Virus record (IMG/VR): IMGVR_UViG_3300035188_001312
Coordinates: 62,001 to 126,000 of that record
Origin: a virus
Direction: 5' to 3' (one strand)
DNA length: 64,000 bases
Shown: positions 1 through 64,000 of the stretch, one piece after another
How the letters are laid out: each line of letters begins with the position of its first letter
How positions within the stretch are numbered: position 1 is the stretch's first letter
Position numbers and translations under genes: made by a program
The notes under the pieces: generated by a model
The model's database searches: none
Told to the model about the DNA's origin: nothing
The model's input: the letters and a program-made list of their open reading frames with translations, nothing else

Positions 1-2
1 CA

Positions 3-200
3 ATGGTTTTTAGAGGTACTGAACAGTTATCACAAAAAGAAAAATTAGTTGTTCCGGATCCAACTGGGTGGGTTTATAATTCTGCTAGTGGTATATGGTC
101 TAAAAATTGGGGTCGTGATGGTTCGCAGGAATTACCAAGCTGGAAAGCACCTGCCGATTGGAATCTAAACCCCGATCCAAACGCACAAACTGGTGCTTAA
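3..200 (+). CDS. C-terminal fragment of an unknown protein, cut by the window edge
   Basis: A 65-codon open frame ends at a TAA at 198-200. The frame is open to the left edge, so this is probably the tail of a longer gene; the Met at position 3 need not be the start. The sequence is rich in Trp, Pro and Gly (for example GTGWVYNSASG-like spacing and WKAPADW), which gives no clear family. It is convergent with the next minus-strand gene and their ends overlap by 4 bases. Function unknown. Confidence 0.45.
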   Translation: MVFRGTEQLSQKEKLVVPDPTGWVYNSASGIWSKNWGRDGSQELPSWKAPADWNLNPDPNAQTGA

Positions 201-1012
201 AATGTAATTCCTCGCATTTTTCCAGGTGTTGGTGGTGCAACATCTAAGGAAGGTTTATTTTGAGCACTTGCAATAGAACTATAAGCTGCCTGATATGCCT
301 CATCATCCATATTTGGAAAAATTTTCTCTAAATTTATACTTTTATCTAAATACCCATTTGTAGGTAAAATGCTCGGTGATTTACCACTGGTAATGTCTCT
401 TAAATGGTGTTTTATTTCCGCTACAGTCATCATAGGTTGGTCATCTTCACTGGTAACTTCTGTTGGTCTATTCGAAAATGGTGTATGATGATTTACTGGA
501 ATTCCTAAATCACTGTTAGTAGACATAGTCTCAGTGATTGTTGTATCAATACTATTTGTTTTGATAATTGGTTGACTGTTATTTTGTACATTTGTGGTTA
601 TTTGTGGTGAATTGTTCTGAATTAATTCTTCTAAACTTGCCACTCTATTGTTGAGTTGAGTAACAACATAGATTAACTGATTTAATTTTTCAAAAATTTC
701 GGCAGGTGCAAATTTATCAAAAACATTTTTTATTTCTTGTTTTGTATCATTTGAAAATTTTTTGATACTTTCAGTTACTTCTGCTGATTGTTCATACACT
801 AATTGAATATAATCTTCATCATCTATAGCATCTTTTGGAGATCTGAATTCTTTGGTTGGTGTTAATAACTTTCTTGTGTTTTCGTCTATTTGTGAACTAT
901 TGGTTAAATTATCGGCAGACGGTACTACATTTTGTTCTGTTCTTAAACTACTTTGTATGGATTCTGCGTGAGATAAAGAAACGTCTACATCATTAGTAAA
1001 GTATTTGCTCAT
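197..1012 (-). CDS. Hypothetical phage protein, Ser/Thr/Asn-rich with a central coiled coil
   Basis: 271 residues. The ends are low-complexity and polar. A central stretch (about residues 85-130) reads as an amphipathic helix or coiled coil (IKKFSNDTKQEI, then EIFEKLNQLIYVV and NNRVASLEELI). I see no catalytic motif. The start is supported by AAGGAT just upstream, and a CATAAATA late-type promoter lies about 20 bases further up (1032-1039). It is separated from the large fibre gene by a bidirectional terminator, so it appears to be its own late unit. A virion or assembly role is inferred only from promoter type and position. Confidence 0.6.
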   Translation of the reverse strand: MSKYFTNDVDVSLSHAESIQSSLRTEQNVVPSADNLTNSSQIDENTRKLLTPTKEFRSPKDAIDDEDYIQLVYEQSAEVTESIKKFSNDTKQEIKNVFDKFAPAEIFEKLNQLIYVVTQLNNRVASLEELIQNNSPQITTNVQNNSQPIIKTNSIDTTITETMSTNSDLGIPVNHHTPFSNRPTEVTSEDDQPMMTVAEIKHHLRDITSGKSPSILPTNGYLDKSINLEKIFPNMDDEAYQAAYSSIASAQNKPSLDVAPPTPGKMRGITF

Positions 1013-1031
1013 ATTTTATCCTTTTTATGAT

Positions 1032-1039
1032 TATTTATG
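1032..1039 (-). promoter_or_regulatory. Late-type promoter (CATAAATA)
   Basis: CATAAATA on the minus strand, 20 bases before the start codon at 1012. It matches the T4 late -10 (TATAAATA) except for the first base, as do several promoters in this window. Confidence 0.4.
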
Positions 1040-1070
1040 CTTATCTTTTTAGAACGCACTAATATTTTCG

Positions 1071-1114
1071 CAAAAAAAACCCCATCCAACATACATTCAG
1101 AATGGGGTTTTTGA
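1071..1114. terminator. Bidirectional terminator after the fibre gene
   Basis: AACCCCAT pairs with ATGGGGTT across a 16-base loop. A-rich and T-rich runs on the two sides give a U-tract in both directions. It lies 17 bases past the stop of the minus-strand fibre gene. Confidence 0.8.
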
Positions 1115-1131
1115 TCTGTTAAATAATAAAA

Positions 1132-4100
1132 TTATTTTCTAACTATAATTTTAACTACTTGACCTTTAGTAAGTTGTTTTGTGAATAGAATTCTATTATT
1201 TGCAACTTCGATATAGTCTTCACCTGACCATTGAACAACTTTATTTACATATACGTCTAATGCTCCTGCATTAACTGTATAAGTTTCGTTGCTAGGTAAG
1301 AATATGTCAAATGTACCATCGGCAACAACAGTAACCGATAAAGTAACAGTTGAAATATTTTTATCAGATGCAGTAAATTGTTGAACTCTTAATTTTCCAC
1401 CAACTTTCCAATCGTTAATAATAACGGATGCAGAATTATTATCAACAGCATATTGGTCTAATAATCTTAATGTGCCTGTAGAGGTTCTATAAGTATCATT
1501 TCCAGTTGAATCTAATTTTCTATCGATAATCAATCCATCTTGGAAAATCATTGTTAGATTTGACAATTGTTTGAATTTAGTAGTGTAAATTCTTTGAATG
1601 TTGTTAATAGGTAAAATCTCATTATGTGTTGAAGATGTCAAACTGTTAATATTTGCAACTTTTTTGTTAAATTCATAAATTGAGATTTGTTCACCAGCAA
1701 CAACATTATCCAAACTGAATGCAAGAATATCGGTATAGTTGTCAGGATCAACGTTGATTACTGGTTGTCCTCTATTATCGATAATTGGTCTACCAGTTGG
1801 ATCTAAAGCTGGTTTAGTGTTATTGTAAACACGTTCCGCATATACTTGGAAAGTATTGATTTGTGATTGAACAACTGATGTATCTTCAGGTTGTCTTCTT
1901 GTAACCAATTGACCATTTTTAAACACCAACATGAATTCATCTTTGATGAATTGAGTGTTTTGTAATTGGTAGAATTCTGCACCTGTTTTAGTTGCAGTGA
2001 TAACTTCACGAGTAGCTGTTAAATCATCAAGAGCAGCAGCATCTTTTGTAAAGAATTGATACACGATGATTGCATCGCCTTTAGCGTTTGGATTTTTAGC
2101 TAATTCTGCAATTGTCGGACCATTACAACCAGCAACAATTAATTTACCTGCATCATTTACATAGTAGTCGTTTTGATCTGCTTCTAACTTCATACCATTT
2201 CTAAATACCAAGAAAGTTTTATTTTTTGTGATATTTTTGAATGTGAACGTATTAAAACCGTTGGCGACCGCGTTAAATTCTTCTAAGTATATATTGTATA
2301 TGCTTGATTGTGCAACTTGCATAATGGTAACAATATCACCAATTCTGATACCACTAACAGACTCGCCATTTGTTTCAGCATCACCAAACACTTGAACTTT
2401 TCGTACACCATCAACAGTATATGTTATACCATTTGCATCAACCAATTTTTCAGATGTAATTACGTTAACATTACTTTTTTGTTGTAACATACCATTTCTA
2501 AATACAAGTAATGGTGCAGTTAAATCGAAATCCATATTTAAATCTAATGTAAGCCAACCATTAGCTTTCGCTAAACCTTCTTTATAGTTAAATTCAACTG
2601 GAACATAGTTGTGTGGTAAGTAAAATTGGAAGAATCTAATATCATCTTGGTCATTTGCAAACATTGATAATGTTTTATTATGACTGTCAACCACATAATT
2701 TGTTGGTGAAATGAATACATTATTTCTAGTAACAAAGAAATGATAGTTTGTATCAATATCGATTAAATCAAAAGAAACTCTTTTAGTAGCAGCACTATAT
2801 GTATAATGTACACTTACTTTACCATATGATTTGGTATCTTGTGATGCTGCTTGTAAGAGATCATTCATCATCTTACCTTTAACAGCATTTTTAGAAGCGA
2901 CATTATCTACTACTTCACCAATTTTAAACGCATATTCTTTTGAAAAGAATGATGATTTATAATCAGTTCCAGCAATTAATTGCACAATAGTGAATGTTTC
3001 ACCCACATTAGTGTTTGGAATAACTATAGTATTTTCGTTAGATTCGTTCAAAGTTAAACTAGAAGTAGGAATAAATACCCCTTCTTTGAATACCATAACC
3101 CCACCTAATGAAAGGTCGGCAATGTTATTACTTAATTTTACTGGGAAATTTGCTTCGATGGCTTTTAATCTTGTCCAATCATCTGCTAATAAATCGCTTT
3201 GTGAAGCAGTTGAACCACCTCTAAGTGCTAATAATTCTTTCATCAAAGCATCATACTGTACTTTTACCACATTGTATGCTTCTTGCTCGTCAGTAGTTCT
3301 AGTATAATTGGTAATAGTGAAATTACCACTAACATTTGATGTGAAGTTTTTAACTAAATAATTGATTGATACATCACCATTAAACTGCATGATGTCGATT
3401 GCATCATCACCTTGTGATTGGTATAAAACTAAGTCTTTGTTATCAACTTTCCAATCATCGGTGAATAAACCATTTTTAAATACAAAGAATTTTCTATCTA
3501 AGTTAATTTTTTGAATATTTAAAATTCTTCTTTCACCTTCAGCAATAGTTGGATGAATAACCTCAACTAGATCTGATGTAATACCAACGTTTTCAACAAT
3601 AACATCTCTTTTAACTGCCAATGGTACACGTTGAACCACACCATTTGATGTAATGGCGATCTCATGAGATAATTCATCATAAGTTACTGAAACATTTGAC
3701 CCAGATGTTGAATTGTCAATACTGATGTTAATATCTTTCCATGCAGTACCATTCCAGATTTTTAATGAGTTGTTAACATATGCCATGTCACCATTTTTTG
3801 GATTGGTTGGTAATGCTAAGTAAGCTCTTGCATTTTCTGGTAATGATGCCCATCTACCATTCATTTTAACTTTAAGTTCAGAATCAATGGTGTCAATCCA
3901 GAATTGACCATCTTTTGCTGCAATAGGAGTTGTGTATGAAATAATAGTAGCTAAACTATTAACTTTTGTCCACAAGGTACTAGTCCAAATTTTCAATTCA
4001 CCATTTAGATTGTCATACCAAAGTTGACCAGTAGCTGGTGATAATGGAGCAATACCATATTCAACTAATCCAACATTTTGTACATTTTTCCATGTGGTAC

Positions 4101-5139
4101 CAACTTTAACTTTCATTGCACCAGAAACGGTATCAAACCATACCATACCTTCTTTCGCATTTGCAGGCATTGTGTTTGAAATGAATGAAATTGCTGTTTC
4201 GTCAATATCGACCCATTTTCCATTTTTTCTAATTTTTAGTACATTTGATCCGTTCAACCAGAACATACCATCTAATGCTCTTACAGGTTCATTAACTGAT
4301 GAAACTGCACCACCAAATTCTGGAATTTCCACCCAAACTGGACTTGCTTTAGAACCTTTATTAACATAAAGTATGGTTGATGTTCCACTACGTGTTATAT
4401 GTAATGCCCCTGTGCTAGCAACTTTAGGAAGAGCATTTCCTTCTGATACTGTATCTGCACCAACCTCTTTCCAATAATTTACACCTGTTGATGGTTCTTG
4501 TGTGTAAATAAACATTTGGTTTGTAGATGTATTTGTCCACCATTGACCAATGTGAGCATCGATAGGTTGTGATACACTTTCAATAACTGAAATTAATCTT
4601 TGATAAGTATCACCATCAAATACTTTCATACCATCGATGTTTCTATCATACCAAAGGTCAGATGCTTTTGGTTCAGGTGGTTGAATGTATGATGCCGCTG
4701 AATTGAATCCAAAAGAAACCCATTCAGTACCATTAAATACTTTAAATACATTTATATTGGTATCGAACCATGTTTTACCTGGTTCGGGATTTTCAGGTGG
4801 AGCATGTCCAGCTGAACTTCTACTAATTTGATTAACAATATTATCAAATTTAGCTTCAATATCTGTATCTTTATTAATAATTTCCCAGGTTTTTTTAGTA
4901 GTGTAAACGAGTAATGAACCATTACTTGTGTTATACCAAATTTGACCAACTTGTGGTGCTTGTGGTTCATGCGAACTAGCGAAATTTTCGAGTAAATGCA
5001 CGAAATTATTAATATATGCCTCACCCCAGTTTAATACACCTTTACCAGGCAATCTCAAACTTGTAGACACATCATCGTAGGTCTTATTCTCAATATTAAG
5101 AAATTCACTGCCATCTGCGTGTTTAACAATTAAACCCAT
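1132..5139 (-). CDS. Very large repeat-built virion protein (tail fibre or baseplate-attached)
   Basis: 1,335 residues. The N-terminal half (about residues 50-460) is made of nine imperfect repeats of 35-60 residues with the core G-x-x-W-[YF]-[DN]-T followed by LKV-x-x-G-x-x-W (examples GQIWYNTSNG, GKTWFDTN, GMVWFDTVSG, GQLWYDNLNG). The C-terminal half holds about eight repeats built on V-F-[KR]-[ND]-G (FFVFKNGLF, LLVFRNGML, FLVFRNGMK, MLVFKNGQL), each ending near an I-x-x-[FL] strand. Such repeat chains are usual in trimeric phage fibres. It lies downstream of the spike and hub genes, with an AATAAATA late promoter just before it and a strong terminator after it. The exact position in the virion is not decidable here. 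Confidence 0.75.
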   Translation of the reverse strand: MGLIVKHADGSEFLNIENKTYDDVSTSLRLPGKGVLNWGEAYINNFVHLLENFASSHEPQAPQVGQIWYNTSNGSLLVYTTKKTWEIINKDTDIEAKFDNIVNQISRSSAGHAPPENPEPGKTWFDTNINVFKVFNGTEWVSFGFNSAASYIQPPEPKASDLWYDRNIDGMKVFDGDTYQRLISVIESVSQPIDAHIGQWWTNTSTNQMFIYTQEPSTGVNYWKEVGADTVSEGNALPKVASTGALHITRSGTSTILYVNKGSKASPVWVEIPEFGGAVSSVNEPVRALDGMFWLNGSNVLKIRKNGKWVDIDETAISFISNTMPANAKEGMVWFDTVSGAMKVKVGTTWKNVQNVGLVEYGIAPLSPATGQLWYDNLNGELKIWTSTLWTKVNSLATIISYTTPIAAKDGQFWIDTIDSELKVKMNGRWASLPENARAYLALPTNPKNGDMAYVNNSLKIWNGTAWKDINISIDNSTSGSNVSVTYDELSHEIAITSNGVVQRVPLAVKRDVIVENVGITSDLVEVIHPTIAEGERRILNIQKINLDRKFFVFKNGLFTDDWKVDNKDLVLYQSQGDDAIDIMQFNGDVSINYLVKNFTSNVSGNFTITNYTRTTDEQEAYNVVKVQYDALMKELLALRGGSTASQSDLLADDWTRLKAIEANFPVKLSNNIADLSLGGVMVFKEGVFIPTSSLTLNESNENTIVIPNTNVGETFTIVQLIAGTDYKSSFFSKEYAFKIGEVVDNVASKNAVKGKMMNDLLQAASQDTKSYGKVSVHYTYSAATKRVSFDLIDIDTNYHFFVTRNNVFISPTNYVVDSHNKTLSMFANDQDDIRFFQFYLPHNYVPVEFNYKEGLAKANGWLTLDLNMDFDLTAPLLVFRNGMLQQKSNVNVITSEKLVDANGITYTVDGVRKVQVFGDAETNGESVSGIRIGDIVTIMQVAQSSIYNIYLEEFNAVANGFNTFTFKNITKNKTFLVFRNGMKLEADQNDYYVNDAGKLIVAGCNGPTIAELAKNPNAKGDAIIVYQFFTKDAAALDDLTATREVITATKTGAEFYQLQNTQFIKDEFMLVFKNGQLVTRRQPEDTSVVQSQINTFQVYAERVYNNTKPALDPTGRPIIDNRGQPVINVDPDNYTDILAFSLDNVVAGEQISIYEFNKKVANINSLTSSTHNEILPINNIQRIYTTKFKQLSNLTMIFQDGLIIDRKLDSTGNDTYRTSTGTLRLLDQYAVDNNSASVIINDWKVGGKLRVQQFTASDKNISTVTLSVTVVADGTFDIFLPSNETYTVNAGALDVYVNKVVQWSGEDYIEVANNRILFTKQLTKGQVVKIIVRK

Positions 5140-5166
5140 TTCATTTCTCCCATCTTTGTAATATTT

Positions 5167-5180
5167 TTATTTATTTATTG
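5167..5180 (-). promoter_or_regulatory. Late-type promoter (AATAAATAAATA)
   Basis: On the minus strand AATAAATAAATA lies about 30 bases before the fibre start at 5139 and overlaps the stop of the preceding gene. Similar tandem AATAAATA stretches precede the genes starting at 6061, 37182 and 60818. Confidence 0.45.
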
Positions 5181-6061
5181 TTTAAATTATTTTTTGCAAT
5201 CAATACAGAATTAAGATTCTCATAAACATTTGGAAATCTAACTTTCATTGTGTTTAAAATGTCTTCAAGTATGTATAATTTCATATTATCTATATTTATT
5301 ACAAAAATGAAATCCTCAATAGTATCAACTAAATCTTTGTAATATATTGGATTTATATTGCCATTGGTCAAGGTGTATAACTTTTTTAATCCAACAGTAG
5401 ATTTTATTGATGCAAATAACTCTGGTGGTACGTCAGCCTTCTCTAAAATATACTTTAATGTTCCATCGGTAATATCTAACTCTCCATTCATATTCTGTAG
5501 TATAAATCCAGGCTGATTAAGTTTTATCAGTTCACCATAAACATCTTGACAACCATTCAACCATTTAAATACTAATTTTGGATACCTCGAATAAATTTGT
5601 ATTATTGCATCGGAAATTTTTAATTTTTTTGCGACTTCCATGTATAAATTGACATCATTTACTAGTATTAAATTGGTAACGAAATCCTCTAATGTTTCAA
5701 TTTCATCATTTAATAATTGTTTTGCATAATGTCTGTAAAAATGTATTTTAAATTTGTGTTTTGCATCATTATCCAACCAAGGTTTAATTTTTTTGTAAAT
5801 TGTAAAATCTAGTGAATCATTAAATTCATTTAATAATCCCTTGTAATGTTTAATAGTATTTAGAGAACGCTCAATATGTTCAAATTCAATATTATCAACA
5901 TTATCAATTACACTATTGTATAATGTGGGTGTATCAATAAGGTTGAAATGTGCAAATAGATCTTTTAATTTTTTACTCGGTTTTGGATTGTATGGTGTGA
6001 GGGCAAATTCACTGTCAACATCATTCAATAATACATTTGTAACTTTTTTTAAATTATCCAT
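5171..6061 (-). CDS. Hypothetical protein of the baseplate operon, mainly helical
   Basis: 296 residues, Leu/Ile/Asn/Lys-rich and apparently all-helical. I do not recognise a family. It sits between the spike gene and the large fibre gene in a minus-strand late cluster, and AATAAATAAATA within the 3' end of the spike gene (about 6090-6100) could serve it. It resembles the LP-tail proteins at 42-44 kb and 60 kb in composition, but its C-terminus (NLNSVLIAKNNLNNK) lacks their shared tail, so I do not place it in that family. Confidence 0.6.
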   Translation of the reverse strand: MDNLKKVTNVLLNDVDSEFALTPYNPKPSKKLKDLFAHFNLIDTPTLYNSVIDNVDNIEFEHIERSLNTIKHYKGLLNEFNDSLDFTIYKKIKPWLDNDAKHKFKIHFYRHYAKQLLNDEIETLEDFVTNLILVNDVNLYMEVAKKLKISDAIIQIYSRYPKLVFKWLNGCQDVYGELIKLNQPGFILQNMNGELDITDGTLKYILEKADVPPELFASIKSTVGLKKLYTLTNGNINPIYYKDLVDTIEDFIFVINIDNMKLYILEDILNTMKVRFPNVYENLNSVLIAKNNLNNK

Positions 6062-6076
6062 GTTTGATTTTTTACC

Positions 6077-7930
6077 TCAACTTGGGTCATATTTATTTAT
6101 TAGACTTCCTTCAGTTACACTTATTTTTGTGCCTACCGAACCTCTAACTGCTTCTGGAACTGCACCCGCACCACATACTGATGTATGACTAATTCCACAG
6201 GCAGTAACCGCATAACTTCCACCAGATGATTGTATATCGTAACCGCTATCTGCACGCATTATAATCATATTTTTTGCATGTAACGTAATGTTATTTTTTG
6301 CGTAGATACTTACATTATTGTTGTGATTTGTAATTATGATATTTTTACCTTTCTCATCCATTAGAATTTGTTCTTTTTTATCAGATGTGGTAAATTGAAT
6401 TTTTCTACCAAAACTTGAATTATCTAAGAATAATGCCTCATGACCACCTGTCGTATGTACATGAATTCTTGGACATTTACCACTATCTGCCAACCAAATT
6501 TTTTGGGCTTTTTCAGTTTGAATAAGTTGAAATGTTGAACCATCTCCTTGATTTGGGTCCACCATTTTATGTCTTTCCTTACCTTTGTCATCAACTAGGA
6601 ATGGTGCTGCCATATGATCGACAAATACCATATGGTGTTTTTGTGATGCTACCCATAGATTTTCATAGTTTCCAGGTGCAGAATCTTCCATATAGATGAA
6701 TTTTCCTCTGTGTGAGTTTATTAGTAATTTTTCATCCTTATCAATGTCTGACATGACAATTTGGTGACCCTTTGCAGTAGCCAACATTGCTCTTCTTTTA
6801 AAAATGGTGTTTGATAGAGTTAAAAAATGACCAACATTAAAATGTTGGGCTTTTGGGTCATAAGGTTTCCCAGTATCTTCAATCCATTTTTTAACTTTAA
6901 ATCTGTATGGGATTGAAGCATCCCAAGGTTTTTCACCTTCTTTATCCTGATAATATCTATCTGGACCCATCGCATGTTTCAATGTTTGGTATGTTGGGCA
7001 ATATGTTTTGGATGTTTCATGTGCACCATCCGATTCTCTATTGTCTAATCTTACCTCACCACGTACTAAATCAGGGTAATCTTTACCAGTATCTTTCCAA
7101 TCTGCATCCTTTTTATCACATCCTCTATCTCGATTTGCACCCATACTGTTGTTTGTAGCTAATTTGATATAATTGGATTCGTTGGTTTTTGGTGGTTTAT
7201 CTGTTCTTTCTGTCCAAAACTCTCGGTTGATAGTAAACCCTTCCCATAAATCACGGTAATCGGTTTGTCTAACTGGTGAATATTTTTTTGAATTTTTTCC
7301 ATCAATACCAGGTTTTGTATTGAAGTTACCAATGTCAACCAACTGTAAAAAGTTATTTTCTGCAGATCTAAATTCCATTAGTTTTGCAGCAGAATGCTCT
7401 TGCTTACCTATTTTCGTGGTGTTGTACATGAGAATATCATTTCTTCTCCAACGTTGAAGAAATGATGCTGGTTGATAAACATCACCAATTTTGGGTTCTT
7501 TTAGATGATACCCTTTTTTATTTAGATCGGGCCAATGGGAAACATTGTATTCTGTACCATTTTCTTGCATGTTTTGTGCTTCTACTGGTATATTCATTGC
7601 CGCATATTCCCATGACGGGTTTACTACACTACCTATAATAAACGTCCCCATTGGTAATTTTGTAAATAAAACAAAATCTCCAAATTCAGGAGCACAATAT
7701 ATTCCATGATTTTCACCTTTTGCCATTGACAATGTTTCAGCAAATGGATATTCCTCTACATGGTTGTTTTCAATGTATTTGAAATCTTTGGTTTCACTTA
7801 ACGGATATATCCGTACTCTAGTTTGGTTGGTATCATCATTTCTACCAATAACTCGTGCCATTCCAAAAATACCATCACCAGAAATACTAAAACTTTTCTG
7901 AATGCTATCAACAATTGTATCCGATGCCAT
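6077..7930 (-). CDS. Baseplate central spike protein, T4 gp5-like, without a lysozyme domain
   Basis: 617 residues. The N-terminal part (residues 15-110) reads as the gp5/VgrG OB-fold: GMARVIGRNDD, RVRIYPLSE, then APEFGDFVLF and FIIGSVVNPS. The middle part carries large loops. The C-terminal 200 residues are beta-helix-like, with repeating strands such as HQIVMSDIDKDEKLLINSH, RKIQFTTSD, EQILMDEKG, NIIITNHN and ITLHAKNMIIMRA. In T4 the corresponding protein forms the membrane-piercing spike at the tail tip. I see no glycosidase insertion as in T4 gp5. AAAGGAAACG precedes the start. It follows the probable hub gene by 43 bases, the usual hub-spike pairing. Confidence 0.8.
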   Translation of the reverse strand: MASDTIVDSIQKSFSISGDGIFGMARVIGRNDDTNQTRVRIYPLSETKDFKYIENNHVEEYPFAETLSMAKGENHGIYCAPEFGDFVLFTKLPMGTFIIGSVVNPSWEYAAMNIPVEAQNMQENGTEYNVSHWPDLNKKGYHLKEPKIGDVYQPASFLQRWRRNDILMYNTTKIGKQEHSAAKLMEFRSAENNFLQLVDIGNFNTKPGIDGKNSKKYSPVRQTDYRDLWEGFTINREFWTERTDKPPKTNESNYIKLATNNSMGANRDRGCDKKDADWKDTGKDYPDLVRGEVRLDNRESDGAHETSKTYCPTYQTLKHAMGPDRYYQDKEGEKPWDASIPYRFKVKKWIEDTGKPYDPKAQHFNVGHFLTLSNTIFKRRAMLATAKGHQIVMSDIDKDEKLLINSHRGKFIYMEDSAPGNYENLWVASQKHHMVFVDHMAAPFLVDDKGKERHKMVDPNQGDGSTFQLIQTEKAQKIWLADSGKCPRIHVHTTGGHEALFLDNSSFGRKIQFTTSDKKEQILMDEKGKNIIITNHNNNVSIYAKNNITLHAKNMIIMRADSGYDIQSSGGSYAVTACGISHTSVCGAGAVPEAVRGSVGTKISVTEGSLINKYDPS

Positions 7931-7973
7931 TTATCGTTTCCTTTAAAAAATTATGAAAAAATTAGTTTACAAT

Positions 7974-9548
7974 TTAAGTACCTGATACACTTAAATGAGA
8001 TAATTTTATTTGTGTTGTATTACCATTTAACCCGATATTGTGCGTTACTAATGTTATTCTATAGTCAGTGCTTATAACATCTACTTTTTCAAGTATTTCA
8101 CACCATGAATCAATATACCAATAGAATTGTAATTCGATACCTTCTTCTACAGCAAATGCCCCATTTCCCGCGTCAGTTGCATTTTTTAATACCCCTCCAA
8201 ACCATTCTGGAGTAAATGCAAAAGTATATGGTAGTTCTATATCTAATGTAAATTGAGATAATTTATATTTTTGTAGTAATGACGCAAAATTATTCCAACC
8301 GTCATAGGATGGGTTGTTTCCTGCTGGCATACCCACACTATAATCTACTGACGCTAATGATTGTTTTTCTTGTTTATCAGATGCACCCACTTCATCTTTT
8401 TTAACATTTATAGTATCATTCTCAGTATTACCAACTTGTGATGGATCACCCGATGATGAATGCTTTTCATTGTTAATTTTATCTAGGGCTAAATTAGTTA
8501 TTATACCGTTGAAATCCATTCCAACTAATTGTGCTCTGTATGGTTGACCAAAACAGTTTAAATCTGACCCAATACATACTTGTCTATGTTGCGTGGTTTT
8601 ATAATTTTTATTTTTTAATAATAGTTGAACATCAATGTAACTTACACCACCTTTATTTTCTTTAAATGTTACTAACAGTGATGAACCTGCAAGTATATCC
8701 TTGGTATCTTTACTTTCTTTAACTGCAAATCTTTCCAACCATAATTTTTGGAGAAAAGACTGAATATTTTCACCTGCTTGAAATTCGATAGATTGTAGTC
8801 TTGTTACTGGATCACCTGCATCGAGTTTTTGCCCTTCACCTGGTTTTTCAGTTAAGTATGGTACGGTTTTTAACATTTGTTCGGTTGTACTCAAACTTGT
8901 ATCCCAAACAAATTTTATTAATGCAGTTCCTTTTTTTTCTTTGTCCTGTGCTATCGAATTTTGCCATTTCTGTTCAATTTCCTCTAAATAAGATTTAAAT
9001 GTGTTATCATGTTTAACACTTTTTTGGTTTTTTGCATCTAAACCATTGATTGTTAAATTTGCAGGCGACATAAAAAGTGGGGTATTGGTTAATTGTGCTA
9101 TTGGTGTCCCTACAAATGTATATGAAAAACCTTGTGTTGGTGAAAATTCAACCTTACAATTGTCTTTCACTGGTTGGTATTTCATAAATTTACCCGATAC
9201 CCATAATTCACCATCGGACATAGGACCCATGAAAAATATTATTGTTGAAAGTCTGCGAAGATCAATAAAATCTGCCAGAGTTTTACCAGCAATATCATGT
9301 AGTGTAAATTCTATGAATGACGATTCTTTGTCATTTGGGGCACTTTGTACATTGAAAAACCCCCATTTAATGTCTGACAAAGATACACCAGTTTCAAATG
9401 ATGTAGTATGTGCTATTATTTTGCTGGGGGCATCACTATGTAAATCACCAAAACCAATTTGGTAGTGCATTTTTATGACTTCACCATGACCAGTTGGATT
9501 AAGGAATGTTGGTATCGTAGTACTGGTTGGTATTAATCCATCAAACAT
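7974..9548 (-). CDS. Probable baseplate hub protein (gp27-like by position)
   Basis: 524 residues. There is no motif I can name with certainty. Short strands with polar turns (VIKMHYQIGFGD, CKVEFSPTQGFSYTF, DYRITLVTHNIG) suggest a beta-rich structural protein, and a disordered segment around residues 385-405 (SSGDPSQVGNTEND) separates two halves. It is the first gene of the minus-strand operon leading into the gp5-like spike, and in contractile tails the spike partner is the hub (T4 gp27). GAGGG lies 8 bases before the start and AATAAATA at 9608-9615 is the likely late promoter. The hub assignment rests on context. Confidence 0.55.
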   Translation of the reverse strand: MFDGLIPTSTTIPTFLNPTGHGEVIKMHYQIGFGDLHSDAPSKIIAHTTSFETGVSLSDIKWGFFNVQSAPNDKESSFIEFTLHDIAGKTLADFIDLRRLSTIIFFMGPMSDGELWVSGKFMKYQPVKDNCKVEFSPTQGFSYTFVGTPIAQLTNTPLFMSPANLTINGLDAKNQKSVKHDNTFKSYLEEIEQKWQNSIAQDKEKKGTALIKFVWDTSLSTTEQMLKTVPYLTEKPGEGQKLDAGDPVTRLQSIEFQAGENIQSFLQKLWLERFAVKESKDTKDILAGSSLLVTFKENKGGVSYIDVQLLLKNKNYKTTQHRQVCIGSDLNCFGQPYRAQLVGMDFNGIITNLALDKINNEKHSSSGDPSQVGNTENDTINVKKDEVGASDKQEKQSLASVDYSVGMPAGNNPSYDGWNNFASLLQKYKLSQFTLDIELPYTFAFTPEWFGGVLKNATDAGNGAFAVEEGIELQFYWYIDSWCEILEKVDVISTDYRITLVTHNIGLNGNTTQIKLSHLSVSGT

Positions 9549-9607
9549 ATGTTATATCCCTCTGTTAATTTTTTTTGATTTCGGTTGATTTAATTATTAG
9601 TATATTA

Positions 9608-9615
9608 TATTTATT
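9608..9615 (-). promoter_or_regulatory. Late-type promoter (AATAAATA) for the hub-spike operon
   Basis: AATAAATA on the minus strand, about 60 bases before the hub start codon, in the divergent gap between the baseplate operon and the RNR genes. Confidence 0.45.
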
Positions 9616-9731
9616 CCCTATCGACTGATATAATTTGATTGAAATGATGTTAAGGAAAATAATTTTATTTTTTTTGTAAAATTTAGGAATATATATCATT
9701 TATAAAACACTGAAAAAGGAACTAATTTAAA

Positions 9732-11492
9732 ATGGCTAAACATTATAAGATTGTTAAGAGAAATGGGGAAATCGTTCCCTTGGACATTACAAAAATAAGA
9801 CAGGTTATTGAATGGGCTGCAGTTGGTTTGGATATAAATCCCATTGAGTTAGAGTCTAATTTACATATGCGTTTTAGAAATGATATGACTACCAAAGAGA
9901 TTCAGGAAAATATTATTGATACCGCATTACAGTTAACTTCAATAGATTCACCCGATTGGAGAATATTAGCTGCAAGATTAAAACTTATGGATCTATATAA
10001 GGATATTAAATTTGAAAAAGGTTATGATACCTTTGGCTATGATGATTATTTGCGTCATGTCACAACATCCGTAGAACAGGGTTTATATGATGCAGCATTA
10101 TTATCATTATACACAAATGATGAAATTTCAACTGCTGGTACATTTTTAGATATGCGTTACGACATGGATTTTGATTATGCTGGTGCTAATATTATGATTC
10201 ACAGATATTTGATTACCCGCGAAAATTCTCCTTGGGAATTGCCTCAGGAAGCATTTTTGACTGCCGCAATGTTGATTGAACGATACCAACCAAAAGATAT
10301 TCGGTTAGATTTGGTTCGAGATACATATGAAAAAATGGCAAAAAGAAAATTATCATTGGCCACACCTATGTTGATGAATTTAAGAAAACCATTTGGTAAT
10401 TTATCATCATGTTTTATTGTTGCATTTGGTGATAGTAGAGATTCAATCTTTTATGTTTTAGATCAGATTGCAAAAATTAGTAAAAATGGTGGTGGTGTAG
10501 GAGTTAATGTTTCGAGAGTGCGGTGTAAAGGATCGTGGATTAATGGAACACCAAATGCATCTGGTGGGGTAATTCCGTGGATTAGAAATATTAATGATGT
10601 TGTTGTTTCTGTAAATCAACAGGGTAAAAGAGCTGGTGCTGCAACAGTAGCATTGGATTCGTGGCATATGGATATTGAAGATTTCTTAGAACTTCAAACT
10701 GAAAATGGTGACCATCGAATGAAAGCATTTGATATTTTTCCACAGGTGGTATTATCGGATGAATTTATGCGTCGAGTTGAAGCGGATAAATTGTGGACTT
10801 TAGTTGATCCTCATGAAATTAAAATTAAATTTGGTGTGGACATCGCTGAAATATGGGGTACTGAATTTGAAAAATTGTATCAACAAATTGAAAATCTTAT
10901 TTTTGATCATGGCAAAAAATTCAACGTTGATTTAGAAAATCTCAGTGTGGAAGATTTTGAAAAAGAGTATAAAGAGTTGTTGATTGGTAAAGATGTTGGA
11001 AGTTTAACCGATCACACCTGTTTAAAAATGATTAAACGCATTAGTGCAAAAAATCTTTTCAAAACGATTATGAAAACACAGGTTGAAACTGGTATGCCTT
11101 ACTTGACCTTTAAAGATGCAATGAACAGAGCAAACCCAAATAAACATGATGGCATGATTGGTAATGGAAATCTGTGTTTATCTGGCGATACTATAGTGAA
11201 TGCAAGAATTGATGATAGTTTTGTTGATCTAAGAATGGAGGAGCTAGTTGAAATTTACAAAGAAAATAAGAATATTTCGGTTAAATCATTTGACCATGAA
11301 ACTGATACCACAGAATACCAAACTTTAACTGATGCGTTTTTAACTTATGAAAAATCAAATGTTATGAAATTAACAGATAGTGAAACAGGAAATTATGTTA
11401 TTTGTACACCAGATCATAAAATTTGGACTGAAAACCGAGGATATGTACAAGCTAAGGATTTGGTTTCATCTGATCGTCTTAAAATACAATAA
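9732..11492 (+). CDS. nrdA: Ribonucleotide reductase large subunit, piece 1, fused to split intein N-half
   Basis: 586 residues: about 481 of RNR followed by 105 of intein. Residues 1-90 are an ATP-cone (KIVKRNGEIVPLDITKI). Residue C227 in NLSSCF corresponds to E. coli NrdA C225, and a glycine-rich NGGGVGVNVSRVR segment follows. The RNR part stops at GNGNL, the N437-L438 of E. coli NrdA, just before the thiyl-radical cysteine. The intein begins C-LSGDT (block A) and carries CTPDHKIW (block B, TxxH), ending with a stop after RLKIQ. The sequence resembles the known NrdA-2 type split inteins of environmental phages. The protein would be non-functional until trans-spliced with the product of the next gene. 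A weak AAGGAA precedes the start. Confidence 0.95.
   Translation: MAKHYKIVKRNGEIVPLDITKIRQVIEWAAVGLDINPIELESNLHMRFRNDMTTKEIQENIIDTALQLTSIDSPDWRILAARLKLMDLYKDIKFEKGYDTFGYDDYLRHVTTSVEQGLYDAALLSLYTNDEISTAGTFLDMRYDMDFDYAGANIMIHRYLITRENSPWELPQEAFLTAAMLIERYQPKDIRLDLVRDTYEKMAKRKLSLATPMLMNLRKPFGNLSSCFIVAFGDSRDSIFYVLDQIAKISKNGGGVGVNVSRVRCKGSWINGTPNASGGVIPWIRNINDVVVSVNQQGKRAGAATVALDSWHMDIEDFLELQTENGDHRMKAFDIFPQVVLSDEFMRRVEADKLWTLVDPHEIKIKFGVDIAEIWGTEFEKLYQQIENLIFDHGKKFNVDLENLSVEDFEKEYKELLIGKDVGSLTDHTCLKMIKRISAKNLFKTIMKTQVETGMPYLTFKDAMNRANPNKHDGMIGNGNLCLSGDTIVNARIDDSFVDLRMEELVEIYKENKNISVKSFDHETDTTEYQTLTDAFLTYEKSNVMKLTDSETGNYVICTPDHKIWTENRGYVQAKDLVSSDRLKIQ
11175..11489 (+). other. Split intein 1, N-fragment (105 residues)
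   Basis: It starts at Cys1 of CLSGDT and ends at the ORF stop. Block A and block B (TPDH) are present. Its partner begins at 11592. No endonuclease domain is present, and only 99 bases separate the halves. Confidence 0.92.
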
Positions 11493-11497
11493 AATTT

Positions 11498-11539
11498 AAA
11501 ACATCTGTGATTATATTATTATAGATGTTTAATTTTTTT
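11498..11539 (+). terminator. Terminator-like hairpin between RNR pieces 1 and 2
   Basis: AAACATCT pairs with AGATGTTT over a 17-base AT-rich loop and is followed closely by a run of seven T. If it works, piece 2 needs its own promoter: TTGAAG and GATAAT spaced by 16 bases follow at about 11553-11580. Confidence 0.5.
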
Positions 11540-11552
11540 AAAAAAAACAATT

Positions 11553-11580
11553 GAAGCGTTAAAATACAAAACGATAATAC
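11553..11580 (+). promoter_or_regulatory. Possible sigma70-type promoter for RNR piece 2
   Basis: TTGAAG, 16 bases, then GATAAT, lying between the hairpin and the ribosome site AGGAAAG of piece 2. A match in AT-rich DNA is only suggestive. Confidence 0.3.
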
Positions 11581-11591
11581 AGGAAAGTAAA

Positions 11592-11690
11592 ATGATAGAA
11601 ATAGAATATTTAAATGTTGAAATTCCAGTTTATGATATAAATGTTAAAAAAAATAACAATTTTTATGCAAATAATATATTGGTGCATAAT
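11592..11690 (+). other. Split intein 1, C-fragment (33 residues)
   Basis: Blocks F and G read VYDINVKKNNNFYANNILVHN minus spacing, ending in the His-Asn dyad with Cys at +1. The +1 Cys is at the same time the predicted radical cysteine of RNR. Confidence 0.92.
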
Positions 11691-12626
11691 TGTCAGGAAT
11701 CCTATTCAAATTTTAAACCATCAACAGTTTTAGACAGTAGAATTGAGGAAGCTGATGGAAAATTCAAAATAGTTGGTGAGGTTGATGCTGGTTTAGTGCA
11801 TGTTTGTAACTTAAATAGTATTAATTTGTCCAACATTACCGATAATGATGATTTGAAATCTGTTTGTGAAACCGCTGTTCGTTTATTAGATAATGCTATT
11901 GATTTTACTGATGTTCCAATTCGAGAAGGTGAAATTCACAATAATTTATATAGAACTATTGGTGTTGGTAGTATGGGTTTAGCTGATTATCTTGCAAAAA
12001 GACAAATTCAGTATGCTAATTCAACAGAGGTGGTCGATGAATTATTTGAAAATATTGCTTACTACACTATTAACGCATCAATCCAATTAGCTAAAAAATT
12101 GGGTACATATAAAAAATATGCTGGTTCGGAATGGTCTAAGGGTTTAATTTTATGTAGAGATAGAGATTGGTTTAAAAATAACACGAAAGATCCCGCAAGA
12201 TGGATGAAAACTTTTGATGATTTGAAAAAATATGGTATTCGCAATAGTCATATTCATATGATTGCACCCAATTGCCAAGATCCGAATAATAAAATCAGAA
12301 CTAAAAATGGTGTTAAATCTATTTATGATATTTTAGTCGAACAAGGGTTTGATATTGCTACTATTGAGAACAATGATCCTCATTGGGTAGATTTAAAAAC
12401 TCCTATTGAGGTTGATACTTTAAATGGTGTGGATGTTTGTGACCGAATTTGGTTTAATGGAAAACAGGATACCATAAATATTGAATTTGAAGATGGTAAT
12501 ACCTATACTTATACTTTAAATCACAAGTTGTTAGTTTCTCGAATTGACGGAACGACCGAATGGGTTCGAGTTGATGAGTTGCAAGAAGGTGATGAAATTG
12601 TTAATCAAGATGCTGTAATTAATTAG
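11592..12626 (+). CDS. nrdA: Ribonucleotide reductase large subunit, middle piece, flanked by an intein C-half and an intein N-half
   Basis: 344 residues in three parts: intein 1 C-half (33), RNR (about 194), intein 2 N-half (117). The C-half ends FYANNILVHN and the first extein residue is Cys, giving N-L-C-Q-E, the E. coli N437-C439-E441 active site. VHVCNLNSINL contains the equivalent of C462. The RNR part ends at HMIAPN, the start of the substrate phosphate loop (PSETSS in E. coli). Intein 2 then begins with Cys but with an unusual block A (CQDPNNKI); its block B is TLNHKLLV. AGGAAAG lies before the start. This one polypeptide must undergo two trans-splicing reactions to become the centre of the enzyme. 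Confidence 0.95.
   Translation: MIEIEYLNVEIPVYDINVKKNNNFYANNILVHNCQESYSNFKPSTVLDSRIEEADGKFKIVGEVDAGLVHVCNLNSINLSNITDNDDLKSVCETAVRLLDNAIDFTDVPIREGEIHNNLYRTIGVGSMGLADYLAKRQIQYANSTEVVDELFENIAYYTINASIQLAKKLGTYKKYAGSEWSKGLILCRDRDWFKNNTKDPARWMKTFDDLKKYGIRNSHIHMIAPNCQDPNNKIRTKNGVKSIYDILVEQGFDIATIENNDPHWVDLKTPIEVDTLNGVDVCDRIWFNGKQDTINIEFEDGNTYTYTLNHKLLVSRIDGTTEWVRVDELQEGDEIVNQDAVIN
12273..12623 (+). other. Split intein 2, N-fragment (117 residues, unusual block A)
   Basis: It begins CQDPNNKIRTKNG instead of the usual C-x-x-G/x-D-T. Block B (TLNHKLL) is normal, and the end (ELQEGDEIVNQ) is like the N-halves of other phage split inteins. Confidence 0.85.
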
Positions 12627-12712
12627 ATTAACATCTGCAGGTCTTAATGTTGTTTTAAGTTGAATTAAAACCATCATAAATTATTTTAAATCAAAAATTG
12701 AGAAAATGTTAA

Positions 12713-12820
12713 ATGAAAATTAAAAAGATAACTAAAAATGTTGAGAAAACAATAACCTATGATTTTGAAGTAAAAAATCAGCATCATTATTTTATGGAAA
12801 ATGGTGTTGCATCACATAAT
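12713..12820 (+). other. Split intein 2, C-fragment (36 residues)
   Basis: Blocks F and G read TYDFEVKNQHHYFMENGVASHN when taken in parts, ending in His-Asn with Thr at +1. The +1 residue differs from intein 1 (Cys), which may help keep the two reactions apart. Confidence 0.9.
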
Positions 12821-13204
12821 ACGAGTTCTAGTTTGGTGCAAGGTTGTTCTGCTTCGGTATTACCAATATTTAGTAAATTTTATGTTGATAAAAATTCTAA
12901 AGGTTCTGTGCCCATTATGCCTCCATATATCAAGGATAACTTTTGGTACTATCAGGAATTTAAAAATATTCTTCAAAAAAATGTAGTTGATGTTATTTCG
13001 AGAATACAAAAATGGACTGATACCGGTATTTCGATGGAATTAATCATTAATTTAAATTTACCAAATGTGAACGCGAAGTATATTTACGAAACTTTGATGA
13101 CCGCATGGAAAAATGATTTGAAAACAGTGTATTATATTCGATCTGTCCAAAAAAATTCATCTGATGTATCTGCTAAAGAGGAATGTGCCAGTTGTTCGGG
13201 TTAA
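12713..13204 (+). CDS. nrdA: Ribonucleotide reductase large subunit, C-terminal piece, with intein 2 C-half
   Basis: 163 residues: 36 of intein and about 127 of RNR. The extein begins TSSSLVQGCS, completing the phosphate loop (E. coli ETSSQISNATNG). The C-terminus is ECASCSG, a CxxC pair like the redox-shuttle cysteines of NrdA (CESC). The three exteins sum to about 802 residues, a normal class I large-subunit length, so nothing seems lost. The 86-base gap to piece 2 holds no gene. No small subunit (NrdB) lies in the window. Confidence 0.93.
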   Translation: MKIKKITKNVEKTITYDFEVKNQHHYFMENGVASHNTSSSLVQGCSASVLPIFSKFYVDKNSKGSVPIMPPYIKDNFWYYQEFKNILQKNVVDVISRIQKWTDTGISMELIINLNLPNVNAKYIYETLMTAWKNDLKTVYYIRSVQKNSSDVSAKEECASCSG

Positions 13205-13237
13205 TTTTTTAGAATAAAAAATATTTTTGTCATTTAT

Positions 13238-13275
13238 ATTATCCGGGTTAAATATTTTTTTCCTGGATAATTTCA
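13238..13275 (+). terminator. Possible terminator after RNR
   Basis: ATTATCC and GGATAAT arms flank a T-rich loop, about 35 bases after the RNR stop. The U-tract is poor. The rest of the 350-base gap to the fibre gene is AT-rich leader with no ORF I can support. Confidence 0.35.
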
Positions 13276-13515
13276 CGTTTATACCAAATAATTTTTTTCT
13301 ACCATCAAAAAATAAAAAATAATTATAAATATTTGGGTATATTGTTCATGTCTTAGACATTGCATGTTTTATGTATAGTTTATTTACAGTCATCAAATAC
13401 AAACATGGTAAAAGACATAATCGCTGTTAAAAAAATATGGGGTGTGAATAAATATAATTAGTAAAAATGTCTAATTTTTCCGTTTAACATTTTGATATGT
13501 TAAATTTAAAATAAT

Positions 13516-13523
13516 GATAAATA
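13516..13523 (+). promoter_or_regulatory. Late promoter (GATAAATA) of the long fibre gene
   Basis: GATAAATA, 35 bases before the ATG at 13558, followed by AAAGGAG as ribosome site. Confidence 0.6.
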
Positions 13524-13557
13524 AAAAGGTAATTTATAAATTAAAGGAGTTTTAAAT

Positions 13558-16500
13558 ATGACTAAAATTAAACTGCATAATCCAGTATTAGCTGAAAACA
13601 GTACATTTGGTAATTTTTCTGTTGAAAGTTTAGCTACTGACCCAAATTTGACCAGTGTGTTGTCAACAGGTAGAATTTGGTTTAATAGTGCTGAAAAAAG
13701 ATTCAAAGGTGCGTTTTTAAATACTAACAGCACCTCTGTTGATATTATGTATTTAGCACAACATACTGATATTATCAATATCAATAACACTATTACCACA
13801 CTGGAAGCTAAATTAGATAGTACGACTGGTGCACTTACAGATTTAACTACAACTGCAAAAAACAATTTGGTTGCTGCAATTGATGAGTTAGATGGAGAAA
13901 TTGGTGATTTATCTGCATTAACTACAACTGCAAAAAATACTATTGTTGCTTCTATCAATACATTAGATTTCTTATTAGGAAAAGTTGCATTACCTACTAC
14001 AGCAACTACTGTAACTGGTGCAATTGCTGAACATGAATCTGATATTGGACATGTTCAAAACTTAACTACTACAGCAACAAACTTAACATCTGCTGTTAAT
14101 GAATTGGATTCATTGTTAGGTAAAGTAGTATTAACTACTACTGCACATAAAGTTACTAACGCTGTTAACGAATTAGATGCATTATTAGGTAAATCTGTAT
14201 TAACCACAACTGCAACTACAGTTACTGCAGCATTAGTTGAACATGAATCGGATATTGGACATGTTGAAAGTTTAACTACTACAGCAAAAAATTTAACTGA
14301 TGCTGTTAATGAAATAAACACAGCTAAAGTTGCGAGAATTGATATTGTTGGTAAAACAGTTGGTTCGAATACTCTTATTCCTGTTATTACTTATAATAAC
14401 CAAGGTCAAATTACGGCTACAACTACAGCACCTGTAACTATTGATTTACAAGGTGTTACTGATATTGGTAATACATCTAATAATGAAATCATTTTAACTG
14501 ATGGTGTTGCTGGTACAACTGCAGGTTTAACTGCTGATTTCTTAACTACTTCACACGCTGTTAGTGCTGGTTCGTTAGGTGTTACTGCAAACGCACACGT
14601 TGGTGGAACTTTAGACGTTACTGGAAATGCAACTGTTGGTACACTTACTGCTGGTGTTACTACTATTCTTTATGGTGATACTACTATCGCTAATGATGGT
14701 ACAAATAAAGGTAACTTGATTATTCAAGGAAATTTAACTGTTAAAGGTGCAACAACTACAGTTGATACAGAAATCTTAAAAGTTGCAGATAACATTATTA
14801 CTTTAAATTCTAATGCGGTTGGTGCTCCAACAGAAAATGCTGGTTTAGAAGTAAATCGTGGTAATTTAGGTACACAAACTATCATTCAGTTCAATGAAAC
14901 AACTGATACTGTACAGGTTGCTGTTTGGAACAAAAACACATCACAATTTGAAATGATTGATGTTGCTAGTGCAAACAACAATAAAGACATTCTTGATGAA
15001 ATTGATGCAGTAGAAGCATCATTAGGTTTTGGTGGACCACTAGGTACAGTTTATACTGCAACTAGCAATAATTACATTGCTGGTTTAACTGTTACTGCGG
15101 ACGTTTCTAAATTAGATACAGAATTGAAAAGAGTTGAGAATGGTGCAGGAAATTGGTTATCATTAACAACAACTGCTAAAACATTAACAACTGCTGTTAA
15201 TGAATTAGATGCTGAGTTAGGTCCATTAGGTGATTTAACAACTACTTTGAAATCTACATTTGGTGCAGCTATCAATGAAGTTGATCAACATGCTAATAAC
15301 TTATACACTACAATCGGTTCATATGTTACTACTGACGCAACATCATTAAATATCACTGGTACAAATTATTTGAATTCTGCTACTACAATTTCAACTGCTT
15401 TATCTACATTAGATACAACATTGAAAACTAGAGCTGATAATTTAGGTGTTGCTGCTGGTACAGTAGGTGACGTATATACTGCTGATGCAGCATCACATTA
15501 TTTGAAAGCAACTGCATTCACTGCTGCTAGTAAAACGGCATCATTATTCAATGCGGATTTATTGTTAGATACACAATTATTTAACACTAATACAAATATT
15601 GGTGTATTAACTAATTTAACAACTGATACACAAACTACTATTGTTGCTGCTATTAATGAAGTTGATTTACATGCTAACCATATTTACACGGCATTAGGCA
15701 CAGCAATTGCTCAAGATGGTACCGTATTCACAGTTAGTGGAACAACTTATCTTGGTGGTGCTACAACTGTTGCTGAAACATTTAGTGCAATTGACACTAA
15801 TTTGAAAAGAGTTGAAGATGGCGTTGGTGATTGGACTACATTAACCACAGTTCATAAAACAGTAACTACTGCAATCAATGAATTGGATGCATTGTTAGGT
15901 AAAACTGTATTATCAACAACTGCGAAAACAGTAACTCCAGCAATCAATGAATTAGATACAAGATTGAATGCTGAGGTATTGAGAGCGACAACTACTGAAG
16001 GAACTTTAGCAAGTTTAAATACTACTGTTAAAACTAACTTAGTTGCGGCTATTAATTCTGAAGTAGCAAGAGCTAATACTGCTGAAAGTAACTTAACTAC
16101 TAGATTGAATAAAGTTAACACTGCTGCTGGTATTACTAATGACACTTATACTGCTAATGCAACAACAAATTATTTAACATCTGCAACATCATTGTTTAAT
16201 GCTGATGAATTGTTGGATGCTAAATTAAAAGCAACAATCGTAGCTTATGCAGGAACAACAAAATTAACACAAGGTACATCTTTAATTGGTTATAAAGGTT
16301 ATACTGAAACTGATCTTAATATTGTTAACCCAACTGTTGAAATCGTAGCTGGTACATTAGAATCTGCTATTGATGACATCGTATCATCTGTTAACCTTAA
16401 AATTCATGAATTGGAAAACAGATATGTTAAAGCTGAAGTTGCACAATCTGAAAAATCAGATACTTACACAGTTGTTCATAACTTAGATACATTGTTTGTT

Positions 16501-16647
16501 GACGTATCAGTGCAGGTTTATGATGAAACTGATTTAGCTTGGCGTTTTGATTTAGTTGTTGTTGAAGTTGTTGACGCTAATACGGTTACAATTTCATTGG
16601 CAGCTGGTATCGCACAACAAATCAGATATGTTGTACATGGTTACTAA
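13558..16647 (+). CDS. Long tail-fibre-like protein with coiled-coil repeats
   Basis: 1,029 residues, Thr/Ala/Leu/Asn-rich. A repeat of about 30-35 residues recurs across the N-terminal and central parts: LTTTAK followed by A-[VI]-[ND]-E-[LI]-D and LLGK (for example NELDALLGK, VAAINEVD). The spacing suggests a trimeric coiled-coil shaft. A beta-rich segment (residues 265-430, with AHVGGTLDVTGNATVG) interrupts it. The C-terminal about 80 residues (YTVVHNLDTLFVDVSVQVYD...) form a separate head seen in other phage fibres. It stands alone between a late promoter and a strong terminator. The role in host binding is inferred from architecture. Confidence 0.75.
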   Translation: MTKIKLHNPVLAENSTFGNFSVESLATDPNLTSVLSTGRIWFNSAEKRFKGAFLNTNSTSVDIMYLAQHTDIININNTITTLEAKLDSTTGALTDLTTTAKNNLVAAIDELDGEIGDLSALTTTAKNTIVASINTLDFLLGKVALPTTATTVTGAIAEHESDIGHVQNLTTTATNLTSAVNELDSLLGKVVLTTTAHKVTNAVNELDALLGKSVLTTTATTVTAALVEHESDIGHVESLTTTAKNLTDAVNEINTAKVARIDIVGKTVGSNTLIPVITYNNQGQITATTTAPVTIDLQGVTDIGNTSNNEIILTDGVAGTTAGLTADFLTTSHAVSAGSLGVTANAHVGGTLDVTGNATVGTLTAGVTTILYGDTTIANDGTNKGNLIIQGNLTVKGATTTVDTEILKVADNIITLNSNAVGAPTENAGLEVNRGNLGTQTIIQFNETTDTVQVAVWNKNTSQFEMIDVASANNNKDILDEIDAVEASLGFGGPLGTVYTATSNNYIAGLTVTADVSKLDTELKRVENGAGNWLSLTTTAKTLTTAVNELDAELGPLGDLTTTLKSTFGAAINEVDQHANNLYTTIGSYVTTDATSLNITGTNYLNSATTISTALSTLDTTLKTRADNLGVAAGTVGDVYTADAASHYLKATAFTAASKTASLFNADLLLDTQLFNTNTNIGVLTNLTTDTQTTIVAAINEVDLHANHIYTALGTAIAQDGTVFTVSGTTYLGGATTVAETFSAIDTNLKRVEDGVGDWTTLTTVHKTVTTAINELDALLGKTVLSTTAKTVTPAINELDTRLNAEVLRATTTEGTLASLNTTVKTNLVAAINSEVARANTAESNLTTRLNKVNTAAGITNDTYTANATTNYLTSATSLFNADELLDAKLKATIVAYAGTTKLTQGTSLIGYKGYTETDLNIVNPTVEIVAGTLESAIDDIVSSVNLKIHELENRYVKAEVAQSEKSDTYTVVHNLDTLFVDVSVQVYDETDLAWRFDLVVVEVVDANTVTISLAAGIAQQIRYVVHGY

Positions 16648-16688
16648 TAAAACCGTTGTTTGAACTTTATTGTTTGAACGATTATTTA

Positions 16689-16722
16689 AAACCTATGGTG
16701 GGAAACTATCATAGGTTTTTTA
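16689..16722 (+). terminator. Rho-independent terminator of the long fibre gene
   Basis: AACCTATG pairs with CATAGGTT over a 12-base loop, then TTTTTT. Confidence 0.85.
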
Positions 16723-16724
16723 AT

Positions 16725-17024
16725 GACTTTAAAATTAATTTTGAACTATGACACTCTAAAGGATGTGTTTTCTAATACGTGTTTCAATCGTACTATTTTG
16801 GGGTGAGTTCGAGTCATTATTTTCCGTGTGAGAGCACTTTTGATGTTGACAGGCGTAAATCGTTTGTTTTTGTGGCTATTATCGCACACCGGATTTGGTT
16901 TTTTGTATAATTGTACTACAATAATTTAATTATTTTGATTCTCTGCATTTCCAACCTACAGGGTGGGGTTCTTGTAGAGAAACTAGAAAAATTTAAAATT
17001 GATATAATTTTTTGAGGTAAAGAA
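16725..17024. other. Gene-free 300-base stretch with hairpins; possible structured RNA
   Basis: There is no ORF with a ribosome site. Two nested structures can be drawn: TCCGTGTGA near 16828 with TCGCACACCGGA near 16890, and TCTCTGCA near 16943 with TGTAGAGA near 16975 (one G-U). The second hairpin encloses CAGGGTGGGG, resembling the inverted-repeat element at 62394. The base composition is less AT-rich than nearby gaps. Confidence 0.35.
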
Positions 17025-17201
17025 ATGGACGCACCTATCACTAATCCTAGACAAACAACATTGAGAGAAATATCTACAATATTGCGAGAATTCGATTTTG
17101 AAAATTTTAATCCTAGAGAGGATAAAATGGCACTTATGAATGAATTACAATTAATTAATTCAAAACTTGGTAAAATATTAGGAGGGTTTGACAATGGCTG
17201 A
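17025..17201 (+). CDS. Small hypothetical protein, 58 residues
   Basis: It begins MDAPITNPRQTTLREIST and ends KILGGFDNG. TTGAGGT precedes the ATG with suitable spacing. It overlaps the start of the next gene by 8 bases, with the next gene's AGGAGGG inside its 3' end, as expected for translational coupling. Helical and charged; no family recognised. Confidence 0.6.
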   Translation: MDAPITNPRQTTLREISTILREFDFENFNPREDKMALMNELQLINSKLGKILGGFDNG

Positions 17202-17391
17202 GATGCACCAGAAACAAAACGATCAAATTGAATTATGGTTACAATTAGTTGCAAATTTGGCAGATTCAACCGCTGATAAACCAGAAGCAGAGATTACTAA
17301 GAAGGATATTGTTAAAATAGCTAGAAAAATCAATGATATAGTAAATGTATTATATGGGAAATCAAAAATTTCTGGTTGGAGAATAAATTGA
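17194..17391 (+). CDS. Small hypothetical helical protein, 65 residues
   Basis: I chose the ATG at 17194 because AGGAGGG lies 7 bases upstream; a TTG two codons earlier has no such site. The protein is helical (NDQIELWLQLVANLAD, ITKKDIVKIARKINDIVNVL). It is paired with the preceding 58-residue gene and its function is unknown. Confidence 0.6.
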   Translation: MAEMHQKQNDQIELWLQLVANLADSTADKPEAEITKKDIVKIARKINDIVNVLYGKSKISGWRIN

Positions 17392-17405
17392 TTTATTTTT
17401 TATAG

Positions 17406-17411
17406 TATAAT
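17406..17411 (+). promoter_or_regulatory. Possible non-late promoter (TAGTATAATA type)
   Basis: TATAAT in the context ATAGTATAATATT, with no good -35. The same TAGTATAATA context recurs at 18922, 27543 and 34551 before non-structural or leader regions. Confidence 0.35.
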
Positions 17412-17583
17412 ATTTTTTTAAATTGAGGTAAATAGAGTATATTTGAATTTTACACTGATAATTGATTTTAAAAATAAATATTTTTTTTATTTAATTTCGG
17501 TTATAATACATAAAGAGTACCAATATAGAAAGAAGTCTTCAGGTAGGTAAACTCTTTAACATTTAATTAACTTTTAGAATGAT

Positions 17584-17817
17584 ATGACACACAATACAAA
17601 ATTAGAATTAGAAATCAAAAATTTAATTTCAACCTTAACAAATGATGAAGTATATTCCGAATATGGAATTATTATTAACGCAGATAAAACTGTTTTTGAT
17701 GATGTAAATCATAGAACTTATCCAAATATAACTGATTGGGTCTATGATTATGTTAATGATACTGGTTCAGAATTTGAAAAATTTCCAACGAGTTATGGGT
17801 ATGATGATGATTATTGA
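17584..17817 (+). CDS. Small acidic hypothetical protein
   Basis: 77 residues, rich in Asp/Asn/Tyr (ends SYGYDDDY). The ribosome site is weak. A TTATAAT at about 17505 could promote it. The composition is protein-like but I recognise no family. Confidence 0.45.
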   Translation: MTHNTKLELEIKNLISTLTNDEVYSEYGIIINADKTVFDDVNHRTYPNITDWVYDYVNDTGSEFEKFPTSYGYDDDY

Positions 17818-17880
17818 TTGATTCAATTTACCCTGTGTATTTTTAAGTAGTTAACTCAAACATCTCACCAATAAATTCTT

Positions 17881-18111
17881 ATGATAACTAAGTTACCTGA
17901 TGGTAGAATATTCGAAACAACTCCAATATTAACAATTTTGTATGATGCAAATGAACCTGTTTATAAGTACACGTTTACTACTATTGATAGATCTGTGAAA
18001 TCTTCAGCTAGACATAATTGGGTGGTGTGGAACAAATTGTTGAAAGATGTTGATTTAGTTAAGATGGATTCTATTGATACTAATATTCATGAATTGTTGC
18101 TTCAAAGATAA
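17881..18111 (+). CDS. Small hypothetical protein, faintly Hint-like
   Basis: 76 residues. The core (VYKYTF, then VKSSARHNWVVW, then LLKDVDLVKMDS) resembles the block-B-to-end part of an intein or Hint fold, with His in the position of TxxH. There is no Cys1 block and no C-terminal HN, so it could not splice. The ribosome site is not evident. It could equally be an unrelated small protein. Confidence 0.4.
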   Translation: MITKLPDGRIFETTPILTILYDANEPVYKYTFTTIDRSVKSSARHNWVVWNKLLKDVDLVKMDSIDTNIHELLLQR

Positions 18112-18164
18112 TTACATCAATCTTTAGTATAGTATATGATATAGGTGGGTATTACTACGCAATT

Positions 18165-18216
18165 TTTATCCCTCGCTCTACCGAAAAACTCAGTCCTTTA
18201 GGTCTGGGTAATTGAC
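18165..18216 (+). repeat. 52-nt hairpin element, copy A
   Basis: It reads TTTATC, then CTCGCTCTACCGAAAAAC, then a stem-loop with TTTA loop (ACTCAGTCC/GGTCTGGGT, one mismatch), then AATTGAC. The copy at 58716-58767 has the same length and plan, with several stem bases changed in pairs. The hairpin with TTTA loop and adjacent TTGAC recalls the right ends of IS200/IS605 elements. No transposase or TnpB gene is in the window. Confidence 0.6.
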
Positions 18217-18232
18217 TTAATTTTGTAAGTGG

Positions 18233-18805
18233 ATGGAATCAAATATTATGAAAAAAATTAAACTGAAAAGTTACCTATTGCTAGATTTATTGGCAAATTA
18301 TCAACATATCCATAAAACTATGGATGATTACCTTACATGTTTTTTTACTGAAAATGAAAATCGAATTGATGTTTATAAAGTTAAGAAAAAATTTTTATTT
18401 TTTAAAACTTATCATTTAGTTTATCGAGTCCCAGCTAATTTTTCAAAATTGCGCGACATTGATGATGGATGTTACGATCTAAATACCGATGAATTGATTG
18501 GTTTGGTTGATAAAACGATGAAAGAGTATTTCAACTTATGTAAGTATTTTAAAAATGAAGGGTTTGAGTTGTTAGATTATCGTGCTACGTATATCCGTGG
18601 TATCGATGGAACAATTATTGATTTTTCTAATTTTATGACATATTATATTGAGAATACTAGTTGTGAGTATGATAGAATCAGATTTAATAAAGCACTCATA
18701 CCTGAAAATGATGATTATGAGTATATTGTTAATTTATGTTTAACAATTTTACAAAAACATAGATTTGATAAGTATTTAGAATCGCATGAAGATTTTATAA
18801 AATAA
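18233..18805 (+). CDS. Hypothetical protein, 190 residues
   Basis: Helical and charged, with aromatic segments (FFKTYHLVYRV, DYRATYIRGIDG). No family recognised. An alternative ATG lies at 18248 (MKKIKLKSYL), five codons in; neither has a strong Shine-Dalgarno, so the start is uncertain. It follows hairpin element copy A by 17 bases. Confidence 0.55.
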   Translation: MESNIMKKIKLKSYLLLDLLANYQHIHKTMDDYLTCFFTENENRIDVYKVKKKFLFFKTYHLVYRVPANFSKLRDIDDGCYDLNTDELIGLVDKTMKEYFNLCKYFKNEGFELLDYRATYIRGIDGTIIDFSNFMTYYIENTSCEYDRIRFNKALIPENDDYEYIVNLCLTILQKHRFDKYLESHEDFIK

Positions 18806-18813
18806 CATTAAGA

Positions 18814-18846
18814 TTTTATCCATGCCTTTAGGTGAAGGAGTAAATT
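18814..18846 (+). repeat. Degenerate copy of the hairpin element
   Basis: TTTATCC is followed directly by GCC-TTTA-GGT inside TCC/GGA arms, as if the central CTCGCTCTACCGAAAAAC had been lost. It lies 9 bases after the stop of the previous gene and could also act as a weak terminator. Confidence 0.35.
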
Positions 18847-18921
18847 AAAATCTATGTAAGTCCAAGTAATTGGTATTAGAAACACCAACCTAAAAAGTGG
18901 TGTCGTTCACAAAATATGTAG

Positions 18922-18927
18922 TATAAT
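18922..18927 (+). promoter_or_regulatory. Possible promoter for clpP
   Basis: TATAAT in GTAGTATAATATT, 40 bases before the clpP start, without a clear -35. Confidence 0.4.
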
Positions 18928-18966
18928 ATTCATACTAACCAATTTTTAAATTTATAAAGGAATTTT

Positions 18967-19572
18967 ATGTCATATGCACCAATTGTAATTGAAAGAAGTG
19001 GTAATGGTGAAAGAGCTTACGATTTACCATCAAGACTATTGAAAGATAGAATTATTATGTTAAATGGTGAGGTAAATAGTCATTCTGCAAATTCGATTAT
19101 TATGCAATTATTAGTTTTATCAGCAGAGGATTCTGAAGCAGATATTCATTTTTATATTAATTCACCAGGTGGTAGTGTAGTTGATGGTTTGGCTTTATTT
19201 GATACTATGTGTGCAATCCCAAATGATGTGGTAACTATTTGTTTAGGGAGTGCGGCTTCAATGGGTTCTTTTTTATTGTCTGGTGGAACACAGGGAAAAC
19301 GATATTCATTACCAAATAGTAGATTGATGTATCATCAAGTTATGAGTGGTATTTCTGCAGGAACTCAATTTGTTGATATGGAAACATCTGTAAATGAAAC
19401 AAAAAAACTTTATGAAAAATTAAATAGTTATCTTTCAAAATTTACTGGTGGCAAGATTAATTTTGAAGAAATGAAAAAAAGAACCGACAGAGATTGGTGG
19501 TTATCTCCAGAAGAAGCTATTTCTGAAGGTTTTATTGATAAAATCATTACCAACTTAGGTGATGTAAAATAG
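18967..19572 (+). CDS. clpP: ATP-dependent Clp protease proteolytic subunit
   Basis: 201 residues, the family's usual length. The ClpP fold is clear: FYINSPGGSVVDG (residues 63-74), GSAASMGSFLL with nucleophile S98, RLMYHQVM with H123, and the TDRDWWLSPEEA segment with the catalytic Asp (about D176). AAAGGA precedes the start. ClpP forms a double heptamer that degrades proteins fed by a Clp ATPase. No ClpX/ClpA is in the window, so it would use a host ATPase or act on the phage's own assembly substrates. Phage ClpP-like enzymes are often prohead proteases, but there is no head gene nearby, so its role is open. Confidence 0.93.
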   Translation: MSYAPIVIERSGNGERAYDLPSRLLKDRIIMLNGEVNSHSANSIIMQLLVLSAEDSEADIHFYINSPGGSVVDGLALFDTMCAIPNDVVTICLGSAASMGSFLLSGGTQGKRYSLPNSRLMYHQVMSGISAGTQFVDMETSVNETKKLYEKLNSYLSKFTGGKINFEEMKKRTDRDWWLSPEEAISEGFIDKIITNLGDVK

Positions 19573-19603
19573 TTTAAAAAACACAATTATAGGAAACTTA
19601 TTT

Positions 19604-20050
19604 ATGACAGAAACAACACTTTTAAGAAATCAATTTACAATTTCTGACGCTCTTAACCCATTGGTTAGATTCAATGGTGATATTATTATTACCGATCCAG
19701 GCTATGTTATTAAGTCAGAAGATTGGAATGGTGGTAATTATGATAAAGAGTATTTTGGCACACATATCGCAAGAAGTAATGGTTGTGGTGATTGGAATTG
19801 TATTACAGTTGACACTGATAGCAATACTGTCTTGGGACAGTTTTCTTCGGAAACTGGTATGGTTGGTGTATTTTTATTAGATGAAGTATTAAAATACAAT
19901 CCAACGTTTGATAAACATCTCACACAACCCGAAACTACAACTTTGATTAAAAGTTTTACTGGGAATATTGGATTTGTAGTTCACACAAATGATGTTTATG
20001 TTGTTGGTGATGGTACTACTAAGTTTCAAACACAACAAACTGAACAGTAG
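19604..20050 (+). CDS. Conserved phage protein of unknown function
   Basis: 148 residues. DIIITDPGYVI (residues 25-36), GDWNCITVDTD, TVLGQFSSETGMVGVF and EVLKYNPTF follow a pattern I know from uncharacterised phage proteins with a GDI-ITDPCY signature. The predicted content is beta-rich. It follows clpP by 31 bases with AGGAAAC before the start, so the two are probably co-transcribed. No function is assigned. Confidence 0.65.
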   Translation: MTETTLLRNQFTISDALNPLVRFNGDIIITDPGYVIKSEDWNGGNYDKEYFGTHIARSNGCGDWNCITVDTDSNTVLGQFSSETGMVGVFLLDEVLKYNPTFDKHLTQPETTTLIKSFTGNIGFVVHTNDVYVVGDGTTKFQTQQTEQ

Positions 20051-20065
20051 TTTTAAATTTGTAAT

Positions 20066-20097
20066 TGGGGTTTGTCGTATAGTATAAACCCCATCTA
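20066..20097 (+). terminator. Hairpin after the clpP unit
   Basis: TGGGGTTT pairs with AAACCCCA over a 12-base loop. The tail is not T-rich, so termination efficiency is doubtful. Confidence 0.45.
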
Positions 20098-20200
20098 AAA
20101 TTAGAAATAATTGACTTATATCTGGTTTTCCGACATAGTATGGATAAAAAAATTGTAAAATAAAATCAACTCAACCTAATTTTGGAAAAAATAATTGAAT

Positions 20201-20347
20201 ATGTATATTAAAAATTTAAATTTAGATGATTATGAATTAGTGTCTATTGATTCGATAACAAAAACAAATAACTTCATTCAAATGAATGATATTCAAGTTG
20301 AAGATAATGAAACTTTTTTTCTTGCAAATGGTATCTTAACACATAAT
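20201..20347 (+). other. Orphan split-intein C-fragment in topoisomerase (49 residues)
   Basis: It ends FFLANGILTHN with Ser at +1. No matching intein N-half follows or precedes it in this window. Confidence 0.88.
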
Positions 20348-21433
20348 AGTGCTATTAGTTCATTTACCGAAATTAGAAATCCCGAAACACAAGCTGGAAT
20401 GCCGTTGCGAGGTAAAGTTCTAAATGTCTATGGAAAAGCACCAATTGACGCAATGGAAAATGCTGAAGTTGCTGATATGGTTACTGCATTAAATTTAGAA
20501 TTTAATGAACAGATGGGTGATTGGGTTATTCCTAAAGGTACAGGTGTGTACGATGTGACGTATGAATCAGTATTTGAGGTAGATAAGGAAGGAAACTCAA
20601 TTATTAAAAATGCAACTGTATTAGGTTGCGATAAATTTCATATTAATAAGCGTTGGGTTACTATTGATAAGTTATTTGGGCATCCAGATTCTTATCGTGG
20701 TTATATCGTTTCTATTACTGAATCCGATAAAAATATTAGTGAAATTACGCATCCAGATTATTTTCATTTTCGTAGATTATGGGATTTTAGAGGTTTTCGT
20801 AAAGTTGGGACATCATATAAAATTACTATTGGTAAGAAATCATTTTTTTGTAATGATGTTGATGACATTTATGTTGATGGTAAATGGCAAAAAGTTTCAT
20901 TATTTTTGAAAAAACCTCCTAAAACTAAAGATGAGGTTTCTGTAGAGAAAGTTGATACTGATATTGAACTTACACGCTTCAATAAATTATTAAAACCTGC
21001 GTTTGATACAAAATTAAAATTTTCCAAAGTTTTCTTGGCAACTGACGCTGATCCCGATGGTTCCGCAATTTGTAATTTAGCTGTAAATTTATTTCACGAA
21101 TATTTCCCTGAATTATTTTGGGATAGTGAAAATGCGTTTATCAATCGAATTACCTTCCCGATGATTGCCGCAACTAAAGGTAAAAAAACCATTTATTTTG
21201 AAAATAGACCACTATTTGATAAAGCTAAATCGGAAGGTAAAGTTGACGATTCATATAAAATAACCTATTTTAAAGGGTTGGGTTCTATGGAGAAAGAAGA
21301 TTGGGAACATGTATTTGAAAATTTAGATGATTACTCATTTAAGATTACTGATGATGGTCATTTAGATGAGTTGATGCAAATATTTTTTGATTCCGATGCG
21401 AGTGTAAGAAAAAAATGGTTGGCAATAAAATAA
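20201..21433 (+). CDS. Type II DNA topoisomerase ATPase-subunit C-terminal piece (T4 gp39/gp60-like), with intein C-half
   Basis: About 410 residues from the ATG at 20201. Residues 1-49 are an intein C-half (FFLANGILTHN). The extein starts SAISSFTEIRN and continues QAGMPLRGKVLNV, which matches the GyrB/gp39 EGDSA...LPLRGKILNV region, so the break lies at EGD/S. TDADPDG is the TOPRIM metal site. GKKTIYFENRP and YFKGLGSMEKEDW are typical of gp60, and the end resembles gp60 (KKWLAIK versus RKEWMS). Between about residues 140 and 275 lies an extra stretch (CDKFHINKRWV, YKITIGKKSFF, DIYVDGKWQKV) not needed by the core. The ATPase-bearing N-piece must be encoded outside the window. Confidence 0.88.
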   Translation: MYIKNLNLDDYELVSIDSITKTNNFIQMNDIQVEDNETFFLANGILTHNSAISSFTEIRNPETQAGMPLRGKVLNVYGKAPIDAMENAEVADMVTALNLEFNEQMGDWVIPKGTGVYDVTYESVFEVDKEGNSIIKNATVLGCDKFHINKRWVTIDKLFGHPDSYRGYIVSITESDKNISEITHPDYFHFRRLWDFRGFRKVGTSYKITIGKKSFFCNDVDDIYVDGKWQKVSLFLKKPPKTKDEVSVEKVDTDIELTRFNKLLKPAFDTKLKFSKVFLATDADPDGSAICNLAVNLFHEYFPELFWDSENAFINRITFPMIAATKGKKTIYFENRPLFDKAKSEGKVDDSYKITYFKGLGSMEKEDWEHVFENLDDYSFKITDDGHLDELMQIFFDSDASVRKKWLAIK

Positions 21434-21449
21434 AAATGATTCTGTTTTT

Positions 21450-23237
21450 ATGATCGCACCTAAAAATATTCAAGGAGAGATTGAAAAATATCTCTCTAAG
21501 AAAAATGTCTATTTTGGTAATTTTTCCAATGAATTAGTAACATTTTTAGAAATTAATTTCCCACACGTTAATACCATCCGAGCAAAATGGTATATGTTTG
21601 TTCATGGTATGAATGAATTACCCATTTGTTTGTACCCATCATGTGAGACGTCTGTTAAATGGAATGAAGGGTTAAAAAAATTTAGTGATGGATGCTGTAT
21701 TGATCACAATAAAAAAATAACCTCTCTTAAAAATTTTGGCGTTGACCACCCAAATAAATCTAAAAAACAACAGCGAAAAGTTAAAAAATCGATGCAAGAG
21801 AAATACGGTGTCGATTATATTACGCAGACTGATATTCATAAGACGAGTGTTATGCACAGTGTAATGGAATCTTATGGTGTTGATAATGTATTAAAATCTC
21901 CAAAAATTCGAGAAAAGATTAGAAAAACGAATTTGGAAAAGTATGGTGTCGAGGAATGTATTTCTGCACCTATAATAAGAGAAAAAAGTAAACAGACCAA
22001 TCTTAAAAAATTTGGTACTGAGTGCAGTTTGTCGTCTGTTGAAGTTAGGGAAAAGGCATATAAAACGAATTTGTTCAGATATGGTTCAATTTTTCCAATG
22101 CGTAATGAAGAATTGTTGGAAAAAAGGTTACAAACTATTATTGGTAGATATGATTCGCACGGTGTATTAGGTGATAAGAATATAGCCGATAAAGCTAGAA
22201 AAACACATTTTGCTAAATATTATAATAACAAGTTATTGAAAAATAAATTTGTATCTCCATTGTTTACCTTAGATGAATATCAGGGTACAAAACGAGTTAA
22301 AGATTATAGTTGGGAGTGTAAGAAATGTTATACTGAATTTATCGATAATGTTGACAATGGACATCTACCAAGATGCCCCACATGTTTTCCAAAAGATATT
22401 AAAGTTTCAAATGATGAATCGTTGTTATTCTCATTGATAAATGTTAAAAACAAACTTCAGACTAATAGAGGTCTAATACCAAATTATGAAATTGATATAT
22501 ATTTACCTGATTATAAGACAGGTATAGAGTATAATGGTATGTTTTGGCATTCTGAAAAAATGGGGGTTGATCAATTTTATCATTTAGATAAAACATTAAT
22601 GTCAGAAAATTCTGGTATTTTTTTGATTCACATTTTTGAATCCGAATGGGTAAAGAGAAGGTTACAAACTATAGGAATGGTTCATAGAAATATTGGTATT
22701 TTTGATATAATCATATCTATTCAGGACATTGAAATAAAGGAAATTTCGGATATAATAACCAATGATTTTTTAGAAGCCAACACCATTCATTTATTTGACA
22801 GTGTTTCTGAAAAACGAATTGGTGCTTATCATGGTTTAGAATTAGTTGCCATCATGACAACCAAACAATTTAAAAATAAAACTGTAATTACTAAGTTTTA
22901 TGAAAAGATGGGTTATGGGTTTGAAGGGAATCTGTTTCAAAAAATGGTGAATAATTTTGATAATAGTTTACCTATATTTTATTATCCTGATAGACGGTAC
23001 AATAAAGTTGACCAACAATTTTTATTAGATTGTGGGTTTACTTTTGAAGGTGGTACTGAACCAGAGTTAATATATAGCCGAAATATGAGTTATATTCCTG
23101 CAAATCATATTAATAAACATAACATTTTAAATTACGTTACTGATTATGATGATAAATTATCTGTTTATGAGAATATGATTGTTAATGGTTATTTAACTAT
23201 TTGGGATTGTGGAAAATTAGTTTGGAAAAAAAGTTAG
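21450..23237 (+). CDS. Free-standing homing endonuclease, Vsr-like (EDxHD type), with N-terminal repeats
   Basis: 595 residues. Residues 90-260 hold five or six 30-residue repeats with cores such as EKYGVD, ESYGVD, EKYGVE, KKFGTE followed by REK and KTN, a DNA-binding array seen in large phage endonucleases. A CxxC...CxxC zinc ribbon follows (CKKCYTEF, RCPTCFP). The nuclease region carries EIDIYLPDYKTGIEYNG, FWHSE, YHLDKT and GIFLIHIFESEW, the pattern of the Vsr-like homing endonucleases reported with fractured phage genes and I-Bth0305I. It starts 16 bases after the topoisomerase piece, without a clear ribosome site, so it may be translationally coupled. Confidence 0.88.
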   Translation: MIAPKNIQGEIEKYLSKKNVYFGNFSNELVTFLEINFPHVNTIRAKWYMFVHGMNELPICLYPSCETSVKWNEGLKKFSDGCCIDHNKKITSLKNFGVDHPNKSKKQQRKVKKSMQEKYGVDYITQTDIHKTSVMHSVMESYGVDNVLKSPKIREKIRKTNLEKYGVEECISAPIIREKSKQTNLKKFGTECSLSSVEVREKAYKTNLFRYGSIFPMRNEELLEKRLQTIIGRYDSHGVLGDKNIADKARKTHFAKYYNNKLLKNKFVSPLFTLDEYQGTKRVKDYSWECKKCYTEFIDNVDNGHLPRCPTCFPKDIKVSNDESLLFSLINVKNKLQTNRGLIPNYEIDIYLPDYKTGIEYNGMFWHSEKMGVDQFYHLDKTLMSENSGIFLIHIFESEWVKRRLQTIGMVHRNIGIFDIIISIQDIEIKEISDIITNDFLEANTIHLFDSVSEKRIGAYHGLELVAIMTTKQFKNKTVITKFYEKMGYGFEGNLFQKMVNNFDNSLPIFYYPDRRYNKVDQQFLLDCGFTFEGGTEPELIYSRNMSYIPANHINKHNILNYVTDYDDKLSVYENMIVNGYLTIWDCGKLVWKKS

Positions 23238-23296
23238 ATTTTGCTAAAAATATTGTAAAATATAACTTAATAAAACGGAGACAAATTGGGCGGTTG

Positions 23297-23321
23297 AATT
23301 AAAAAATCATTTTTTTTAATT
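23297..23321 (+). terminator. Possible terminator after the endonuclease
   Basis: AATTAAAAAA and TTTTTTTAATT form a weak A/T stem about 60 bases after the stop. Confidence 0.3.
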
Positions 23322-23325
23322 TGAC

Positions 23326-23333
23326 TATAAATA
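23326..23333 (+). promoter_or_regulatory. Late promoter, exact TATAAATA
   Basis: Exact T4 late consensus, 35 bases before the structural gene at 23368, followed by AAAGGGG. Confidence 0.75.
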
Positions 23334-23367
23334 AAATTGAAATTGAAACACACTAAAGGGGATTAAA

Positions 23368-26300
23368 ATGAGTTTAATACGCTTAAATCAGTTACACACT
23401 GAAATTCTTGCAAAAGTTGATGAAAAAGACGTTGCCATCAAACAACAAATTGAAACAACTTTGCAATACACTGTTGGACCAACTGCACCATCATCTCCAT
23501 CTATCGGTTATAGATGGTTTGATACAGCTTCATCATTGATGAAAGTTTGGAATGGCGTTGGTGCTGGAGCAGATTGGGAAATTACAAATGCTAACGCAAT
23601 TTACCTTCCAGGTAGAAATGCGATTGATTCTGCATCATCAGCAATGAAACAAATTACAACTGGTTCTGGATTCTTAGAATTTGGTGGTAGAATTAAATCA
23701 CCAAAAACTGTTAATAGAGCATTGTTAGCTAATTCAGGTATTCCTAGATTAGCTGGTATCGTTGGTGAAGGTGATGCTGGAATTAAAAAATTCTGGTTTG
23801 AAAATTTCTTCCTATTGAATGCTAATGGCTATACAGAAGAAACTTTAGATCCATCAACTGGTGAAATTTCTACAATTTTAGTAGATGGTATTCCCGTTAG
23901 TTTACAAGGTACTTTACCTAATACAAGTGTTATCAACAGTAAAAAATTGATGGCTGTGAATTTACCAGAAGCTCCAAAAACTACAAGTGAATTAAACAGA
24001 GATGAAATCGTATTTTTAGAAGTTTGGAGAGAAAAAATCAGTGATTCTGGTTATGTTTTCCCTTATGGTAACGTACAATTTACAGGTGATGATGCTGATG
24101 GTATCAAAACATCACAATATAAAGGTGATGTTGGTTATTGTGCATCGTTTAAAGGCGATAATGTATCAATTACTGCTGCTGATAGCAATGGTGTATTAAC
24201 AACAACTGAACAACCAAAAGGTAAAGGTTGGGTTTGGAGAGATATTCAAACATCACAAAAAAATACTATTGCTGCAAATTATAAACATAACATTTATGTT
24301 GATGGTGATAATTTAGTTCAAATTAGATATAGAATCAGAGTTTCAACATTTAGTAATCTTCCAGCTACACCATTAACAAATACAACTGTTTTAGGTTATA
24401 CTGCTGATAATGATTCAACTACATTTATCAGAGCACAAGGTAAACTTAGTGCATTGAATACTACTGATAACAATTATAAAATTTTAGCTCCATTTAACCT
24501 AGATAATATTCATTCATTGAATGGTACATATTCTACTAAATATGTAAGTGATTTATCCCATGATGGTTTCGTATTTGCTTCACCATTGGTTGTAGTATCA
24601 AGAAGAAACCAAGGGGTATTTGATACTATTTTCAATCCAAATGGTTCTGCTAGATTCCGTGATGGTTTGAGATTAGTTGCTGATTATGATGCAAGTGATG
24701 ATATTATCGGTTTTGCGTTAATGGATAAAGAAAATGCAACATTGGCATCATCTACAACTGGTTCAACATGGGCTGAAAAATATAAAATCATGATGACATG
24801 GTTGTTTGATAGAAAAACTATCTTAACAGCTTATGATAACGCACAAGGTTTCGTTATTGGTGGTGATATGAACTCAGGTATCTCTGGAAGATATGATGGT
24901 TTATATTATGATGAAGTTAATGAAGCAGACGTAAATGATTTAAGAGTTGATATTAATAAACAGTTAGATTTAACTTATGTATTAGAAAAAGAATTCAATA
25001 AATTCATTCTTGGTGAACAAAGAGGCTGGAACCAAGAAAATCATTTATACTACTGGACTGGTAACGTAGGTACTAATGCTAAAGCTGAATATTTAGATGC
25101 TACGGGTAAAAGACAACCATTAATGAGTGGTGGTAAACAAGTTACTGGTTATGGTTATGTAACTGAATTACCAATTTATTATAAAATGGCTAATAGTAGT
25201 ATTATTAATGGTATTGATACTGATATTGCAACCAAAATCACTGCTGGTTATACATCAACAATTTCAATTAGATCTGGAAATCGTATTGATCCACAAACTT
25301 CAGTTGCGAGAACGTTATTTTCTGATAAATTCTTCAAAAGAGTTCAAGTATCATTAGAACCAGTTTTAGATGCAGCTGGTAATACACAAAATGACATCAA
25401 TGGTAACTTAGTACAAAAAATCGTTATTCACGATGGTGAAGTATATGTAGATGAAAAAACTGAAATTGTATTAATTTCACCTAAAGGTAGAACATCACGT
25501 AAAACTCAATTACATGCGGATATTATTGGTGATCCAGCTGGTAACTCATATAAATTTACAACATCAACTAAAGTGTTGAATTTACCTGATAACGTAGTTT
25601 TAGAAAATGGAAATATCGTATTCTCTGGTCAAAACTACTTTGTTTACAAAGGTATCAGAAAAATTAAATCATTAATTGATAAAGATCCATCTGGTAACTT
25701 TAAAATTGATGAATCAAACACTAACGATTGGTTGAATGTAACCGGTAAAGGTGGTTATTCTGAAGGTTGGAAAATGTATGGTAACTTGGGATCATCTTTG
25801 TTAGTTGATGAAGAAGGTATCTCAACACTTCCTAGAGACGTGGTGAGTGGTATTGATTTGGGTGATGGTACAGGTTTAGTTAAGAAAAATACTAAATTCT
25901 TTAAATTGTCGAAACCAGCAAAAACAATTAGTAAAGTGATGGTAACTACTGATAAAAAAGCTGGAAAAAGAGCGTTCTTAACGCAAATTACATCAACTAA
26001 AGATGTTACTGTTGGTGGTGTTACAACTACACAATCTATTTTAGACCAAGTAGATGCTACTCCTTCAACTTTCGCATATGAAAATTCAGTTACTTTAACT
26101 AATAACAATATGATTGCTATTAACTGGTCTGCATTTACTGATGATGCTATTATTGAAATTTATTATGAAGTTGATTCTAATCCTACTACTATTACATCTT
26201 CAACCCGAGTTGAAATGTTAGGTGATATTTGGGTAGGTAATTCATTGTATCATAACTTAGGTTGTAAATCAATTAGTAATCTTATTAATAAAGTTCCTAC

Positions 26301-26682
26301 TTATAATGCAGCCCAAAGTTCAAAAGGTGCAGCAAAACGTATTCCTTTATCAACCTATTTGGTGAATAAAGGTGATGATGGTGCTATCTTGAATTCACAA
26401 TGGTCAGTTATTAACCATGCACCAGTAGATTTGTCAGGTACTGGTCCTGCGATTAAAATGTTACCATACATTACATCTGTTAGAGGTGAAATGTTCTTGA
26501 AAGTTCTTTATAAAGAATTGGATAAATCGGTATCTTTAGGAAAAGCATATACAAAAGATAATAGTTCATTTACTGTTCTTGATGGTGAAACAACAACTGA
26601 TATGGGTGTTGATAAAGGTACTTTGATTAAAATTGGTCAAAGAAAAATTAGATTACCATACTACTTTGGAGATGTAGTTTAA
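23368..26682 (+). CDS. Large virion structural protein, probably tail fibre or baseplate associated
   Basis: 1,104 residues. Near the N-terminus (residues 45-75) is one copy of the G-x-x-W-F-D-T...LMKVWNG module that is repeated in the 1,335-residue protein at 1132-5139. The rest is beta-rich with Gly/Asn turns. A predicted heptad region (residues 1-30, HTEILAKVDEKDVAIKQQIE) precedes the module. It is directly under a perfect late promoter. It is followed by a 249-residue gene in the same unit. I infer a virion role from promoter and module; the precise position is unknown. Confidence 0.7.
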   Translation: MSLIRLNQLHTEILAKVDEKDVAIKQQIETTLQYTVGPTAPSSPSIGYRWFDTASSLMKVWNGVGAGADWEITNANAIYLPGRNAIDSASSAMKQITTGSGFLEFGGRIKSPKTVNRALLANSGIPRLAGIVGEGDAGIKKFWFENFFLLNANGYTEETLDPSTGEISTILVDGIPVSLQGTLPNTSVINSKKLMAVNLPEAPKTTSELNRDEIVFLEVWREKISDSGYVFPYGNVQFTGDDADGIKTSQYKGDVGYCASFKGDNVSITAADSNGVLTTTEQPKGKGWVWRDIQTSQKNTIAANYKHNIYVDGDNLVQIRYRIRVSTFSNLPATPLTNTTVLGYTADNDSTTFIRAQGKLSALNTTDNNYKILAPFNLDNIHSLNGTYSTKYVSDLSHDGFVFASPLVVVSRRNQGVFDTIFNPNGSARFRDGLRLVADYDASDDIIGFALMDKENATLASSTTGSTWAEKYKIMMTWLFDRKTILTAYDNAQGFVIGGDMNSGISGRYDGLYYDEVNEADVNDLRVDINKQLDLTYVLEKEFNKFILGEQRGWNQENHLYYWTGNVGTNAKAEYLDATGKRQPLMSGGKQVTGYGYVTELPIYYKMANSSIINGIDTDIATKITAGYTSTISIRSGNRIDPQTSVARTLFSDKFFKRVQVSLEPVLDAAGNTQNDINGNLVQKIVIHDGEVYVDEKTEIVLISPKGRTSRKTQLHADIIGDPAGNSYKFTTSTKVLNLPDNVVLENGNIVFSGQNYFVYKGIRKIKSLIDKDPSGNFKIDESNTNDWLNVTGKGGYSEGWKMYGNLGSSLLVDEEGISTLPRDVVSGIDLGDGTGLVKKNTKFFKLSKPAKTISKVMVTTDKKAGKRAFLTQITSTKDVTVGGVTTTQSILDQVDATPSTFAYENSVTLTNNNMIAINWSAFTDDAIIEIYYEVDSNPTTITSSTRVEMLGDIWVGNSLYHNLGCKSISNLINKVPTYNAAQSSKGAAKRIPLSTYLVNKGDDGAILNSQWSVINHAPVDLSGTGPAIKMLPYITSVRGEMFLKVLYKELDKSVSLGKAYTKDNSSFTVLDGETTTDMGVDKGTLIKIGQRKIRLPYYFGDVV

Positions 26683-26730
26683 TAGCTTCGGCTATTAAAC
26701 TTTCTTAAATATATTGAGGAGAAATAACAA

Positions 26731-27480
26731 ATGATTACAAAATACACATACAGTATTGTTGCCGGTAAAGTAACTAGACAACCTGCATATACATTCACAG
26801 CACTTGAAGATTTATTTGATAGATTGAGCACAATTAGTAACATTGATACAATTAATGGTATTGCTTCTAGAACACTTCAAGGTGAATCTGAAAGACCATT
26901 GATTGATAAAGAAGATGCTTGGTTTAAAGTACAAACAAGCATTCAAGATATGGATGCGGAACGTGTTTCATTAGAAGCAAAATTAAAAAGTGGTGATGCT
27001 TCTGGTAATCCACTTTCACCAACATTACAAAAAAATGTTGCTGCTCGTATTGCTGATTTAAAAGCTGGTAGTATTACAGTTACTAAACAGTTCTATAACC
27101 ACTATACTCGTCAAACTATGTCTGTTGAAGAAGTGGTTCAAACATCATACACTGTTTCTTTGGAAAAAAGAACTGATCTAGAACAAACAACACCATATTT
27201 AGCTGGTTTAAGAGGTATTTCTGCGGCTCCAACAAGACCAGCAGTTACTTTAGATCCTGCTAAAGATGCTGAAATTAGAAAAATTCTAGTTAGACAAAAA
27301 ATTGGTGTTACCGTTGGTGATGACAAAGATATTATTGCCGATTTGGCAAATGCTTTTAACGCTATTATCAAAAAAGTTGGTGGTCAAGCAGTAACACCTG
27401 TGGAAGAAGCACTTATCACTAAATATAGTGCACGTCAAGCTCAAATTGCTACTATTTTAGCAACTGACTATAAAAAATAA
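26731..27480 (+). CDS. Hypothetical late protein paired with the structural gene
   Basis: 249 residues, helical in the centre (ERVSLEAKLKSG, LQKNVAARIADLK) and at the end (IIADLANAFNAIIKKV, QAQIATILATDYKK). TTGAGGAG precedes the start. It lies 48 bases after the 1,104-residue gene and shares its terminator. It could be a small structural partner or assembly factor; no family recognised. Confidence 0.6.
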   Translation: MITKYTYSIVAGKVTRQPAYTFTALEDLFDRLSTISNIDTINGIASRTLQGESERPLIDKEDAWFKVQTSIQDMDAERVSLEAKLKSGDASGNPLSPTLQKNVAARIADLKAGSITVTKQFYNHYTRQTMSVEEVVQTSYTVSLEKRTDLEQTTPYLAGLRGISAAPTRPAVTLDPAKDAEIRKILVRQKIGVTVGDDKDIIADLANAFNAIIKKVGGQAVTPVEEALITKYSARQAQIATILATDYKK

Positions 27481-27500
27481 AATTTATAGTTAAAAAGTTA

Positions 27501-27529
27501 AAAGGTGGGTTTTTACCCACCTTTTTTTT
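27501..27529 (+). terminator. Strong rho-independent terminator
   Basis: AAAGGTGGGT and ACCCACCTTT pair over a short T-rich loop, then a T run. It closes the 23.3-27.5 kb late unit. Confidence 0.92.
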
Positions 27530-27542
27530 GCCAAAAATTTAG

Positions 27543-27548
27543 TATAAT
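27543..27548 (+). promoter_or_regulatory. Possible non-late promoter (TAGTATAATA)
   Basis: TATAAT in TTTAGTATAATAA directly after a terminator and 40 bases before a GTG start. The position makes it a better candidate than most TATAAT matches here. Confidence 0.45.
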
Positions 27549-27583
27549 AATTTAAATTTTTTTAAATATATTGAGGTATTACC

Positions 27584-28516
27584 GTGGATTTACAAACCAA
27601 CACTAAACACCGATTCATTAAAGATTTTTCTTTGCCTATTCAGGTAATTCAAGAACCAATGTTTATGTATTATATTGATGAATTGGATAGTTATTATTCA
27701 ACTATTAAAAAACTTCAATATTTGAAAGATGCAATAAATCTGTTAGGTAGTGAAGATAAAGTTTTTAGTGAATTCAGTAAAATTAAAGATAGTTTGATTG
27801 CTGCAGTTACCGAACAAAAAAAATACCAAGAATTAAGTGTTGATTCACTTGAACAATATACCGTGAAAAATGGTGTTACACAAAAAAATATTTATAGTTT
27901 GGAAAATTCGAATAAAGTTTTTATTTCTATCGATTTAAAACATGCAAATTTTAATGTTTTGAAAATGTATGATAGTAGTTTAGTTTTAGAATCTGAAAAT
28001 TATGAAGATTTTGTTGGTACTATGACTGATGTGGAATATTTTAAAAAATCAAAATATATTAGGCAGTTTATTTTTGGAAATTTGTTACCTAAGAAGCAGC
28101 AAAAGTTACAGCATTGGGTTATAGATTCTATAGTTCAAGTTTTACTTTCATCGGGATTAAAATTACCAGAATTTAATTCTGCTTCAGCTGATGAAATTGT
28201 GATACACGTGGATAAAAATCGTGTTGATGATGTTTTCAATCATATAAAAAATGAATTAAAGACGAATGTAAAAACCTGTGGTTTCTATGAGTGGTTGAAA
28301 ATAGAAATGTTTGTATTAAAGTCAATTGGTGGTAAAAGTTATTTTGTAAAAGAAAATATGTTAGATGGTTCGATAGAGTTTAAAGCAATACCATCATTTA
28401 TCTTCATGCAAGTCTACAAAAAATATGTTGGTAACCCTGTAGAATATTTTGATAGAATATTTTTTCATGAGGGTTATCTGGCTGAATTTAAACAACCTGT
28501 ATTTAGTGAGGGGTAA
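27584..28516 (+). CDS. Conserved hypothetical protein, 310 residues
   Basis: The start is GTG, supported by TTGAGGT 6-8 bases upstream. The core FISIDLKHANFNVLKMYD, then YIRQFIFGNLLPKKQQKL, is a pattern I have seen in uncharacterised proteins of large phages. The DLKHAN and RQFIFGN elements look like a functional site, but I cannot name the activity. It is followed by an 82-residue gene after 3 bases, so the two form an operon. Confidence 0.65.
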   Translation: MDLQTNTKHRFIKDFSLPIQVIQEPMFMYYIDELDSYYSTIKKLQYLKDAINLLGSEDKVFSEFSKIKDSLIAAVTEQKKYQELSVDSLEQYTVKNGVTQKNIYSLENSNKVFISIDLKHANFNVLKMYDSSLVLESENYEDFVGTMTDVEYFKKSKYIRQFIFGNLLPKKQQKLQHWVIDSIVQVLLSSGLKLPEFNSASADEIVIHVDKNRVDDVFNHIKNELKTNVKTCGFYEWLKIEMFVLKSIGGKSYFVKENMLDGSIEFKAIPSFIFMQVYKKYVGNPVEYFDRIFFHEGYLAEFKQPVFSEG

Positions 28517-28519
28517 AGA

Positions 28520-28768
28520 ATGTTTGTAGGTGGGAGTTTTTTTAATATAGAAAATAAATTTTGGGAATTTCAAGTTGAACGATATTCTGAATGGGAAACA
28601 TATTTTAATTTTCAAATTTGTTTTAATCGCAAATGCGATCATGCCGGTTTAAGATGTAATGCAGAAATTTGTGGTTATTGGGTCGATTTACAGATTTACG
28701 ATTGTCGACACTGGGATTATGACCACGATAAATGGTTCGAATATACATCTGAGGTTGATGGTGATTGA
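28520..28768 (+). CDS. Small hypothetical protein rich in Cys, Trp and His
   Basis: 82 residues with four Cys, seven Trp and several His/Asp (FNRKCDHAGLRCNAEICGYW, YDCRHWDYDHDKW when read in parts). The pattern might bind metal. GGGGTAAAGA lies before the ATG. It shares an operon with the preceding gene and ends at a convergent terminator. Confidence 0.55.
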   Translation: MFVGGSFFNIENKFWEFQVERYSEWETYFNFQICFNRKCDHAGLRCNAEICGYWVDLQIYDCRHWDYDHDKWFEYTSEVDGD

Positions 28769-28775
28769 TAAGTTA

Positions 28776-28803
28776 TTCCCCACTCTAAGGTGGGGATTTT
28801 TTT
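28776..28803. terminator. Convergent terminator
   Basis: TCCCCAC-CTAA-GGTGGGGA followed by T7 on the plus strand. It separates the plus-strand pair from the DHFR gene. Confidence 0.8.
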
Positions 28804-29306
28804 CATTGAATTCTTCTTATTAATTTTTTAAATTTCCAGGCTGGTGTAGTTTCAGTTTGAATAAAATTCTGTTCTTCTATTAGTTGGAAATCATCATATT
28901 TTATTGGTGTTAAAAAGGTATCTGCCTCACCCTCAAAATCTACTTCACTGACATACATCGTATCTACTAAATTCATAAAATAATTGTAGATCTGAGCACC
29001 ACCAATAATAAACAATTCGGTTTCATGTTTTTCTTTTGCAAATTTAATTGCTTCTGAAATATCTGTAAATACGTGCAAATGGTCAATACTACTATCACTA
29101 TAAAATCCTTGTTTAGAAACAACTAATGAAACTCGATTTGGTAGTGGTTTACCAATACTTTCAAAAGTTTTTCTTCCCATCAAAATATGGTGTCCTGTTG
29201 TTAATTCTTTGAATATTTTTAAATCCTCTGAAATTCGCCACAATAGTTGGTTTTTGAAGCCTAACTCATAGTTATTACCATGTGCAACAATCATCGAAAT
29301 TTTCAT
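28803..29306 (-). CDS. Dihydrofolate reductase
   Basis: 167 residues, the normal DHFR length. [16 protein letters not shown] is followed by [16 protein letters not shown] with the catalytic Asp, and [10 protein letters not shown] with the NADPH-binding Arg/Thr. [12 protein letters not shown] is the typical GG-QIY motif. It regenerates tetrahydrofolate from the dihydrofolate made by thymidylate synthase. The start overlaps the TS stop by 4 bases (ATGA), so the two are translated as a coupled pair, as in T4 frd-td. Confidence 0.95.
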
Positions 29307-30976
29307 ACTGCCATTTCTCCTTCAATTTTATCATGACACTGATAGTTTAATAATTCGAAGTCATTCATAGTAAAATCATTAATATTTTTGGTGTTTGAAT
29401 TTAGTTTCATTGTGGGTAGTGGAAAGGGAGTTCTACTTAATTGTAGTTTACATTGCTCGAAATGATTTTTATAAATATGAGCATCTCCACTGGTATGAAT
29501 AAATTCTCCTGGAACTAAGTTGCAAACTTGTGCGATCATCATCGTAAGGAGTGCATATGATGCAATGTTAAAACCCAACCCTAAAAAACTGTCCACTGAT
29601 CGTTGGTATAGTTGACAACTTAATTTTCCGTTCACAACATAAAATTGAAATAAGGTATGACATGGTGGTAGTGCCATACCATCCAAATCACTTACATTCC
29701 ACGCACTTAAAATTATTCTCCGACTATCTGGGTTAGTTTTAATGGTGTTAACAATTTCTGATAATTGGTCAATAATAATTTGTTTTCTAAATGCGTGATT
29801 TGGTGATGCACGAACTGTATAAAACTTACAATCTATATGAAATTCTTGTTTACCATCAATACAGGCTTTTATTAAATCTTTATTGAATTTTTTATTTGGA
29901 AATTTATTATTGAGATCATTAAATGATAAATATTCAAAACGCACACCATCTGAAAATTCAACGACCGTCTTTGTATTAAAATCGATTTCGTGAGCACTAT
30001 AAAATTTATTCACCTTTGATGGTAGAAATATACATGTGTCCTTTGAATATTTGTTAGAGTTATAGTATTCCCTGTCAAGACACCAATCATTTATATTATC
30101 TTTTGTGCCAATTGACCATTCGTAAAAAAATGGTAATAATTCTAAATCATATAAAAACTGTTTAAAGTCAAACCATCGAGAATCGACAAATATTCCTTTA
30201 CCACCATATAGATGGTAGGATACATTATTAACATCGTAACACCGTTGTATCATGTTGTACCACATAGTTTGTGCTTTTGCATAATACGAAATATTCTTAT
30301 CTTTTTTTATTGTAGAATAAAATTTACCAAAGTATATTTGCTGACCAAATGTATTATTTCTGAGATTATGTTTACTTGCTATTTCCTTATGTCCAGTCAA
30401 TATGGATTGTATTTCATAAGAACTATTTTTTGATTTATCCAACTTTTTCAAAACCTTATATTCTGTACCATATTTGTTAGTCATAATACGACCAATAAAT
30501 TCATCATTTGGAACTGGTTGATGATTATCAATGGATGGTATTGGTATGGATTCTATGAATTTTTTTTCTTCCATTTCTATTAAAGTTGTAGAGTTTAACG
30601 CCCCTGTTTTTCTCCAACCAGAACCATATACATTTCCGAGCAATTTCATAGTATCACTATTGGTGTATCCCAATTTTTTACCTTGATTATCTGCGTTTGC
30701 AGTCCATATAGTTTTTTTACCAATGAGATTTTCTCTACTATCCCCATAGTGTATTTCTGCTAATCTTCTTTCATCGGTACTACCTTCAATAAACCATAAT
30801 AATTCGGAAATAATAGCTTTTAAATATGTTTTTTTTGTAGTGATTAATGGAAACCCTTGTGATAAATCGAATCGCATTTGATAACCAAAAATCGATTTTG
30901 TTCCAACGCCAGTTCTATCCGTTTTTTCATCACCATCATCAATTATTTTTCTTAATAAGTCCAAATATTGTTGCAT
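29303..30976 (-). CDS. thyA: Thymidylate synthase with an in-frame endonuclease-like insertion
   Basis: 557 residues; other ThyA proteins have about 265-290. Residues 1-125 are the TS N-terminus ([35 protein letters not shown]) and residues from about 400 the rest ([21 protein letters not shown] with the nucleophilic Cys, [29 protein letters not shown], and C-terminal MAV). All catalytic elements are intact. Between them lie about 274 foreign residues. The insertion falls in the loop after the dUMP-site Trp-Arg, equivalent to QWRDFG/GVDQI in T4 Td, and not at the known td intron site. AGGATATT precedes the start. Whether the loop is tolerated, removed as RNA, or disables the enzyme cannot be read from the sequence. 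Confidence 0.93.
29780..30601 (-). mobile_element. Endonuclease-like insertion inside thymidylate synthase
   Basis: About 274 codons, a multiple of three and without stop. Residues 160-230 match the N-terminal region of stand-alone phage HNH/AP2-type endonucleases ([26 protein letters not shown]). Residues 235-325 match their nuclease region ([48 protein letters not shown]). There is no intein block A or terminal HN, so I do not call it an intein. The borders (residues about 126 and 399) are approximate. Confidence 0.75.
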
Positions 30977-31040
30977 AATATCCTATTCCTTTGTAGTTTA
31001 GATGATAATATTATACAATTATTTTAAAATTTTGTTTTTT

Positions 31041-32321
31041 CTATGTTTTCTTTAAAAATTTATATCTTACTAACATTGGCACATAACTTGAAAAATTATG
31101 TCTTACTTGGTCGGATGTATCTTTTATTTTATTTACACTACTGTTATAATTTACAATGATCGCTTTTGCAAATTTAGTATCTTTTATTTTTTCCCATGAT
31201 TCTTTATTTCTTTTTATCCATATTGCCATTATAGTAACCACAGCAGCAATACCTATATTTGTGCTTATATCAAATGATGTTACTGAGTTAACCCCTTTAT
31301 GACCTGCAAGTAACCATAATAAATTTTCAAACCCTGTATCATTATTTTTATCATCAGCAGAAAGAAACCAGTCAGCTACGTTAAATTTACCTGCAATTGC
31401 ATCTACAGCCTGTTCTAAATTGTAATCATATACTAAATCACCTTTGAAAACCATAGTTTGCCATGTTTGCCATGCAACCCATGCCATCCCACAACCAATC
31501 GCGGTTCTTAATGCTAATCCAGCAGATGTTTTTAAAAATCCTTTAGATGCTACCGTCAATTTTAAAATTCTTATATCGTTAATAGCTTCATTTTTTTTAC
31601 CCTGATAGTCATTTTCTATAATTTCTTTTATTTTTGGGTTGACTAGATCGGGTTTCATCATCATTTTGTCCAAATAATCTTGACCATATTTCTGTAGAAA
31701 GTTTTTTAGTGCTACTACTGGTGTTGTTCCCGCAAAACTTTCACATACTCCTTTGGATAGAATTTCGTGTAATTTTTTATAAACTACAAAACCATCAATT
31801 AATCTTTTTAAAAACCAATTACCTGTAGATTTTACTAAACCTATGAAATCTTTATTTTTTATCATTAACCATACAGCTTTAAAATCTACATCACTTAAAG
31901 ATAAACCTTTAATAAAATTAAATAATGCCTTTCCAAAAACACCAACTGATTTTATAAATGAGATGATGATTTTTTTTACATCACTTATTGTGTTTTGAAC
32001 AACTGTATTTTTCTGTACTGGTTGACCAAATCGTTCCATCATAATCGTATTTTCTAAGTTATCTATCAATTCGCTTTTTACTGATTCGGTTAGGGTTTTA
32101 TCTTTTTTCAATCTGTTAATAACTAACTGATTTTCAAGTAAATGTATATCAACTATAGATTTTTTATCATTTAAAATTGATGTACCAAATCTATTCACTA
32201 GAATTTCTATTGCATTTATAGTTTCTAATATTTTGTTATACTCGCCGTTGCTAATAGTTTGGTTTGCAACGTCTTTAGGTGGTATTGTGAGTAATGTTAA
32301 TTGTAGGTCAGTTATATTCAT
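31041..32321 (-). CDS. Hypothetical late protein with hydrophobic helices
   Basis: 426 residues from the ATG at 32321; a TTG five codons earlier lacks support. Hydrophobic stretches occur at about residues 265-285 (LRTAIGCGMAWVAWQTW) and 345-365 (IGIAAVVTIMAIWI), with amphipathic helices between, for example IIISFIKSVGVFGKALFNFI. No enzyme motif. AATAAATA at 32353-32360 suggests late expression. It could be an internal head protein or membrane-active protein; this is speculation. Confidence 0.6.
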   Translation of the reverse strand: MNITDLQLTLLTIPPKDVANQTISNGEYNKILETINAIEILVNRFGTSILNDKKSIVDIHLLENQLVINRLKKDKTLTESVKSELIDNLENTIMMERFGQPVQKNTVVQNTISDVKKIIISFIKSVGVFGKALFNFIKGLSLSDVDFKAVWLMIKNKDFIGLVKSTGNWFLKRLIDGFVVYKKLHEILSKGVCESFAGTTPVVALKNFLQKYGQDYLDKMMMKPDLVNPKIKEIIENDYQGKKNEAINDIRILKLTVASKGFLKTSAGLALRTAIGCGMAWVAWQTWQTMVFKGDLVYDYNLEQAVDAIAGKFNVADWFLSADDKNNDTGFENLLWLLAGHKGVNSVTSFDISTNIGIAAVVTIMAIWIKRNKESWEKIKDTKFAKAIIVNYNSSVNKIKDTSDQVRHNFSSYVPMLVRYKFLKKT

Positions 32322-32352
32322 TTTCAATCTCAGCAAGGGGTATGATTACAAA

Positions 32353-32360
32353 TATTTATT
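32353..32360 (-). promoter_or_regulatory. Late-type promoter (AATAAATA)
   Basis: 32 bases before the ATG at 32321 on the minus strand. Confidence 0.45.
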
Positions 32361-32381
32361 GTGCACATTGATAAATTATTG

Positions 32382-32387
32382 TATAAT
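32382..32387 (+). promoter_or_regulatory. Possible promoter of the ligase unit
   Basis: TATAAT with TTGTGC 17 bases upstream; 34 bases before the start of the 106-residue gene. It is divergent from the late promoter above. Confidence 0.4.
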
Positions 32388-32420
32388 AGATAAAAAATAA
32401 TTGAAATAGGAATTTAGTTT

Positions 32421-32741
32421 ATGACTAAAAAATTCAACAAGCAACGAACTGATTTATTGCAAACTGTAGACGATTTTGAAAGAGTTATGGAGGATTATTT
32501 TGGTATGCCTCCATTTAAATTGGAACTGTTTAAACTCGACAGAATAACCTATTGGGAATATGAAGATGTTGAAAATTCATTAACTTTACATTTTCGTGAT
32601 ATTTTTGATTTGGATGAATTGGTATCTGGGTTAATGAGTACACCAGATAGATTATTTATGTTTGAATTTGAAGAATACAAACACGTTGATAGAGAAAATT
32701 TAACATTAACTATAATTGGTCGAATGGGTGGATTAAAATAA
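32421..32741 (+). CDS. Hypothetical acidic protein, 106 residues
   Basis: Charged, with DFERVMEDYFGMPPFKLELF and HFRDIFDLDELVSG. No family recognised. Its stop overlaps the ATG of the ligase gene (TAATG), so the two are translationally coupled; a partner role for the ligase is possible but unproven. AATAGGAATT precedes the start. Confidence 0.6.
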   Translation: MTKKFNKQRTDLLQTVDDFERVMEDYFGMPPFKLELFKLDRITYWEYEDVENSLTLHFRDIFDLDELVSGLMSTPDRLFMFEFEEYKHVDRENLTLTIIGRMGGLK

Positions 32742-33547
32742 TGAAACTGAATGCGTTATATGAAAAAATTAATAGTATGGTTTCACTAGAAATATTTCAG
32801 TTTGGTGATACACAAAAGATATTGGAACAGGAATTCGTATCCGAATTCCTATATCTCAATAATATGGTAAATGATGTATTCAAAAATGAAACAACTGAAG
32901 CTAAATTTAACATTTTGCGAATTTTTGATGTTTATTATCGTAGTGGTGTTCCACTAATAAGCGACAATCATTATGATGGTATGTACAAAATTTATGTAGA
33001 TTCGATCAAAGAACCCGTTTCACCTATTATGTTTGAACCCACAATTAATGCATGGGAAAAAGTTAACCATGATATACCTATGGGATCACTTGATAAACAA
33101 ACAACGATTGATGAGATTGAAAAATGGTGTATGAAAAAAGGTATAGCTGGTTTACCATCGGTAGTATCGGAGAAACTAGATGGCATTTCGGCAGAACTTA
33201 TTTTTAAAAATGGTAAATTCACTCAAGCTATTACCAGAGGTGATGGTAAAAAAGGTGATGATATTACTGAAAATGCTAAGTATTTTGATGGGGTAGTTAA
33301 GGAATTACAGGAACCCTGGGATTGTTCTATACGAGGTGAAGTAATGATAACTAAAGATAATTTAATATCTATCAATACTATTTTAATGTCTAATGGAAAA
33401 GATCCTTTAAAAAATACCAGAAACGGTGTTGCTGGATTAGCAACAAAATTCAAAGATAGAAACTTAGAAATTCTATCTTTGATTTCATTTTTAGCTTATG
33501 ATATTCAAGTATTTGCGGTACATGATACCGGTGAAAATGTTGTATAA
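32741..33547 (+). CDS. NAD+-dependent DNA ligase, N-terminal adenylation part
   Basis: 268 residues. SDNHYDGMY and HDIPMGSLDK (residues 74-119) match the LigA NAD-binding and SLDN regions, and EKLDGIS carries the adenylated Lys (K145). TRGDGKKGDDITENAK, SIRGEVMI and NTRNGVAG follow in the LigA order. It stops after the nucleotidyltransferase core; the OB fold, zinc finger, HhH and BRCT regions of full LigA (about 670 residues) are absent. Two-gene NAD ligases (A and B subunits) occur in T5-like phages, so the rest may be a separate gene outside the window. A natural truncation is the alternative. Confidence 0.88.
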   Translation: MKLNALYEKINSMVSLEIFQFGDTQKILEQEFVSEFLYLNNMVNDVFKNETTEAKFNILRIFDVYYRSGVPLISDNHYDGMYKIYVDSIKEPVSPIMFEPTINAWEKVNHDIPMGSLDKQTTIDEIEKWCMKKGIAGLPSVVSEKLDGISAELIFKNGKFTQAITRGDGKKGDDITENAKYFDGVVKELQEPWDCSIRGEVMITKDNLISINTILMSNGKDPLKNTRNGVAGLATKFKDRNLEILSLISFLAYDIQVFAVHDTGENVV

Positions 33548-33555
33548 TTATTATT

Positions 33556-33999
33556 TTACGGTTTAAACCATTCTTGGATTGGGTTGTAATGAGTACCTTC
33601 CTCACTAATCCAAGTTTGTTCACTTACTAATCTAATTGATATTTCCTCAACGTCCCCATACTCAACATATTTAACCTTTGTGGTTATCACTACTTCGTGT
33701 GCTTTATCACCTGTTCCTGCCGTACAAATAACCTCTAATAATTCAGCTCTTGGTTCGTATTTTTTGATTACGTTAGTTATCTCTGTCTGTGCGATGTTTC
33801 TAGTTCGTTGAATATTTGGTTCGTATATTAATAGGTGTAGATTTGTTCCATAGTCTGGATCATATACCCTAGAACCTTTATGGGTGTTTATCAAATTTTG
33901 AATTGATTGTTTGATAACCTCCTTATCATATATAACAAAACCATCCTCACTTGAATTAATAGAAGGTGATAGTTTAAACAAACCTAAATATTTTGACAT
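33556..33999 (-). CDS. Baseplate wedge protein, T4 gp25-like
   Basis: 147 residues. YDKEVIKQSIQNLINTHKGSR, then DPDYGTNLHLLIYEPN, then KKYEPRAELLEV with the invariant EPR, are the gp25/lysozyme-related sheath-initiator signature. In T4 gp25 binds gp53 in the baseplate wedge and helps start the sheath. It lies 2 bases after the gp53-like gene, the same partnership. Confidence 0.92.
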   Translation of the reverse strand: MSKYLGLFKLSPSINSSEDGFVIYDKEVIKQSIQNLINTHKGSRVYDPDYGTNLHLLIYEPNIQRTRNIAQTEITNVIKKYEPRAELLEVICTAGTGDKAHEVVITTKVKYVEYGDVEEISIRLVSEQTWISEEGTHYNPIQEWFKP

Positions 34000-34001
34000 A
34001 A

Positions 34002-34379
34002 TTAAAATCCTAAAGTTTTTTTAAAAAAGTTAAAATCCGGTATTTTTAGTTCTCTACCTTTGTAAAATTCAATAAATGGATCCTGTATTTCATTAAATAA
34101 TGCAATTATCCACCAATATTTTGCGTTTCCATAAACATCATAGGCTATGGCATCTGGTCTGTTTACAAATTTTTCCTGATTTATTATAAAAGTGGTAGAA
34201 TCTATTTTAACATTGTTGAAATTTAATCTCCAATCATATGGTAAATCTTTGTTGCCCGGTTTCATATAAACGAATCTATTGAAATTTGTCCCAGTTGCAC
34301 TTGAATCCTGTTTTAAAAAATAATCTCGTTTATGTACCACCGCTCTTGATAAAGCATCTGTTTCATTTCTTATAGCCAT
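34002..34379 (-). CDS. Baseplate wedge protein, T4 gp53-like
   Basis: 125 residues. The core RPDAIAYDVYGNAKYWWIIALFNEIQDPF, read in parts, is the gp53/LysM-like wedge signature (YG...YWW.I...N...DPF), followed by GRELKIPD. AAAGGAG precedes the start and GATAAATA lies at 34400-34407, so gp53-gp25 form a late pair convergent with the ligase gene. Confidence 0.88.
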   Translation of the reverse strand: MAIRNETDALSRAVVHKRDYFLKQDSSATGTNFNRFVYMKPGNKDLPYDWRLNFNNVKIDSTTFIINQEKFVNRPDAIAYDVYGNAKYWWIIALFNEIQDPFIEFYKGRELKIPDFNFFKKTLGF

Positions 34380-34399
34380 TCATAACTCCTTTTTTAAGT

Positions 34400-34407
34400 T
34401 ATTTATC
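34400..34407 (-). promoter_or_regulatory. Late promoter (GATAAATA) of gp53-gp25
   Basis: 21 bases before the gp53 start. On the opposite strand the same bases form the TTTATC end of a truncated hairpin element. Confidence 0.65.
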
Positions 34408-34435
34408 GTCGCTCTGCCGAAAAACTCCAGGTAAT
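34402..34435 (+). repeat. Truncated copy of the 52-nt hairpin element
   Basis: TTTATC, then GTCGCTCTGCCGAAAAACTC, then directly GGTAAT. It matches copy A except that the hairpin is collapsed to CCAGG. Confidence 0.5.
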
Positions 34436-34476
34436 ATTTAACGATAATTCTCATAAAAAAAATTTAATATTCATCC

Positions 34477-34507
34477 GAATCCCTACTAGTCTTGGAGAAA
34501 AGCAGTG
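34477..34507 (+). repeat. Leader repeat, copy 1
   Basis: A 31-nt block sharing TAGTCTTGGA and AAGCAGTG with 37394-37424 at equal spacing (about 24 of 31 identical). Both copies lie 70-85 bases before a start codon of a plus-strand gene. Confidence 0.5.
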
Positions 34508-34550
34508 AACGCATGATGATTTGGGTTACTATTATTTCAATTATTTTTAG

Positions 34551-34556
34551 TATAAT
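34551..34556 (+). promoter_or_regulatory. Promoter (TTTTAGTATAATA)
   Basis: TATAAT with the recurring TAGTATAATA context, 35 bases before the GTG at 34591 that has a good ribosome site. Confidence 0.45.
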
Positions 34557-34590
34557 ATATTTTCAAAAGATAATTTACATGAGGTTAACA

Positions 34591-34992
34591 GTGTATAGTC
34601 ATTTTTACAAAAGAAAATACGTTGTTCGATATGAATATATTGGAACTGATTTAAATATCGATATAGTTGAAGTATTTGAATTGTTGACCTTTGATAAAGG
34701 TATTGTCAGTATGTCACTCTATATTGAACCACATAAATGGAAAAATATTGCATTATTGTCAATAACTGAAAGTAATAAACAAACACTTTTAAATCATGGT
34801 GTTGAAATTTTAGAATCTAAATTTTTGTATGATGATGAAATAGATGCTTTGATTCAATTGGCTTTTATTTGTTCTAAATATATGGTTGCACCCAGTAAAA
34901 TTTTTGATTGTTCGAATGGTAGATTAACTACCATAGCTTATAAAAAATTGGTAAATACATTTTATGATGATTTCCCAGAGAAATATATTTAA
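34591..34992 (+). CDS. Hypothetical protein, 133 residues
   Basis: I start at the GTG at 34591 because ATGAGGTTAACA places GAGGT 5-6 bases upstream. The longer reading from 34492 or 34513 would translate the promoter (TATAAT at 34551) into a false membrane helix. The protein has YVVRYEYIGTD at its N-terminus and ends in an aromatic stretch, FYDDFPEKYI. No family recognised. It is followed after 9 bases by the P-loop gene. Confidence 0.55.
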   Translation: MYSHFYKRKYVVRYEYIGTDLNIDIVEVFELLTFDKGIVSMSLYIEPHKWKNIALLSITESNKQTLLNHGVEILESKFLYDDEIDALIQLAFICSKYMVAPSKIFDCSNGRLTTIAYKKLVNTFYDDFPEKYI

Positions 34993-35001
34993 GGAGTTTA
35001 A

Positions 35002-35565
35002 ATGATTAAAATAGGATTAATTGGAGCCCCAGGTTGTGGTAAATCGACACTTGCTGCGTATGTATATGCTATGCTAAAAGATAAGGGTGTTGATGGTGAA
35101 TTAGTTTCAGAATATATTCGTGAACATGTAAATAGGCATAAGCGAGTTCCCAGCATAACATTTCAGGGCGTTATTTACGAACGCCAATTAGAAAAAGAAA
35201 AAATAATTCCACAACATTTGGGTTTTTTTATAACTGATAGTCCGCATATTTTATCCTATATTTTCGCATCATTGTATATAGATTATGGTGATCCAGATCA
35301 AATTGAATTGTTAGGAGATTTATACCTTAAATTTGTTAGACAGTCAAGAGATGCCTATGATTTAATTTATGTTTTAGATCATAACCATCCACCTAAAATG
35401 GATGATGGTGTGCGTTATCAAAATGATGATGAAATGGAATTATTAAAACGAGTTATACCTACATTTTTAGATATGCACAAGATTTCATATACAGTATTGG
35501 ATGGAACAATATCCACAAAAGAACGTGCTGAGATGGTTGTTAATGATGTTTTGAAATTATTGTAA
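35002..35565 (+). CDS. P-loop ATP-binding protein, phage AAA/kinase-like
   Basis: 187 residues. GLIGAPGCGKSTLAAYV is the Walker A (residues 6-22). GFFITDSPH is a plausible Walker B / substrate Asp, and ERQLEKEK with a later DHNHPP...DGVRYQ resembles the NadR/nucleoside-kinase-like ATPases found in T4-type phages. LVSEYIREHV probably lies at the acceptor pocket. It could phosphorylate a nucleoside or an NAD precursor, but I cannot fix the substrate. AAGGAGT precedes the start and it is the second gene of a pair. Confidence 0.75.
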   Translation: MIKIGLIGAPGCGKSTLAAYVYAMLKDKGVDGELVSEYIREHVNRHKRVPSITFQGVIYERQLEKEKIIPQHLGFFITDSPHILSYIFASLYIDYGDPDQIELLGDLYLKFVRQSRDAYDLIYVLDHNHPPKMDDGVRYQNDDEMELLKRVIPTFLDMHKISYTVLDGTISTKERAEMVVNDVLKLL

Positions 35566-35601
35566 TGTATGGGAGAAATTTTTAATTCCTCCCATACATT
35601 A
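35563..35601. terminator. Convergent hairpin
   Basis: TAATGTATGGGAG and its exact complement flank a 13-base AT loop. There is no T run, but the place, between convergent genes, suggests termination for both sides. Confidence 0.6.
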
Positions 35602-35628
35602 CATATCAAGTTAAGCCATTGCTGGAGT

Positions 35629-36288
35629 TTATTTTGTTGTTTTTGTGAGGGATACTACTTTATTTAACAGTTTGTTGGCTAATGTCAATTGATTTGTTGG
35701 TAAAACCTTTTCTATTTTTGATTTCAACGACTTAATAATGTCAGTAATACCTGGTTCGTGATGTCCACCTGCATTACCATGTGCAGCATGGGCATCTTTA
35801 CTTTCCCACGGTAATACTATGTGTACCCCAGTTAACGCAGAAACCATATGTAATGGGCCAGTTATTAGATGTGCTGTAGCGGTATCAAGCTGTAATAGAA
35901 CATCAATTACGTTTTGTTGACTAAACGCTTTTTGAATATCCCCTTTAAGATCTTTTGCTTGTATTTGACAATTTTTAAATTTTTCTTTGTCACCCGAAGC
36001 TTTTGCTTGAGTTGCAGCTAAACCTAATAGGAAAGATTTCACTAATGTCTTTCCACCTTTTGCTAAAACTTGAATTAATCCGGGTTTTGTATTGTGAAAT
36101 TCAAAACCCCATTCTTTAAATTTATCGGTTAAACCATCCAATTTACCTTTTAATAAATCTAAAATTGAACTTTCAGTCAAAATAGATTCATCATCTATGA
36201 CATCAATTAAAAAAGCATATTCTAATACTAGTAATTCTTGATTAGTTAAATGAGTACCATCATCAACTAATAATTGTTTTAATTTCAT
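35629..36288 (-). CDS. Late hypothetical protein with MKLKxLL N-terminus, paralogue A
   Basis: 219 residues. The N-terminus MKLKQLLVDDGTHLTNQEL is shared with the next gene (MKLKRLLDDNGFQLTNREL), while the rest diverges. A hydrophobic segment (LVKSFLLGLAATQAKA) and a His-rich patch (DAHAAHGNAGGHHEPG) lie in the middle. Two related proteins with a common short N-terminus recall T4 internal head proteins, which carry a cleaved N-terminal capsid-targeting peptide. This is inference only. GAGAAAA precedes the start. Confidence 0.6.
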   Translation of the reverse strand: MKLKQLLVDDGTHLTNQELLVLEYAFLIDVIDDESILTESSILDLLKGKLDGLTDKFKEWGFEFHNTKPGLIQVLAKGGKTLVKSFLLGLAATQAKASGDKEKFKNCQIQAKDLKGDIQKAFSQQNVIDVLLQLDTATAHLITGPLHMVSALTGVHIVLPWESKDAHAAHGNAGGHHEPGITDIIKSLKSKIEKVLPTNQLTLANKLLNKVVSLTKTTK

Positions 36289-36375
36289 AATAATTTTTTC
36301 TCCATGAATATAATTTGTAATTTTTTTTATTTACTTTGTCTTGTTGTAACTAACTACAATCTTATTTGGTAATGA

Positions 36376-37182
36376 TTATGGTTGTCGTGTTTTGTTTTGA
36401 TTACTTTTGTTTTTCATAATTGTTTTGATTAAATATACAAAAGTTTTGTTTAGTTTTTCTCTCTGGGGGTTATTTTTATCCCCTGGTAGTAATTTCAAAG
36501 TATATGAATATATTTTTTCTAATGTTTCTTTTGCAATTATCGGTGTAATTGGTTTTCCTCCAATTTTCCCTTTATTGTTTGTGTTTCCAGTAGTTACAGA
36601 ATCATCACTCATTGTTGGTTGTGTTGTATCTTGAACTTTGGTCGAAGCAATTTTTATAAATTCTTTACCTAGATCAATCAATTTATCGAATCCAGTTTTT
36701 TCTAATTCTCCACCAAAGTGTTTCATAGACCAAGATGGTATGCTAACTTTAAGTGCTTTACTAAATTCTATTATTTCTGTGACTCTATTGTTGTCTGCGA
36801 GAATATCGTTCAGTTTTAAACCTAATGGTGGTGAAGTGAGTTCTTTTTGTAAAGCGTTTACTGATTTTTTACCTTGTGCAAATGCAGTCATTAATTTTAA
36901 AAATACGCCAATTGTTAATGATGAAACTGATAATTTTTTAAACATTGATTTTACGTTATTTATTGAATCACCAATAAGACCCTCTTCTAAAGTTGATTCA
37001 TTTTCAAGTGCTTCTAAAATAGTATCAAAAAGTTCTTGATGTCTTAATGAAACAACATCTATCATTTCTGTGGATTGCAACAAACTATCGGAATAATCGG
37101 TAAATAATGTATGTTCTATTATTTGTAATTCTCTATTAGTTAGTTGAAAACCATTATCATCCAGTAACCGTTTTAATTTCAT
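36376..37182 (-). CDS. Late hypothetical protein with MKLKxLL N-terminus, paralogue B
   Basis: 268 residues. The first 25 residues match paralogue A; later parts are unrelated except in helical character. It carries a Ser/Thr/Asn-rich linker (DTTQPTMSDDSVTTGNTNNKG, read in parts) before a basic C-terminal helix region. AATAAATA at 37225-37232 points to late transcription of both paralogues. A third gene (58193-58678) begins with a related MLLKDLKNIIFEDD. Confidence 0.6.
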   Translation of the reverse strand: MKLKRLLDDNGFQLTNRELQIIEHTLFTDYSDSLLQSTEMIDVVSLRHQELFDTILEALENESTLEEGLIGDSINNVKSMFKKLSVSSLTIGVFLKLMTAFAQGKKSVNALQKELTSPPLGLKLNDILADNNRVTEIIEFSKALKVSIPSWSMKHFGGELEKTGFDKLIDLGKEFIKIASTKVQDTTQPTMSDDSVTTGNTNNKGKIGGKPITPIIAKETLEKIYSYTLKLLPGDKNNPQREKLNKTFVYLIKTIMKNKSNQNKTRQP

Positions 37183-37224
37183 AATAATTTTCCTTTGTAG
37201 ATATTTTATTTTTCAATGTATATA

Positions 37225-37232
37225 TATTTATT
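37225..37232 (-). promoter_or_regulatory. Late-type promoter (AATAAATA)
   Basis: 43 bases before the start of paralogue B on the minus strand. Confidence 0.4.
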
Positions 37233-37340
37233 TATTATTCATATTGAAAGACCTCAAACTTTAGTTGAAGGTTGATGGATAGTTTTGTAGTTAATTTGTG
37301 AAAATAATTGACTTTTTGCATGAATATTTTTCAATTGTGG

Positions 37341-37346
37341 TATAAT
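37341..37346 (+). promoter_or_regulatory. Extended -10 promoter (TGGTATAAT)
   Basis: TG-G-TATAAT, an extended -10, upstream of leader repeat copy 2 and about 145 bases before the next start codon. Confidence 0.5.
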
Positions 37347-37393
37347 TAGTAATAAATCAGTAATTCTGATTTTGGATAACTGTATATTAATAT

Positions 37394-37424
37394 GAATACT
37401 TGTTAGTCTTGGAAACAAGCAGTG
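37394..37424 (+). repeat. Leader repeat, copy 2
   Basis: See copy 1 at 34477. Here CTTGTT and AACAAG can pair across TAGTCTTGGA, giving a small hairpin in the leader. Confidence 0.5.
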
Positions 37425-37491
37425 GAATCACCATTCTTTAGATTATTTAATGTAGAATAATAGAAAATGTATAATGCACAAGGAGAAATCG

Positions 37492-37893
37492 ATGCCCAAT
37501 AAAAAATTTGAAATTCAATTAACACCTCAAAATGATGAGTGGATAAACTTAATTCCAAACCCAACACAAAATATGGATGTTATCTTTAACAAAATTGTTG
37601 ATTTGGTAATCAACGAAGGTATTTTTTTAGAGGTAATTTCACAGTCACTAACATTGAATGACTTATCAAAATTTAAAATGACATATGCTAAAATGCAAGC
37701 AACTCGGGCAAAACATATGCTAGATTTGGAAATAACACCCACTCAAACTGAAAGAAAGAAAATAACACAAATAAAAACTGTAGAAGTGGAAAAAGAAATT
37801 ATTATCCCAGATGAAATTAAAGTTCCTGTGGAAACTAAGATTGAGAAAAAAGAAAAGAAAATGTCTCATGGGTTTTCAGAAGAAAGCTTCTGA
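37492..37893 (+). CDS. Hypothetical protein, 133 residues
   Basis: The ATG at 37492 follows AAGGAGAAATCG, so the ATG six codons earlier is unlikely. The N-terminal 80 residues look folded and the C-terminal 50 are charged and repetitive (VEKEIIIPDEIKVPVETK, then KKEKK). No family recognised. It is followed after 37 bases by another unknown gene. Confidence 0.6.
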   Translation: MPNKKFEIQLTPQNDEWINLIPNPTQNMDVIFNKIVDLVINEGIFLEVISQSLTLNDLSKFKMTYAKMQATRAKHMLDLEITPTQTERKKITQIKTVEVEKEIIIPDEIKVPVETKIEKKEKKMSHGFSEESF

Positions 37894-37930
37894 TTGGATA
37901 TAATTGATTTTTTAAACATAGGAGAAAAAT

Positions 37931-38380
37931 ATGGATTTGAAATTAGAGGAACGTTTTAATACAGAAGAACTGAATGAAATAAGAAAACGGGTATTTTCAT
38001 TTGCCGATCAGATGTTTTTGGAAGGAGTTTCAGTTGGTCGTGAATTAAATAGAGATTTGATATATGGTGAAACCGAACAATTTGTTCGAGATAAATTATC
38101 TGCAATGACTGCATATTTTGTTACAGATTCATTATGGACTGCAATGCCACCACACGGTTATAATCCTGATCCATCCGTTGATATTCCAAAACCTAGTGAT
38201 GCCGTAGCATCGACATTTGGAAAATCTATAAAAAGATCTATTACTGGAGAATGTAACGCACAACAAAAACCCGAAGATGTTGGTTTGGTTTCGGAAGAAA
38301 AACCTGATTGGGTTAAAGAAGTTGAGAAAGCTGGGTTGCTTCGTGAAGGTGTAGATGTTAACACGTTGGAAAACCTATAA
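37931..38380 (+). CDS. Hypothetical protein, 149 residues
   Basis: N-terminal helices (LEERFNTEELNEIRKRV, FADQMFLEGV) and a Pro-rich middle (AMPPHGYNPDPSVDIPKPSD). TAGGAGAAA precedes the start. Co-transcribed with the gene before it and closed by a perfect convergent hairpin. Function unknown. Confidence 0.6.
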   Translation: MDLKLEERFNTEELNEIRKRVFSFADQMFLEGVSVGRELNRDLIYGETEQFVRDKLSAMTAYFVTDSLWTAMPPHGYNPDPSVDIPKPSDAVASTFGKSIKRSITGECNAQQKPEDVGLVSEEKPDWVKEVEKAGLLREGVDVNTLENL

Positions 38381-38412
38381 CATCACGATATTTTAGTAAG
38401 GTTGTCAAATGT

Positions 38413-38446
38413 ATTGGTGGTTTAACTAATTGATTAAACCACCAAT
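38413..38446. terminator. Convergent hairpin
   Basis: ATTGGTGGTTTAA and its exact complement flank an 8-base loop, exactly between the plus-strand gene and the end of the LP-tail operon. Confidence 0.65.
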
Positions 38447-38449
38447 CAT

Positions 38450-39238
38450 TTAAAAAAATAAGTTTTGTAATTTATCTGGTAATAAATGGGTATTGTTAGT
38501 TTTTAATGCATATTTTAGCATATCAGGATAATCTTTCCAAAAATCACCATCATATCTGTCTACTAATTCATTATCTACAATTAATTTTGGTGATGTAACT
38601 TGACCAATTATCATAGAATCATGTATTTTTTCTAATTCTGTTATTGCATTATGATTATCCGTGTTTAATGCTACGGTAAATGGACTTTCACCTTTTTTAT
38701 TTAATGGATTAATAATTGTTTGTTTGGCTAAACTAAAAAATAAAGATAAATATGGAGTATATAAATTTATACCTGATAAAATATGCAATATATGAGTACC
38801 TGTTATACTTTGAGAATTTACATTGATATTTTTATGTGATATGACAATTTCAAACATTTTATTTGGGTTAAGTGAATTTAAAGCACTTTTCATAAGATTG
38901 AAATCGGCAGATCTTTTTTCTGTAGTTTTGTGGTGTTCTAGCATCGTTTCAATGGTCATTGAATAATCATGTGTCGCTGTTTTTGAAACCGATATTGCAA
39001 CTTCGATAGGTGATAAAAAGTTACTACCACCAACATCAACATTGCATCCTTGATCGATGAATTGAGTTACCTTTTGTAATAATTTTATTTTATCAAGATC
39101 CGAATATATTAATGCTTCTAAAAGTGTTATTTTATTGGCAACTCCTTCTATACTTGAAATATCGATAGTTATATCAGGTTTTATATTACCATTTTTTAAT
39201 TGTTCTAACCATTGATCAATTTGTTCAATTGAAAACAT
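38450..39238 (-). CDS. Ankyrin-type LP-tail protein 1
   Basis: 262 residues. Layout: N-terminal helix IDQWLEQLKNGNIKPD, then repeats with ankyrin features (TLLEALIYSDLDKIKLLQ; QGCNVDVGGSNFLSPIEVAI; HILHILSGINL; NPLNKKGESPFTVAL), then DRYDGDFWKDYPDMLKYA and the final LPDKLQNLFF. The three genes upstream have the same plan. Ankyrin repeats bind proteins; the target is not visible. It is the last gene of a minus-strand operon whose promoter lies at 44371. Confidence 0.75.
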   Translation of the reverse strand: MFSIEQIDQWLEQLKNGNIKPDITIDISSIEGVANKITLLEALIYSDLDKIKLLQKVTQFIDQGCNVDVGGSNFLSPIEVAISVSKTATHDYSMTIETMLEHHKTTEKRSADFNLMKSALNSLNPNKMFEIVISHKNINVNSQSITGTHILHILSGINLYTPYLSLFFSLAKQTIINPLNKKGESPFTVALNTDNHNAITELEKIHDSMIIGQVTSPKLIVDNELVDRYDGDFWKDYPDMLKYALKTNNTHLLPDKLQNLFF

Positions 39239-39276
39239 TATTTTTCTCCTTTATAATAAATTGTTAATGTTATTCC

Positions 39277-40041
39277 TCAGAATAAAAGGTTTTGTATTTT
39301 TTCTGGCAATAAAAATTTTTTTTCTGATTTAACTGCGTATGTTAACATTGCTGGGTAATCTTTCCAAAAGTTACCAATATATCTGTCCACAATTTCATAT
39401 TTCACAATGTGTACTGGTGATTTACCATCATAACCTATTAACATTGCGTGTTTGTTTTGTTTCCAGGCTAATATTGTAGCAGTGTTGGTGTTTAATAATG
39501 CAACAGTCATTGGACTATATCCATCCTTATTTATTGGATTAACATCAATATCAGGTCTAAGAGTTAGAATATCGTTAAGATGTTCAACATAATATGCCAC
39601 TGCAGATAATATATGTAAAATATGAGTATTGTCATCTATAGAAATTGTGTTAACATTGATGTTTTCATTTGTTACTACTAAATTAAACATAATATTTGCA
39701 TGTAATGCACCTAACGAACATTTCATAATATTTAAATCGTTTTCGTGTTTTTTGTGGTGAGATAATAATAATCTGATTAGATCAACATAATCATTATCCT
39801 CAGACCAAAAAATTGCAGTTTCAATAGCAGAACAACCGACTTGTACACCATCCACATCACAACCAAGTGATATAAGTTTTTCAATTAGTTTAATTTTTTC
39901 ATTTGGTGATACATTTGTTACTCGTATAGCTGCATCAAGTAAGGTTGTTTGAAATTCCGTATCAACCATAAAATCGGGGGTAATCTTATGCTCTTCTAAA
40001 TCTGAAATCCATCCATTAAGTTCTGTTAAGGTAATAATCAT
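39277..40041 (-). CDS. Ankyrin-type LP-tail protein 2
   Basis: 254 residues with the same plan: LNGWISDLEEHKITPDF, LLDAAIRVTNVS, LGCDVDGVQVGCSAIETAI, HILHILSAV, NPINKDGYSPMTVAL, DRYIGNFWKDYPAMLTYA, and the tail LPEKIQNLLF. It is clearly a tandem duplicate of its neighbours, but their pairwise identity is only partial, so the duplication is not recent. Gaps to the neighbours are about 36 bases. Confidence 0.75.
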   Translation of the reverse strand: MIITLTELNGWISDLEEHKITPDFMVDTEFQTTLLDAAIRVTNVSPNEKIKLIEKLISLGCDVDGVQVGCSAIETAIFWSEDNDYVDLIRLLLSHHKKHENDLNIMKCSLGALHANIMFNLVVTNENINVNTISIDDNTHILHILSAVAYYVEHLNDILTLRPDIDVNPINKDGYSPMTVALLNTNTATILAWKQNKHAMLIGYDGKSPVHIVKYEIVDRYIGNFWKDYPAMLTYAVKSEKKFLLPEKIQNLLF

Positions 40042-40078
40042 TTTTTCACCAATGCTTTTAAATATTCAAATAGGGGTG

Positions 40079-40867
40079 TTAAAAAAACACATTTTTTAAT
40101 TTTTCTGGTAGTTGATTAAATTTACCATTTTTATAGGCATAATTTAACATTTTTGGATATTTTTTCCAAAAATCTCCAAAATATCTATCAACTAAATTGT
40201 TGTCTATAATGTCAGTTTCAGCACCAGTAAAATTTCCAATAATCATGGTATATTTTCTTTTTTGTAGTTCCCTGACTGCAACATAATTTTTTATGTTTAA
40301 TGCCACTGTGAATGGACTATTACCATTGTTATCTAGTGGGTTTAGATGTACATCTGGTGCATAAGAAAATAAATCGCCAATGAATGCTGCGTGATGTTCA
40401 GATTCAACTAAAATATGTAAAATATGTTGGTTGTTACTATTTAATGCGTTTACATCCACTTGTTTATTTGATACCACAAGTTTAAATCTGGAATCTGGAT
40501 CGTAAGAATTTATTGCCGTTATCATTAGACTAAAATCTGATTCTTGTGTGGAATTATGTTTTCTTAACATCATATTTAATATAGATGTATTTATAACATC
40601 ATCTTTTAACTGTAGTGCAATTTCTAATGGTGATCTATAATTTTTATCATTTAAACTAGCATAATTAACACCATCAACATCACAACCAAAATCTAATAAT
40701 TGTTTTATTACGTCAAATTTGACATTTACAGGCTCATTACTCAAAATAATACTTTCAAGCATAGTAATGTCACCTTTACTACTACCTATAATTGCTTTAT
40801 TTGGCTTTAATTCACCAGTTCGCAACATTTCAATCCACGAATCAAAATACTTTTTGTTAAAACTCAT
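40079..40867 (-). CDS. Ankyrin-type LP-tail protein 3
   Basis: 262 residues from the ATG at 40867, chosen because GAAGG lies 7 bases upstream. A longer reading to 40990 would overlap the preceding gene by 113 bases. Same plan: FDSWIEMLRTGELKPN, LLDFGCDVDGVNY, SPLEIALQL, HILHILVES, NPLDNNGNSPFTVAL, DRYFGDFWKKYPKMLNYA, and the tail LPEKLKNVFF. Confidence 0.75.
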   Translation of the reverse strand: MSFNKKYFDSWIEMLRTGELKPNKAIIGSSKGDITMLESIILSNEPVNVKFDVIKQLLDFGCDVDGVNYASLNDKNYRSPLEIALQLKDDVINTSILNMMLRKHNSTQESDFSLMITAINSYDPDSRFKLVVSNKQVDVNALNSNNQHILHILVESEHHAAFIGDLFSYAPDVHLNPLDNNGNSPFTVALNIKNYVAVRELQKRKYTMIIGNFTGAETDIIDNNLVDRYFGDFWKKYPKMLNYAYKNGKFNQLPEKLKNVFF

Positions 40868-40877
40868 ATGCATACCT

Positions 40878-41648
40878 TCAAAATAAAAGACTTGAAATTT
40901 TAGGTGGTAGCATATCAAATTTCCCAAATTTATATGCATATTGTAACATATCTGGATGATCTTTCCAAAAATCCCCATTATATCTATCAACTAATTCATA
41001 ATGTATTATCTTTTTTGGGTCATTTACTTTTCCAATTATTCTGCATTTTATATTGTGTTTTAATGCAGAAATTGCAGATGAATCATCTATGTTGATTGCC
41101 AATGTTAATGGACTTTCACCTTCGGAATTTAGTGGATTGGATATTGTTTTTGGGTTATCCAAAATTAAATTAACAAACGTTGGGTTATAGATTCCTTCAT
41201 AAATCATAATATGTAATATGTAATCACCATATATTGTTTTTTCATTTGTGTTTATATTATCACTACCAACAATTACAGGGAATAATGCTTCTGCATGTGG
41301 TGATTTAAACGACGTTTTTATTATTTCTAAATCTAAATGGTTAGATTTATGGTGTTGTAACATTAGATATACAACATCTGTATAGTTCATGGTTTGCATA
41401 ATTGCTCGCTCTATTGGGGTAAATACCCCTTCTGCATCAACATCACACCCCAATTCAATTAACTTTTCTACTCTATCTAATAATTCCTTTTTAGTTAATT
41501 TACTGCTTATTGCAGCATCTAATAAATTTACGGAATTCTTATTTCCCAAACTAACTAACTTATTTGGGTTCATTACACCGCTTTTTATTTTTTTTATCCA
41601 TTCATCAATTTGTTCTGGAGTATAAACTGTAACTGTGTTCTTTGTCAT
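40878..41648 (-). CDS. Ankyrin-type LP-tail protein 4
   Basis: 256 residues: IDEWIKKIKSGVMNPN, NLLDAAISSK, LGCDVDAEGVFTPIERAI, YILHIMIYE, NPLNSEGESPLTLAI, DRYNGDFWKDHPDMLQYA, tail LPPKISSLLF. The first of the four near-identical-plan genes in transcription order. Its tail is the least regular of the four. Confidence 0.75.
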   Translation of the reverse strand: MTKNTVTVYTPEQIDEWIKKIKSGVMNPNKLVSLGNKNSVNLLDAAISSKLTKKELLDRVEKLIELGCDVDAEGVFTPIERAIMQTMNYTDVVYLMLQHHKSNHLDLEIIKTSFKSPHAEALFPVIVGSDNINTNEKTIYGDYILHIMIYEGIYNPTFVNLILDNPKTISNPLNSEGESPLTLAINIDDSSAISALKHNIKCRIIGKVNDPKKIIHYELVDRYNGDFWKDHPDMLQYAYKFGKFDMLPPKISSLLF

Positions 41649-41667
41649 TTTATTGCCTTTTGTGAAT

Positions 41668-42531
41668 TCAAATTATATCGCTGATAAAAAATATGTTTCG
41701 AATATTTTCTGGTAATGTTTCGGGAATATAAGTCAAAATTAATTTTATTAATGTTGGTTCTAATTTTATAACATTTTTTACCTGTGTACTGTTGATTTTA
41801 TCAATCCATACATCTTTACCATCAATAAATTGTAAGATGTAATCTTTATTAATTCCTTCCCCGCTAGTAATATAATCATAGACATCTTTTGAACCATTAG
41901 TTAAGGCTTCCAATGCTATTCGCTGAACATCACCTAATCTTGTCAAACTACTTGTGTTCATTTCACCGTACTGAGAATATTCATAGCCCATGTTTCGAAA
42001 TAAATTTTCACGATTCTTGTTTTTTTCTGAAAAATTAAAAATTTCTTTTATGAAATCTAAATCATTATGTTTTGCTGCAATGATACACACTAGATGTAAG
42101 AACCCATTATCTCTAATATTTCCCGATTTATGTAAATTTCTTAAATTATTTCCAAAACATTTGTCGTTGATACCATACTTATCCATAAATTGAATAATAT
42201 CTTTTAAGGTTTTAGTTTCCCCACCACTAATTGCGTGTGATACTGCCGATTGTAATTTTATATTTAAAGATGCGAATAGAATGTTTAACTTTTTTTCTTC
42301 ATCACGACAATACGCCATAAGTTCCGGTAATATATCTTTATCCGAAACATTACTAGCCCCGTATTTTGTTTCTAATGATTTTTTAATTTTTTCAAATTTA
42401 TCATCATAAGACTGATAGTTTGATAAAATTTTTGAAATTTCATCCCCAATATTTTCGACACCTGAAAAATTATCTCTTGCATGTTTTTCCTGTGATGAAA
42501 TTTTTTTAATATTTTTAGTTGCTGTATTCAT
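41668..42531 (-). CDS. LP-tail protein 5, repeat-containing
   Basis: 287 residues. Ankyrin-like spacing appears in the middle (GFLHLVCIIAAKHNDLDFIKE). The start region is charged. The tail motif LPENIRNIFF is present but followed by five more residues (ISDII), the only member where it is not terminal. It belongs to the operon by spacing (about 20 bases on both sides). Confidence 0.65.
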   Translation of the reverse strand: MNTATKNIKKISSQEKHARDNFSGVENIGDEISKILSNYQSYDDKFEKIKKSLETKYGASNVSDKDILPELMAYCRDEEKKLNILFASLNIKLQSAVSHAISGGETKTLKDIIQFMDKYGINDKCFGNNLRNLHKSGNIRDNGFLHLVCIIAAKHNDLDFIKEIFNFSEKNKNRENLFRNMGYEYSQYGEMNTSSLTRLGDVQRIALEALTNGSKDVYDYITSGEGINKDYILQFIDGKDVWIDKINSTQVKNVIKLEPTLIKLILTYIPETLPENIRNIFFISDII

Positions 42532-42552
42532 AATTTGTGTCGATTGATTGAG

Positions 42553-43461
42553 TTAAAAAAACAAATTTTTTATTTTTTCCGGTAAATATCTATTATCTTT
42601 TGTAATCTTATATAACAATTTACTCACTATTGGGGATTGAATATCAACTATGCGTTTTAACCATGGTGTGTAATCTTCTTCAGCAAATTTACCCAATTCT
42701 ATTAAATTGCAGAATAATATTCCTGTTTCTGTTGTATAATAATTTCTTATTAGTGATGCTAAAGTATCCATAGCTTGTTTATCGGTAGATAAAACGGTTT
42801 CATACTTTTTCATAATATCGTCGATTGTTTCACCACCATTGAAAAATAATATTTCACTTGGAAATGTTTTAATCGCTGATAACATCATTCGAAATAATTC
42901 AGGCGAATAATTTGCATCAACCAGAGAATAGTAAAAATGTAAGTCTTTAAGTGTTCGGAAAATTGCCCATGACTTATCAGGACTTATTGATTTAGCCTGT
43001 TTAACCAATTCTTTTTTAAAAAAGAATTCCATATCAGAAAACCAAGGTTTTTCCGAGAGAGCCGTAAACCAATGTCCAGAACCGCCACCATCATAGTTCA
43101 ACACTGCGTAAACTAATATTCCAATGTCATAATTATTAAATCTGATTTTATCATTCAGTGAAATATTTTTGTACATGAACTTATAACTCCAGGGTGGTTT
43201 ATTTTTCCCTTTTATGAGTTTATTGAATTCATTAAATATCACCGACCAAATAAATTCACAGTTTTCCGTGTTGTTTGCTATACCGGATGCATATTCATAT
43301 AATGCTTCATTTTTTGAATTTCGCAGTAATCCTCTCACAAACTCAGCTTTTTGTATATAATGAGTATCCTTTAAACTGTCATTACATAATTTAATAAATT
43401 CGATTGGGTTTTTGGGTGAATGTAGTTTTTTAGCTTTTTCACCAGCTTCAAGGTAATCCAT
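42553..43461 (-). CDS. LP-tail protein 6, helical
   Basis: 302 residues, helical, without clear ankyrin repeats. It ends LLYKITKDNRYLPEKIKNLFF when read in two parts (KLLYKITKDNRY, LPEKIKNLFF). The pre-tail LLY-K-x-T-K is shared with the next gene and the distant gene at 60006, which marks a second subfamily. Function unknown. Confidence 0.65.
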   Translation of the reverse strand: MDYLEAGEKAKKLHSPKNPIEFIKLCNDSLKDTHYIQKAEFVRGLLRNSKNEALYEYASGIANNTENCEFIWSVIFNEFNKLIKGKNKPPWSYKFMYKNISLNDKIRFNNYDIGILVYAVLNYDGGGSGHWFTALSEKPWFSDMEFFFKKELVKQAKSISPDKSWAIFRTLKDLHFYYSLVDANYSPELFRMMLSAIKTFPSEILFFNGGETIDDIMKKYETVLSTDKQAMDTLASLIRNYYTTETGILFCNLIELGKFAEEDYTPWLKRIVDIQSPIVSKLLYKITKDNRYLPEKIKNLFF

Positions 43462-43472
43462 ATTATCTCCAT

Positions 43473-44327
43473 TTAAAAGAAAATTAGATTTTTAACCTTT
43501 TCAGGTAAAAAATCGACATTTTTAGTTTTGTTATATAATAATTTTTTTATATCATCTGGACAGTTTGGATTTTTACAAAAGTTTAGAATAGTAGCTATTC
43601 TAAAATTCGACATCATTGATTGTGAACTTAAAACACGAGTCAATAATTTCCCCAACTCTATTCCATTTGCTACTACTCGCCACTCTAAGTTGTGGTTAGT
43701 TAATAATGCTTCGACTAAATCATCTGTATCTAATGTTCGGATTTTCCAATCCTTTGCTTTATCACATACAGCTTCAAAGATTTTTGGCATTTTTAATAAT
43801 CCTGGGTTTGATGCCATCATAATTAGATTTTTATCAGATTTTATATTTTTCAATAATATTTTTTCAGGTGCGTTAGGATGTTTGAAAAAATCTGCTCGTT
43901 GTCTTTCTAACCAACTTTTATCTACTTGTGGATTATTTTTAGGTATTAGCGAACTATAAATTTCTTCTAATTGTTTTGGTGAGGTATGTTTTGATTTCCA
44001 AAATTTAAATGGTAGTCCTCTAGCTAAACCATTTTCCCATACGTCATCGAATAATTCTTTCGAACCATTATCAAATAATTTATAAGTGTCGTTGCCATAA
44101 ATAATCAAAAATTTTTCAAGATTAATATTTGCCAGTTCTCTGATAATATCATCTGTACAGTTTTTTTCTTCCGATATTTTTAGATAAATTTCCCATGGAG
44201 TGTGGATACTTGTTCCAATTAAGTGGGTTGGGGTATTTTTTATGGTTTTTACTAATTCTTCTAATTCAACATGAGAAATACTCGGATTTTTAAGTTTTTC
44301 ATAGCAATCATCATACATATTTATCAT
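43473..44327 (-). CDS. LP-tail protein 7, helical; first gene of the operon
   Basis: 284 residues. Repeated helical units with NPGLLKMPK, NHNLEWRVV and CKNPNCPDDIKKLL suggest a HEAT- or leucine-rich-variant-like solenoid. The end is KKLLYNKTKNVDF then LPEKVKNLIFF. AAGG lies 8 bases before the start and an exact TATAAATA at 44371-44378 lies 44 bases upstream. Confidence 0.65.
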   Translation of the reverse strand: MINMYDDCYEKLKNPSISHVELEELVKTIKNTPTHLIGTSIHTPWEIYLKISEEKNCTDDIIRELANINLEKFLIIYGNDTYKLFDNGSKELFDDVWENGLARGLPFKFWKSKHTSPKQLEEIYSSLIPKNNPQVDKSWLERQRADFFKHPNAPEKILLKNIKSDKNLIMMASNPGLLKMPKIFEAVCDKAKDWKIRTLDTDDLVEALLTNHNLEWRVVANGIELGKLLTRVLSSQSMMSNFRIATILNFCKNPNCPDDIKKLLYNKTKNVDFLPEKVKNLIFF

Positions 44328-44370
44328 TTTTCGGACCTTTTAACATTGTTCTAGACATATTATTATAATA

Positions 44371-44378
44371 TATTTATA
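44371..44378 (-). promoter_or_regulatory. Late promoter, exact TATAAATA, of the LP-tail operon
   Basis: Exact T4 late consensus on the minus strand, 44 bases before the first gene of the seven-gene operon. Confidence 0.65.
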
Positions 44379-44414
44379 GGTGTTTTTAATGTTCACTTTA
44401 TTTTAAAAGGTCAG

Positions 44415-44422
44415 TATAAATA
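44415..44422 (+). promoter_or_regulatory. Late promoter, exact TATAAATA, of the adhesin region
   Basis: Exact consensus 54 bases before the fibre gene at 44476; AAAGGAG is the ribosome site. Confidence 0.75.
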
Positions 44423-44475
44423 TTATTTGAATAGTTTTAAATTATTAAGTTTTAATAACAAAAAGGAGATACAAA

Positions 44476-45291
44476 ATGGTTGATTCAATTTTTAAAAAAA
44501 TGGGTAGTGTAGTTGCAACCGCTGTTGCAAATGAAGCATCTGCCAGACAGGCGGCAGTTACTACTTTAACCACTGCATTAGAAACTGCTAATACTAATAG
44601 ACAAAATGCTATTTCAACTGAAGCATCTGCAAGACAAGCCGCAGATACTACTTTAACAAATAATCTTGCTTCTGAAGCAACTTCAAGAGCAACTGCTGAT
44701 AACAATTTGACTACAGCTATCAATACCGAAAAAGCTAGAATTGATGCTATTTTATCAGCATCATCTGCTGATAAAGATTCATTTGCTGAAATTGTTACTT
44801 TGATTAACTCAGTTGATACTACTAATGATAACGCATTCGCATCATATGTAACATCTAATAATGCAGCAGTCGCGGCATTAGATACTGCGTATAAAGCTGC
44901 TGATACTACATTAACTAATAATTTGGCATTAAAAGCACCAATTGCAAACCCAACATTTACTGGTGTTGCAACTTTCGTAGGTATTAAAGAAACTAAAATT
45001 GCTATGTCAGCAAACAACATTGATTTAGCTACAGGGTCTGTATTCAGTAAAACTATTTCAGGTGCTACTACATTAACTATTTCAAATTCACCTACATCTG
45101 GTTTAGTAGGAACTTTTATTCTTAACCTTACTAATGGTGGTTCATCAACTATTACTTGGTTTAGTGGTATTAAATGGGTTGGTGGTACAGCTCCAACTTT
45201 AACAACTGCTGGTAGAGATAGATTGGGTTTCATTACTGAAGATGGTGGTACAACTTGGGATGGTTTTGTAATGGGTAAAGATCTTAAATAA
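44476..45291 (+). CDS. Tail fibre protein with coiled-coil shaft and C-terminal tip
   Basis: 271 residues. Residues 15-100 are Ala/Thr-rich heptads (EASARQAAVTTL, EASARQAADTTLTNNL repeated), typical of trimeric fibre shafts. ALKAPIANPTFTG (residues 155-167) is a motif common in fibres before a knob. The end WFSGIKWVGGTAPTL...TEDGGTTWDGFVMG is a widespread fibre tip. The adhesin genes follow in the same transcript. Confidence 0.8.
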   Translation: MVDSIFKKMGSVVATAVANEASARQAAVTTLTTALETANTNRQNAISTEASARQAADTTLTNNLASEATSRATADNNLTTAINTEKARIDAILSASSADKDSFAEIVTLINSVDTTNDNAFASYVTSNNAAVAALDTAYKAADTTLTNNLALKAPIANPTFTGVATFVGIKETKIAMSANNIDLATGSVFSKTISGATTLTISNSPTSGLVGTFILNLTNGGSSTITWFSGIKWVGGTAPTLTTAGRDRLGFITEDGGTTWDGFVMGKDLK

Positions 45292-45301
45292 GGAGATTTT
45301 T

Positions 45302-46543
45302 ATGATTAAAGACATTATATTGTGTGCAAATACCCCAAAGGTATCTAGTGGAACTACATATGCGAGTAGTTCAAATACTACCGCTAGTACAAACCGTGGA
45401 ACTCCAGTATCACAAGCCTTTAATACATCGGGATCATATTTTATATTTGGGACAACATCTGCTGGAAACTACTTACAGGTATCATTTGGATTTGCAGTAT
45501 CCGTTACACAGGTAACATATCGAAATGCTGTTGGTAGTAGCTGGGCACCAACAAGTGTAAAAATTAGGTATAGTAATGATGGCAGTACATGGAATGATGC
45601 TGTCACTTACTCTGATAACGCCAGTACATCTTTACAAACTATATCTGTATCTGGTGGTTCTGGTTCTTATTGGCAGTTATACCAAAATAGTAGCACTCGT
45701 GCTGGTAGTGGTGGTTATGAGTGGCACATGGATAGTTTTTCTATGACTGGTTCGTATGGATTAGTTAATGGTCAGATTTCTTATACTGTTCCAGGTACTT
45801 ATACATGGGTTTGTCCGCAAGGAATAACTAGTGTTTGTGCAGTTGCTATTGGTGGTGGTAGTGGAGGCTGTCATTATACTGGTGGTGCTGGTGGCGGTTT
45901 ATCTTACCAAAATAATATTTCTGTAACGCCAGGTCAATCTTATACTGTAGTTGTAGGTGCAGGTGCGGTTGGTACAGGTTGGACTTATGGAAAAGGTGGC
46001 GATAGTAGTGTTTTTGGTATGGTTGCTGGTGGCGGTGGTACAATCGGAGGTTTAGGTTATAATTCTACTCCACCTGGTGGTGTTGGTAATGCTGGAACTG
46101 GTGGGTTAGGAGAGGGTTATTTTAGAAATAATTCTGTCTACAATGTTGGTGGTAGTGGTGCTGGTGGTTACGGATACAATGGTGGCGTAGGTACATATAT
46201 CACTAGTTCACATGGTAATGGAAATGGTGGTGGTGGTACTGGTATTTTTGGTGGTACTGTTGGTGGATCTGGTGGTACATATGGGTTTGGTAATGCTGGA
46301 TATACTGGAAGCGGTGGTGCTGGTGGATCTGGTGGTACATCCGGTGGATTAGTAACTGGGTGGACAACAGACAGTAGTGCAAGTAGTGGTTCTGGTACAC
46401 CTGGCAGTGGCGGTTTATACGGTGGTGGTGGTGGTTCTGGATGTGGATATGGGTATGTTAGTTCCACTGGTGGAAATGGTGCTATACGTATCATCTGGGG
46501 TGCTGGTCGTGCGTTCCCAAATACATTAACTGGAGACTTATAA
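45302..46543 (+). CDS. Glycine-rich adhesin 1 with a discoidin-like domain
   Basis: 413 residues. N-terminal MIKDIIL is shared with two later adhesins. Residues 10-155 resemble an F5/8-type (discoidin) domain: FGFAVSVTQVTYRN, VKIRYSNDGSTWNDA, YWQLYQNSS. YTVPGTYTWVCPQG then leads into about 220 residues that are mostly Gly/Ser/Thr/Tyr, like the polyglycine sandwich of gp38-type adhesins. Likely a receptor-binding tip. GGAG precedes the ATG. Confidence 0.72.
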   Translation: MIKDIILCANTPKVSSGTTYASSSNTTASTNRGTPVSQAFNTSGSYFIFGTTSAGNYLQVSFGFAVSVTQVTYRNAVGSSWAPTSVKIRYSNDGSTWNDAVTYSDNASTSLQTISVSGGSGSYWQLYQNSSTRAGSGGYEWHMDSFSMTGSYGLVNGQISYTVPGTYTWVCPQGITSVCAVAIGGGSGGCHYTGGAGGGLSYQNNISVTPGQSYTVVVGAGAVGTGWTYGKGGDSSVFGMVAGGGGTIGGLGYNSTPPGGVGNAGTGGLGEGYFRNNSVYNVGGSGAGGYGYNGGVGTYITSSHGNGNGGGGTGIFGGTVGGSGGTYGFGNAGYTGSGGAGGSGGTSGGLVTGWTTDSSASSGSGTPGSGGLYGGGGGSGCGYGYVSSTGGNGAIRIIWGAGRAFPNTLTGDL

Positions 46544-46827
46544 TGGATATGTATATTGAAGTTAACGATGGTGTTATTCATGGACATCCAATACTTGCAG
46601 ATAATTTGGGTTATTTAGGGTTAGATCTACACAACTTACCAAGTAATTATGTAAAATATATCAGAGATGATCATTCTATCTCACCTACAAATGTAAAATC
46701 CGGGCAGTGGTTGGAGTATATTAAAGAATATAATCCTGAATTGGGGGTTGTATTTGAGTATGCTTTAGTTTTGGGAAATCCTGATTCTGATGCAAATCAT
46801 ATACCACCTGCATTACAAACAAATTAA
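46543..46827 (+). CDS. Small hypothetical protein in the adhesin operon
   Basis: 94 residues; its ATG overlaps the adhesin stop (TAATG), so translation is coupled. ILADNLGYLGLDLHNLPSNY and GVVFEYALVLGNP show no known motif. A helper for the glycine-rich adhesin is plausible by position. Confidence 0.55.
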   Translation: MDMYIEVNDGVIHGHPILADNLGYLGLDLHNLPSNYVKYIRDDHSISPTNVKSGQWLEYIKEYNPELGVVFEYALVLGNPDSDANHIPPALQTN

Positions 46828-46847
46828 TTTTAAAAGGGAAAACTATT

Positions 46848-47363
46848 ATGCAAATTGCAATTATCGACAACGGTCAAGTCATTAAATTAGGCTACTATAA
46901 ATCATTATTTCCAAATGTATCTTTTCCAACAACTGGACCTGATGCAGAATTTTTACAAGCTAATTCGGCTTTAGAAGTTACTGTTTGGAAACCAACAACA
47001 GCAACACAAAAATTAGTTGCATCCGAACCTTATGTTGAAGGAAATTTTGTTTATACTGTTAGAGTAGAAGACAAAACTGCAGAAGAACTTGCTGCAGAAA
47101 CAGCTTCAGTAGAAGCAAAAAAAGATGCACAAACAGTATCAATGAAACAAGCAAGAATTGCTCTTTCAAGACAAGGATTGTTAGATGATGTTACTGCTGC
47201 ATTATCATTAATTGAAGGTCAAGTTGGTGAAGAAGCAAGAATTGCTTGGGAATTTGCTACAGAAGTAAAACGTGGTGATAAAGTGTTAAAATCTGTGGCT
47301 TATGCTTTAAGCTGGGATGAAAGTAAATTAGATGAATTGTTTGAATTAGCTACAACAATTTAA
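46848..47363 (+). CDS. Tail fibre assembly-helper-like protein 1
   Basis: 171 residues. The C-terminal 75 residues, with SMKQARIALSRQGLLDDV, EARIAWEFATEVKRGDK and LDELFELA, follow the pattern of phage fibre-chaperone-type proteins (QARLAL...GLLD...W...Y). The N-terminal half is beta-rich. AAAGGG precedes the start. The gene at 48499 has the same C-terminal domain after an unrelated N-terminus. Confidence 0.65.
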   Translation: MQIAIIDNGQVIKLGYYKSLFPNVSFPTTGPDAEFLQANSALEVTVWKPTTATQKLVASEPYVEGNFVYTVRVEDKTAEELAAETASVEAKKDAQTVSMKQARIALSRQGLLDDVTAALSLIEGQVGEEARIAWEFATEVKRGDKVLKSVAYALSWDESKLDELFELATTI

Positions 47364-47378
47364 TAATGTTAAAAAAAT

Positions 47379-47417
47379 AAAACCCCATACAAACTTAATT
47401 GTTTTTATGGGGTTTTT
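47379..47417 (+). terminator. Rho-independent terminator
   Basis: AACCCCAT and ATGGGGTT arms, then T5. It closes the first adhesin unit. Confidence 0.85.
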
Positions 47418-47479
47418 CATGCCATCATCAAATCTTAAATTATTTCCGTGTAACCAAAAATCATATATTTTCAAAAATT

Positions 47480-47526
47480 TAACTGTCCTAACTGAGCGGA
47501 TATGTCTTTCGGCAGGAGTGGATAAA
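47480..47526 (-). repeat. Divergent relative of the 52-nt hairpin element
   Basis: On the minus strand: TTTATCC, then TCCTGCCGAAAGAC, then a weak TCC/GGA hairpin. It shares the CTxTRCCGAAA core with copies A-C but not the stem sequence. Confidence 0.35.
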
Positions 47527-47528
47527 TA
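47521..47528 (+). promoter_or_regulatory. Late promoter (GATAAATA) of adhesin 2
   Basis: 34 bases before the ATG at 47562. It overlaps, on the other strand, the TTTAT end of the hairpin-element relative. Confidence 0.6.
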
Positions 47529-47561
47529 AGATTGAAATAATAATTTAGAGGGATATGTTTT

Positions 47562-48473
47562 ATGATTAAACAACTTATAATGGGTGTTGGTGATAGCACT
47601 TCTGGTGGGGGTGCGACGTTATTTACTTTTTCATCATTCACTTTTACAAACGCCTCATCAACTGGACGAAATGGCCCAACATTAGCTCAATGTACATCTG
47701 CCTATTCTACTCAACCATGGGTATCTAGCACTGCAAATTTTAATATGGTAACACAAGGAATACAGTTATGGACTGTTCCCTCAACTGGAACATATCGTAT
47801 ACTCGCAACTGGTGCTGCTGGAGCACAAAGTAATCCAAAAGCATATACTGCAGGTGGTAATGGTGGTTCGGCACAAGGAGATTTTACTTTAACATCTGGA
47901 ACTATACTAGCAATCCTTGTTGGACAAATGGGAACTATACCACAAACATATTCTGGTGGTTGGGCTGCAGGTAGTGGTGGTGGTGGTTCATTTGTAGTAT
48001 TGAATTCATCAAATACTCCATTAATTGTTGGAGCAGGTGGTGGCGGTGGTGGTGATGATGGTGCTACGTACCAAACATTTCAACAAGGTGGACAAGGATC
48101 GGTTGTTACGAATTATACTGGCTCAAATGGACTTGCAGGTAACAATGGTGGTGGTAATGGTGGGGCTGCAGGTGGTGGTTTCAATAATAATGGTGTTAGT
48201 GGTTATAACAAAGTTGGTGGTCTTTCTTATCTGAATGGTGGCACTGGTGGTAATGGAAATGTTGATTATCCATCTGGACAGATTGGAGGATTTGGTGGTG
48301 GCGGTCAGGGTGGTGGTTGTCCTGGCGGTGGTGGTGGTGGTTTTATAGGTGGGGCATATGGTCCAGGAAACGTAAGTGGACGTGGTGCAACCCATTTTAA
48401 TTCCGGTTCAAACCAAATAAATACAACTGGTGGTAATAGTGGGCATGGTTTCGTCACTATTACAAAATTATAA
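47562..48473 (+). CDS. Glycine-rich adhesin 2
   Basis: 303 residues. It begins MIKQLIMGVGDS, similar to adhesins 1 and 3. After a Ser/Thr-rich region, LWTVPSTGTYRILATGAAG enters a Gly-rich half (AGGGGGGDDGA, NNGGGNGGAAGG) ending HGFVTITKL, a layout shared with glycine-rich phage adhesins and some animal-type glycine-rich lectins. Expected at the fibre tip. GAGGG precedes the ATG. Confidence 0.7.
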   Translation: MIKQLIMGVGDSTSGGGATLFTFSSFTFTNASSTGRNGPTLAQCTSAYSTQPWVSSTANFNMVTQGIQLWTVPSTGTYRILATGAAGAQSNPKAYTAGGNGGSAQGDFTLTSGTILAILVGQMGTIPQTYSGGWAAGSGGGGSFVVLNSSNTPLIVGAGGGGGGDDGATYQTFQQGGQGSVVTNYTGSNGLAGNNGGGNGGAAGGGFNNNGVSGYNKVGGLSYLNGGTGGNGNVDYPSGQIGGFGGGGQGGGCPGGGGGGFIGGAYGPGNVSGRGATHFNSGSNQINTTGGNSGHGFVTITKL

Positions 48474-48498
48474 TAAAAGATTAAAAAGGGGAAAATCT

Positions 48499-49080
48499 AT
48501 GTATATTAATACATTAACAAAAGAAACATATAACACATTGGATGACATAAGAACAAGTTTTAGTAGTATATCCTTACCCACAAATTTAACAGATTCAGTA
48601 TTGTTAACATTTAATATTGTAGAAGTATTAAATTTACCAGAACCTCAAGTTACAGATTTACAAGTTGCAATCGAAACAAATGATGTAGAATTGGCAAATG
48701 ATGGAAATTATGTACAAAAATGGGTTATTACTGATAAGTTTGCAACTTATACTAATTTTCAAGGGGTAATTGTTACTAAAGAAGAACAGGAACAAAATTT
48801 TTTATTAGATAAAAATAAACTACGAGTTCCTTATGCGATTACACCTATACAAGCAAGAATGGGCTTTTTAAATGTTGGTTTACTTGATAAGGTAGAGACT
48901 TTAATAAATGCAGATAAAGTTAAAACTATTTGGTGGGAATACTCATTAGAAATTCATCGCAACAACGAACATATTTTAAGTTTAACACAGGCATTAAATT
49001 TAACTGATACAGAAATGGATGATATTTTTATTTCTGGTAGAAATTTGGTTCCAGACGTTCTCGCAGATGTTGTTCAGTAA
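48499..49080 (+). CDS. Tail fibre assembly-helper-like protein 2
   Basis: 193 residues from the ATG at 48499, preceded by AAAAGGGG; a longer frame from 48430 would overlap adhesin 2. The C-terminal domain (IQARMGFLNVGLLDKV, WWEYSLEIHRNNE, DTEMDDIF) matches the gene at 46848. Each glycine-rich adhesin thus has its own helper downstream. Confidence 0.65.
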   Translation: MYINTLTKETYNTLDDIRTSFSSISLPTNLTDSVLLTFNIVEVLNLPEPQVTDLQVAIETNDVELANDGNYVQKWVITDKFATYTNFQGVIVTKEEQEQNFLLDKNKLRVPYAITPIQARMGFLNVGLLDKVETLINADKVKTIWWEYSLEIHRNNEHILSLTQALNLTDTEMDDIFISGRNLVPDVLADVVQ

Positions 49081-49107
49081 ATAACATTCTGTTATAATTG
49101 ACATTTT

Positions 49108-49145
49108 GTCCCCACTCAAAATTAAATTTGTCTGGGGATTTTTTG
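49108..49145 (+). terminator. Rho-independent terminator
   Basis: GTCCCCA and TGGGGA arms over an AT-rich loop, then T6. Confidence 0.8.
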
Positions 49146-49153
49146 TGCTCGCC

Positions 49154-49161
49154 GATAAATA
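49154..49161 (+). promoter_or_regulatory. Late promoter (GATAAATA) of adhesin 3
   Basis: 27 bases before the ATG at 49188. Confidence 0.6.
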
Positions 49162-49187
49162 ATTTTTAATATAATGTGGAGTATAAA

Positions 49188-51875
49188 ATGATTAAAGATA
49201 TTATTTTGGGTGTTGAATCACCATATACAGTAAGTGGTAGTAGTGCTGGTGATAAAAATTGGGATAAAGTAAGTTTATTATTGAATGGGGATGATTTGTT
49301 TGATCATTCATCAAATACTAAAACTATAAGCAATACATTAACAACCGTTAACAATGCAACAAAAAAATTTGGTAGTGGCAGTTTATCATTTTCATCTTTA
49401 GCAACTATGGTTGTACATTCACCTTCTGATAATTTAATAAATTGGTTTTCTGGTGGGACTTATACTTTTGAATGTTGGGTTTATCCTACATCAATAACAG
49501 ATGCAAATTCTGGTGGATCGTTAGTTGGAAATGGGTGTTCGGATGGATCTAATGGATATAATTATTGGTCATTTGGACCTAAGTCTGATGGTAGACTCGG
49601 TTTGTATTATTATACAGGTGGGTTAAACAATGTTTATTCAAACTCAACAATCCCGTTTAATGCTTGGACTCATATTGCTTTCACATGTGATGGAACTAAT
49701 ATAAAATTTTGGATAAATGGCAACTTAGATACCAATACCACCATAGTAGGTTCGCCACAAATTTCTAATGCTGCAAACACTGGTGATTTTTCTATGGGTA
49801 GATTAGCCGCAGGTGTATTTAGTGGTTACGTTGACGATGTTCGAATTACAAAAGGTATTGATAGATATACAGCTAATTTTACGCCACCAACAGCAGCATT
49901 GCCAACTTCCATGTTTGTGGCTGATTCATCAGCAACACCTGTTTCTGATCCCAATACATCAAAATATGTTTCTTTGTTATTAAATGGCGATGGTACAAAT
50001 GGTTCACAAAATAACACTTTCATTGATGGTAGTGTTAACAATGTAACCATTACTAAGTATGGTGATGCTACTCAAGGTTCTTTTAGTCCTTTCGGTAATT
50101 CGTGGAGTGTTTATTTTGATGGCAATGGGGATTATTTAAGTTTGCAAAATAGTGTTACCAATCAACCAGGCAATGGAGATTTTACTATAGAATGTTGGGT
50201 TAACGTAGATTACATTTCTTCGTATCAAATTATATTTTGTAAAGGTGAAGGGATAACTTCGGGTGAAATGTTTTTTGCTGTTACTGCATCTGGTTATATT
50301 GTATTGTATAACCCCTCAGTAACAAGTTCAAATACAATTACTCCAGGTTTATGGAATCATGTAGCATTAGTTAGACAATCCGGAGTAATAAAAATATTCG
50401 TAAATGGTGTTGGTGGGACAGGTGTAAATGATTCGACAAATTTCAATTCTACAAGCTATTTTAATTTAGGAGATAGAAATGCAGGTGCTAGTTATTTAAA
50501 CTATCCGTTAAAGGGTGCAATATCAAATTTTAGAATGGTGAAAGGTAGTGCACTTTATACTGCTAACTTTACACCATCTACAGCACCATTAGTTGCAGTA
50601 ACGGGAACAACATTATTGATGTGTCAATCAAACGGGTTTATTGATAACAGCTCTAATAATTCTTTGATTACTGTTTATGGTGAAACTAAAATTATTAAAA
50701 GTAGTCCATTTCCCGAAATATATGATAAGAATGTTCATGGAGGCAGTGTTTATTTTGATGGAACTGGTGATTATTTGAGTATGCCTAGTTCTGCTAATTA
50801 TGCGTTTGATACCAGTGATTTTACAGTGGAAGCCTGGGTTAACCCAGCTACTGTTGGGTTATTGTGTGTTTTTCAATGTAGAGATACTGCATCTAATGGT
50901 ATGTGGTTGGGATTATATAATGGTAACGTATTTTGGTATGATTCGGCAATTGGTACATGGAGTGGTACTGCGGTAAAATTAAATAGCTGGACACATTTAG
51001 CTTGGTCGAGAAATTCTAGTACATGCAGAATGTTTGTAAATGGTGATGATGTTGGAGTTACAAAAACATCAAATGCAAATTATACAAGCACTAATGCGAA
51101 AATAAGTTATGATGCTAGTAATAATGGTAATTATTTTAATGGTTATATTTCAAATTTGCGAGCAGTAAAAGGAACCGCACTTTACACTGTAAATTTTACA
51201 CCAGGTACAAGTCCATTAAGTCAGGTATCCAATACGATTTTACTGTTAAAATTTGATAATGCCGGGATTTATGATGCAATAGGTAAAAACGATTTAATAA
51301 CTTATGGCAACTCTCAAATTAGTACAACCCAAAAGAAATATGGTACAGGTGCTATGTATTTTGATGGTAGTAGTTATGTAAAAATTCCAACTAGTGTTGG
51401 TGGAGATTTAGATTTTCAATCTATTGATTTTACTATAGAATTTTGGGCAAATAGTCCAATGAGTGCAAATCAAGGATGGGTTGATAAGTGGGGAAGTAGT
51501 AGTAGCAGATCTGTGTTCATAGGATACTCAAATTCATCACCTAGTTCAGGTGTGAATTTTAACTGGACTACTAATGGTACTAATTGGAGTGCAATTAATT
51601 CTTTATCTATCCCATCTGCAAATGTATGGCATCATTACGCTGCAATTAGAAATGGTAATACATTAAACTTTTTTATTGATGGTGTTTCTCAAGGTACTGC
51701 ATCGATAAGTGGTTCTATATATTCTAGTTCATCACCGTTTATTATTGGTTGTAATGGTGAAACACTAGGTTCTAGTTGGTATTATACGGGGTATATTGAT
51801 GATTTGCGTATAATCAAAGGGAAAGCACTTTATACTGCAAATTTTACCCCTCCATCTGCACCATTATCATTATAA
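49188..51875 (+). CDS. LamG-like multidomain adhesin 3
   Basis: 895 residues from the ATG at 49188 (GGAG 7 bases upstream). It begins MIKDIILGVESP, shared with adhesin 1. Four concanavalin-A/LamG-like domains of about 200 residues follow. Each has a start like VSLLLNGD or ILLLKFDN, a core like FTIECWVNV or FTVEAWVNP, a centre like WNHVALVR or WTHLAWSR, and an end like ALYTANFTPPTAPL. Such domains bind carbohydrate, so a glycan receptor on the host surface is likely. Confidence 0.8.
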   Translation: MIKDIILGVESPYTVSGSSAGDKNWDKVSLLLNGDDLFDHSSNTKTISNTLTTVNNATKKFGSGSLSFSSLATMVVHSPSDNLINWFSGGTYTFECWVYPTSITDANSGGSLVGNGCSDGSNGYNYWSFGPKSDGRLGLYYYTGGLNNVYSNSTIPFNAWTHIAFTCDGTNIKFWINGNLDTNTTIVGSPQISNAANTGDFSMGRLAAGVFSGYVDDVRITKGIDRYTANFTPPTAALPTSMFVADSSATPVSDPNTSKYVSLLLNGDGTNGSQNNTFIDGSVNNVTITKYGDATQGSFSPFGNSWSVYFDGNGDYLSLQNSVTNQPGNGDFTIECWVNVDYISSYQIIFCKGEGITSGEMFFAVTASGYIVLYNPSVTSSNTITPGLWNHVALVRQSGVIKIFVNGVGGTGVNDSTNFNSTSYFNLGDRNAGASYLNYPLKGAISNFRMVKGSALYTANFTPSTAPLVAVTGTTLLMCQSNGFIDNSSNNSLITVYGETKIIKSSPFPEIYDKNVHGGSVYFDGTGDYLSMPSSANYAFDTSDFTVEAWVNPATVGLLCVFQCRDTASNGMWLGLYNGNVFWYDSAIGTWSGTAVKLNSWTHLAWSRNSSTCRMFVNGDDVGVTKTSNANYTSTNAKISYDASNNGNYFNGYISNLRAVKGTALYTVNFTPGTSPLSQVSNTILLLKFDNAGIYDAIGKNDLITYGNSQISTTQKKYGTGAMYFDGSSYVKIPTSVGGDLDFQSIDFTIEFWANSPMSANQGWVDKWGSSSSRSVFIGYSNSSPSSGVNFNWTTNGTNWSAINSLSIPSANVWHHYAAIRNGNTLNFFIDGVSQGTASISGSIYSSSSPFIIGCNGETLGSSWYYTGYIDDLRIIKGKALYTANFTPPSAPLSL

Positions 51876-51890
51876 TTTTTAGTTTGATTA

Positions 51891-51928
51891 ATACCCTTCA
51901 TATCGATTAAGATGGGAAGGGTATTTTT
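51891..51928 (+). terminator. Rho-independent terminator
   Basis: ATACCCTTC and GAAGGGTAT arms, then T5. It closes the adhesin region and lies just before the end of a convergent small gene. Confidence 0.85.
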
Positions 51929-51930
51929 AA

Positions 51931-52107
51931 TTAACTGATATTATACTTAGAAGGGTAGATTAAGGTTATAACAAAATGAGGATATTTTTTATCAACAATT
52001 TTCCTAACATCCTGTGGATTATCAGCAATAATTGCAAAATGGGTCTCTGAACTAGGAGTTGTATCTTTGTTATATCTACCAAAAACTTCAAAACTACTTT
52101 TACACAT
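51931..52107 (-). CDS. Small hypothetical protein, 58 residues
   Basis: It begins MCKSSFEVFGRYNKDTTP and ends YPSKYNIS. AGAGGG lies 8 bases before the ATG. It follows RNase HII by 33 bases on the same strand, so probably one operon. The composition (HFAIIADNPQDVRKIV) is protein-like. No family recognised. Confidence 0.55.
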   Translation of the reverse strand: MCKSSFEVFGRYNKDTTPSSETHFAIIADNPQDVRKIVDKKYPHFVITLIYPSKYNIS

Positions 52108-52140
52108 AACAATCGGCCCTCTAAAAAATAATTTAACTTA

Positions 52141-52755
52141 TCAAAATAATATATCTGTTGTTTTTTGATTTTTGAATTCTTGTAATTCTTTTACATTATA
52201 TGACATGCGATGTACTTCACAATAACCATAATTTTTTATAGCAGAAATATGTTCTTTGGTAGCATAACCAACATTATTTAAAAAATTATAATTTGGATAT
52301 TTTTTATGATGTTCACTCATAAGTGAATCTTTAGTATGTTTTGCGATGATAGATGCTGCACCAACACCTTTTACTAATGCGTCTGCTTTTATTAACGTTG
52401 TTAAGTTTTTATTGGTTACACCGAACGTTTTATTTCCATCATATAAGTAATTTTCATTTTTACCAAAATGGTCAATAATATTCTCTAATGATCTTTTAAT
52501 CATTGCAGACAATCCAAACACATCAATATCTTTTGCAGTTGTTATTACTGAAAAATATTCACTATTAGATTTGATTTTATCAACTAAGTCATTTCGTTGT
52601 TTAGTGGATAATTTTTTAGAATCATTAGCAAAAGAAACATCACCAGTTATTTTTAATCCAGTAAATACCATTTCAGCTGCTAAACACCCTCTACCTGCTT
52701 CGTCTATGAATACATAATTCTTATAAATTTCATCATAATTTGTTACATCAATCAT
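52141..52755 (-). CDS. rnhB: Ribonuclease HII
   Basis: 204 residues, the normal length. FIDEAGRGCLA holds the D-E-G-R-G motif (D18, E19), DSKKLS follows, LYDGNK and LIKADALVKGVGAASIIAKHTRD-like sequence carry the other acidic residues, and NNVGYATKEHISAI with EVHRMSYN ends the fold. It removes RNA from RNA-DNA hybrids, such as primers or single ribonucleotides. Phages more often carry RNase H of another type (T4 Rnh), so this is a less usual choice. Confidence 0.93.
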   Translation of the reverse strand: MIDVTNYDEIYKNYVFIDEAGRGCLAAEMVFTGLKITGDVSFANDSKKLSTKQRNDLVDKIKSNSEYFSVITTAKDIDVFGLSAMIKRSLENIIDHFGKNENYLYDGNKTFGVTNKNLTTLIKADALVKGVGAASIIAKHTKDSLMSEHHKKYPNYNFLNNVGYATKEHISAIKNYGYCEVHRMSYNVKELQEFKNQKTTDILF

Positions 52756-52862
52756 AGATTATATCCTTATTTCTAAAAAATTACCCGTTAATATTTATTT
52801 AACATTTTTTCAGATTCACTGAAAAACTTTCAACAGTCGACAATTTTTTTTGTTATCAAATT

Positions 52863-53068
52863 TTAAACATTATCCCATTGTAAACCTTCTACTAATTTTT
52901 CTACAGCTAGATTTTTGGCTTTAGATTCACACATCATATCTGCCCACGATAGATGAGTTAAAGCCCAATCATTAACAGCTATATTCCAGTAGAAATCGGA
53001 ATGAGCACGCAATTTGGATTTAGTGTAACCGGCGGCAACTAATGAAGGTAAATCTGGAAAACTCCAGT
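52863..53068 (-). pseudogene. Coding-like remnant without a start codon
   Basis: On the minus strand about 68 codons stay open up to a TAA at 52863-52865. They read as protein (FPDLPSLVAAGYTKSKL, HSDFYWNIAVNDWALTHLSW). No ATG, GTG or TTG lies at the beginning of the frame; the first TTG is about 20 codons in. The upstream side begins with CTGGAGTTTTCCAG, a small hairpin that contains the only GGAG. A perfect promoter lies about 20 bases before this. It may be a decayed gene, or a gene with an unusual start. Confidence 0.4.
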
Positions 53069-53086
53069 TAAAAAAAGAATATAAAT

Positions 53087-53115
53087 ATTATACCATATAT
53101 CTTTAACTGTGTCAA
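53087..53115 (-). promoter_or_regulatory. Consensus sigma70 promoter
   Basis: TTGACA (53115-53110), 17 bases, TATAAT (53092-53087) with TG before it, on the minus strand. It is the best host-type promoter in the window and would serve the remnant, RNase HII and the small gene downstream. Confidence 0.85.
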
Positions 53116-53139
53116 GATATGTTACCAATTGTTTTAGTT

Positions 53140-53460
53140 TCACCATTCAATCATGACTTTGGTGTTGATTTGAGTATTGCGTAAAGCATGTTCGACATAA
53201 ACAACATCAAAATTTCGACTTAACATTTCTATACAAATTAAACGAGTTAACACTTTTCTATGTTGTTCATCTGAAACGATAAAAGTGTGATTTCCATCAT
53301 GTATAGTGTTTGTTGAAATGTTAAAGCCCACTGCATTCCTTGAAGGTTTAATAGCTAATATCATCGATTTTATTTCATCGAGAATTGATGAAAATCCCTC
53401 ATAGTAACAATCTTTTGATGGTGGTTCGGGGGTTTTTCTAAGTGCGTCAGCATTTATCAT
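53140..53460 (-). CDS. Hypothetical protein, 106 residues
   Basis: FSSILDEIKSMILAIKPS and LTRLICIEMLSRNFDVVYVEHAL show alternating helices and strands. No family recognised. AGGATATT-like sequence precedes the start. It follows a 115-residue unknown gene by 22 bases. Confidence 0.55.
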   Translation of the reverse strand: MINADALRKTPEPPSKDCYYEGFSSILDEIKSMILAIKPSRNAVGFNISTNTIHDGNHTFIVSDEQHRKVLTRLICIEMLSRNFDVVYVEHALRNTQINTKVMIEW

Positions 53461-53482
53461 TTTTTGAATATCCTACTAATTT

Positions 53483-53830
53483 TCACATCATTGCAAATGA
53501 TAAACTATTTAAGATTTGCAATGATGTTTTATTTAATGCATATTGAAAGTTGGTGTTGTCAAAATTTAAAAGTTCCCATAGAGTTAAATCTATATCACCA
53601 CCACACACAGTCATATTTTTAAATGCACTACTAAACGTATATTCGATTTCTGATATTAAATACTGTTTAGTAAAGTCCTCATCACATTCTTTAACCACAT
53701 GATTAACACATTCGTTAAAATGTGGGCAAATTTTTGAATAATGTCCATCAAACATTTTTATCAGTGCATTATCACCCGAAGTTTGATTTCTTAAACTTAA
53801 TTCAGAGTATAAAATAGCAAAATAATTCAT
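53483..53830 (-). CDS. Hypothetical protein, 115 residues
   Basis: Helical, with four Cys (CPHFNECVNHVVKEC), which might bind metal. AAAAGGT lies before the start. Same strand and close spacing with the neighbours. Function unknown. Confidence 0.55.
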   Translation of the reverse strand: MNYFAILYSELSLRNQTSGDNALIKMFDGHYSKICPHFNECVNHVVKECDEDFTKQYLISEIEYTFSSAFKNMTVCGGDIDLTLWELLNFDNTNFQYALNKTSLQILNSLSFAMM

Positions 53831-53904
53831 GTAGTTTTTTACCTTTTTTTGACGTTTTTTGTATTTAGTGGATATAGTTAAAAATTCTTTTGATTAAAAA
53901 ATTT

Positions 53905-55920
53905 TCAATCTATATGATTTGTATAGAAATTTTGTTCTTCATTATACAAAGAATCTAACATCATTTCAATTCGAACTAATTCTAATTCGTCTTTGGTTGT
54001 GTTTAAACTTGTTTTTTTCAATTTATCTAATTTAAACTCATATAAATTAATTTTATCTTTAATTTCATATTTACTTTTTTCCAAGTTTATAAATTCATCA
54101 CTCACCATTTTCTGTGAAAATACAGTCGAATTTAAAGATTTTGAATTTGTTAGATTCAAGTATTTCTTAAAATCAGCAGATGATAATAGATATTGTAAGT
54201 TATCATTGGTTGATTTAATAAAAATACCATTTTGTTCACTTTCATAATATTCGGTATTATGTTGAAAACTACCAAATTCATCTTTTTTATAAACTTCATG
54301 TAAATAGGGATTATATAATAAATCGGCGTCACTAGGGTTATCGACAACTACACCATACTCACCGAATTTTACAGAATTGGTATTGTAATTCTGTAACCAA
54401 ATTTTTTCATCTACATTTAAAATTTTTATTTTATCAGTTATTTCAGATTTAACAATCGCAAAACAGTCCCCGTAATTATCAATATGAATACTTTTCGATT
54501 TTGTAGAGTTAAACCCTAAAAGAACATAGGCTTTCTCATCAATATCAATAAGTTGCATGTTATCAATGTGAGGCATTATATGTTTGATTACGTCCTCATC
54601 TTCCAAATCCGCTTTTTCAATAATTGAAAACCATTTTGAATAATTGAATACTTTATTATATTCCATTGAAAAATAATCGGTTTTTGAGCTGGAAACAATT
54701 TTTTCTAATGATAGTTGGTTAAACAATTCAATTAGTGGGTGGTTAATATCATTAGTTTCACCAATTAAAAATGATGTACACAGGTTTAATGGGCAGTATT
54801 TTTCCTGTATAATTTTTTTATAAAATGAATATTGGTCCTGTTTATTTTCATCAACCCAATCATAAAAATCTACACCATGATAAGGATTAAAGATCTTTTT
54901 TGTTAATGAGAAAAACAATTTATTTAAATTTGTTGATTTTAGATTATATTCACTTAATAATACCACTTGATCGATTATAGATTTTGGTATTTTTACTCTT
55001 CCTAGATATGAAATATCTTGCCATACGGGTAATTTTGCAATTTCATCGGAAATATGTAAATTTTCTCGACTGTTTTTATTATTTTTCATAGTTTGAAAAA
55101 ATAACGAAAACACATTCCAGTGGGATTTTAAATTTTGGTCGAAATCATTTTTTCGATTGTATATAGTTTTGATTAATAATGGAGGTAATTTAGAACAATC
55201 CTCTAAATATGCCATTGCTAAAAATTTATTGAATAAATCGTCAGCATACGCAGGTTTTATTTGATTGTGTATAGATTTATAAATGCTAGATGCAATTAAA
55301 TAGAAATCTTCATCAATTTCTTTTTCAGTCTCACCACTTTGTGCTATCATCAATTTAGTTAAATTTCCATAGAAACTATTATAACTCATTACTAGATAAA
55401 ATTCTTTAAAATCATCGTAACTCATGTTGAAAATTGACCATGATTGGCGAAATTCTTCTTTTCTATTGAATACTACAAAACTATCAAAATTACTCACCAC
55501 TGCTAATTCTGAATTAGATGTTTGAAACAAATATTTAGCACCCTGTGTGATTGGTGATAATTTACCACTCTTTTTAAATAAGTCCGGTGTATCTAACGCT
55601 TTTAATTCGATAACAACTTTGATTGTTTTTTTATCATTTGCATAAAAAACACCATCAATTCTCTCTTCCTTTTTTCCAGCACCATTGGTAGTCCAACTTT
55701 CTCTGGATTTTAATTTTTTTGGATAACCTAAAATTTCACAAAAAATTTCATCGATCCATTCTGCATCAAAAGTTGATTCTGAGTATAATCGTTTATCATT
55801 TTTGTATTCGTTTCTGAAAGTTTGGAGTTTATTCCAAGCATCACTATATTCTGTTTCGGAATAATTATCAATAAATTTGTTGAGCACTAATTCAGTAATT
55901 AAAGTTTTGTTGTTAAACAT
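53905..55920 (-). CDS. PD-(D/E)XK nuclease related to type IIG restriction N-termini
   Basis: 671 residues from the ATG at 55920 (TAGGTGA upstream). Residues 60-150 carry EERIDGVFY (D89), VVIELKALD (E105, K107), TQGAKYLFQ and LAVVSNFDSFVVFNR. This is the nuclease domain found at the N-terminus of type IIG restriction-methyltransferases. No NPPY or other methyltransferase motif follows; the remaining 500 residues are helical and beta mixed and may recognise DNA. As a nuclease without a methylase it could cut host or rival phage DNA, if the phage's own DNA is modified or lacks the site. The target is unknown. Confidence 0.65.
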   Translation of the reverse strand: MFNNKTLITELVLNKFIDNYSETEYSDAWNKLQTFRNEYKNDKRLYSESTFDAEWIDEIFCEILGYPKKLKSRESWTTNGAGKKEERIDGVFYANDKKTIKVVIELKALDTPDLFKKSGKLSPITQGAKYLFQTSNSELAVVSNFDSFVVFNRKEEFRQSWSIFNMSYDDFKEFYLVMSYNSFYGNLTKLMIAQSGETEKEIDEDFYLIASSIYKSIHNQIKPAYADDLFNKFLAMAYLEDCSKLPPLLIKTIYNRKNDFDQNLKSHWNVFSLFFQTMKNNKNSRENLHISDEIAKLPVWQDISYLGRVKIPKSIIDQVVLLSEYNLKSTNLNKLFFSLTKKIFNPYHGVDFYDWVDENKQDQYSFYKKIIQEKYCPLNLCTSFLIGETNDINHPLIELFNQLSLEKIVSSSKTDYFSMEYNKVFNYSKWFSIIEKADLEDEDVIKHIMPHIDNMQLIDIDEKAYVLLGFNSTKSKSIHIDNYGDCFAIVKSEITDKIKILNVDEKIWLQNYNTNSVKFGEYGVVVDNPSDADLLYNPYLHEVYKKDEFGSFQHNTEYYESEQNGIFIKSTNDNLQYLLSSADFKKYLNLTNSKSLNSTVFSQKMVSDEFINLEKSKYEIKDKINLYEFKLDKLKKTSLNTTKDELELVRIEMMLDSLYNEEQNFYTNHID

Positions 55921-55951
55921 TTTTATCACCTAAACAAATGAAACTAAGACA

Positions 55952-55980
55952 AATGACCATCATATTAAAGATGGTCATTA
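55952..55980 (-). terminator. Terminator of the small gene at 55997
   Basis: AATGACCAT and ATGGTCATT form a 9-bp stem over a 10-base loop, 17 bases after the stop. Confidence 0.65.
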
Positions 55981-55996
55981 AACCATAAAATTCGTA

Positions 55997-56188
55997 TCAC
56001 CCTTCACATTTACAAACTTTTACAACTTCGAGTAACGCATCATATTTCCCAGTGTAATATTGAACAAGTTCATTTATTTCATCTCTAGTTTTACCCGAAC
56101 CATCTATTGCTGTTTGGTCGTTTAATACTTTACTCCAGTTATTTTTTTTTGCTTCGGCTGCATAAATCATTGATTTGATTGTATTCAT
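55997..56188 (-). CDS. Small hypothetical protein, 63 residues
   Basis: IKSMIYAAEAKKNNWSKVL then KTRDEINELVQYYTGKYD; helical, ending VCKCEG. AAGGACATC precedes the start. It stands alone between a 157-base gap without any supported gene and a terminator. No family recognised. Confidence 0.5.
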   Translation of the reverse strand: MNTIKSMIYAAEAKKNNWSKVLNDQTAIDGSGKTRDEINELVQYYTGKYDALLEVVKVCKCEG

Positions 56189-56345
56189 AATCTTTTGATG
56201 TCCTTAAAATGTTGCTACGTTAAAACCTAAAAAATTTTGATGTTAGATTTAATTTATTTTCAGAGCATTTGAAATAATTCAACGCCATTTTTAGTTCAGT
56301 TTTATAAGTTGAACAAACCTTATTAGATTATTTTACCAAATTTTT

Positions 56346-56609
56346 TCACTTAGTAAGTCTTTTATTATGCACTACATACGGTGTTTCTCCACTATGAATT
56401 GTTGTATCATCATATGTTTTCGTGTCATATGTTGGTAAATTTTCATTTTTTGGTGGTATTGATGAACTCCTTGTATGCACAAATTTACGCCCAGATTCCG
56501 AATTAGTAGATTCTGGTGTTTTTTGTAATACTTCATCTTTAATTTTTGATGATTGTGAGTTATCTATTGTTTTTTTAGTATGCACTAAAACCATTCCTTT
56601 TTGAGTCAT
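56346..56609 (-). CDS. Small hypothetical protein, 87 residues, repeat of VHTKK/VHTRS
   Basis: Polar and probably disordered. MVLVHTKKTIDNSQSSK and KFVHTRSSSIPPKN repeat a VHT-K/R unit, and VVHNKRL ends it. AAGGATAA precedes the start. It follows the 140-residue gene by a few bases and shares its polar character (that gene has IIITHGKSQWGR). Function unknown. Confidence 0.5.
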   Translation of the reverse strand: MTQKGMVLVHTKKTIDNSQSSKIKDEVLQKTPESTNSESGRKFVHTRSSSIPPKNENLPTYDTKTYDDTTIHSGETPYVVHNKRLTK

Positions 56610-56613
56610 ATGA

Positions 56614-57036
56614 TTATCCTTTTAAATCAGCTGTAAGTAACTCCAATTTTTTTTCCCAATCGAGAATATCTTCCAAAAAAAATGGTTCGTTATTGTCAAA
56701 TGTAGTATATTCATCACCTAAAGAATCGGAATAAAGCACTCCATCATCATGTTTTTTATTAGTTTTTTCCACTACTCTGGTTGGTGGTGTAGTATTTTCA
56801 TGAACTATTACATTCTGTTTCAAATTCAAAACTTTATTGGGTTCGGTAATCATTATTTTACCAGGCTCAACAGTCTCACGCATTTGCTGGATTATTTCTG
56901 CATGTGGTGAAGGTTTTGTTTCTGAAACATACACACTATCAATCTTTTTTACTTCATCGACCAAATCAGAATCGGTTCGTTTATGTTTATCTGATCGTCC
57001 CCATTGACTTTTACCATGGGTAATAATTATTCCCAT
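56614..57036 (-). CDS. Hypothetical protein, 140 residues
   Basis: I start at the ATG at 57036 because GGAG lies 6 bases upstream. MGIIITHGKSQWGRSDKHK is basic; the middle is polar, and the C-terminal FFLEDILDWEKKLELLTADL is an amphipathic helix. No family recognised. Same small-gene operon as its neighbours. Confidence 0.5.
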   Translation of the reverse strand: MGIIITHGKSQWGRSDKHKRTDSDLVDEVKKIDSVYVSETKPSPHAEIIQQMRETVEPGKIMITEPNKVLNLKQNVIVHENTTPPTRVVEKTNKKHDDGVLYSDSLGDEYTTFDNNEPFFLEDILDWEKKLELLTADLKG

Positions 57037-57075
57037 ATTCACTCCAATAATAATTTTAATATTTTTTGGTTATAT

Positions 57076-57342
57076 TTATATTAATTTTTCGGGGTAATGT
57101 AATTCTAACTGTTTTGTAAATTGTGGTTTTATTTTTATTTCAATTGGAGTTATCACATCTATAGTTCCGTCAGTGTTATATCTTATACATATACTGACAT
57201 ATTTTTCATTCATAATATGTACATAATTTGATGAAATAAAATTATTAATATTATGTTCCATATTATGAATTAGATTCTCAGTCAATAATTCAAATGATGA
57301 ACTATCGGTTAATTGTTCGATGTAATCAATCAAACTTTTCAT
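57076..57342 (-). CDS. Small hypothetical protein, 88 residues
   Basis: LIDYIEQLTDSSSFELLTEN then YVSICIRYNTDGTIDVITPIEIK; mixed helix and strand. It starts next to the HAD gene's stop, so coupling is likely. No family recognised. Confidence 0.5.
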   Translation of the reverse strand: MKSLIDYIEQLTDSSSFELLTENLIHNMEHNINNFISSNYVHIMNEKYVSICIRYNTDGTIDVITPIEIKIKPQFTKQLELHYPEKLI

Positions 57343-57343
57343 T

Positions 57344-57871
57344 TTAAATTGGTGATCTATTGATGAAACTATGAATCTTATATGAAATTATATTTGTGAT
57401 GAATCCTACGGTTTCAACAAACAAATAATGGGAATCAATCGTTTCATCGGATACTAATTTATTTAGATTTTTAATTTTTTGTGAACACAAATCCATATCA
57501 TCTAAGGCAACTACTTTATATCCATCATTAAGTAAATTAATAATGTCGTTAAATCTGCAACCTGACGATAAACCAATTATTCGATTACCGATACCATCAC
57601 TGATAGTTTGAAAAGCTTCATATTCATCTTTTTGATTTTTGTGTGAAATTTTTCGATTATATGCTAGACAATTTGTTACTTCGTCAATTTTCAAAATTGA
57701 ATACCACGATGATGTTATGAACACACCCATATTATACTTTTCCAACATCATTGATATTCTTTTCATGTTTAACTGTAACAAATGTAATGAATCATCAACT
57801 TGTCCAAAACAAGTATAGTCGGATGGAAGGATACAATCATCTATATCTAAGCACAAAATATGTTGGTACAT
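57344..57871 (-). CDS. HAD-family phosphatase-like protein
   Basis: 175 residues. LCLDIDDCILPS (motif I, D9 and D11), FITSSWYS (motif II Ser) and KVVALDDMDLCS (motif IV acidic pair) follow the HAD order. It is short, with a small cap, as in phage HAD proteins that may hydrolyse nucleotides or act on polynucleotide ends. The substrate is not visible. It starts 2 bases after the preceding gene's stop. Confidence 0.72.
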   Translation of the reverse strand: MYQHILCLDIDDCILPSDYTCFGQVDDSLHLLQLNMKRISMMLEKYNMGVFITSSWYSILKIDEVTNCLAYNRKISHKNQKDEYEAFQTISDGIGNRIIGLSSGCRFNDIINLLNDGYKVVALDDMDLCSQKIKNLNKLVSDETIDSHYLFVETVGFITNIISYKIHSFINRSPI

Positions 57872-57872
57872 G

Positions 57873-58145
57873 TTAAAAATGTTCCTCTGATGAAAAATTT
57901 GAATGGATGTTATTTGAAATGTAAAAATTTTCTACGATTTTTCGTTCTTTTGGTATAGTAGATAGTTTCATATCTATTACACTTTTTTGAATGTAACCTA
58001 ACCATCGGTTTGCTTTACCTTCGGGCATTGAATCAATCTTATCAATTATGGTTAAGCACATATTTCTAAGATGTTGATCTCTATTAAAACCAAGCATTTT
58101 TAAATATCTATTTGCAAGTAGTAATATTATATCTTTTTCATTCAT
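57873..58145 (-). CDS. Conserved small phage protein, 90 residues
   Basis: LRNMCLTIIDKIDSMPEGKANRWLGYIQK follows a pattern (C...K-A-x-RW-L-G-[FY]-x-Q) that I know from uncharacterised small phage proteins. Helical. It is the first gene of the run 58145-57076. No function assigned. Confidence 0.6.
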   Translation of the reverse strand: MNEKDIILLLANRYLKMLGFNRDQHLRNMCLTIIDKIDSMPEGKANRWLGYIQKSVIDMKLSTIPKERKIVENFYISNNIHSNFSSEEHF

Positions 58146-58192
58146 TTAATAAATCCTTTAGTTATTAATATTATACTATAATTAATTGGATT

Positions 58193-58678
58193 TTAATCAC
58201 TTGTTTTTTCTAATTTCGATTTTATTGCAAATGTTAAAATACCACCTAAGTAACTAGGAGCAATATTATAGTTATTTGCTTGTGAACCTAAACTAGACAT
58301 AATTATCGTTGTTATATGGTTTGTTACATCTTCTTGACTGATTTCCTGGTTGGTTTGTCTCACAATAAATTTTCCAGGATTATTAGAAAAATTGAATATT
58401 ACTGTAACTATGTTGTTTGCAACTTTTACTTCCTTAACATTTAATTCATTAGTTAGAGTTTTTTGTAAGTTAACACCCAGTTGTGATGAAACTTTATAAC
58501 TTTCTTTACCAATACCATCACTCGAACTTTTTATTTTATCCGTTATACGTTGTGGTTTATTTGTAGGTGCTGTTGATGTTGGTTTATTAGTACCTGCATC
58601 TGTTGGTTTTACATCTGTAGAAACCGCAGGTTGTGTATCATCCTCGAATATAATATTCTTTAAATCTTTAAGTAGCAT
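58193..58678 (-). CDS. Late hypothetical protein with MLLKDLKN N-terminus
   Basis: 161 residues from the ATG at 58678 (AGGA 8 bases upstream); a longer frame would translate the late promoter and the hairpin element. Layout: MLLKDLKNIIFEDD, a Pro/Thr-rich linker (TDAGTNKPTSTAPTNKP), then a folded part (VKVANNIVTVIFNFSNN, FIVRQTNQE). GATAAATA lies 36 bases upstream. Possibly a virion protein, by promoter type. Confidence 0.6.
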   Translation of the reverse strand: MLLKDLKNIIFEDDTQPAVSTDVKPTDAGTNKPTSTAPTNKPQRITDKIKSSSDGIGKESYKVSSQLGVNLQKTLTNELNVKEVKVANNIVTVIFNFSNNPGKFIVRQTNQEISQEDVTNHITTIIMSSLGSQANNYNIAPSYLGGILTFAIKSKLEKTSD

Positions 58679-58713
58679 ATGGTATATCCTATTTAGTTTA
58701 CTGTTATATCTTA

Positions 58714-58721
58714 TATTTATC
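58714..58721 (-). promoter_or_regulatory. Late promoter (GATAAATA)
   Basis: 36 bases before the ATG at 58678. It overlaps the TTTAT end of hairpin element copy B on the opposite strand. Confidence 0.6.
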
Positions 58722-58767
58722 CTCGCTCTACCGAAAAACCCCATCCCTTTAGGGTGGGGTAATTGAC
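58716..58767 (+). repeat. 52-nt hairpin element, copy B
   Basis: TTTATC, CTCGCTCTACCGAAAAAC, then ACCCCATCC/GGGTGGGGT with a short TTTA-containing loop, then AATTGAC. It has the same length and order as copy A at 18165-18216. Confidence 0.65.
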
Positions 58768-58774
58768 CTGACTA

Positions 58775-59959
58775 TTAACAAATAATTTCTAGTCCTTCCA
58801 TATTTTTCAATCTTGAATAATCGGGATTCAACCAGCAAATGTGATGTGCATCAACCCAAGGATAGTATCCATTAACAGTATTTCCTTCTAAAACCAGCGA
58901 ATAAAACATTTCAGTTCTATATCTATGTTCAACTTTAATTTTTTTACTTCCATCTGTAAGGCTAAGTATTTTTTCATCTCTTGATAAATCCAATGCAGGG
59001 ACATATCCTTTATTTGGTACTGACACTAACGTATCTCTGGAAACCGAATAAACGTACTCATAATTAACTTTTTTAGAATTTTTAGATGAGTGCATTTGTA
59101 TTATTATATTTTGATCTCTTTTACCAACAATACCTTGTATTCGATAAATTGTATTAAATGGTCCTGGAACATATAAACCTAAATTTGGATGATGTGATAA
59201 AACCTCTTTAAGGAAAAAAAAGTTTGTTTGAATTTGCATCATTTCTCTACGGTTTGTATCAATAAATTTATTATAGTAGTTGGTTATGAAATTATATTCA
59301 TTGACATCAGGTGGATTATTAGCTAATGCACTGTTTCTATAGACGATTTCAACAATTCGTAAAGCTTCGTGGTATGCATCATCTCTTTCCATACCTTCAG
59401 AAATATTGAAATCGGTTAATCCATAAATTAATTCTGTGTTGAGTGCTTTACCTTTAAAGGTTGAAGTAACTGCATCTTCATAAGTCATACCACCCATATA
59501 TATTTTTTCCATTACGGATCTAGAATCAAATCCCATGGAAACATTTAACATTGGTGAATTTGGTATCGATATGGTGTTTCTCATTTTTTTTGCAGTTTTT
59601 GCAGTTCTATCAAATTTACCACCAACTCCCCACCAACCTAAAACATAACTGTTGAATTTTTCATTATAATCATAATATATGTTGCCTACAACATCTGCAT
59701 AGTTGGATTCTTTTTTTTCATATTGTTTTCCATTAGCAAATACGTTTGATTCTTGATGCCACCCCATGATTTTTAATGGTCTCGTGTAACCAGTATCATG
59801 TTTGCGATTGTTTTCCAATACTTTTACTTCATCAACTCCTAGAACATCCGCTGTTCTCCATCGCCTTTTTGTTCTCTCATGCCAATTCTTAAAATTATAA
59901 TATGTGTAAGTATCTTTTGGTGCTATCCAAATTTTTAACAATGTTGATGCAGAAAACAT
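58775..59959 (-). CDS. Hypothetical protein with a C-terminal Hint-like segment
   Basis: 394 residues. The first 300 residues are aromatic and mixed alpha/beta (TYTYYNFKNWHERTKRRW, YVLGWWGVGGKFD). The last 80 resemble a Hint/intein fold: SVSRDTLVSVPNKGYVPALD (block A spacing with Ser1 and D-T), DEKILSLTDG, then FYSLVLEGNTVNG and DAHHICW. It lacks a clean terminal HN, and some 20 residues follow. It could be a self-cleaving virion protein or an unrelated beta domain. AAGGAGTTTT precedes the start. Confidence 0.5.
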   Translation of the reverse strand: MFSASTLLKIWIAPKDTYTYYNFKNWHERTKRRWRTADVLGVDEVKVLENNRKHDTGYTRPLKIMGWHQESNVFANGKQYEKKESNYADVVGNIYYDYNEKFNSYVLGWWGVGGKFDRTAKTAKKMRNTISIPNSPMLNVSMGFDSRSVMEKIYMGGMTYEDAVTSTFKGKALNTELIYGLTDFNISEGMERDDAYHEALRIVEIVYRNSALANNPPDVNEYNFITNYYNKFIDTNRREMMQIQTNFFFLKEVLSHHPNLGLYVPGPFNTIYRIQGIVGKRDQNIIIQMHSSKNSKKVNYEYVYSVSRDTLVSVPNKGYVPALDLSRDEKILSLTDGSKKIKVEHRYRTEMFYSLVLEGNTVNGYYPWVDAHHICWLNPDYSRLKNMEGLEIIC

Positions 59960-60005
59960 AAAACTCCTTAGTTAAATAAAACATATTCTATTATTATACA
60001 ATTTA

Positions 60006-60818
60006 TCAAAATATTAATAGTTGTTTCAGTTTTTTAGGTAATATAGTTTCATCTTTAGTGTACTTATACATTTCAATTTTTATTTTATCTGGACTGTTTT
60101 TATGTTTTGCAATGGCAATTTTTCTTGATGTTGTGGTACATTTATCAAAAAAATCAACTAAAATTTTTGTTGATGTATCTTTGAATTGTGTTAAAACGTT
60201 AACAATCTGGTCTTCAAATACATCATCATCCGATAACTGATATTCCACTTCATCTCGATACCAATCATACATGTCATCGTCAGACATAGAACTGAATAAT
60301 TTATGTAAAAAAACAATTGTTTCTTTGTTTGCTATGTTATACGAGATAGTTATAGTTGCGAATATTCGGTTAAAAGGCTCATCTGTAATATCAAACCATA
60401 ATGGTCTCCCTAAAACACAATAATGTAAAAAACTATATGGGGATTTTGAATTAAAATACTTGATCCAGTCCAATTTATTACTGGTACCTACACCAGGGGT
60501 AAGTTTAAATAGGTGATTTAAAGTATTAAAATGATCATCTGTATTTACAAAATTATCAAGATAAACAACATTCGCAAATTTATTCAAAACATCTAAATTG
60601 AATGGTCCCTGTTGACTACATATTAAACTTTTATAAAAAGAGATTCTATTAGACGCTTTTTCTATATTCTCCGATATTTCAAAAATCTCCAATAATTCTG
60701 TATTTGAAAAAGTGAATTTACTTAGAAATTCACTATTCCTCGCAGTTATAGATGTATTAAAAAATTCTTTGATCTGTTTTGATTTATCCACAATATCACT
60801 TTTTTTTAATTTACTCAT
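60006..60818 (-). CDS. LP-tail protein 8, distant member
   Basis: 270 residues from the ATG at 60818 (GAGGG upstream). Helical. The end NSPDKIKIEMYKYTKDETI then LPKKLKQLLIF matches the subfamily of 42553 and 43473 (Y-K-x-T-K-D...LP-x-K). It lies 16 kb from the operon, in its own unit with AATAAATA repeats upstream (60838-60860). So the tail is not only a by-product of tandem duplication in one place. Confidence 0.65.
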   Translation of the reverse strand: MSKLKKSDIVDKSKQIKEFFNTSITARNSEFLSKFTFSNTELLEIFEISENIEKASNRISFYKSLICSQQGPFNLDVLNKFANVVYLDNFVNTDDHFNTLNHLFKLTPGVGTSNKLDWIKYFNSKSPYSFLHYCVLGRPLWFDITDEPFNRIFATITISYNIANKETIVFLHKLFSSMSDDDMYDWYRDEVEYQLSDDDVFEDQIVNVLTQFKDTSTKILVDFFDKCTTTSRKIAIAKHKNSPDKIKIEMYKYTKDETILPKKLKQLLIF

Positions 60819-60837
60819 AAACACCCTCGTTTGTTTT

Positions 60838-60860
60838 TTTATTTATTTATTTATTTGTTA
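60838..60860 (-). promoter_or_regulatory. Late-type promoter region (AATAAATA in tandem)
   Basis: AAATAAATAAATAAATA on the minus strand about 25 bases before the start at 60818. Confidence 0.4.
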
Positions 60861-60946
60861 TTCTCTTGTCATAAGACCTCACACTTTAATTCGTTGCACA
60901 AGTTAAAAAAATTGATGGTGTACATTCATATACCAAACGTGAATCG

Positions 60947-60987
60947 TGAAAAAATCATCAACTCTAAATTAAAGTTGATGATTTTGA
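60947..60987 (-). terminator. Terminator of the membrane-protein pair
   Basis: AAAATCATCAACT and AGTTGATGATTTT, a 13-bp perfect stem over a 10-base loop with T run on the minus strand. Confidence 0.85.
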
Positions 60988-60994
60988 TTAGATG

Positions 60995-61384
60995 TTAAAT
61001 CTTTCTACCTTTACCCATTTTTTCTAACTTAGCTATCTTTCGCAACAATGCAAATTCAATAGTATCGAAGTCGTGAGGTAAAACCAAATGATCCATAATA
61101 TTTCCTAAAAAGGCTTCATTTTGAGTAAGTGAATATTCAATTTGTTCTGATGTACCAATCAATAGAAATTTAACATTATTATTTCTACCAAATTTACGAA
61201 ATACAAATCTAACATCCAACCCTATCAAATCAAAGGTAATAACGGGTAGGATTATGATAGTTTTTTCCGACGTTTCCCAGTTTTCATGAAATTCAGTCCA
61301 TTTTGAAAATTTCTGTATTTCTTTTTCATTCGAAAATAAGTTTCTAAATGGTCTATAGTAATTGTAGAATATTTTTTTCATCAA
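60995..61384 (-). CDS. Hypothetical protein, 129 residues
   Basis: IIILPVITFDLIGLDVRFVF and VKFLLIGTSEQIEYSL suggest a small Rossmann-like or receiver-like fold, but no conserved site is evident. The start overlaps the stop of the membrane protein upstream (ATGA), so the two are coupled. Function unknown. Confidence 0.55.
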   Translation of the reverse strand: MMKKIFYNYYRPFRNLFSNEKEIQKFSKWTEFHENWETSEKTIIILPVITFDLIGLDVRFVFRKFGRNNNVKFLLIGTSEQIEYSLTQNEAFLGNIMDHLVLPHDFDTIEFALLRKIAKLEKMGKGRKI

Positions 61385-61734
61385 CGTTCAAATGTTTTGA
61401 ATAATTTTTCTCGATTACCTAATTTAATTTTATATGTATCACAGGTATTTTTTACTAGAAATACCTCCTCTTTAATTTGTACATTGGTAATATCTCTAAT
61501 ATAGTAAATGCCCGTATTTATACCATTAATATCTGCAACAGTAAGTTGCATTCTTGGTAAATCGTTGAAAGATGTGGGTATTTCTTTCGCATCACTTAAA
61601 AATCCAACAGATGTTTTACTTGCAATATCACACACGGTTGGTACGTTAAATGGAAATAAAATAAATGTTGCAAAACCAACTATAAGTATGATTGGAGTTA
61701 AAACTTTGCATGTTTCCCATAAAATTTTTTTCAT
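61381..61734 (-). CDS. Small membrane-anchored protein
   Basis: 117 residues. A single N-terminal membrane segment (LTPIILIVGFATFILFPF, residues 12-29) after MKKILWETCK, with the rest outside or in the periplasm by the positive-inside rule. Two Cys lie in the soluble part. Phage proteins of this shape can act in superinfection exclusion or lysis control; nothing here decides it. GAGGAAA precedes the start. Confidence 0.6.
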   Translation of the reverse strand: MKKILWETCKVLTPIILIVGFATFILFPFNVPTVCDIASKTSVGFLSDAKEIPTSFNDLPRMQLTVADINGINTGIYYIRDITNVQIKEEVFLVKNTCDTYKIKLGNREKLFKTFER

Positions 61735-61754
61735 TTTTTTCCTCGTTATATTTT

Positions 61755-62327
61755 CTACATAAGTCTCAAACCCTTATTGAATGAGTTTTTACCTTTTAAA
61801 TTGTTGATGATTGTTTTTGGTGATTTTTGTGGTTTTTCACTGTTGTCATCATTATCTGTTGTGGAGTCGTTATATTGTGAATCATTATTTTCTTTGTTTT
61901 TAGTGAGTTTAGTATATTCTTTTTGTTTTGAATTTGCCCTTACATCAGTATAAGCATTTTTATCGTGTGATACCGTTTCTTCTCCATTTTCATTTGTAGT
62001 TGGGATAAATGATAATGTTCCCCAATCAGTTTTAAAAAAAACATATGAACCAACACCGGATGAATCTCTGGTTTTTAATAATTTTGCTCTAATAATTCCT
62101 GAATCTCTTGATGCTGAATTTGGGATGAACGCTAATACATTATCAGCACTTTGAATTTTTGCGATACCACCTTGAATATTTTCTTCTGAAATATCATTGG
62201 TATCACCACTAGCACTATTATGGGTAAGTATGTCATTAGTAAAAAATAAGTGATCACCATCAACAGTAATATCTCTGGTTTTTCTAATACCAATTTTTTG
62301 AATATTTACGATTTCATCCAATACCAT
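61755..62327 (-). CDS. Replicative DNA helicase (gp41-type) C-terminal piece, with intein C-half
   Basis: 190 residues from the ATG at 62327 (GGGAG 5 bases upstream). Residues 1-37 are an intein C-half ending LFFTNDILTHN. The extein begins SASGDTNDIS and goes on QSADNVLAFIPNSASRDSG and AKLLKTRDSSGVGSYVFF, the end of the RecA-like core of gp41/DnaB helicases. The gp41-1 and gp41-8 split inteins known from environmental phages sit before the same S-[AS] residues. The last 80 residues are polar. The N-terminal piece with Walker A must be elsewhere; it is not between here and the window end. Confidence 0.85.
   Translation of the reverse strand: MVLDEIVNIQKIGIRKTRDITVDGDHLFFTNDILTHNSASGDTNDISEENIQGGIAKIQSADNVLAFIPNSASRDSGIIRAKLLKTRDSSGVGSYVFFKTDWGTLSFIPTTNENGEETVSHDKNAYTDVRANSKQKEYTKLTKNKENNDSQYNDSTTDNDDNSEKPQKSPKTIINNLKGKNSFNKGLRLM
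62217..62327 (-). other. Orphan split-intein C-fragment in helicase (37 residues)
   Basis: Blocks F and G read DITVDGDHLFFTNDILTHN in parts; Ser at +1. No partner in the window. Confidence 0.88.
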
Positions 62328-62393
62328 TATTTCTCCCAATTAAATTGATTTAGTTGTTTTTAAGAATTATACAATAGTTTTACTTGTAATGAT

Positions 62394-62489
62394 ATTAGAA
62401 ATATGATGCTATGAGAGTTCATTTACCAATGCTCTGCAGAAATGCCACGTCTTGTAGGGTGGGGTGGTTCACAACATCATATTTCTAAT
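62394..62489. repeat. 96-nt element with 15-bp perfect inverted ends
   Basis: ATTAGAAATATGATG (62394-62408) is exactly complementary to 62475-62489. The inside holds CTCTGCAGAAATGCC, TAGGGTGGGG and GTGGTTCAC, which recall hairpin ends of IS200/IS605 elements. It lies between the HD-GYP gene and the helicase piece, 67 bases before the latter's start. It may be a mobile remnant, an RNA structure or a terminator without U-tract. Confidence 0.6.
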
Positions 62490-62498
62490 GTAATGGTG

Positions 62499-63599
62499 TT
62501 AAGTGTTATTCTGATTGACTTGTGATATTTCTTGAAGACCAACTTTTTTAATTTCTTCAAAACATTTTTCAAACGCTTCTACTATAGTAGGATCAAATTG
62601 TGTTCCTGCACCTGCTATGATAATTTCTTTTGCCTCGTCAAAACTTACTTTTTCTCGGTATGGTCTTTTTGAAATTAAAGCCTCTAAAGTATCAATTATG
62701 TGAATTAATCTTGCAGATATTGGTATTTCAAATCCACTCAATCCTTCTGGATACCCTGTTCCATCCCATTTCTCATGATGATAATGTGCCATTTCAATCG
62801 CAGTATCAATGTATGTAGTTACTTCTGGTTTCATCAATAGTTCGTCTTTAACAAATTCTAATGCAACACATCCCAATCGTGTATGTTCCTGCATGATATG
62901 ATTTTCATTTTCTGTATATTTATCCCTTTTTAAGAGTGTATTGTCTCGAATACCTACCATACCTATGTCATATAATGTCGCAGATAAACAGATATGTTCA
63001 ACAAATTCAGATGTTAAATCATAAATATATTCTTTATTTTTAGTAAGCTGATTGACTAAAATTTTAATATACTCTTTTATGAGTGAACTATGTTCAAATG
63101 CATTAGCGTGGTTAAATTTTGTCAAGTATGACACCGCCAATAATACTACATCGGTAAATTTATTATAATCCGTTTGAAATCGATTATTGTCATTCTCTAA
63201 TTTCACAATGTATTCTTGTAATTCTTTTATTTTTGTGTTTGCTTTTATCTGATTGTTGACCCTAGCTAAAAAAATCAATGGTGTAATTGGTTTACGCATA
63301 TAATCTACTGCACCTAATTCAAATCCTCGAAATTCATCGGAAATATCATCTAATTCAGATATAAAAATTACGGGTGTGTTTTTATATCTGGAATCGTTTT
63401 TCAACAGTTCAAACATATCATACCCAGTTTCAAAAGGCATGATTACATCTATTACAAAAAGTGATATGTTATTAGCTACGGATATTATTTTTTTTGCTGA
63501 TTTAACAGAGCTTGCAGTTTTAACTTTGTAAAATGGTTTTAAAATTCCACGAATGGTATCGACACTTTCACCATCATCATCGATTATCAATATAGTCAT
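62499..63599 (-). CDS. Response-regulator / HD-GYP protein with an altered catalytic dyad
   Basis: 366 residues. Residues 1-120 are a complete receiver: acidic D7-D8, phospho-acceptor D51 in FVIDVIMP, S81 (Thr/Ser switch) and K103 in YMRKP. Residues 150-360 are HD-GYP: H170, H239 in MQEHTRLG, HHEKWDGTGYPEG (274-286), D303. The dyad His-Asp is Tyr-Asp here (ATLYDIG, Y210), and the usual K after G is M. HD-GYP enzymes hydrolyse cyclic di-GMP; loss of this metal-binding His may abolish catalysis while keeping binding. GGGGAAATT precedes the start. Such genes are usually bacterial, so it may be host-derived. Confidence 0.9.
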   Translation of the reverse strand: MTILIIDDDGESVDTIRGILKPFYKVKTASSVKSAKKIISVANNISLFVIDVIMPFETGYDMFELLKNDSRYKNTPVIFISELDDISDEFRGFELGAVDYMRKPITPLIFLARVNNQIKANTKIKELQEYIVKLENDNNRFQTDYNKFTDVVLLAVSYLTKFNHANAFEHSSLIKEYIKILVNQLTKNKEYIYDLTSEFVEHICLSATLYDIGMVGIRDNTLLKRDKYTENENHIMQEHTRLGCVALEFVKDELLMKPEVTTYIDTAIEMAHYHHEKWDGTGYPEGLSGFEIPISARLIHIIDTLEALISKRPYREKVSFDEAKEIIIAGAGTQFDPTIVEAFEKCFEEIKKVGLQEISQVNQNNT

Positions 63600-63629
63600 A
63601 ATTTCCCCACTTGGTTTGAATGAACTTGG

Positions 63630-63980
63630 TTAGTTATTGAAATTTAACAGATTATTATTTTGTTCCAATGGTTTCCACATTTTTGCAAATTTCAAAACTT
63701 TCGGGACATCATCTTTTTGTGTTGGACAAACAACTATACTTGAGTCTTTACCACCTAAAGTATGTAATTCATGACCGATACACACATTAGGTAATTCTTT
63801 TATTTTATCAAACTCTTTTTGTGTAACTCGAAGAACAACTTTTCGAAATGATTCAGATAACCATTGTTGATAATTTTCATTATCGCTAAATTTAATATGT
63901 GCCCATAAAACACTATGTGCAACTAATGTTGGTGTCATAAAATCAGGAAATTCATCCAAAACGGCAATATACATCTTCAT
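63630..63980 (-). CDS. Possible PTH2-like (peptidyl-tRNA hydrolase type) protein
   Basis: 116 residues. MYIAVLDEFPDFMTPTLVAHSVL then FRKVVLRVTQKEFDKIKEL, then SSIVVCPTQKDDV resemble the strand-helix pattern of the PTH2 fold (K-V-V-L-K-V and the opening M-Y-V...AH). The catalytic GKGK-type N-terminus of PTH2 is not conserved (DEFPDF here), so enzyme activity is doubtful. I know similar phage proteins of unknown function. AAGAGA precedes the start. Confidence 0.45.
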   Translation of the reverse strand: MKMYIAVLDEFPDFMTPTLVAHSVLWAHIKFSDNENYQQWLSESFRKVVLRVTQKEFDKIKELPNVCIGHELHTLGGKDSSIVVCPTQKDDVPKVLKFAKMWKPLEQNNNLLNFNN

Positions 63981-64000
63981 AATTTTCTCTTTTTAAGATT

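Follow-up and report, generated by a model that had tools for sequence, protein, structure and literature searches.

Why should neighbouring genes with different bodies end in one and the same short stretch of residues? This question is raised by an operon within a 64,000-nucleotide piece of viral DNA (the window; positions 62,001 to 126,000 of IMG/VR record IMGVR_UViG_3300035188_001312), for which an initial annotation described seven genes with a common LP-type C-terminal tail and an eighth some 16 kb away. We find all seven in place on the minus strand and confirm each of their C-terminal sequences as well as that of the eighth gene. Numbered from the first gene of the operon, and with G003 denoting a second phage introduced below, they are:

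43473..44327, minus strand: tail gene 1, 284 aa, end LPEKVKNLIFF; body ortholog at G003 239882-240703; tail codons and stop at 43473..43508
42553..43461, minus strand: tail gene 2, 302 aa, end LPEKIKNLFF; tail codons and stop at 42553..42585
41668..42531, minus strand: tail gene 3, 287 aa, end LPENIRNIFF followed by ISDII; body ortholog at G003 251481-252266; tail codons, five extra codons and stop at 41668..41715
40878..41648, minus strand: tail gene 4, ankyrin-type, 256 aa, end LPPKISSLLF; tail codons and stop at 40878..40910
40079..40867, minus strand: tail gene 5, ankyrin-type, 262 aa from ATG 40867, end LPEKLKNVFF; tail codons and stop at 40079..40111
39277..40041, minus strand: tail gene 6, ankyrin-type, 254 aa, end LPEKIQNLLF; tail codons and stop at 39277..39309
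38450..39238, minus strand: tail gene 7, ankyrin-type, 262 aa, end LPDKLQNLFF; tail codons and stop at 38450..38482
60006..60824, minus strand: tail gene 8, 272 aa, end LPKKLKQLLIF; tail codons and stop at 60006..60041

For tail gene 5 (third by coordinate) the ATG at 40867 is the preferable start, the mechanically assigned TTG at 40990 overlapping the neighbouring gene. The description of four genes as ankyrin-type stands with a qualification: it is backed for genes 4-6 by Pfam Ank_2 matches (E 1.7e-5 to 3.4e-4) that fall under the curated cut-off and for gene 7, which has no such match, by an AF2 model (pLDDT 88) with an ankyrin fold and ankyrin-B as best Foldseek hit (E 5.7e-5). While genes 4-7 form one ankyrin-fold family, a tail of this kind is not found on ankyrin proteins in general, and the majority of the tail proteins reported here are not ankyrins. 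Gene 8 was modelled as an all-helical solenoid (pLDDT 80), possibly of HEAT-like or leucine-rich-repeat-variant type, its best Foldseek hits being weak (E 0.011 viral, 0.077 PDB). With C-terminal helices predicted at residues 239-246 and 255-261 (gene 7) and 244-254 and 262-269 (gene 8), the shared end is probably a helical pair. Since AF2 builds the tail into the fold as one of its helices, it may have a structural role in part.

The tail in jumbo phages

The source record of the window (140,755 bases) is contained in a larger IMG/VR contig of 306,333 bases (G001, IMGVR_UViG_3300035665_000001), on which a window position p corresponds to p+97264. G001 is a T4-type jumbo phage; its genes include those for a T4-type major head protein (phrog_138), a tail sheath stabiliser, a type II topoisomerase and an SbcC-like nuclease, and it encodes a late sigma factor that matches T4 gp55. 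The contig holds 14 tail genes, the eight of the window and six elsewhere (12293-13060, 188164-189570, 189604-190335, 193143-193769, 193781-194593, 201604-202422). Four of the 14 form the ankyrin family and three more another (12293, 201604 and tail gene 8 at 157270, which also has a homologue at G003 263274-264062), the rest being separate.

The search for the C-terminal pattern proposed in the initial annotation was run on IMG/VR DNA and revealed further tail genes. The pattern T.[DN]..[FYIL][LI]P..hK.hhhh-stop matched only G001 and two other large contigs, G002 with about seven tail genes and G003 (IMGVR_UViG_3300026521_000003, 289,880 b), a second jumbo phage whose major capsid protein is 85% identical to that of G001. 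A later tail-pattern scan added G004, a close relative of G003 covering mainly the structural half, whose sole tail ortholog (84% identity) has retained the tail. It was tail-shaped DNA patterns, not protein scans, that detected these relatives: IMG/VR scans with proteins and with the ankyrin alignment returned no phage beyond G001, and tblastn against 50,697 phage records found no relative with five G001 and two G003 tail proteins, nor with a 28-residue consensus tail. A single weak tblastn match (E 0.08) falls in Vibrio phage 11895-B1 and has no tail, and matches at L030/L031, at L076 and in six bacterial-genome stretches are unrelated and due to chance.

G003 has 43 tail proteins, five of them elsewhere in the genome and 38 in one cluster (239,882-273,800), where 38 of 43 consecutive listed plus-strand ORFs carry the tail. 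Their ends follow the consensus [FY]LP.[ED][VI]KDIF[IV]F (in the cluster, [LI]Px[DE][VI]KDIF[IV]F), with the highest information in F at -3 (43/43), F at -1 (41/43) and P at -10; since the set was chosen by hydrophobic last residues, the figures for positions -1 to -3 depend on that choice, which leaves the contiguous-block count unaffected. Conservation is strongest at the final residues, against the stop codon. Between no two of these 43 proteins is body homology detectable, and tail bodies are diverse: ankyrins, other helical solenoids and small proteins, many without any match, with Pfam Ank_2 hits in 6 of the 50 tail proteins of G003 and G002. One tail, at G003 236768, ends a 105-aa protein whose N-terminal part matches a small phage family. 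Two other ORFs lie inside the G003 cluster, a putative TnpB-type transposon ORF on the opposite strand that splits the tail-gene run (L036 4317-5507) and a 202-aa ORF (254086-254694) that is hydrophobic, resembles a membrane protein and does not carry the tail.

The shared tail is real rather than a product of chance, and the set is larger than first noted. Loose tails end 14 ORFs in G001, against 0.03 expected from internal matches (0.01-0.06 per genome from internal occurrences). In a leave-group-out test, each tail was held out together with all others of its body family, and HMMs of the remaining tails matched it at the C-terminus in most families, with i-E values of 3e-12 to about 0.01 (3.4e-12 for gene 1, 3.7e-9 for gene 2; best members of other families 3.5e-5, 1.8e-4, 3e-4, 0.011 and 0.012). 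Matches were weak for G001 138932 (0.69) and 193143 (0.23), as well as for individual members of two families, and the tail model found no significant match in the bodies of tail proteins. Including the preceding helix (Y..T.D..[FY]LP), the conserved stretch spans some 22-30 residues, of which the last 10-11 form the constant part.

Tails, bodies and genomes

Between G001 and G003, seven pairs of tail proteins are orthologous in their bodies, with phmmer E values of 7e-10 to 8e-53 and 23-40% identity. The tails of a pair resemble each other hardly more than those of non-orthologs compared between the genomes (mean score 26.6 vs 25.7), scores within the genomes average 30.1 and 41.7, and 1489 of 5040 random pairings did as well as the true one. 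Position-specific models assigned 11/14 tails to G001 and 36/43 to G003 as their own genome, a dialect that is imperfect as 3/14 G001 tails score better with the G003 model. It differs two residues past the proline, K in G001 and E or D in G003, and at the very end, with LFF or LLF in G001 and IFIF in G003. At shared tail residues the same codon is used at rates of 0.59 and 0.66, where genome codon usage predicts 0.57 and 0.64. These data show a genome-specific tail dialect and selection that acts on the peptide rather than copying of DNA.

Two readings of the tail meet these results directly. Recent copying at the DNA level, by gene conversion or 3'-end shuffling, could keep tails similar without any function and would account for their being more alike within than between genomes; however, codons at shared residues differ as much as genome codon usage predicts, and such randomisation makes a recent copying event unlikely, so that this explanation is largely refuted and, to our minds, very improbable indeed. 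Alternatively, the tail could be an ordinary cap, the terminal helix in an ancient family of alpha-solenoids, retained for sealing the hydrophobic core and with no partner. The initial annotation had itself named a buried last helix of the repeat fold, present in all ankyrin relatives, as the finding that would overturn a signal. The tail is indeed the last helix, within a helical pair, in both AF2 models, and in the family of tail gene 8, G001 12293 and G001 201604 it is preceded by a conserved HKN.P.KIK helix; yet that objection holds only in part, as many non-ankyrin bodies also end in the tail. Against a cap stand, moreover, the lack of detectable homology between bodies, the absence of the tail inside them, the conservation peak next to the stop and the presence of a tail on the 105-aa protein of G003. 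An inherited cap would also predict the best tail match within ortholog pairs, and as this is not seen, with tails of orthologs failing to track their bodies, a common trans-acting partner fits instead. We regard a mere cap as unlikely.

The bodies themselves diverge fast. Orthologous tail proteins of G001 and G003 share 22-38% identity, compared with a median of 50.5% for other reciprocal best hits and 85% for the major capsid protein, and for the majority of tail proteins there is no ortholog between the two phages. Accessory proteins exposed to changing selection show such a pattern, as described for the internal proteins of T4, where bodies vary while capsid-targeting-like sequences persist (PMC9026906).

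Late-promoter-like elements and candidate roles of the tail

Upstream of the operon lies an element that resembles a late promoter:

44371..44378, minus strand: late-promoter-like element TATAAATA, 51 bp upstream of tail gene 1

In the window TATAAATA is rarer than in shuffled sequence (10 vs 17), but it is concentrated 20-70 bp upstream of gene starts, with 29/57 sites in G001 (1.7 at random) and 39/127 in G003 (3.4 at random), and the major capsid gene is among the genes it precedes. At 44371-44422 two copies stand back to back, one for the tail operon and one, on the opposite strand, for a fibre-like gene cluster (gene at 44476). An element of this type stands at the head of the seven-gene operon and of four tail genes in G003. 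Counted by units that it heads, 37/43 tail genes of G003 are included as opposed to 101/255 other genes; the automated count gave a weak difference in G001 (6/14 vs 77/345) and 1/7 tail genes in G002. As evidence from promoter shape, this suggests late-type expression of the tail genes.

We consider it probable that the tail acts as a docking peptide at the C-terminus, read by a common partner specific to each phage. The initial annotation expected a sorting, packaging, degradation or partner-docking signal, and a signal of this kind is supported by the unrelated bodies, the tails that follow genomes, the codon test and the anchoring at the stop codon. Late in infection, the phage would produce accessory proteins that evolve rapidly and have ankyrin, other solenoid or small folds. 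Their two-helix end, approximately Y..T.D..[FY]LP..[VI]K.[LI]F(.)F and finishing at the stop codon, would be recognised by one partner protein that differs slightly between phages. The tail would thereby bring all of these proteins to the partner, most likely a component of the assembling virion, and load them as cargo in a manner like the N-terminal capsid targeting sequence of T4. We infer a single partner for all tails; the least certain parts are that this partner belongs to the virion and that the cargo passes into the host. Virion loading draws on the late promoters and on analogy, and the former favour virion assembly over degradation without proving it. Taken as a whole, the mechanism of docking plus recruitment to the assembling virion appears to us about evenly balanced between right and wrong. 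None of the tail proteins could be matched with confidence to any known protein of virions, and one match to an internal-head-protein PHROG (E 0.0065) was too weak to be counted as evidence.

Every argument for a common partner applies equally if the tail docks to a target outside the virion, such as a replication or transcription complex, a membrane or a non-virion factory. Late-type promoter elements, however, suit assembly better than early functions, and we are inclined to doubt docking elsewhere. As free hydrophobic C-termini can serve as protease signals, the tail might instead be a C-degron, a protease recognition site that limits protein lifetime. Conservation that reaches the P, charged positions and the upstream helix speaks against this, a phage-specific dialect is unexpected for a host protease, and making dozens of proteins merely for destruction is implausible; hence we hold a degron to be highly unlikely.

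Compared with known systems, docking to a virion partner has two near parallels. In T4 the capsid targeting sequence on IPI-IPIII is N-terminal and about 10 residues long, loads the prohead and is cut off by the prohead protease (PMC9026906). Like it, the tail is a short conserved terminus of some 10 residues on divergent bodies in a T4-type phage, but the tail is C-terminal at the stop codon and its role in packaging is only inferred, whereas the T4 sequence is N-terminal and removed. Encapsulin targeting peptides are short and C-terminal and recruit cargo to an HK97-fold shell through hydrophobic and ionic contacts (PMC7925596). The tail shares with them its size and protein end, with docking here deduced from sequence; they are, however, glycine-rich and of GSL type (DGSLGIGSLKG; PMC7925596), a consensus from which the tail departs (LP.EVKDIFIF), and in contrast to encapsulin cargo the tagged proteins number in dozens. 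Since protein end and sequence type differ, we claim membership in neither class.

A third likeness concerns poxviruses, whose ankyrin proteins dock a partner through a C-terminal F-box-like (PRANC) domain with a helix starting LP-x-E. An ankyrin body followed by an LP-x-E helix is common to both, while here there is one short helix only and a tailed phage. Identity with F-box or PRANC domains was rejected, no Pfam match at E<1 being found for the eight window proteins. In the literature on phage C-terminal tails common to several proteins we found nothing comparable, which agrees with the initial statement that no named family of this kind was known.

A terminal tag on 14 to 43 mostly unrelated proteins would allow an entire functional class of hypothetical giant-phage proteins to be delimited by sequence alone. 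Were it a packaging tag, the tail proteins would be candidates for injected proteins with roles in take-over or counter-defence, the tag could carry other cargo, and it would constitute a C-terminal counterpart of the T4 capsid targeting sequence. Separately, we observed N-termini of the form MK[LI]..[LI][LI].E that resemble the T4 targeting sequence itself, often just downstream of TATAAATA; they occur in the window at 35629-36288 and 36376-37182 and in many genes of G001, G002 and G003.

In three genomes, 58 small proteins with a median length of 110 aa carry a second, shorter C-terminal tail, [YF]PE.[LFWY][IV]; 24 of them are in G003 (0.14 expected) and 29 in G002 (0.07 expected), and within one genome no two of the bodies are detectably related. 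Its genes lie at 179-240 kb and 286 kb in G003, throughout G002 (29 genes), in the window at 34492-34992 and 57076-57342, and at L006 3214-3579. Neither tail class is present in the first 50 kb of T4. It is possible, if somewhat doubtful, that the phages use a C-terminal address code of at least two labels, LP..[VI]KDIFIF for larger proteins, most of them late, and [YF]PE.[LFW][IV] for some 58 small ones, each label directing proteins that change fast and are otherwise unrelated to a destination of its own. Finally, the large subunit of ribonucleotide reductase is divided among separate ORFs in the window (9732-13204), where intein-like stretches occur (YDINVKKNNNFYANN; YDFEVKNQHHYFMEN), and is a single ORF of 798 aa in G003 (67370-69766).
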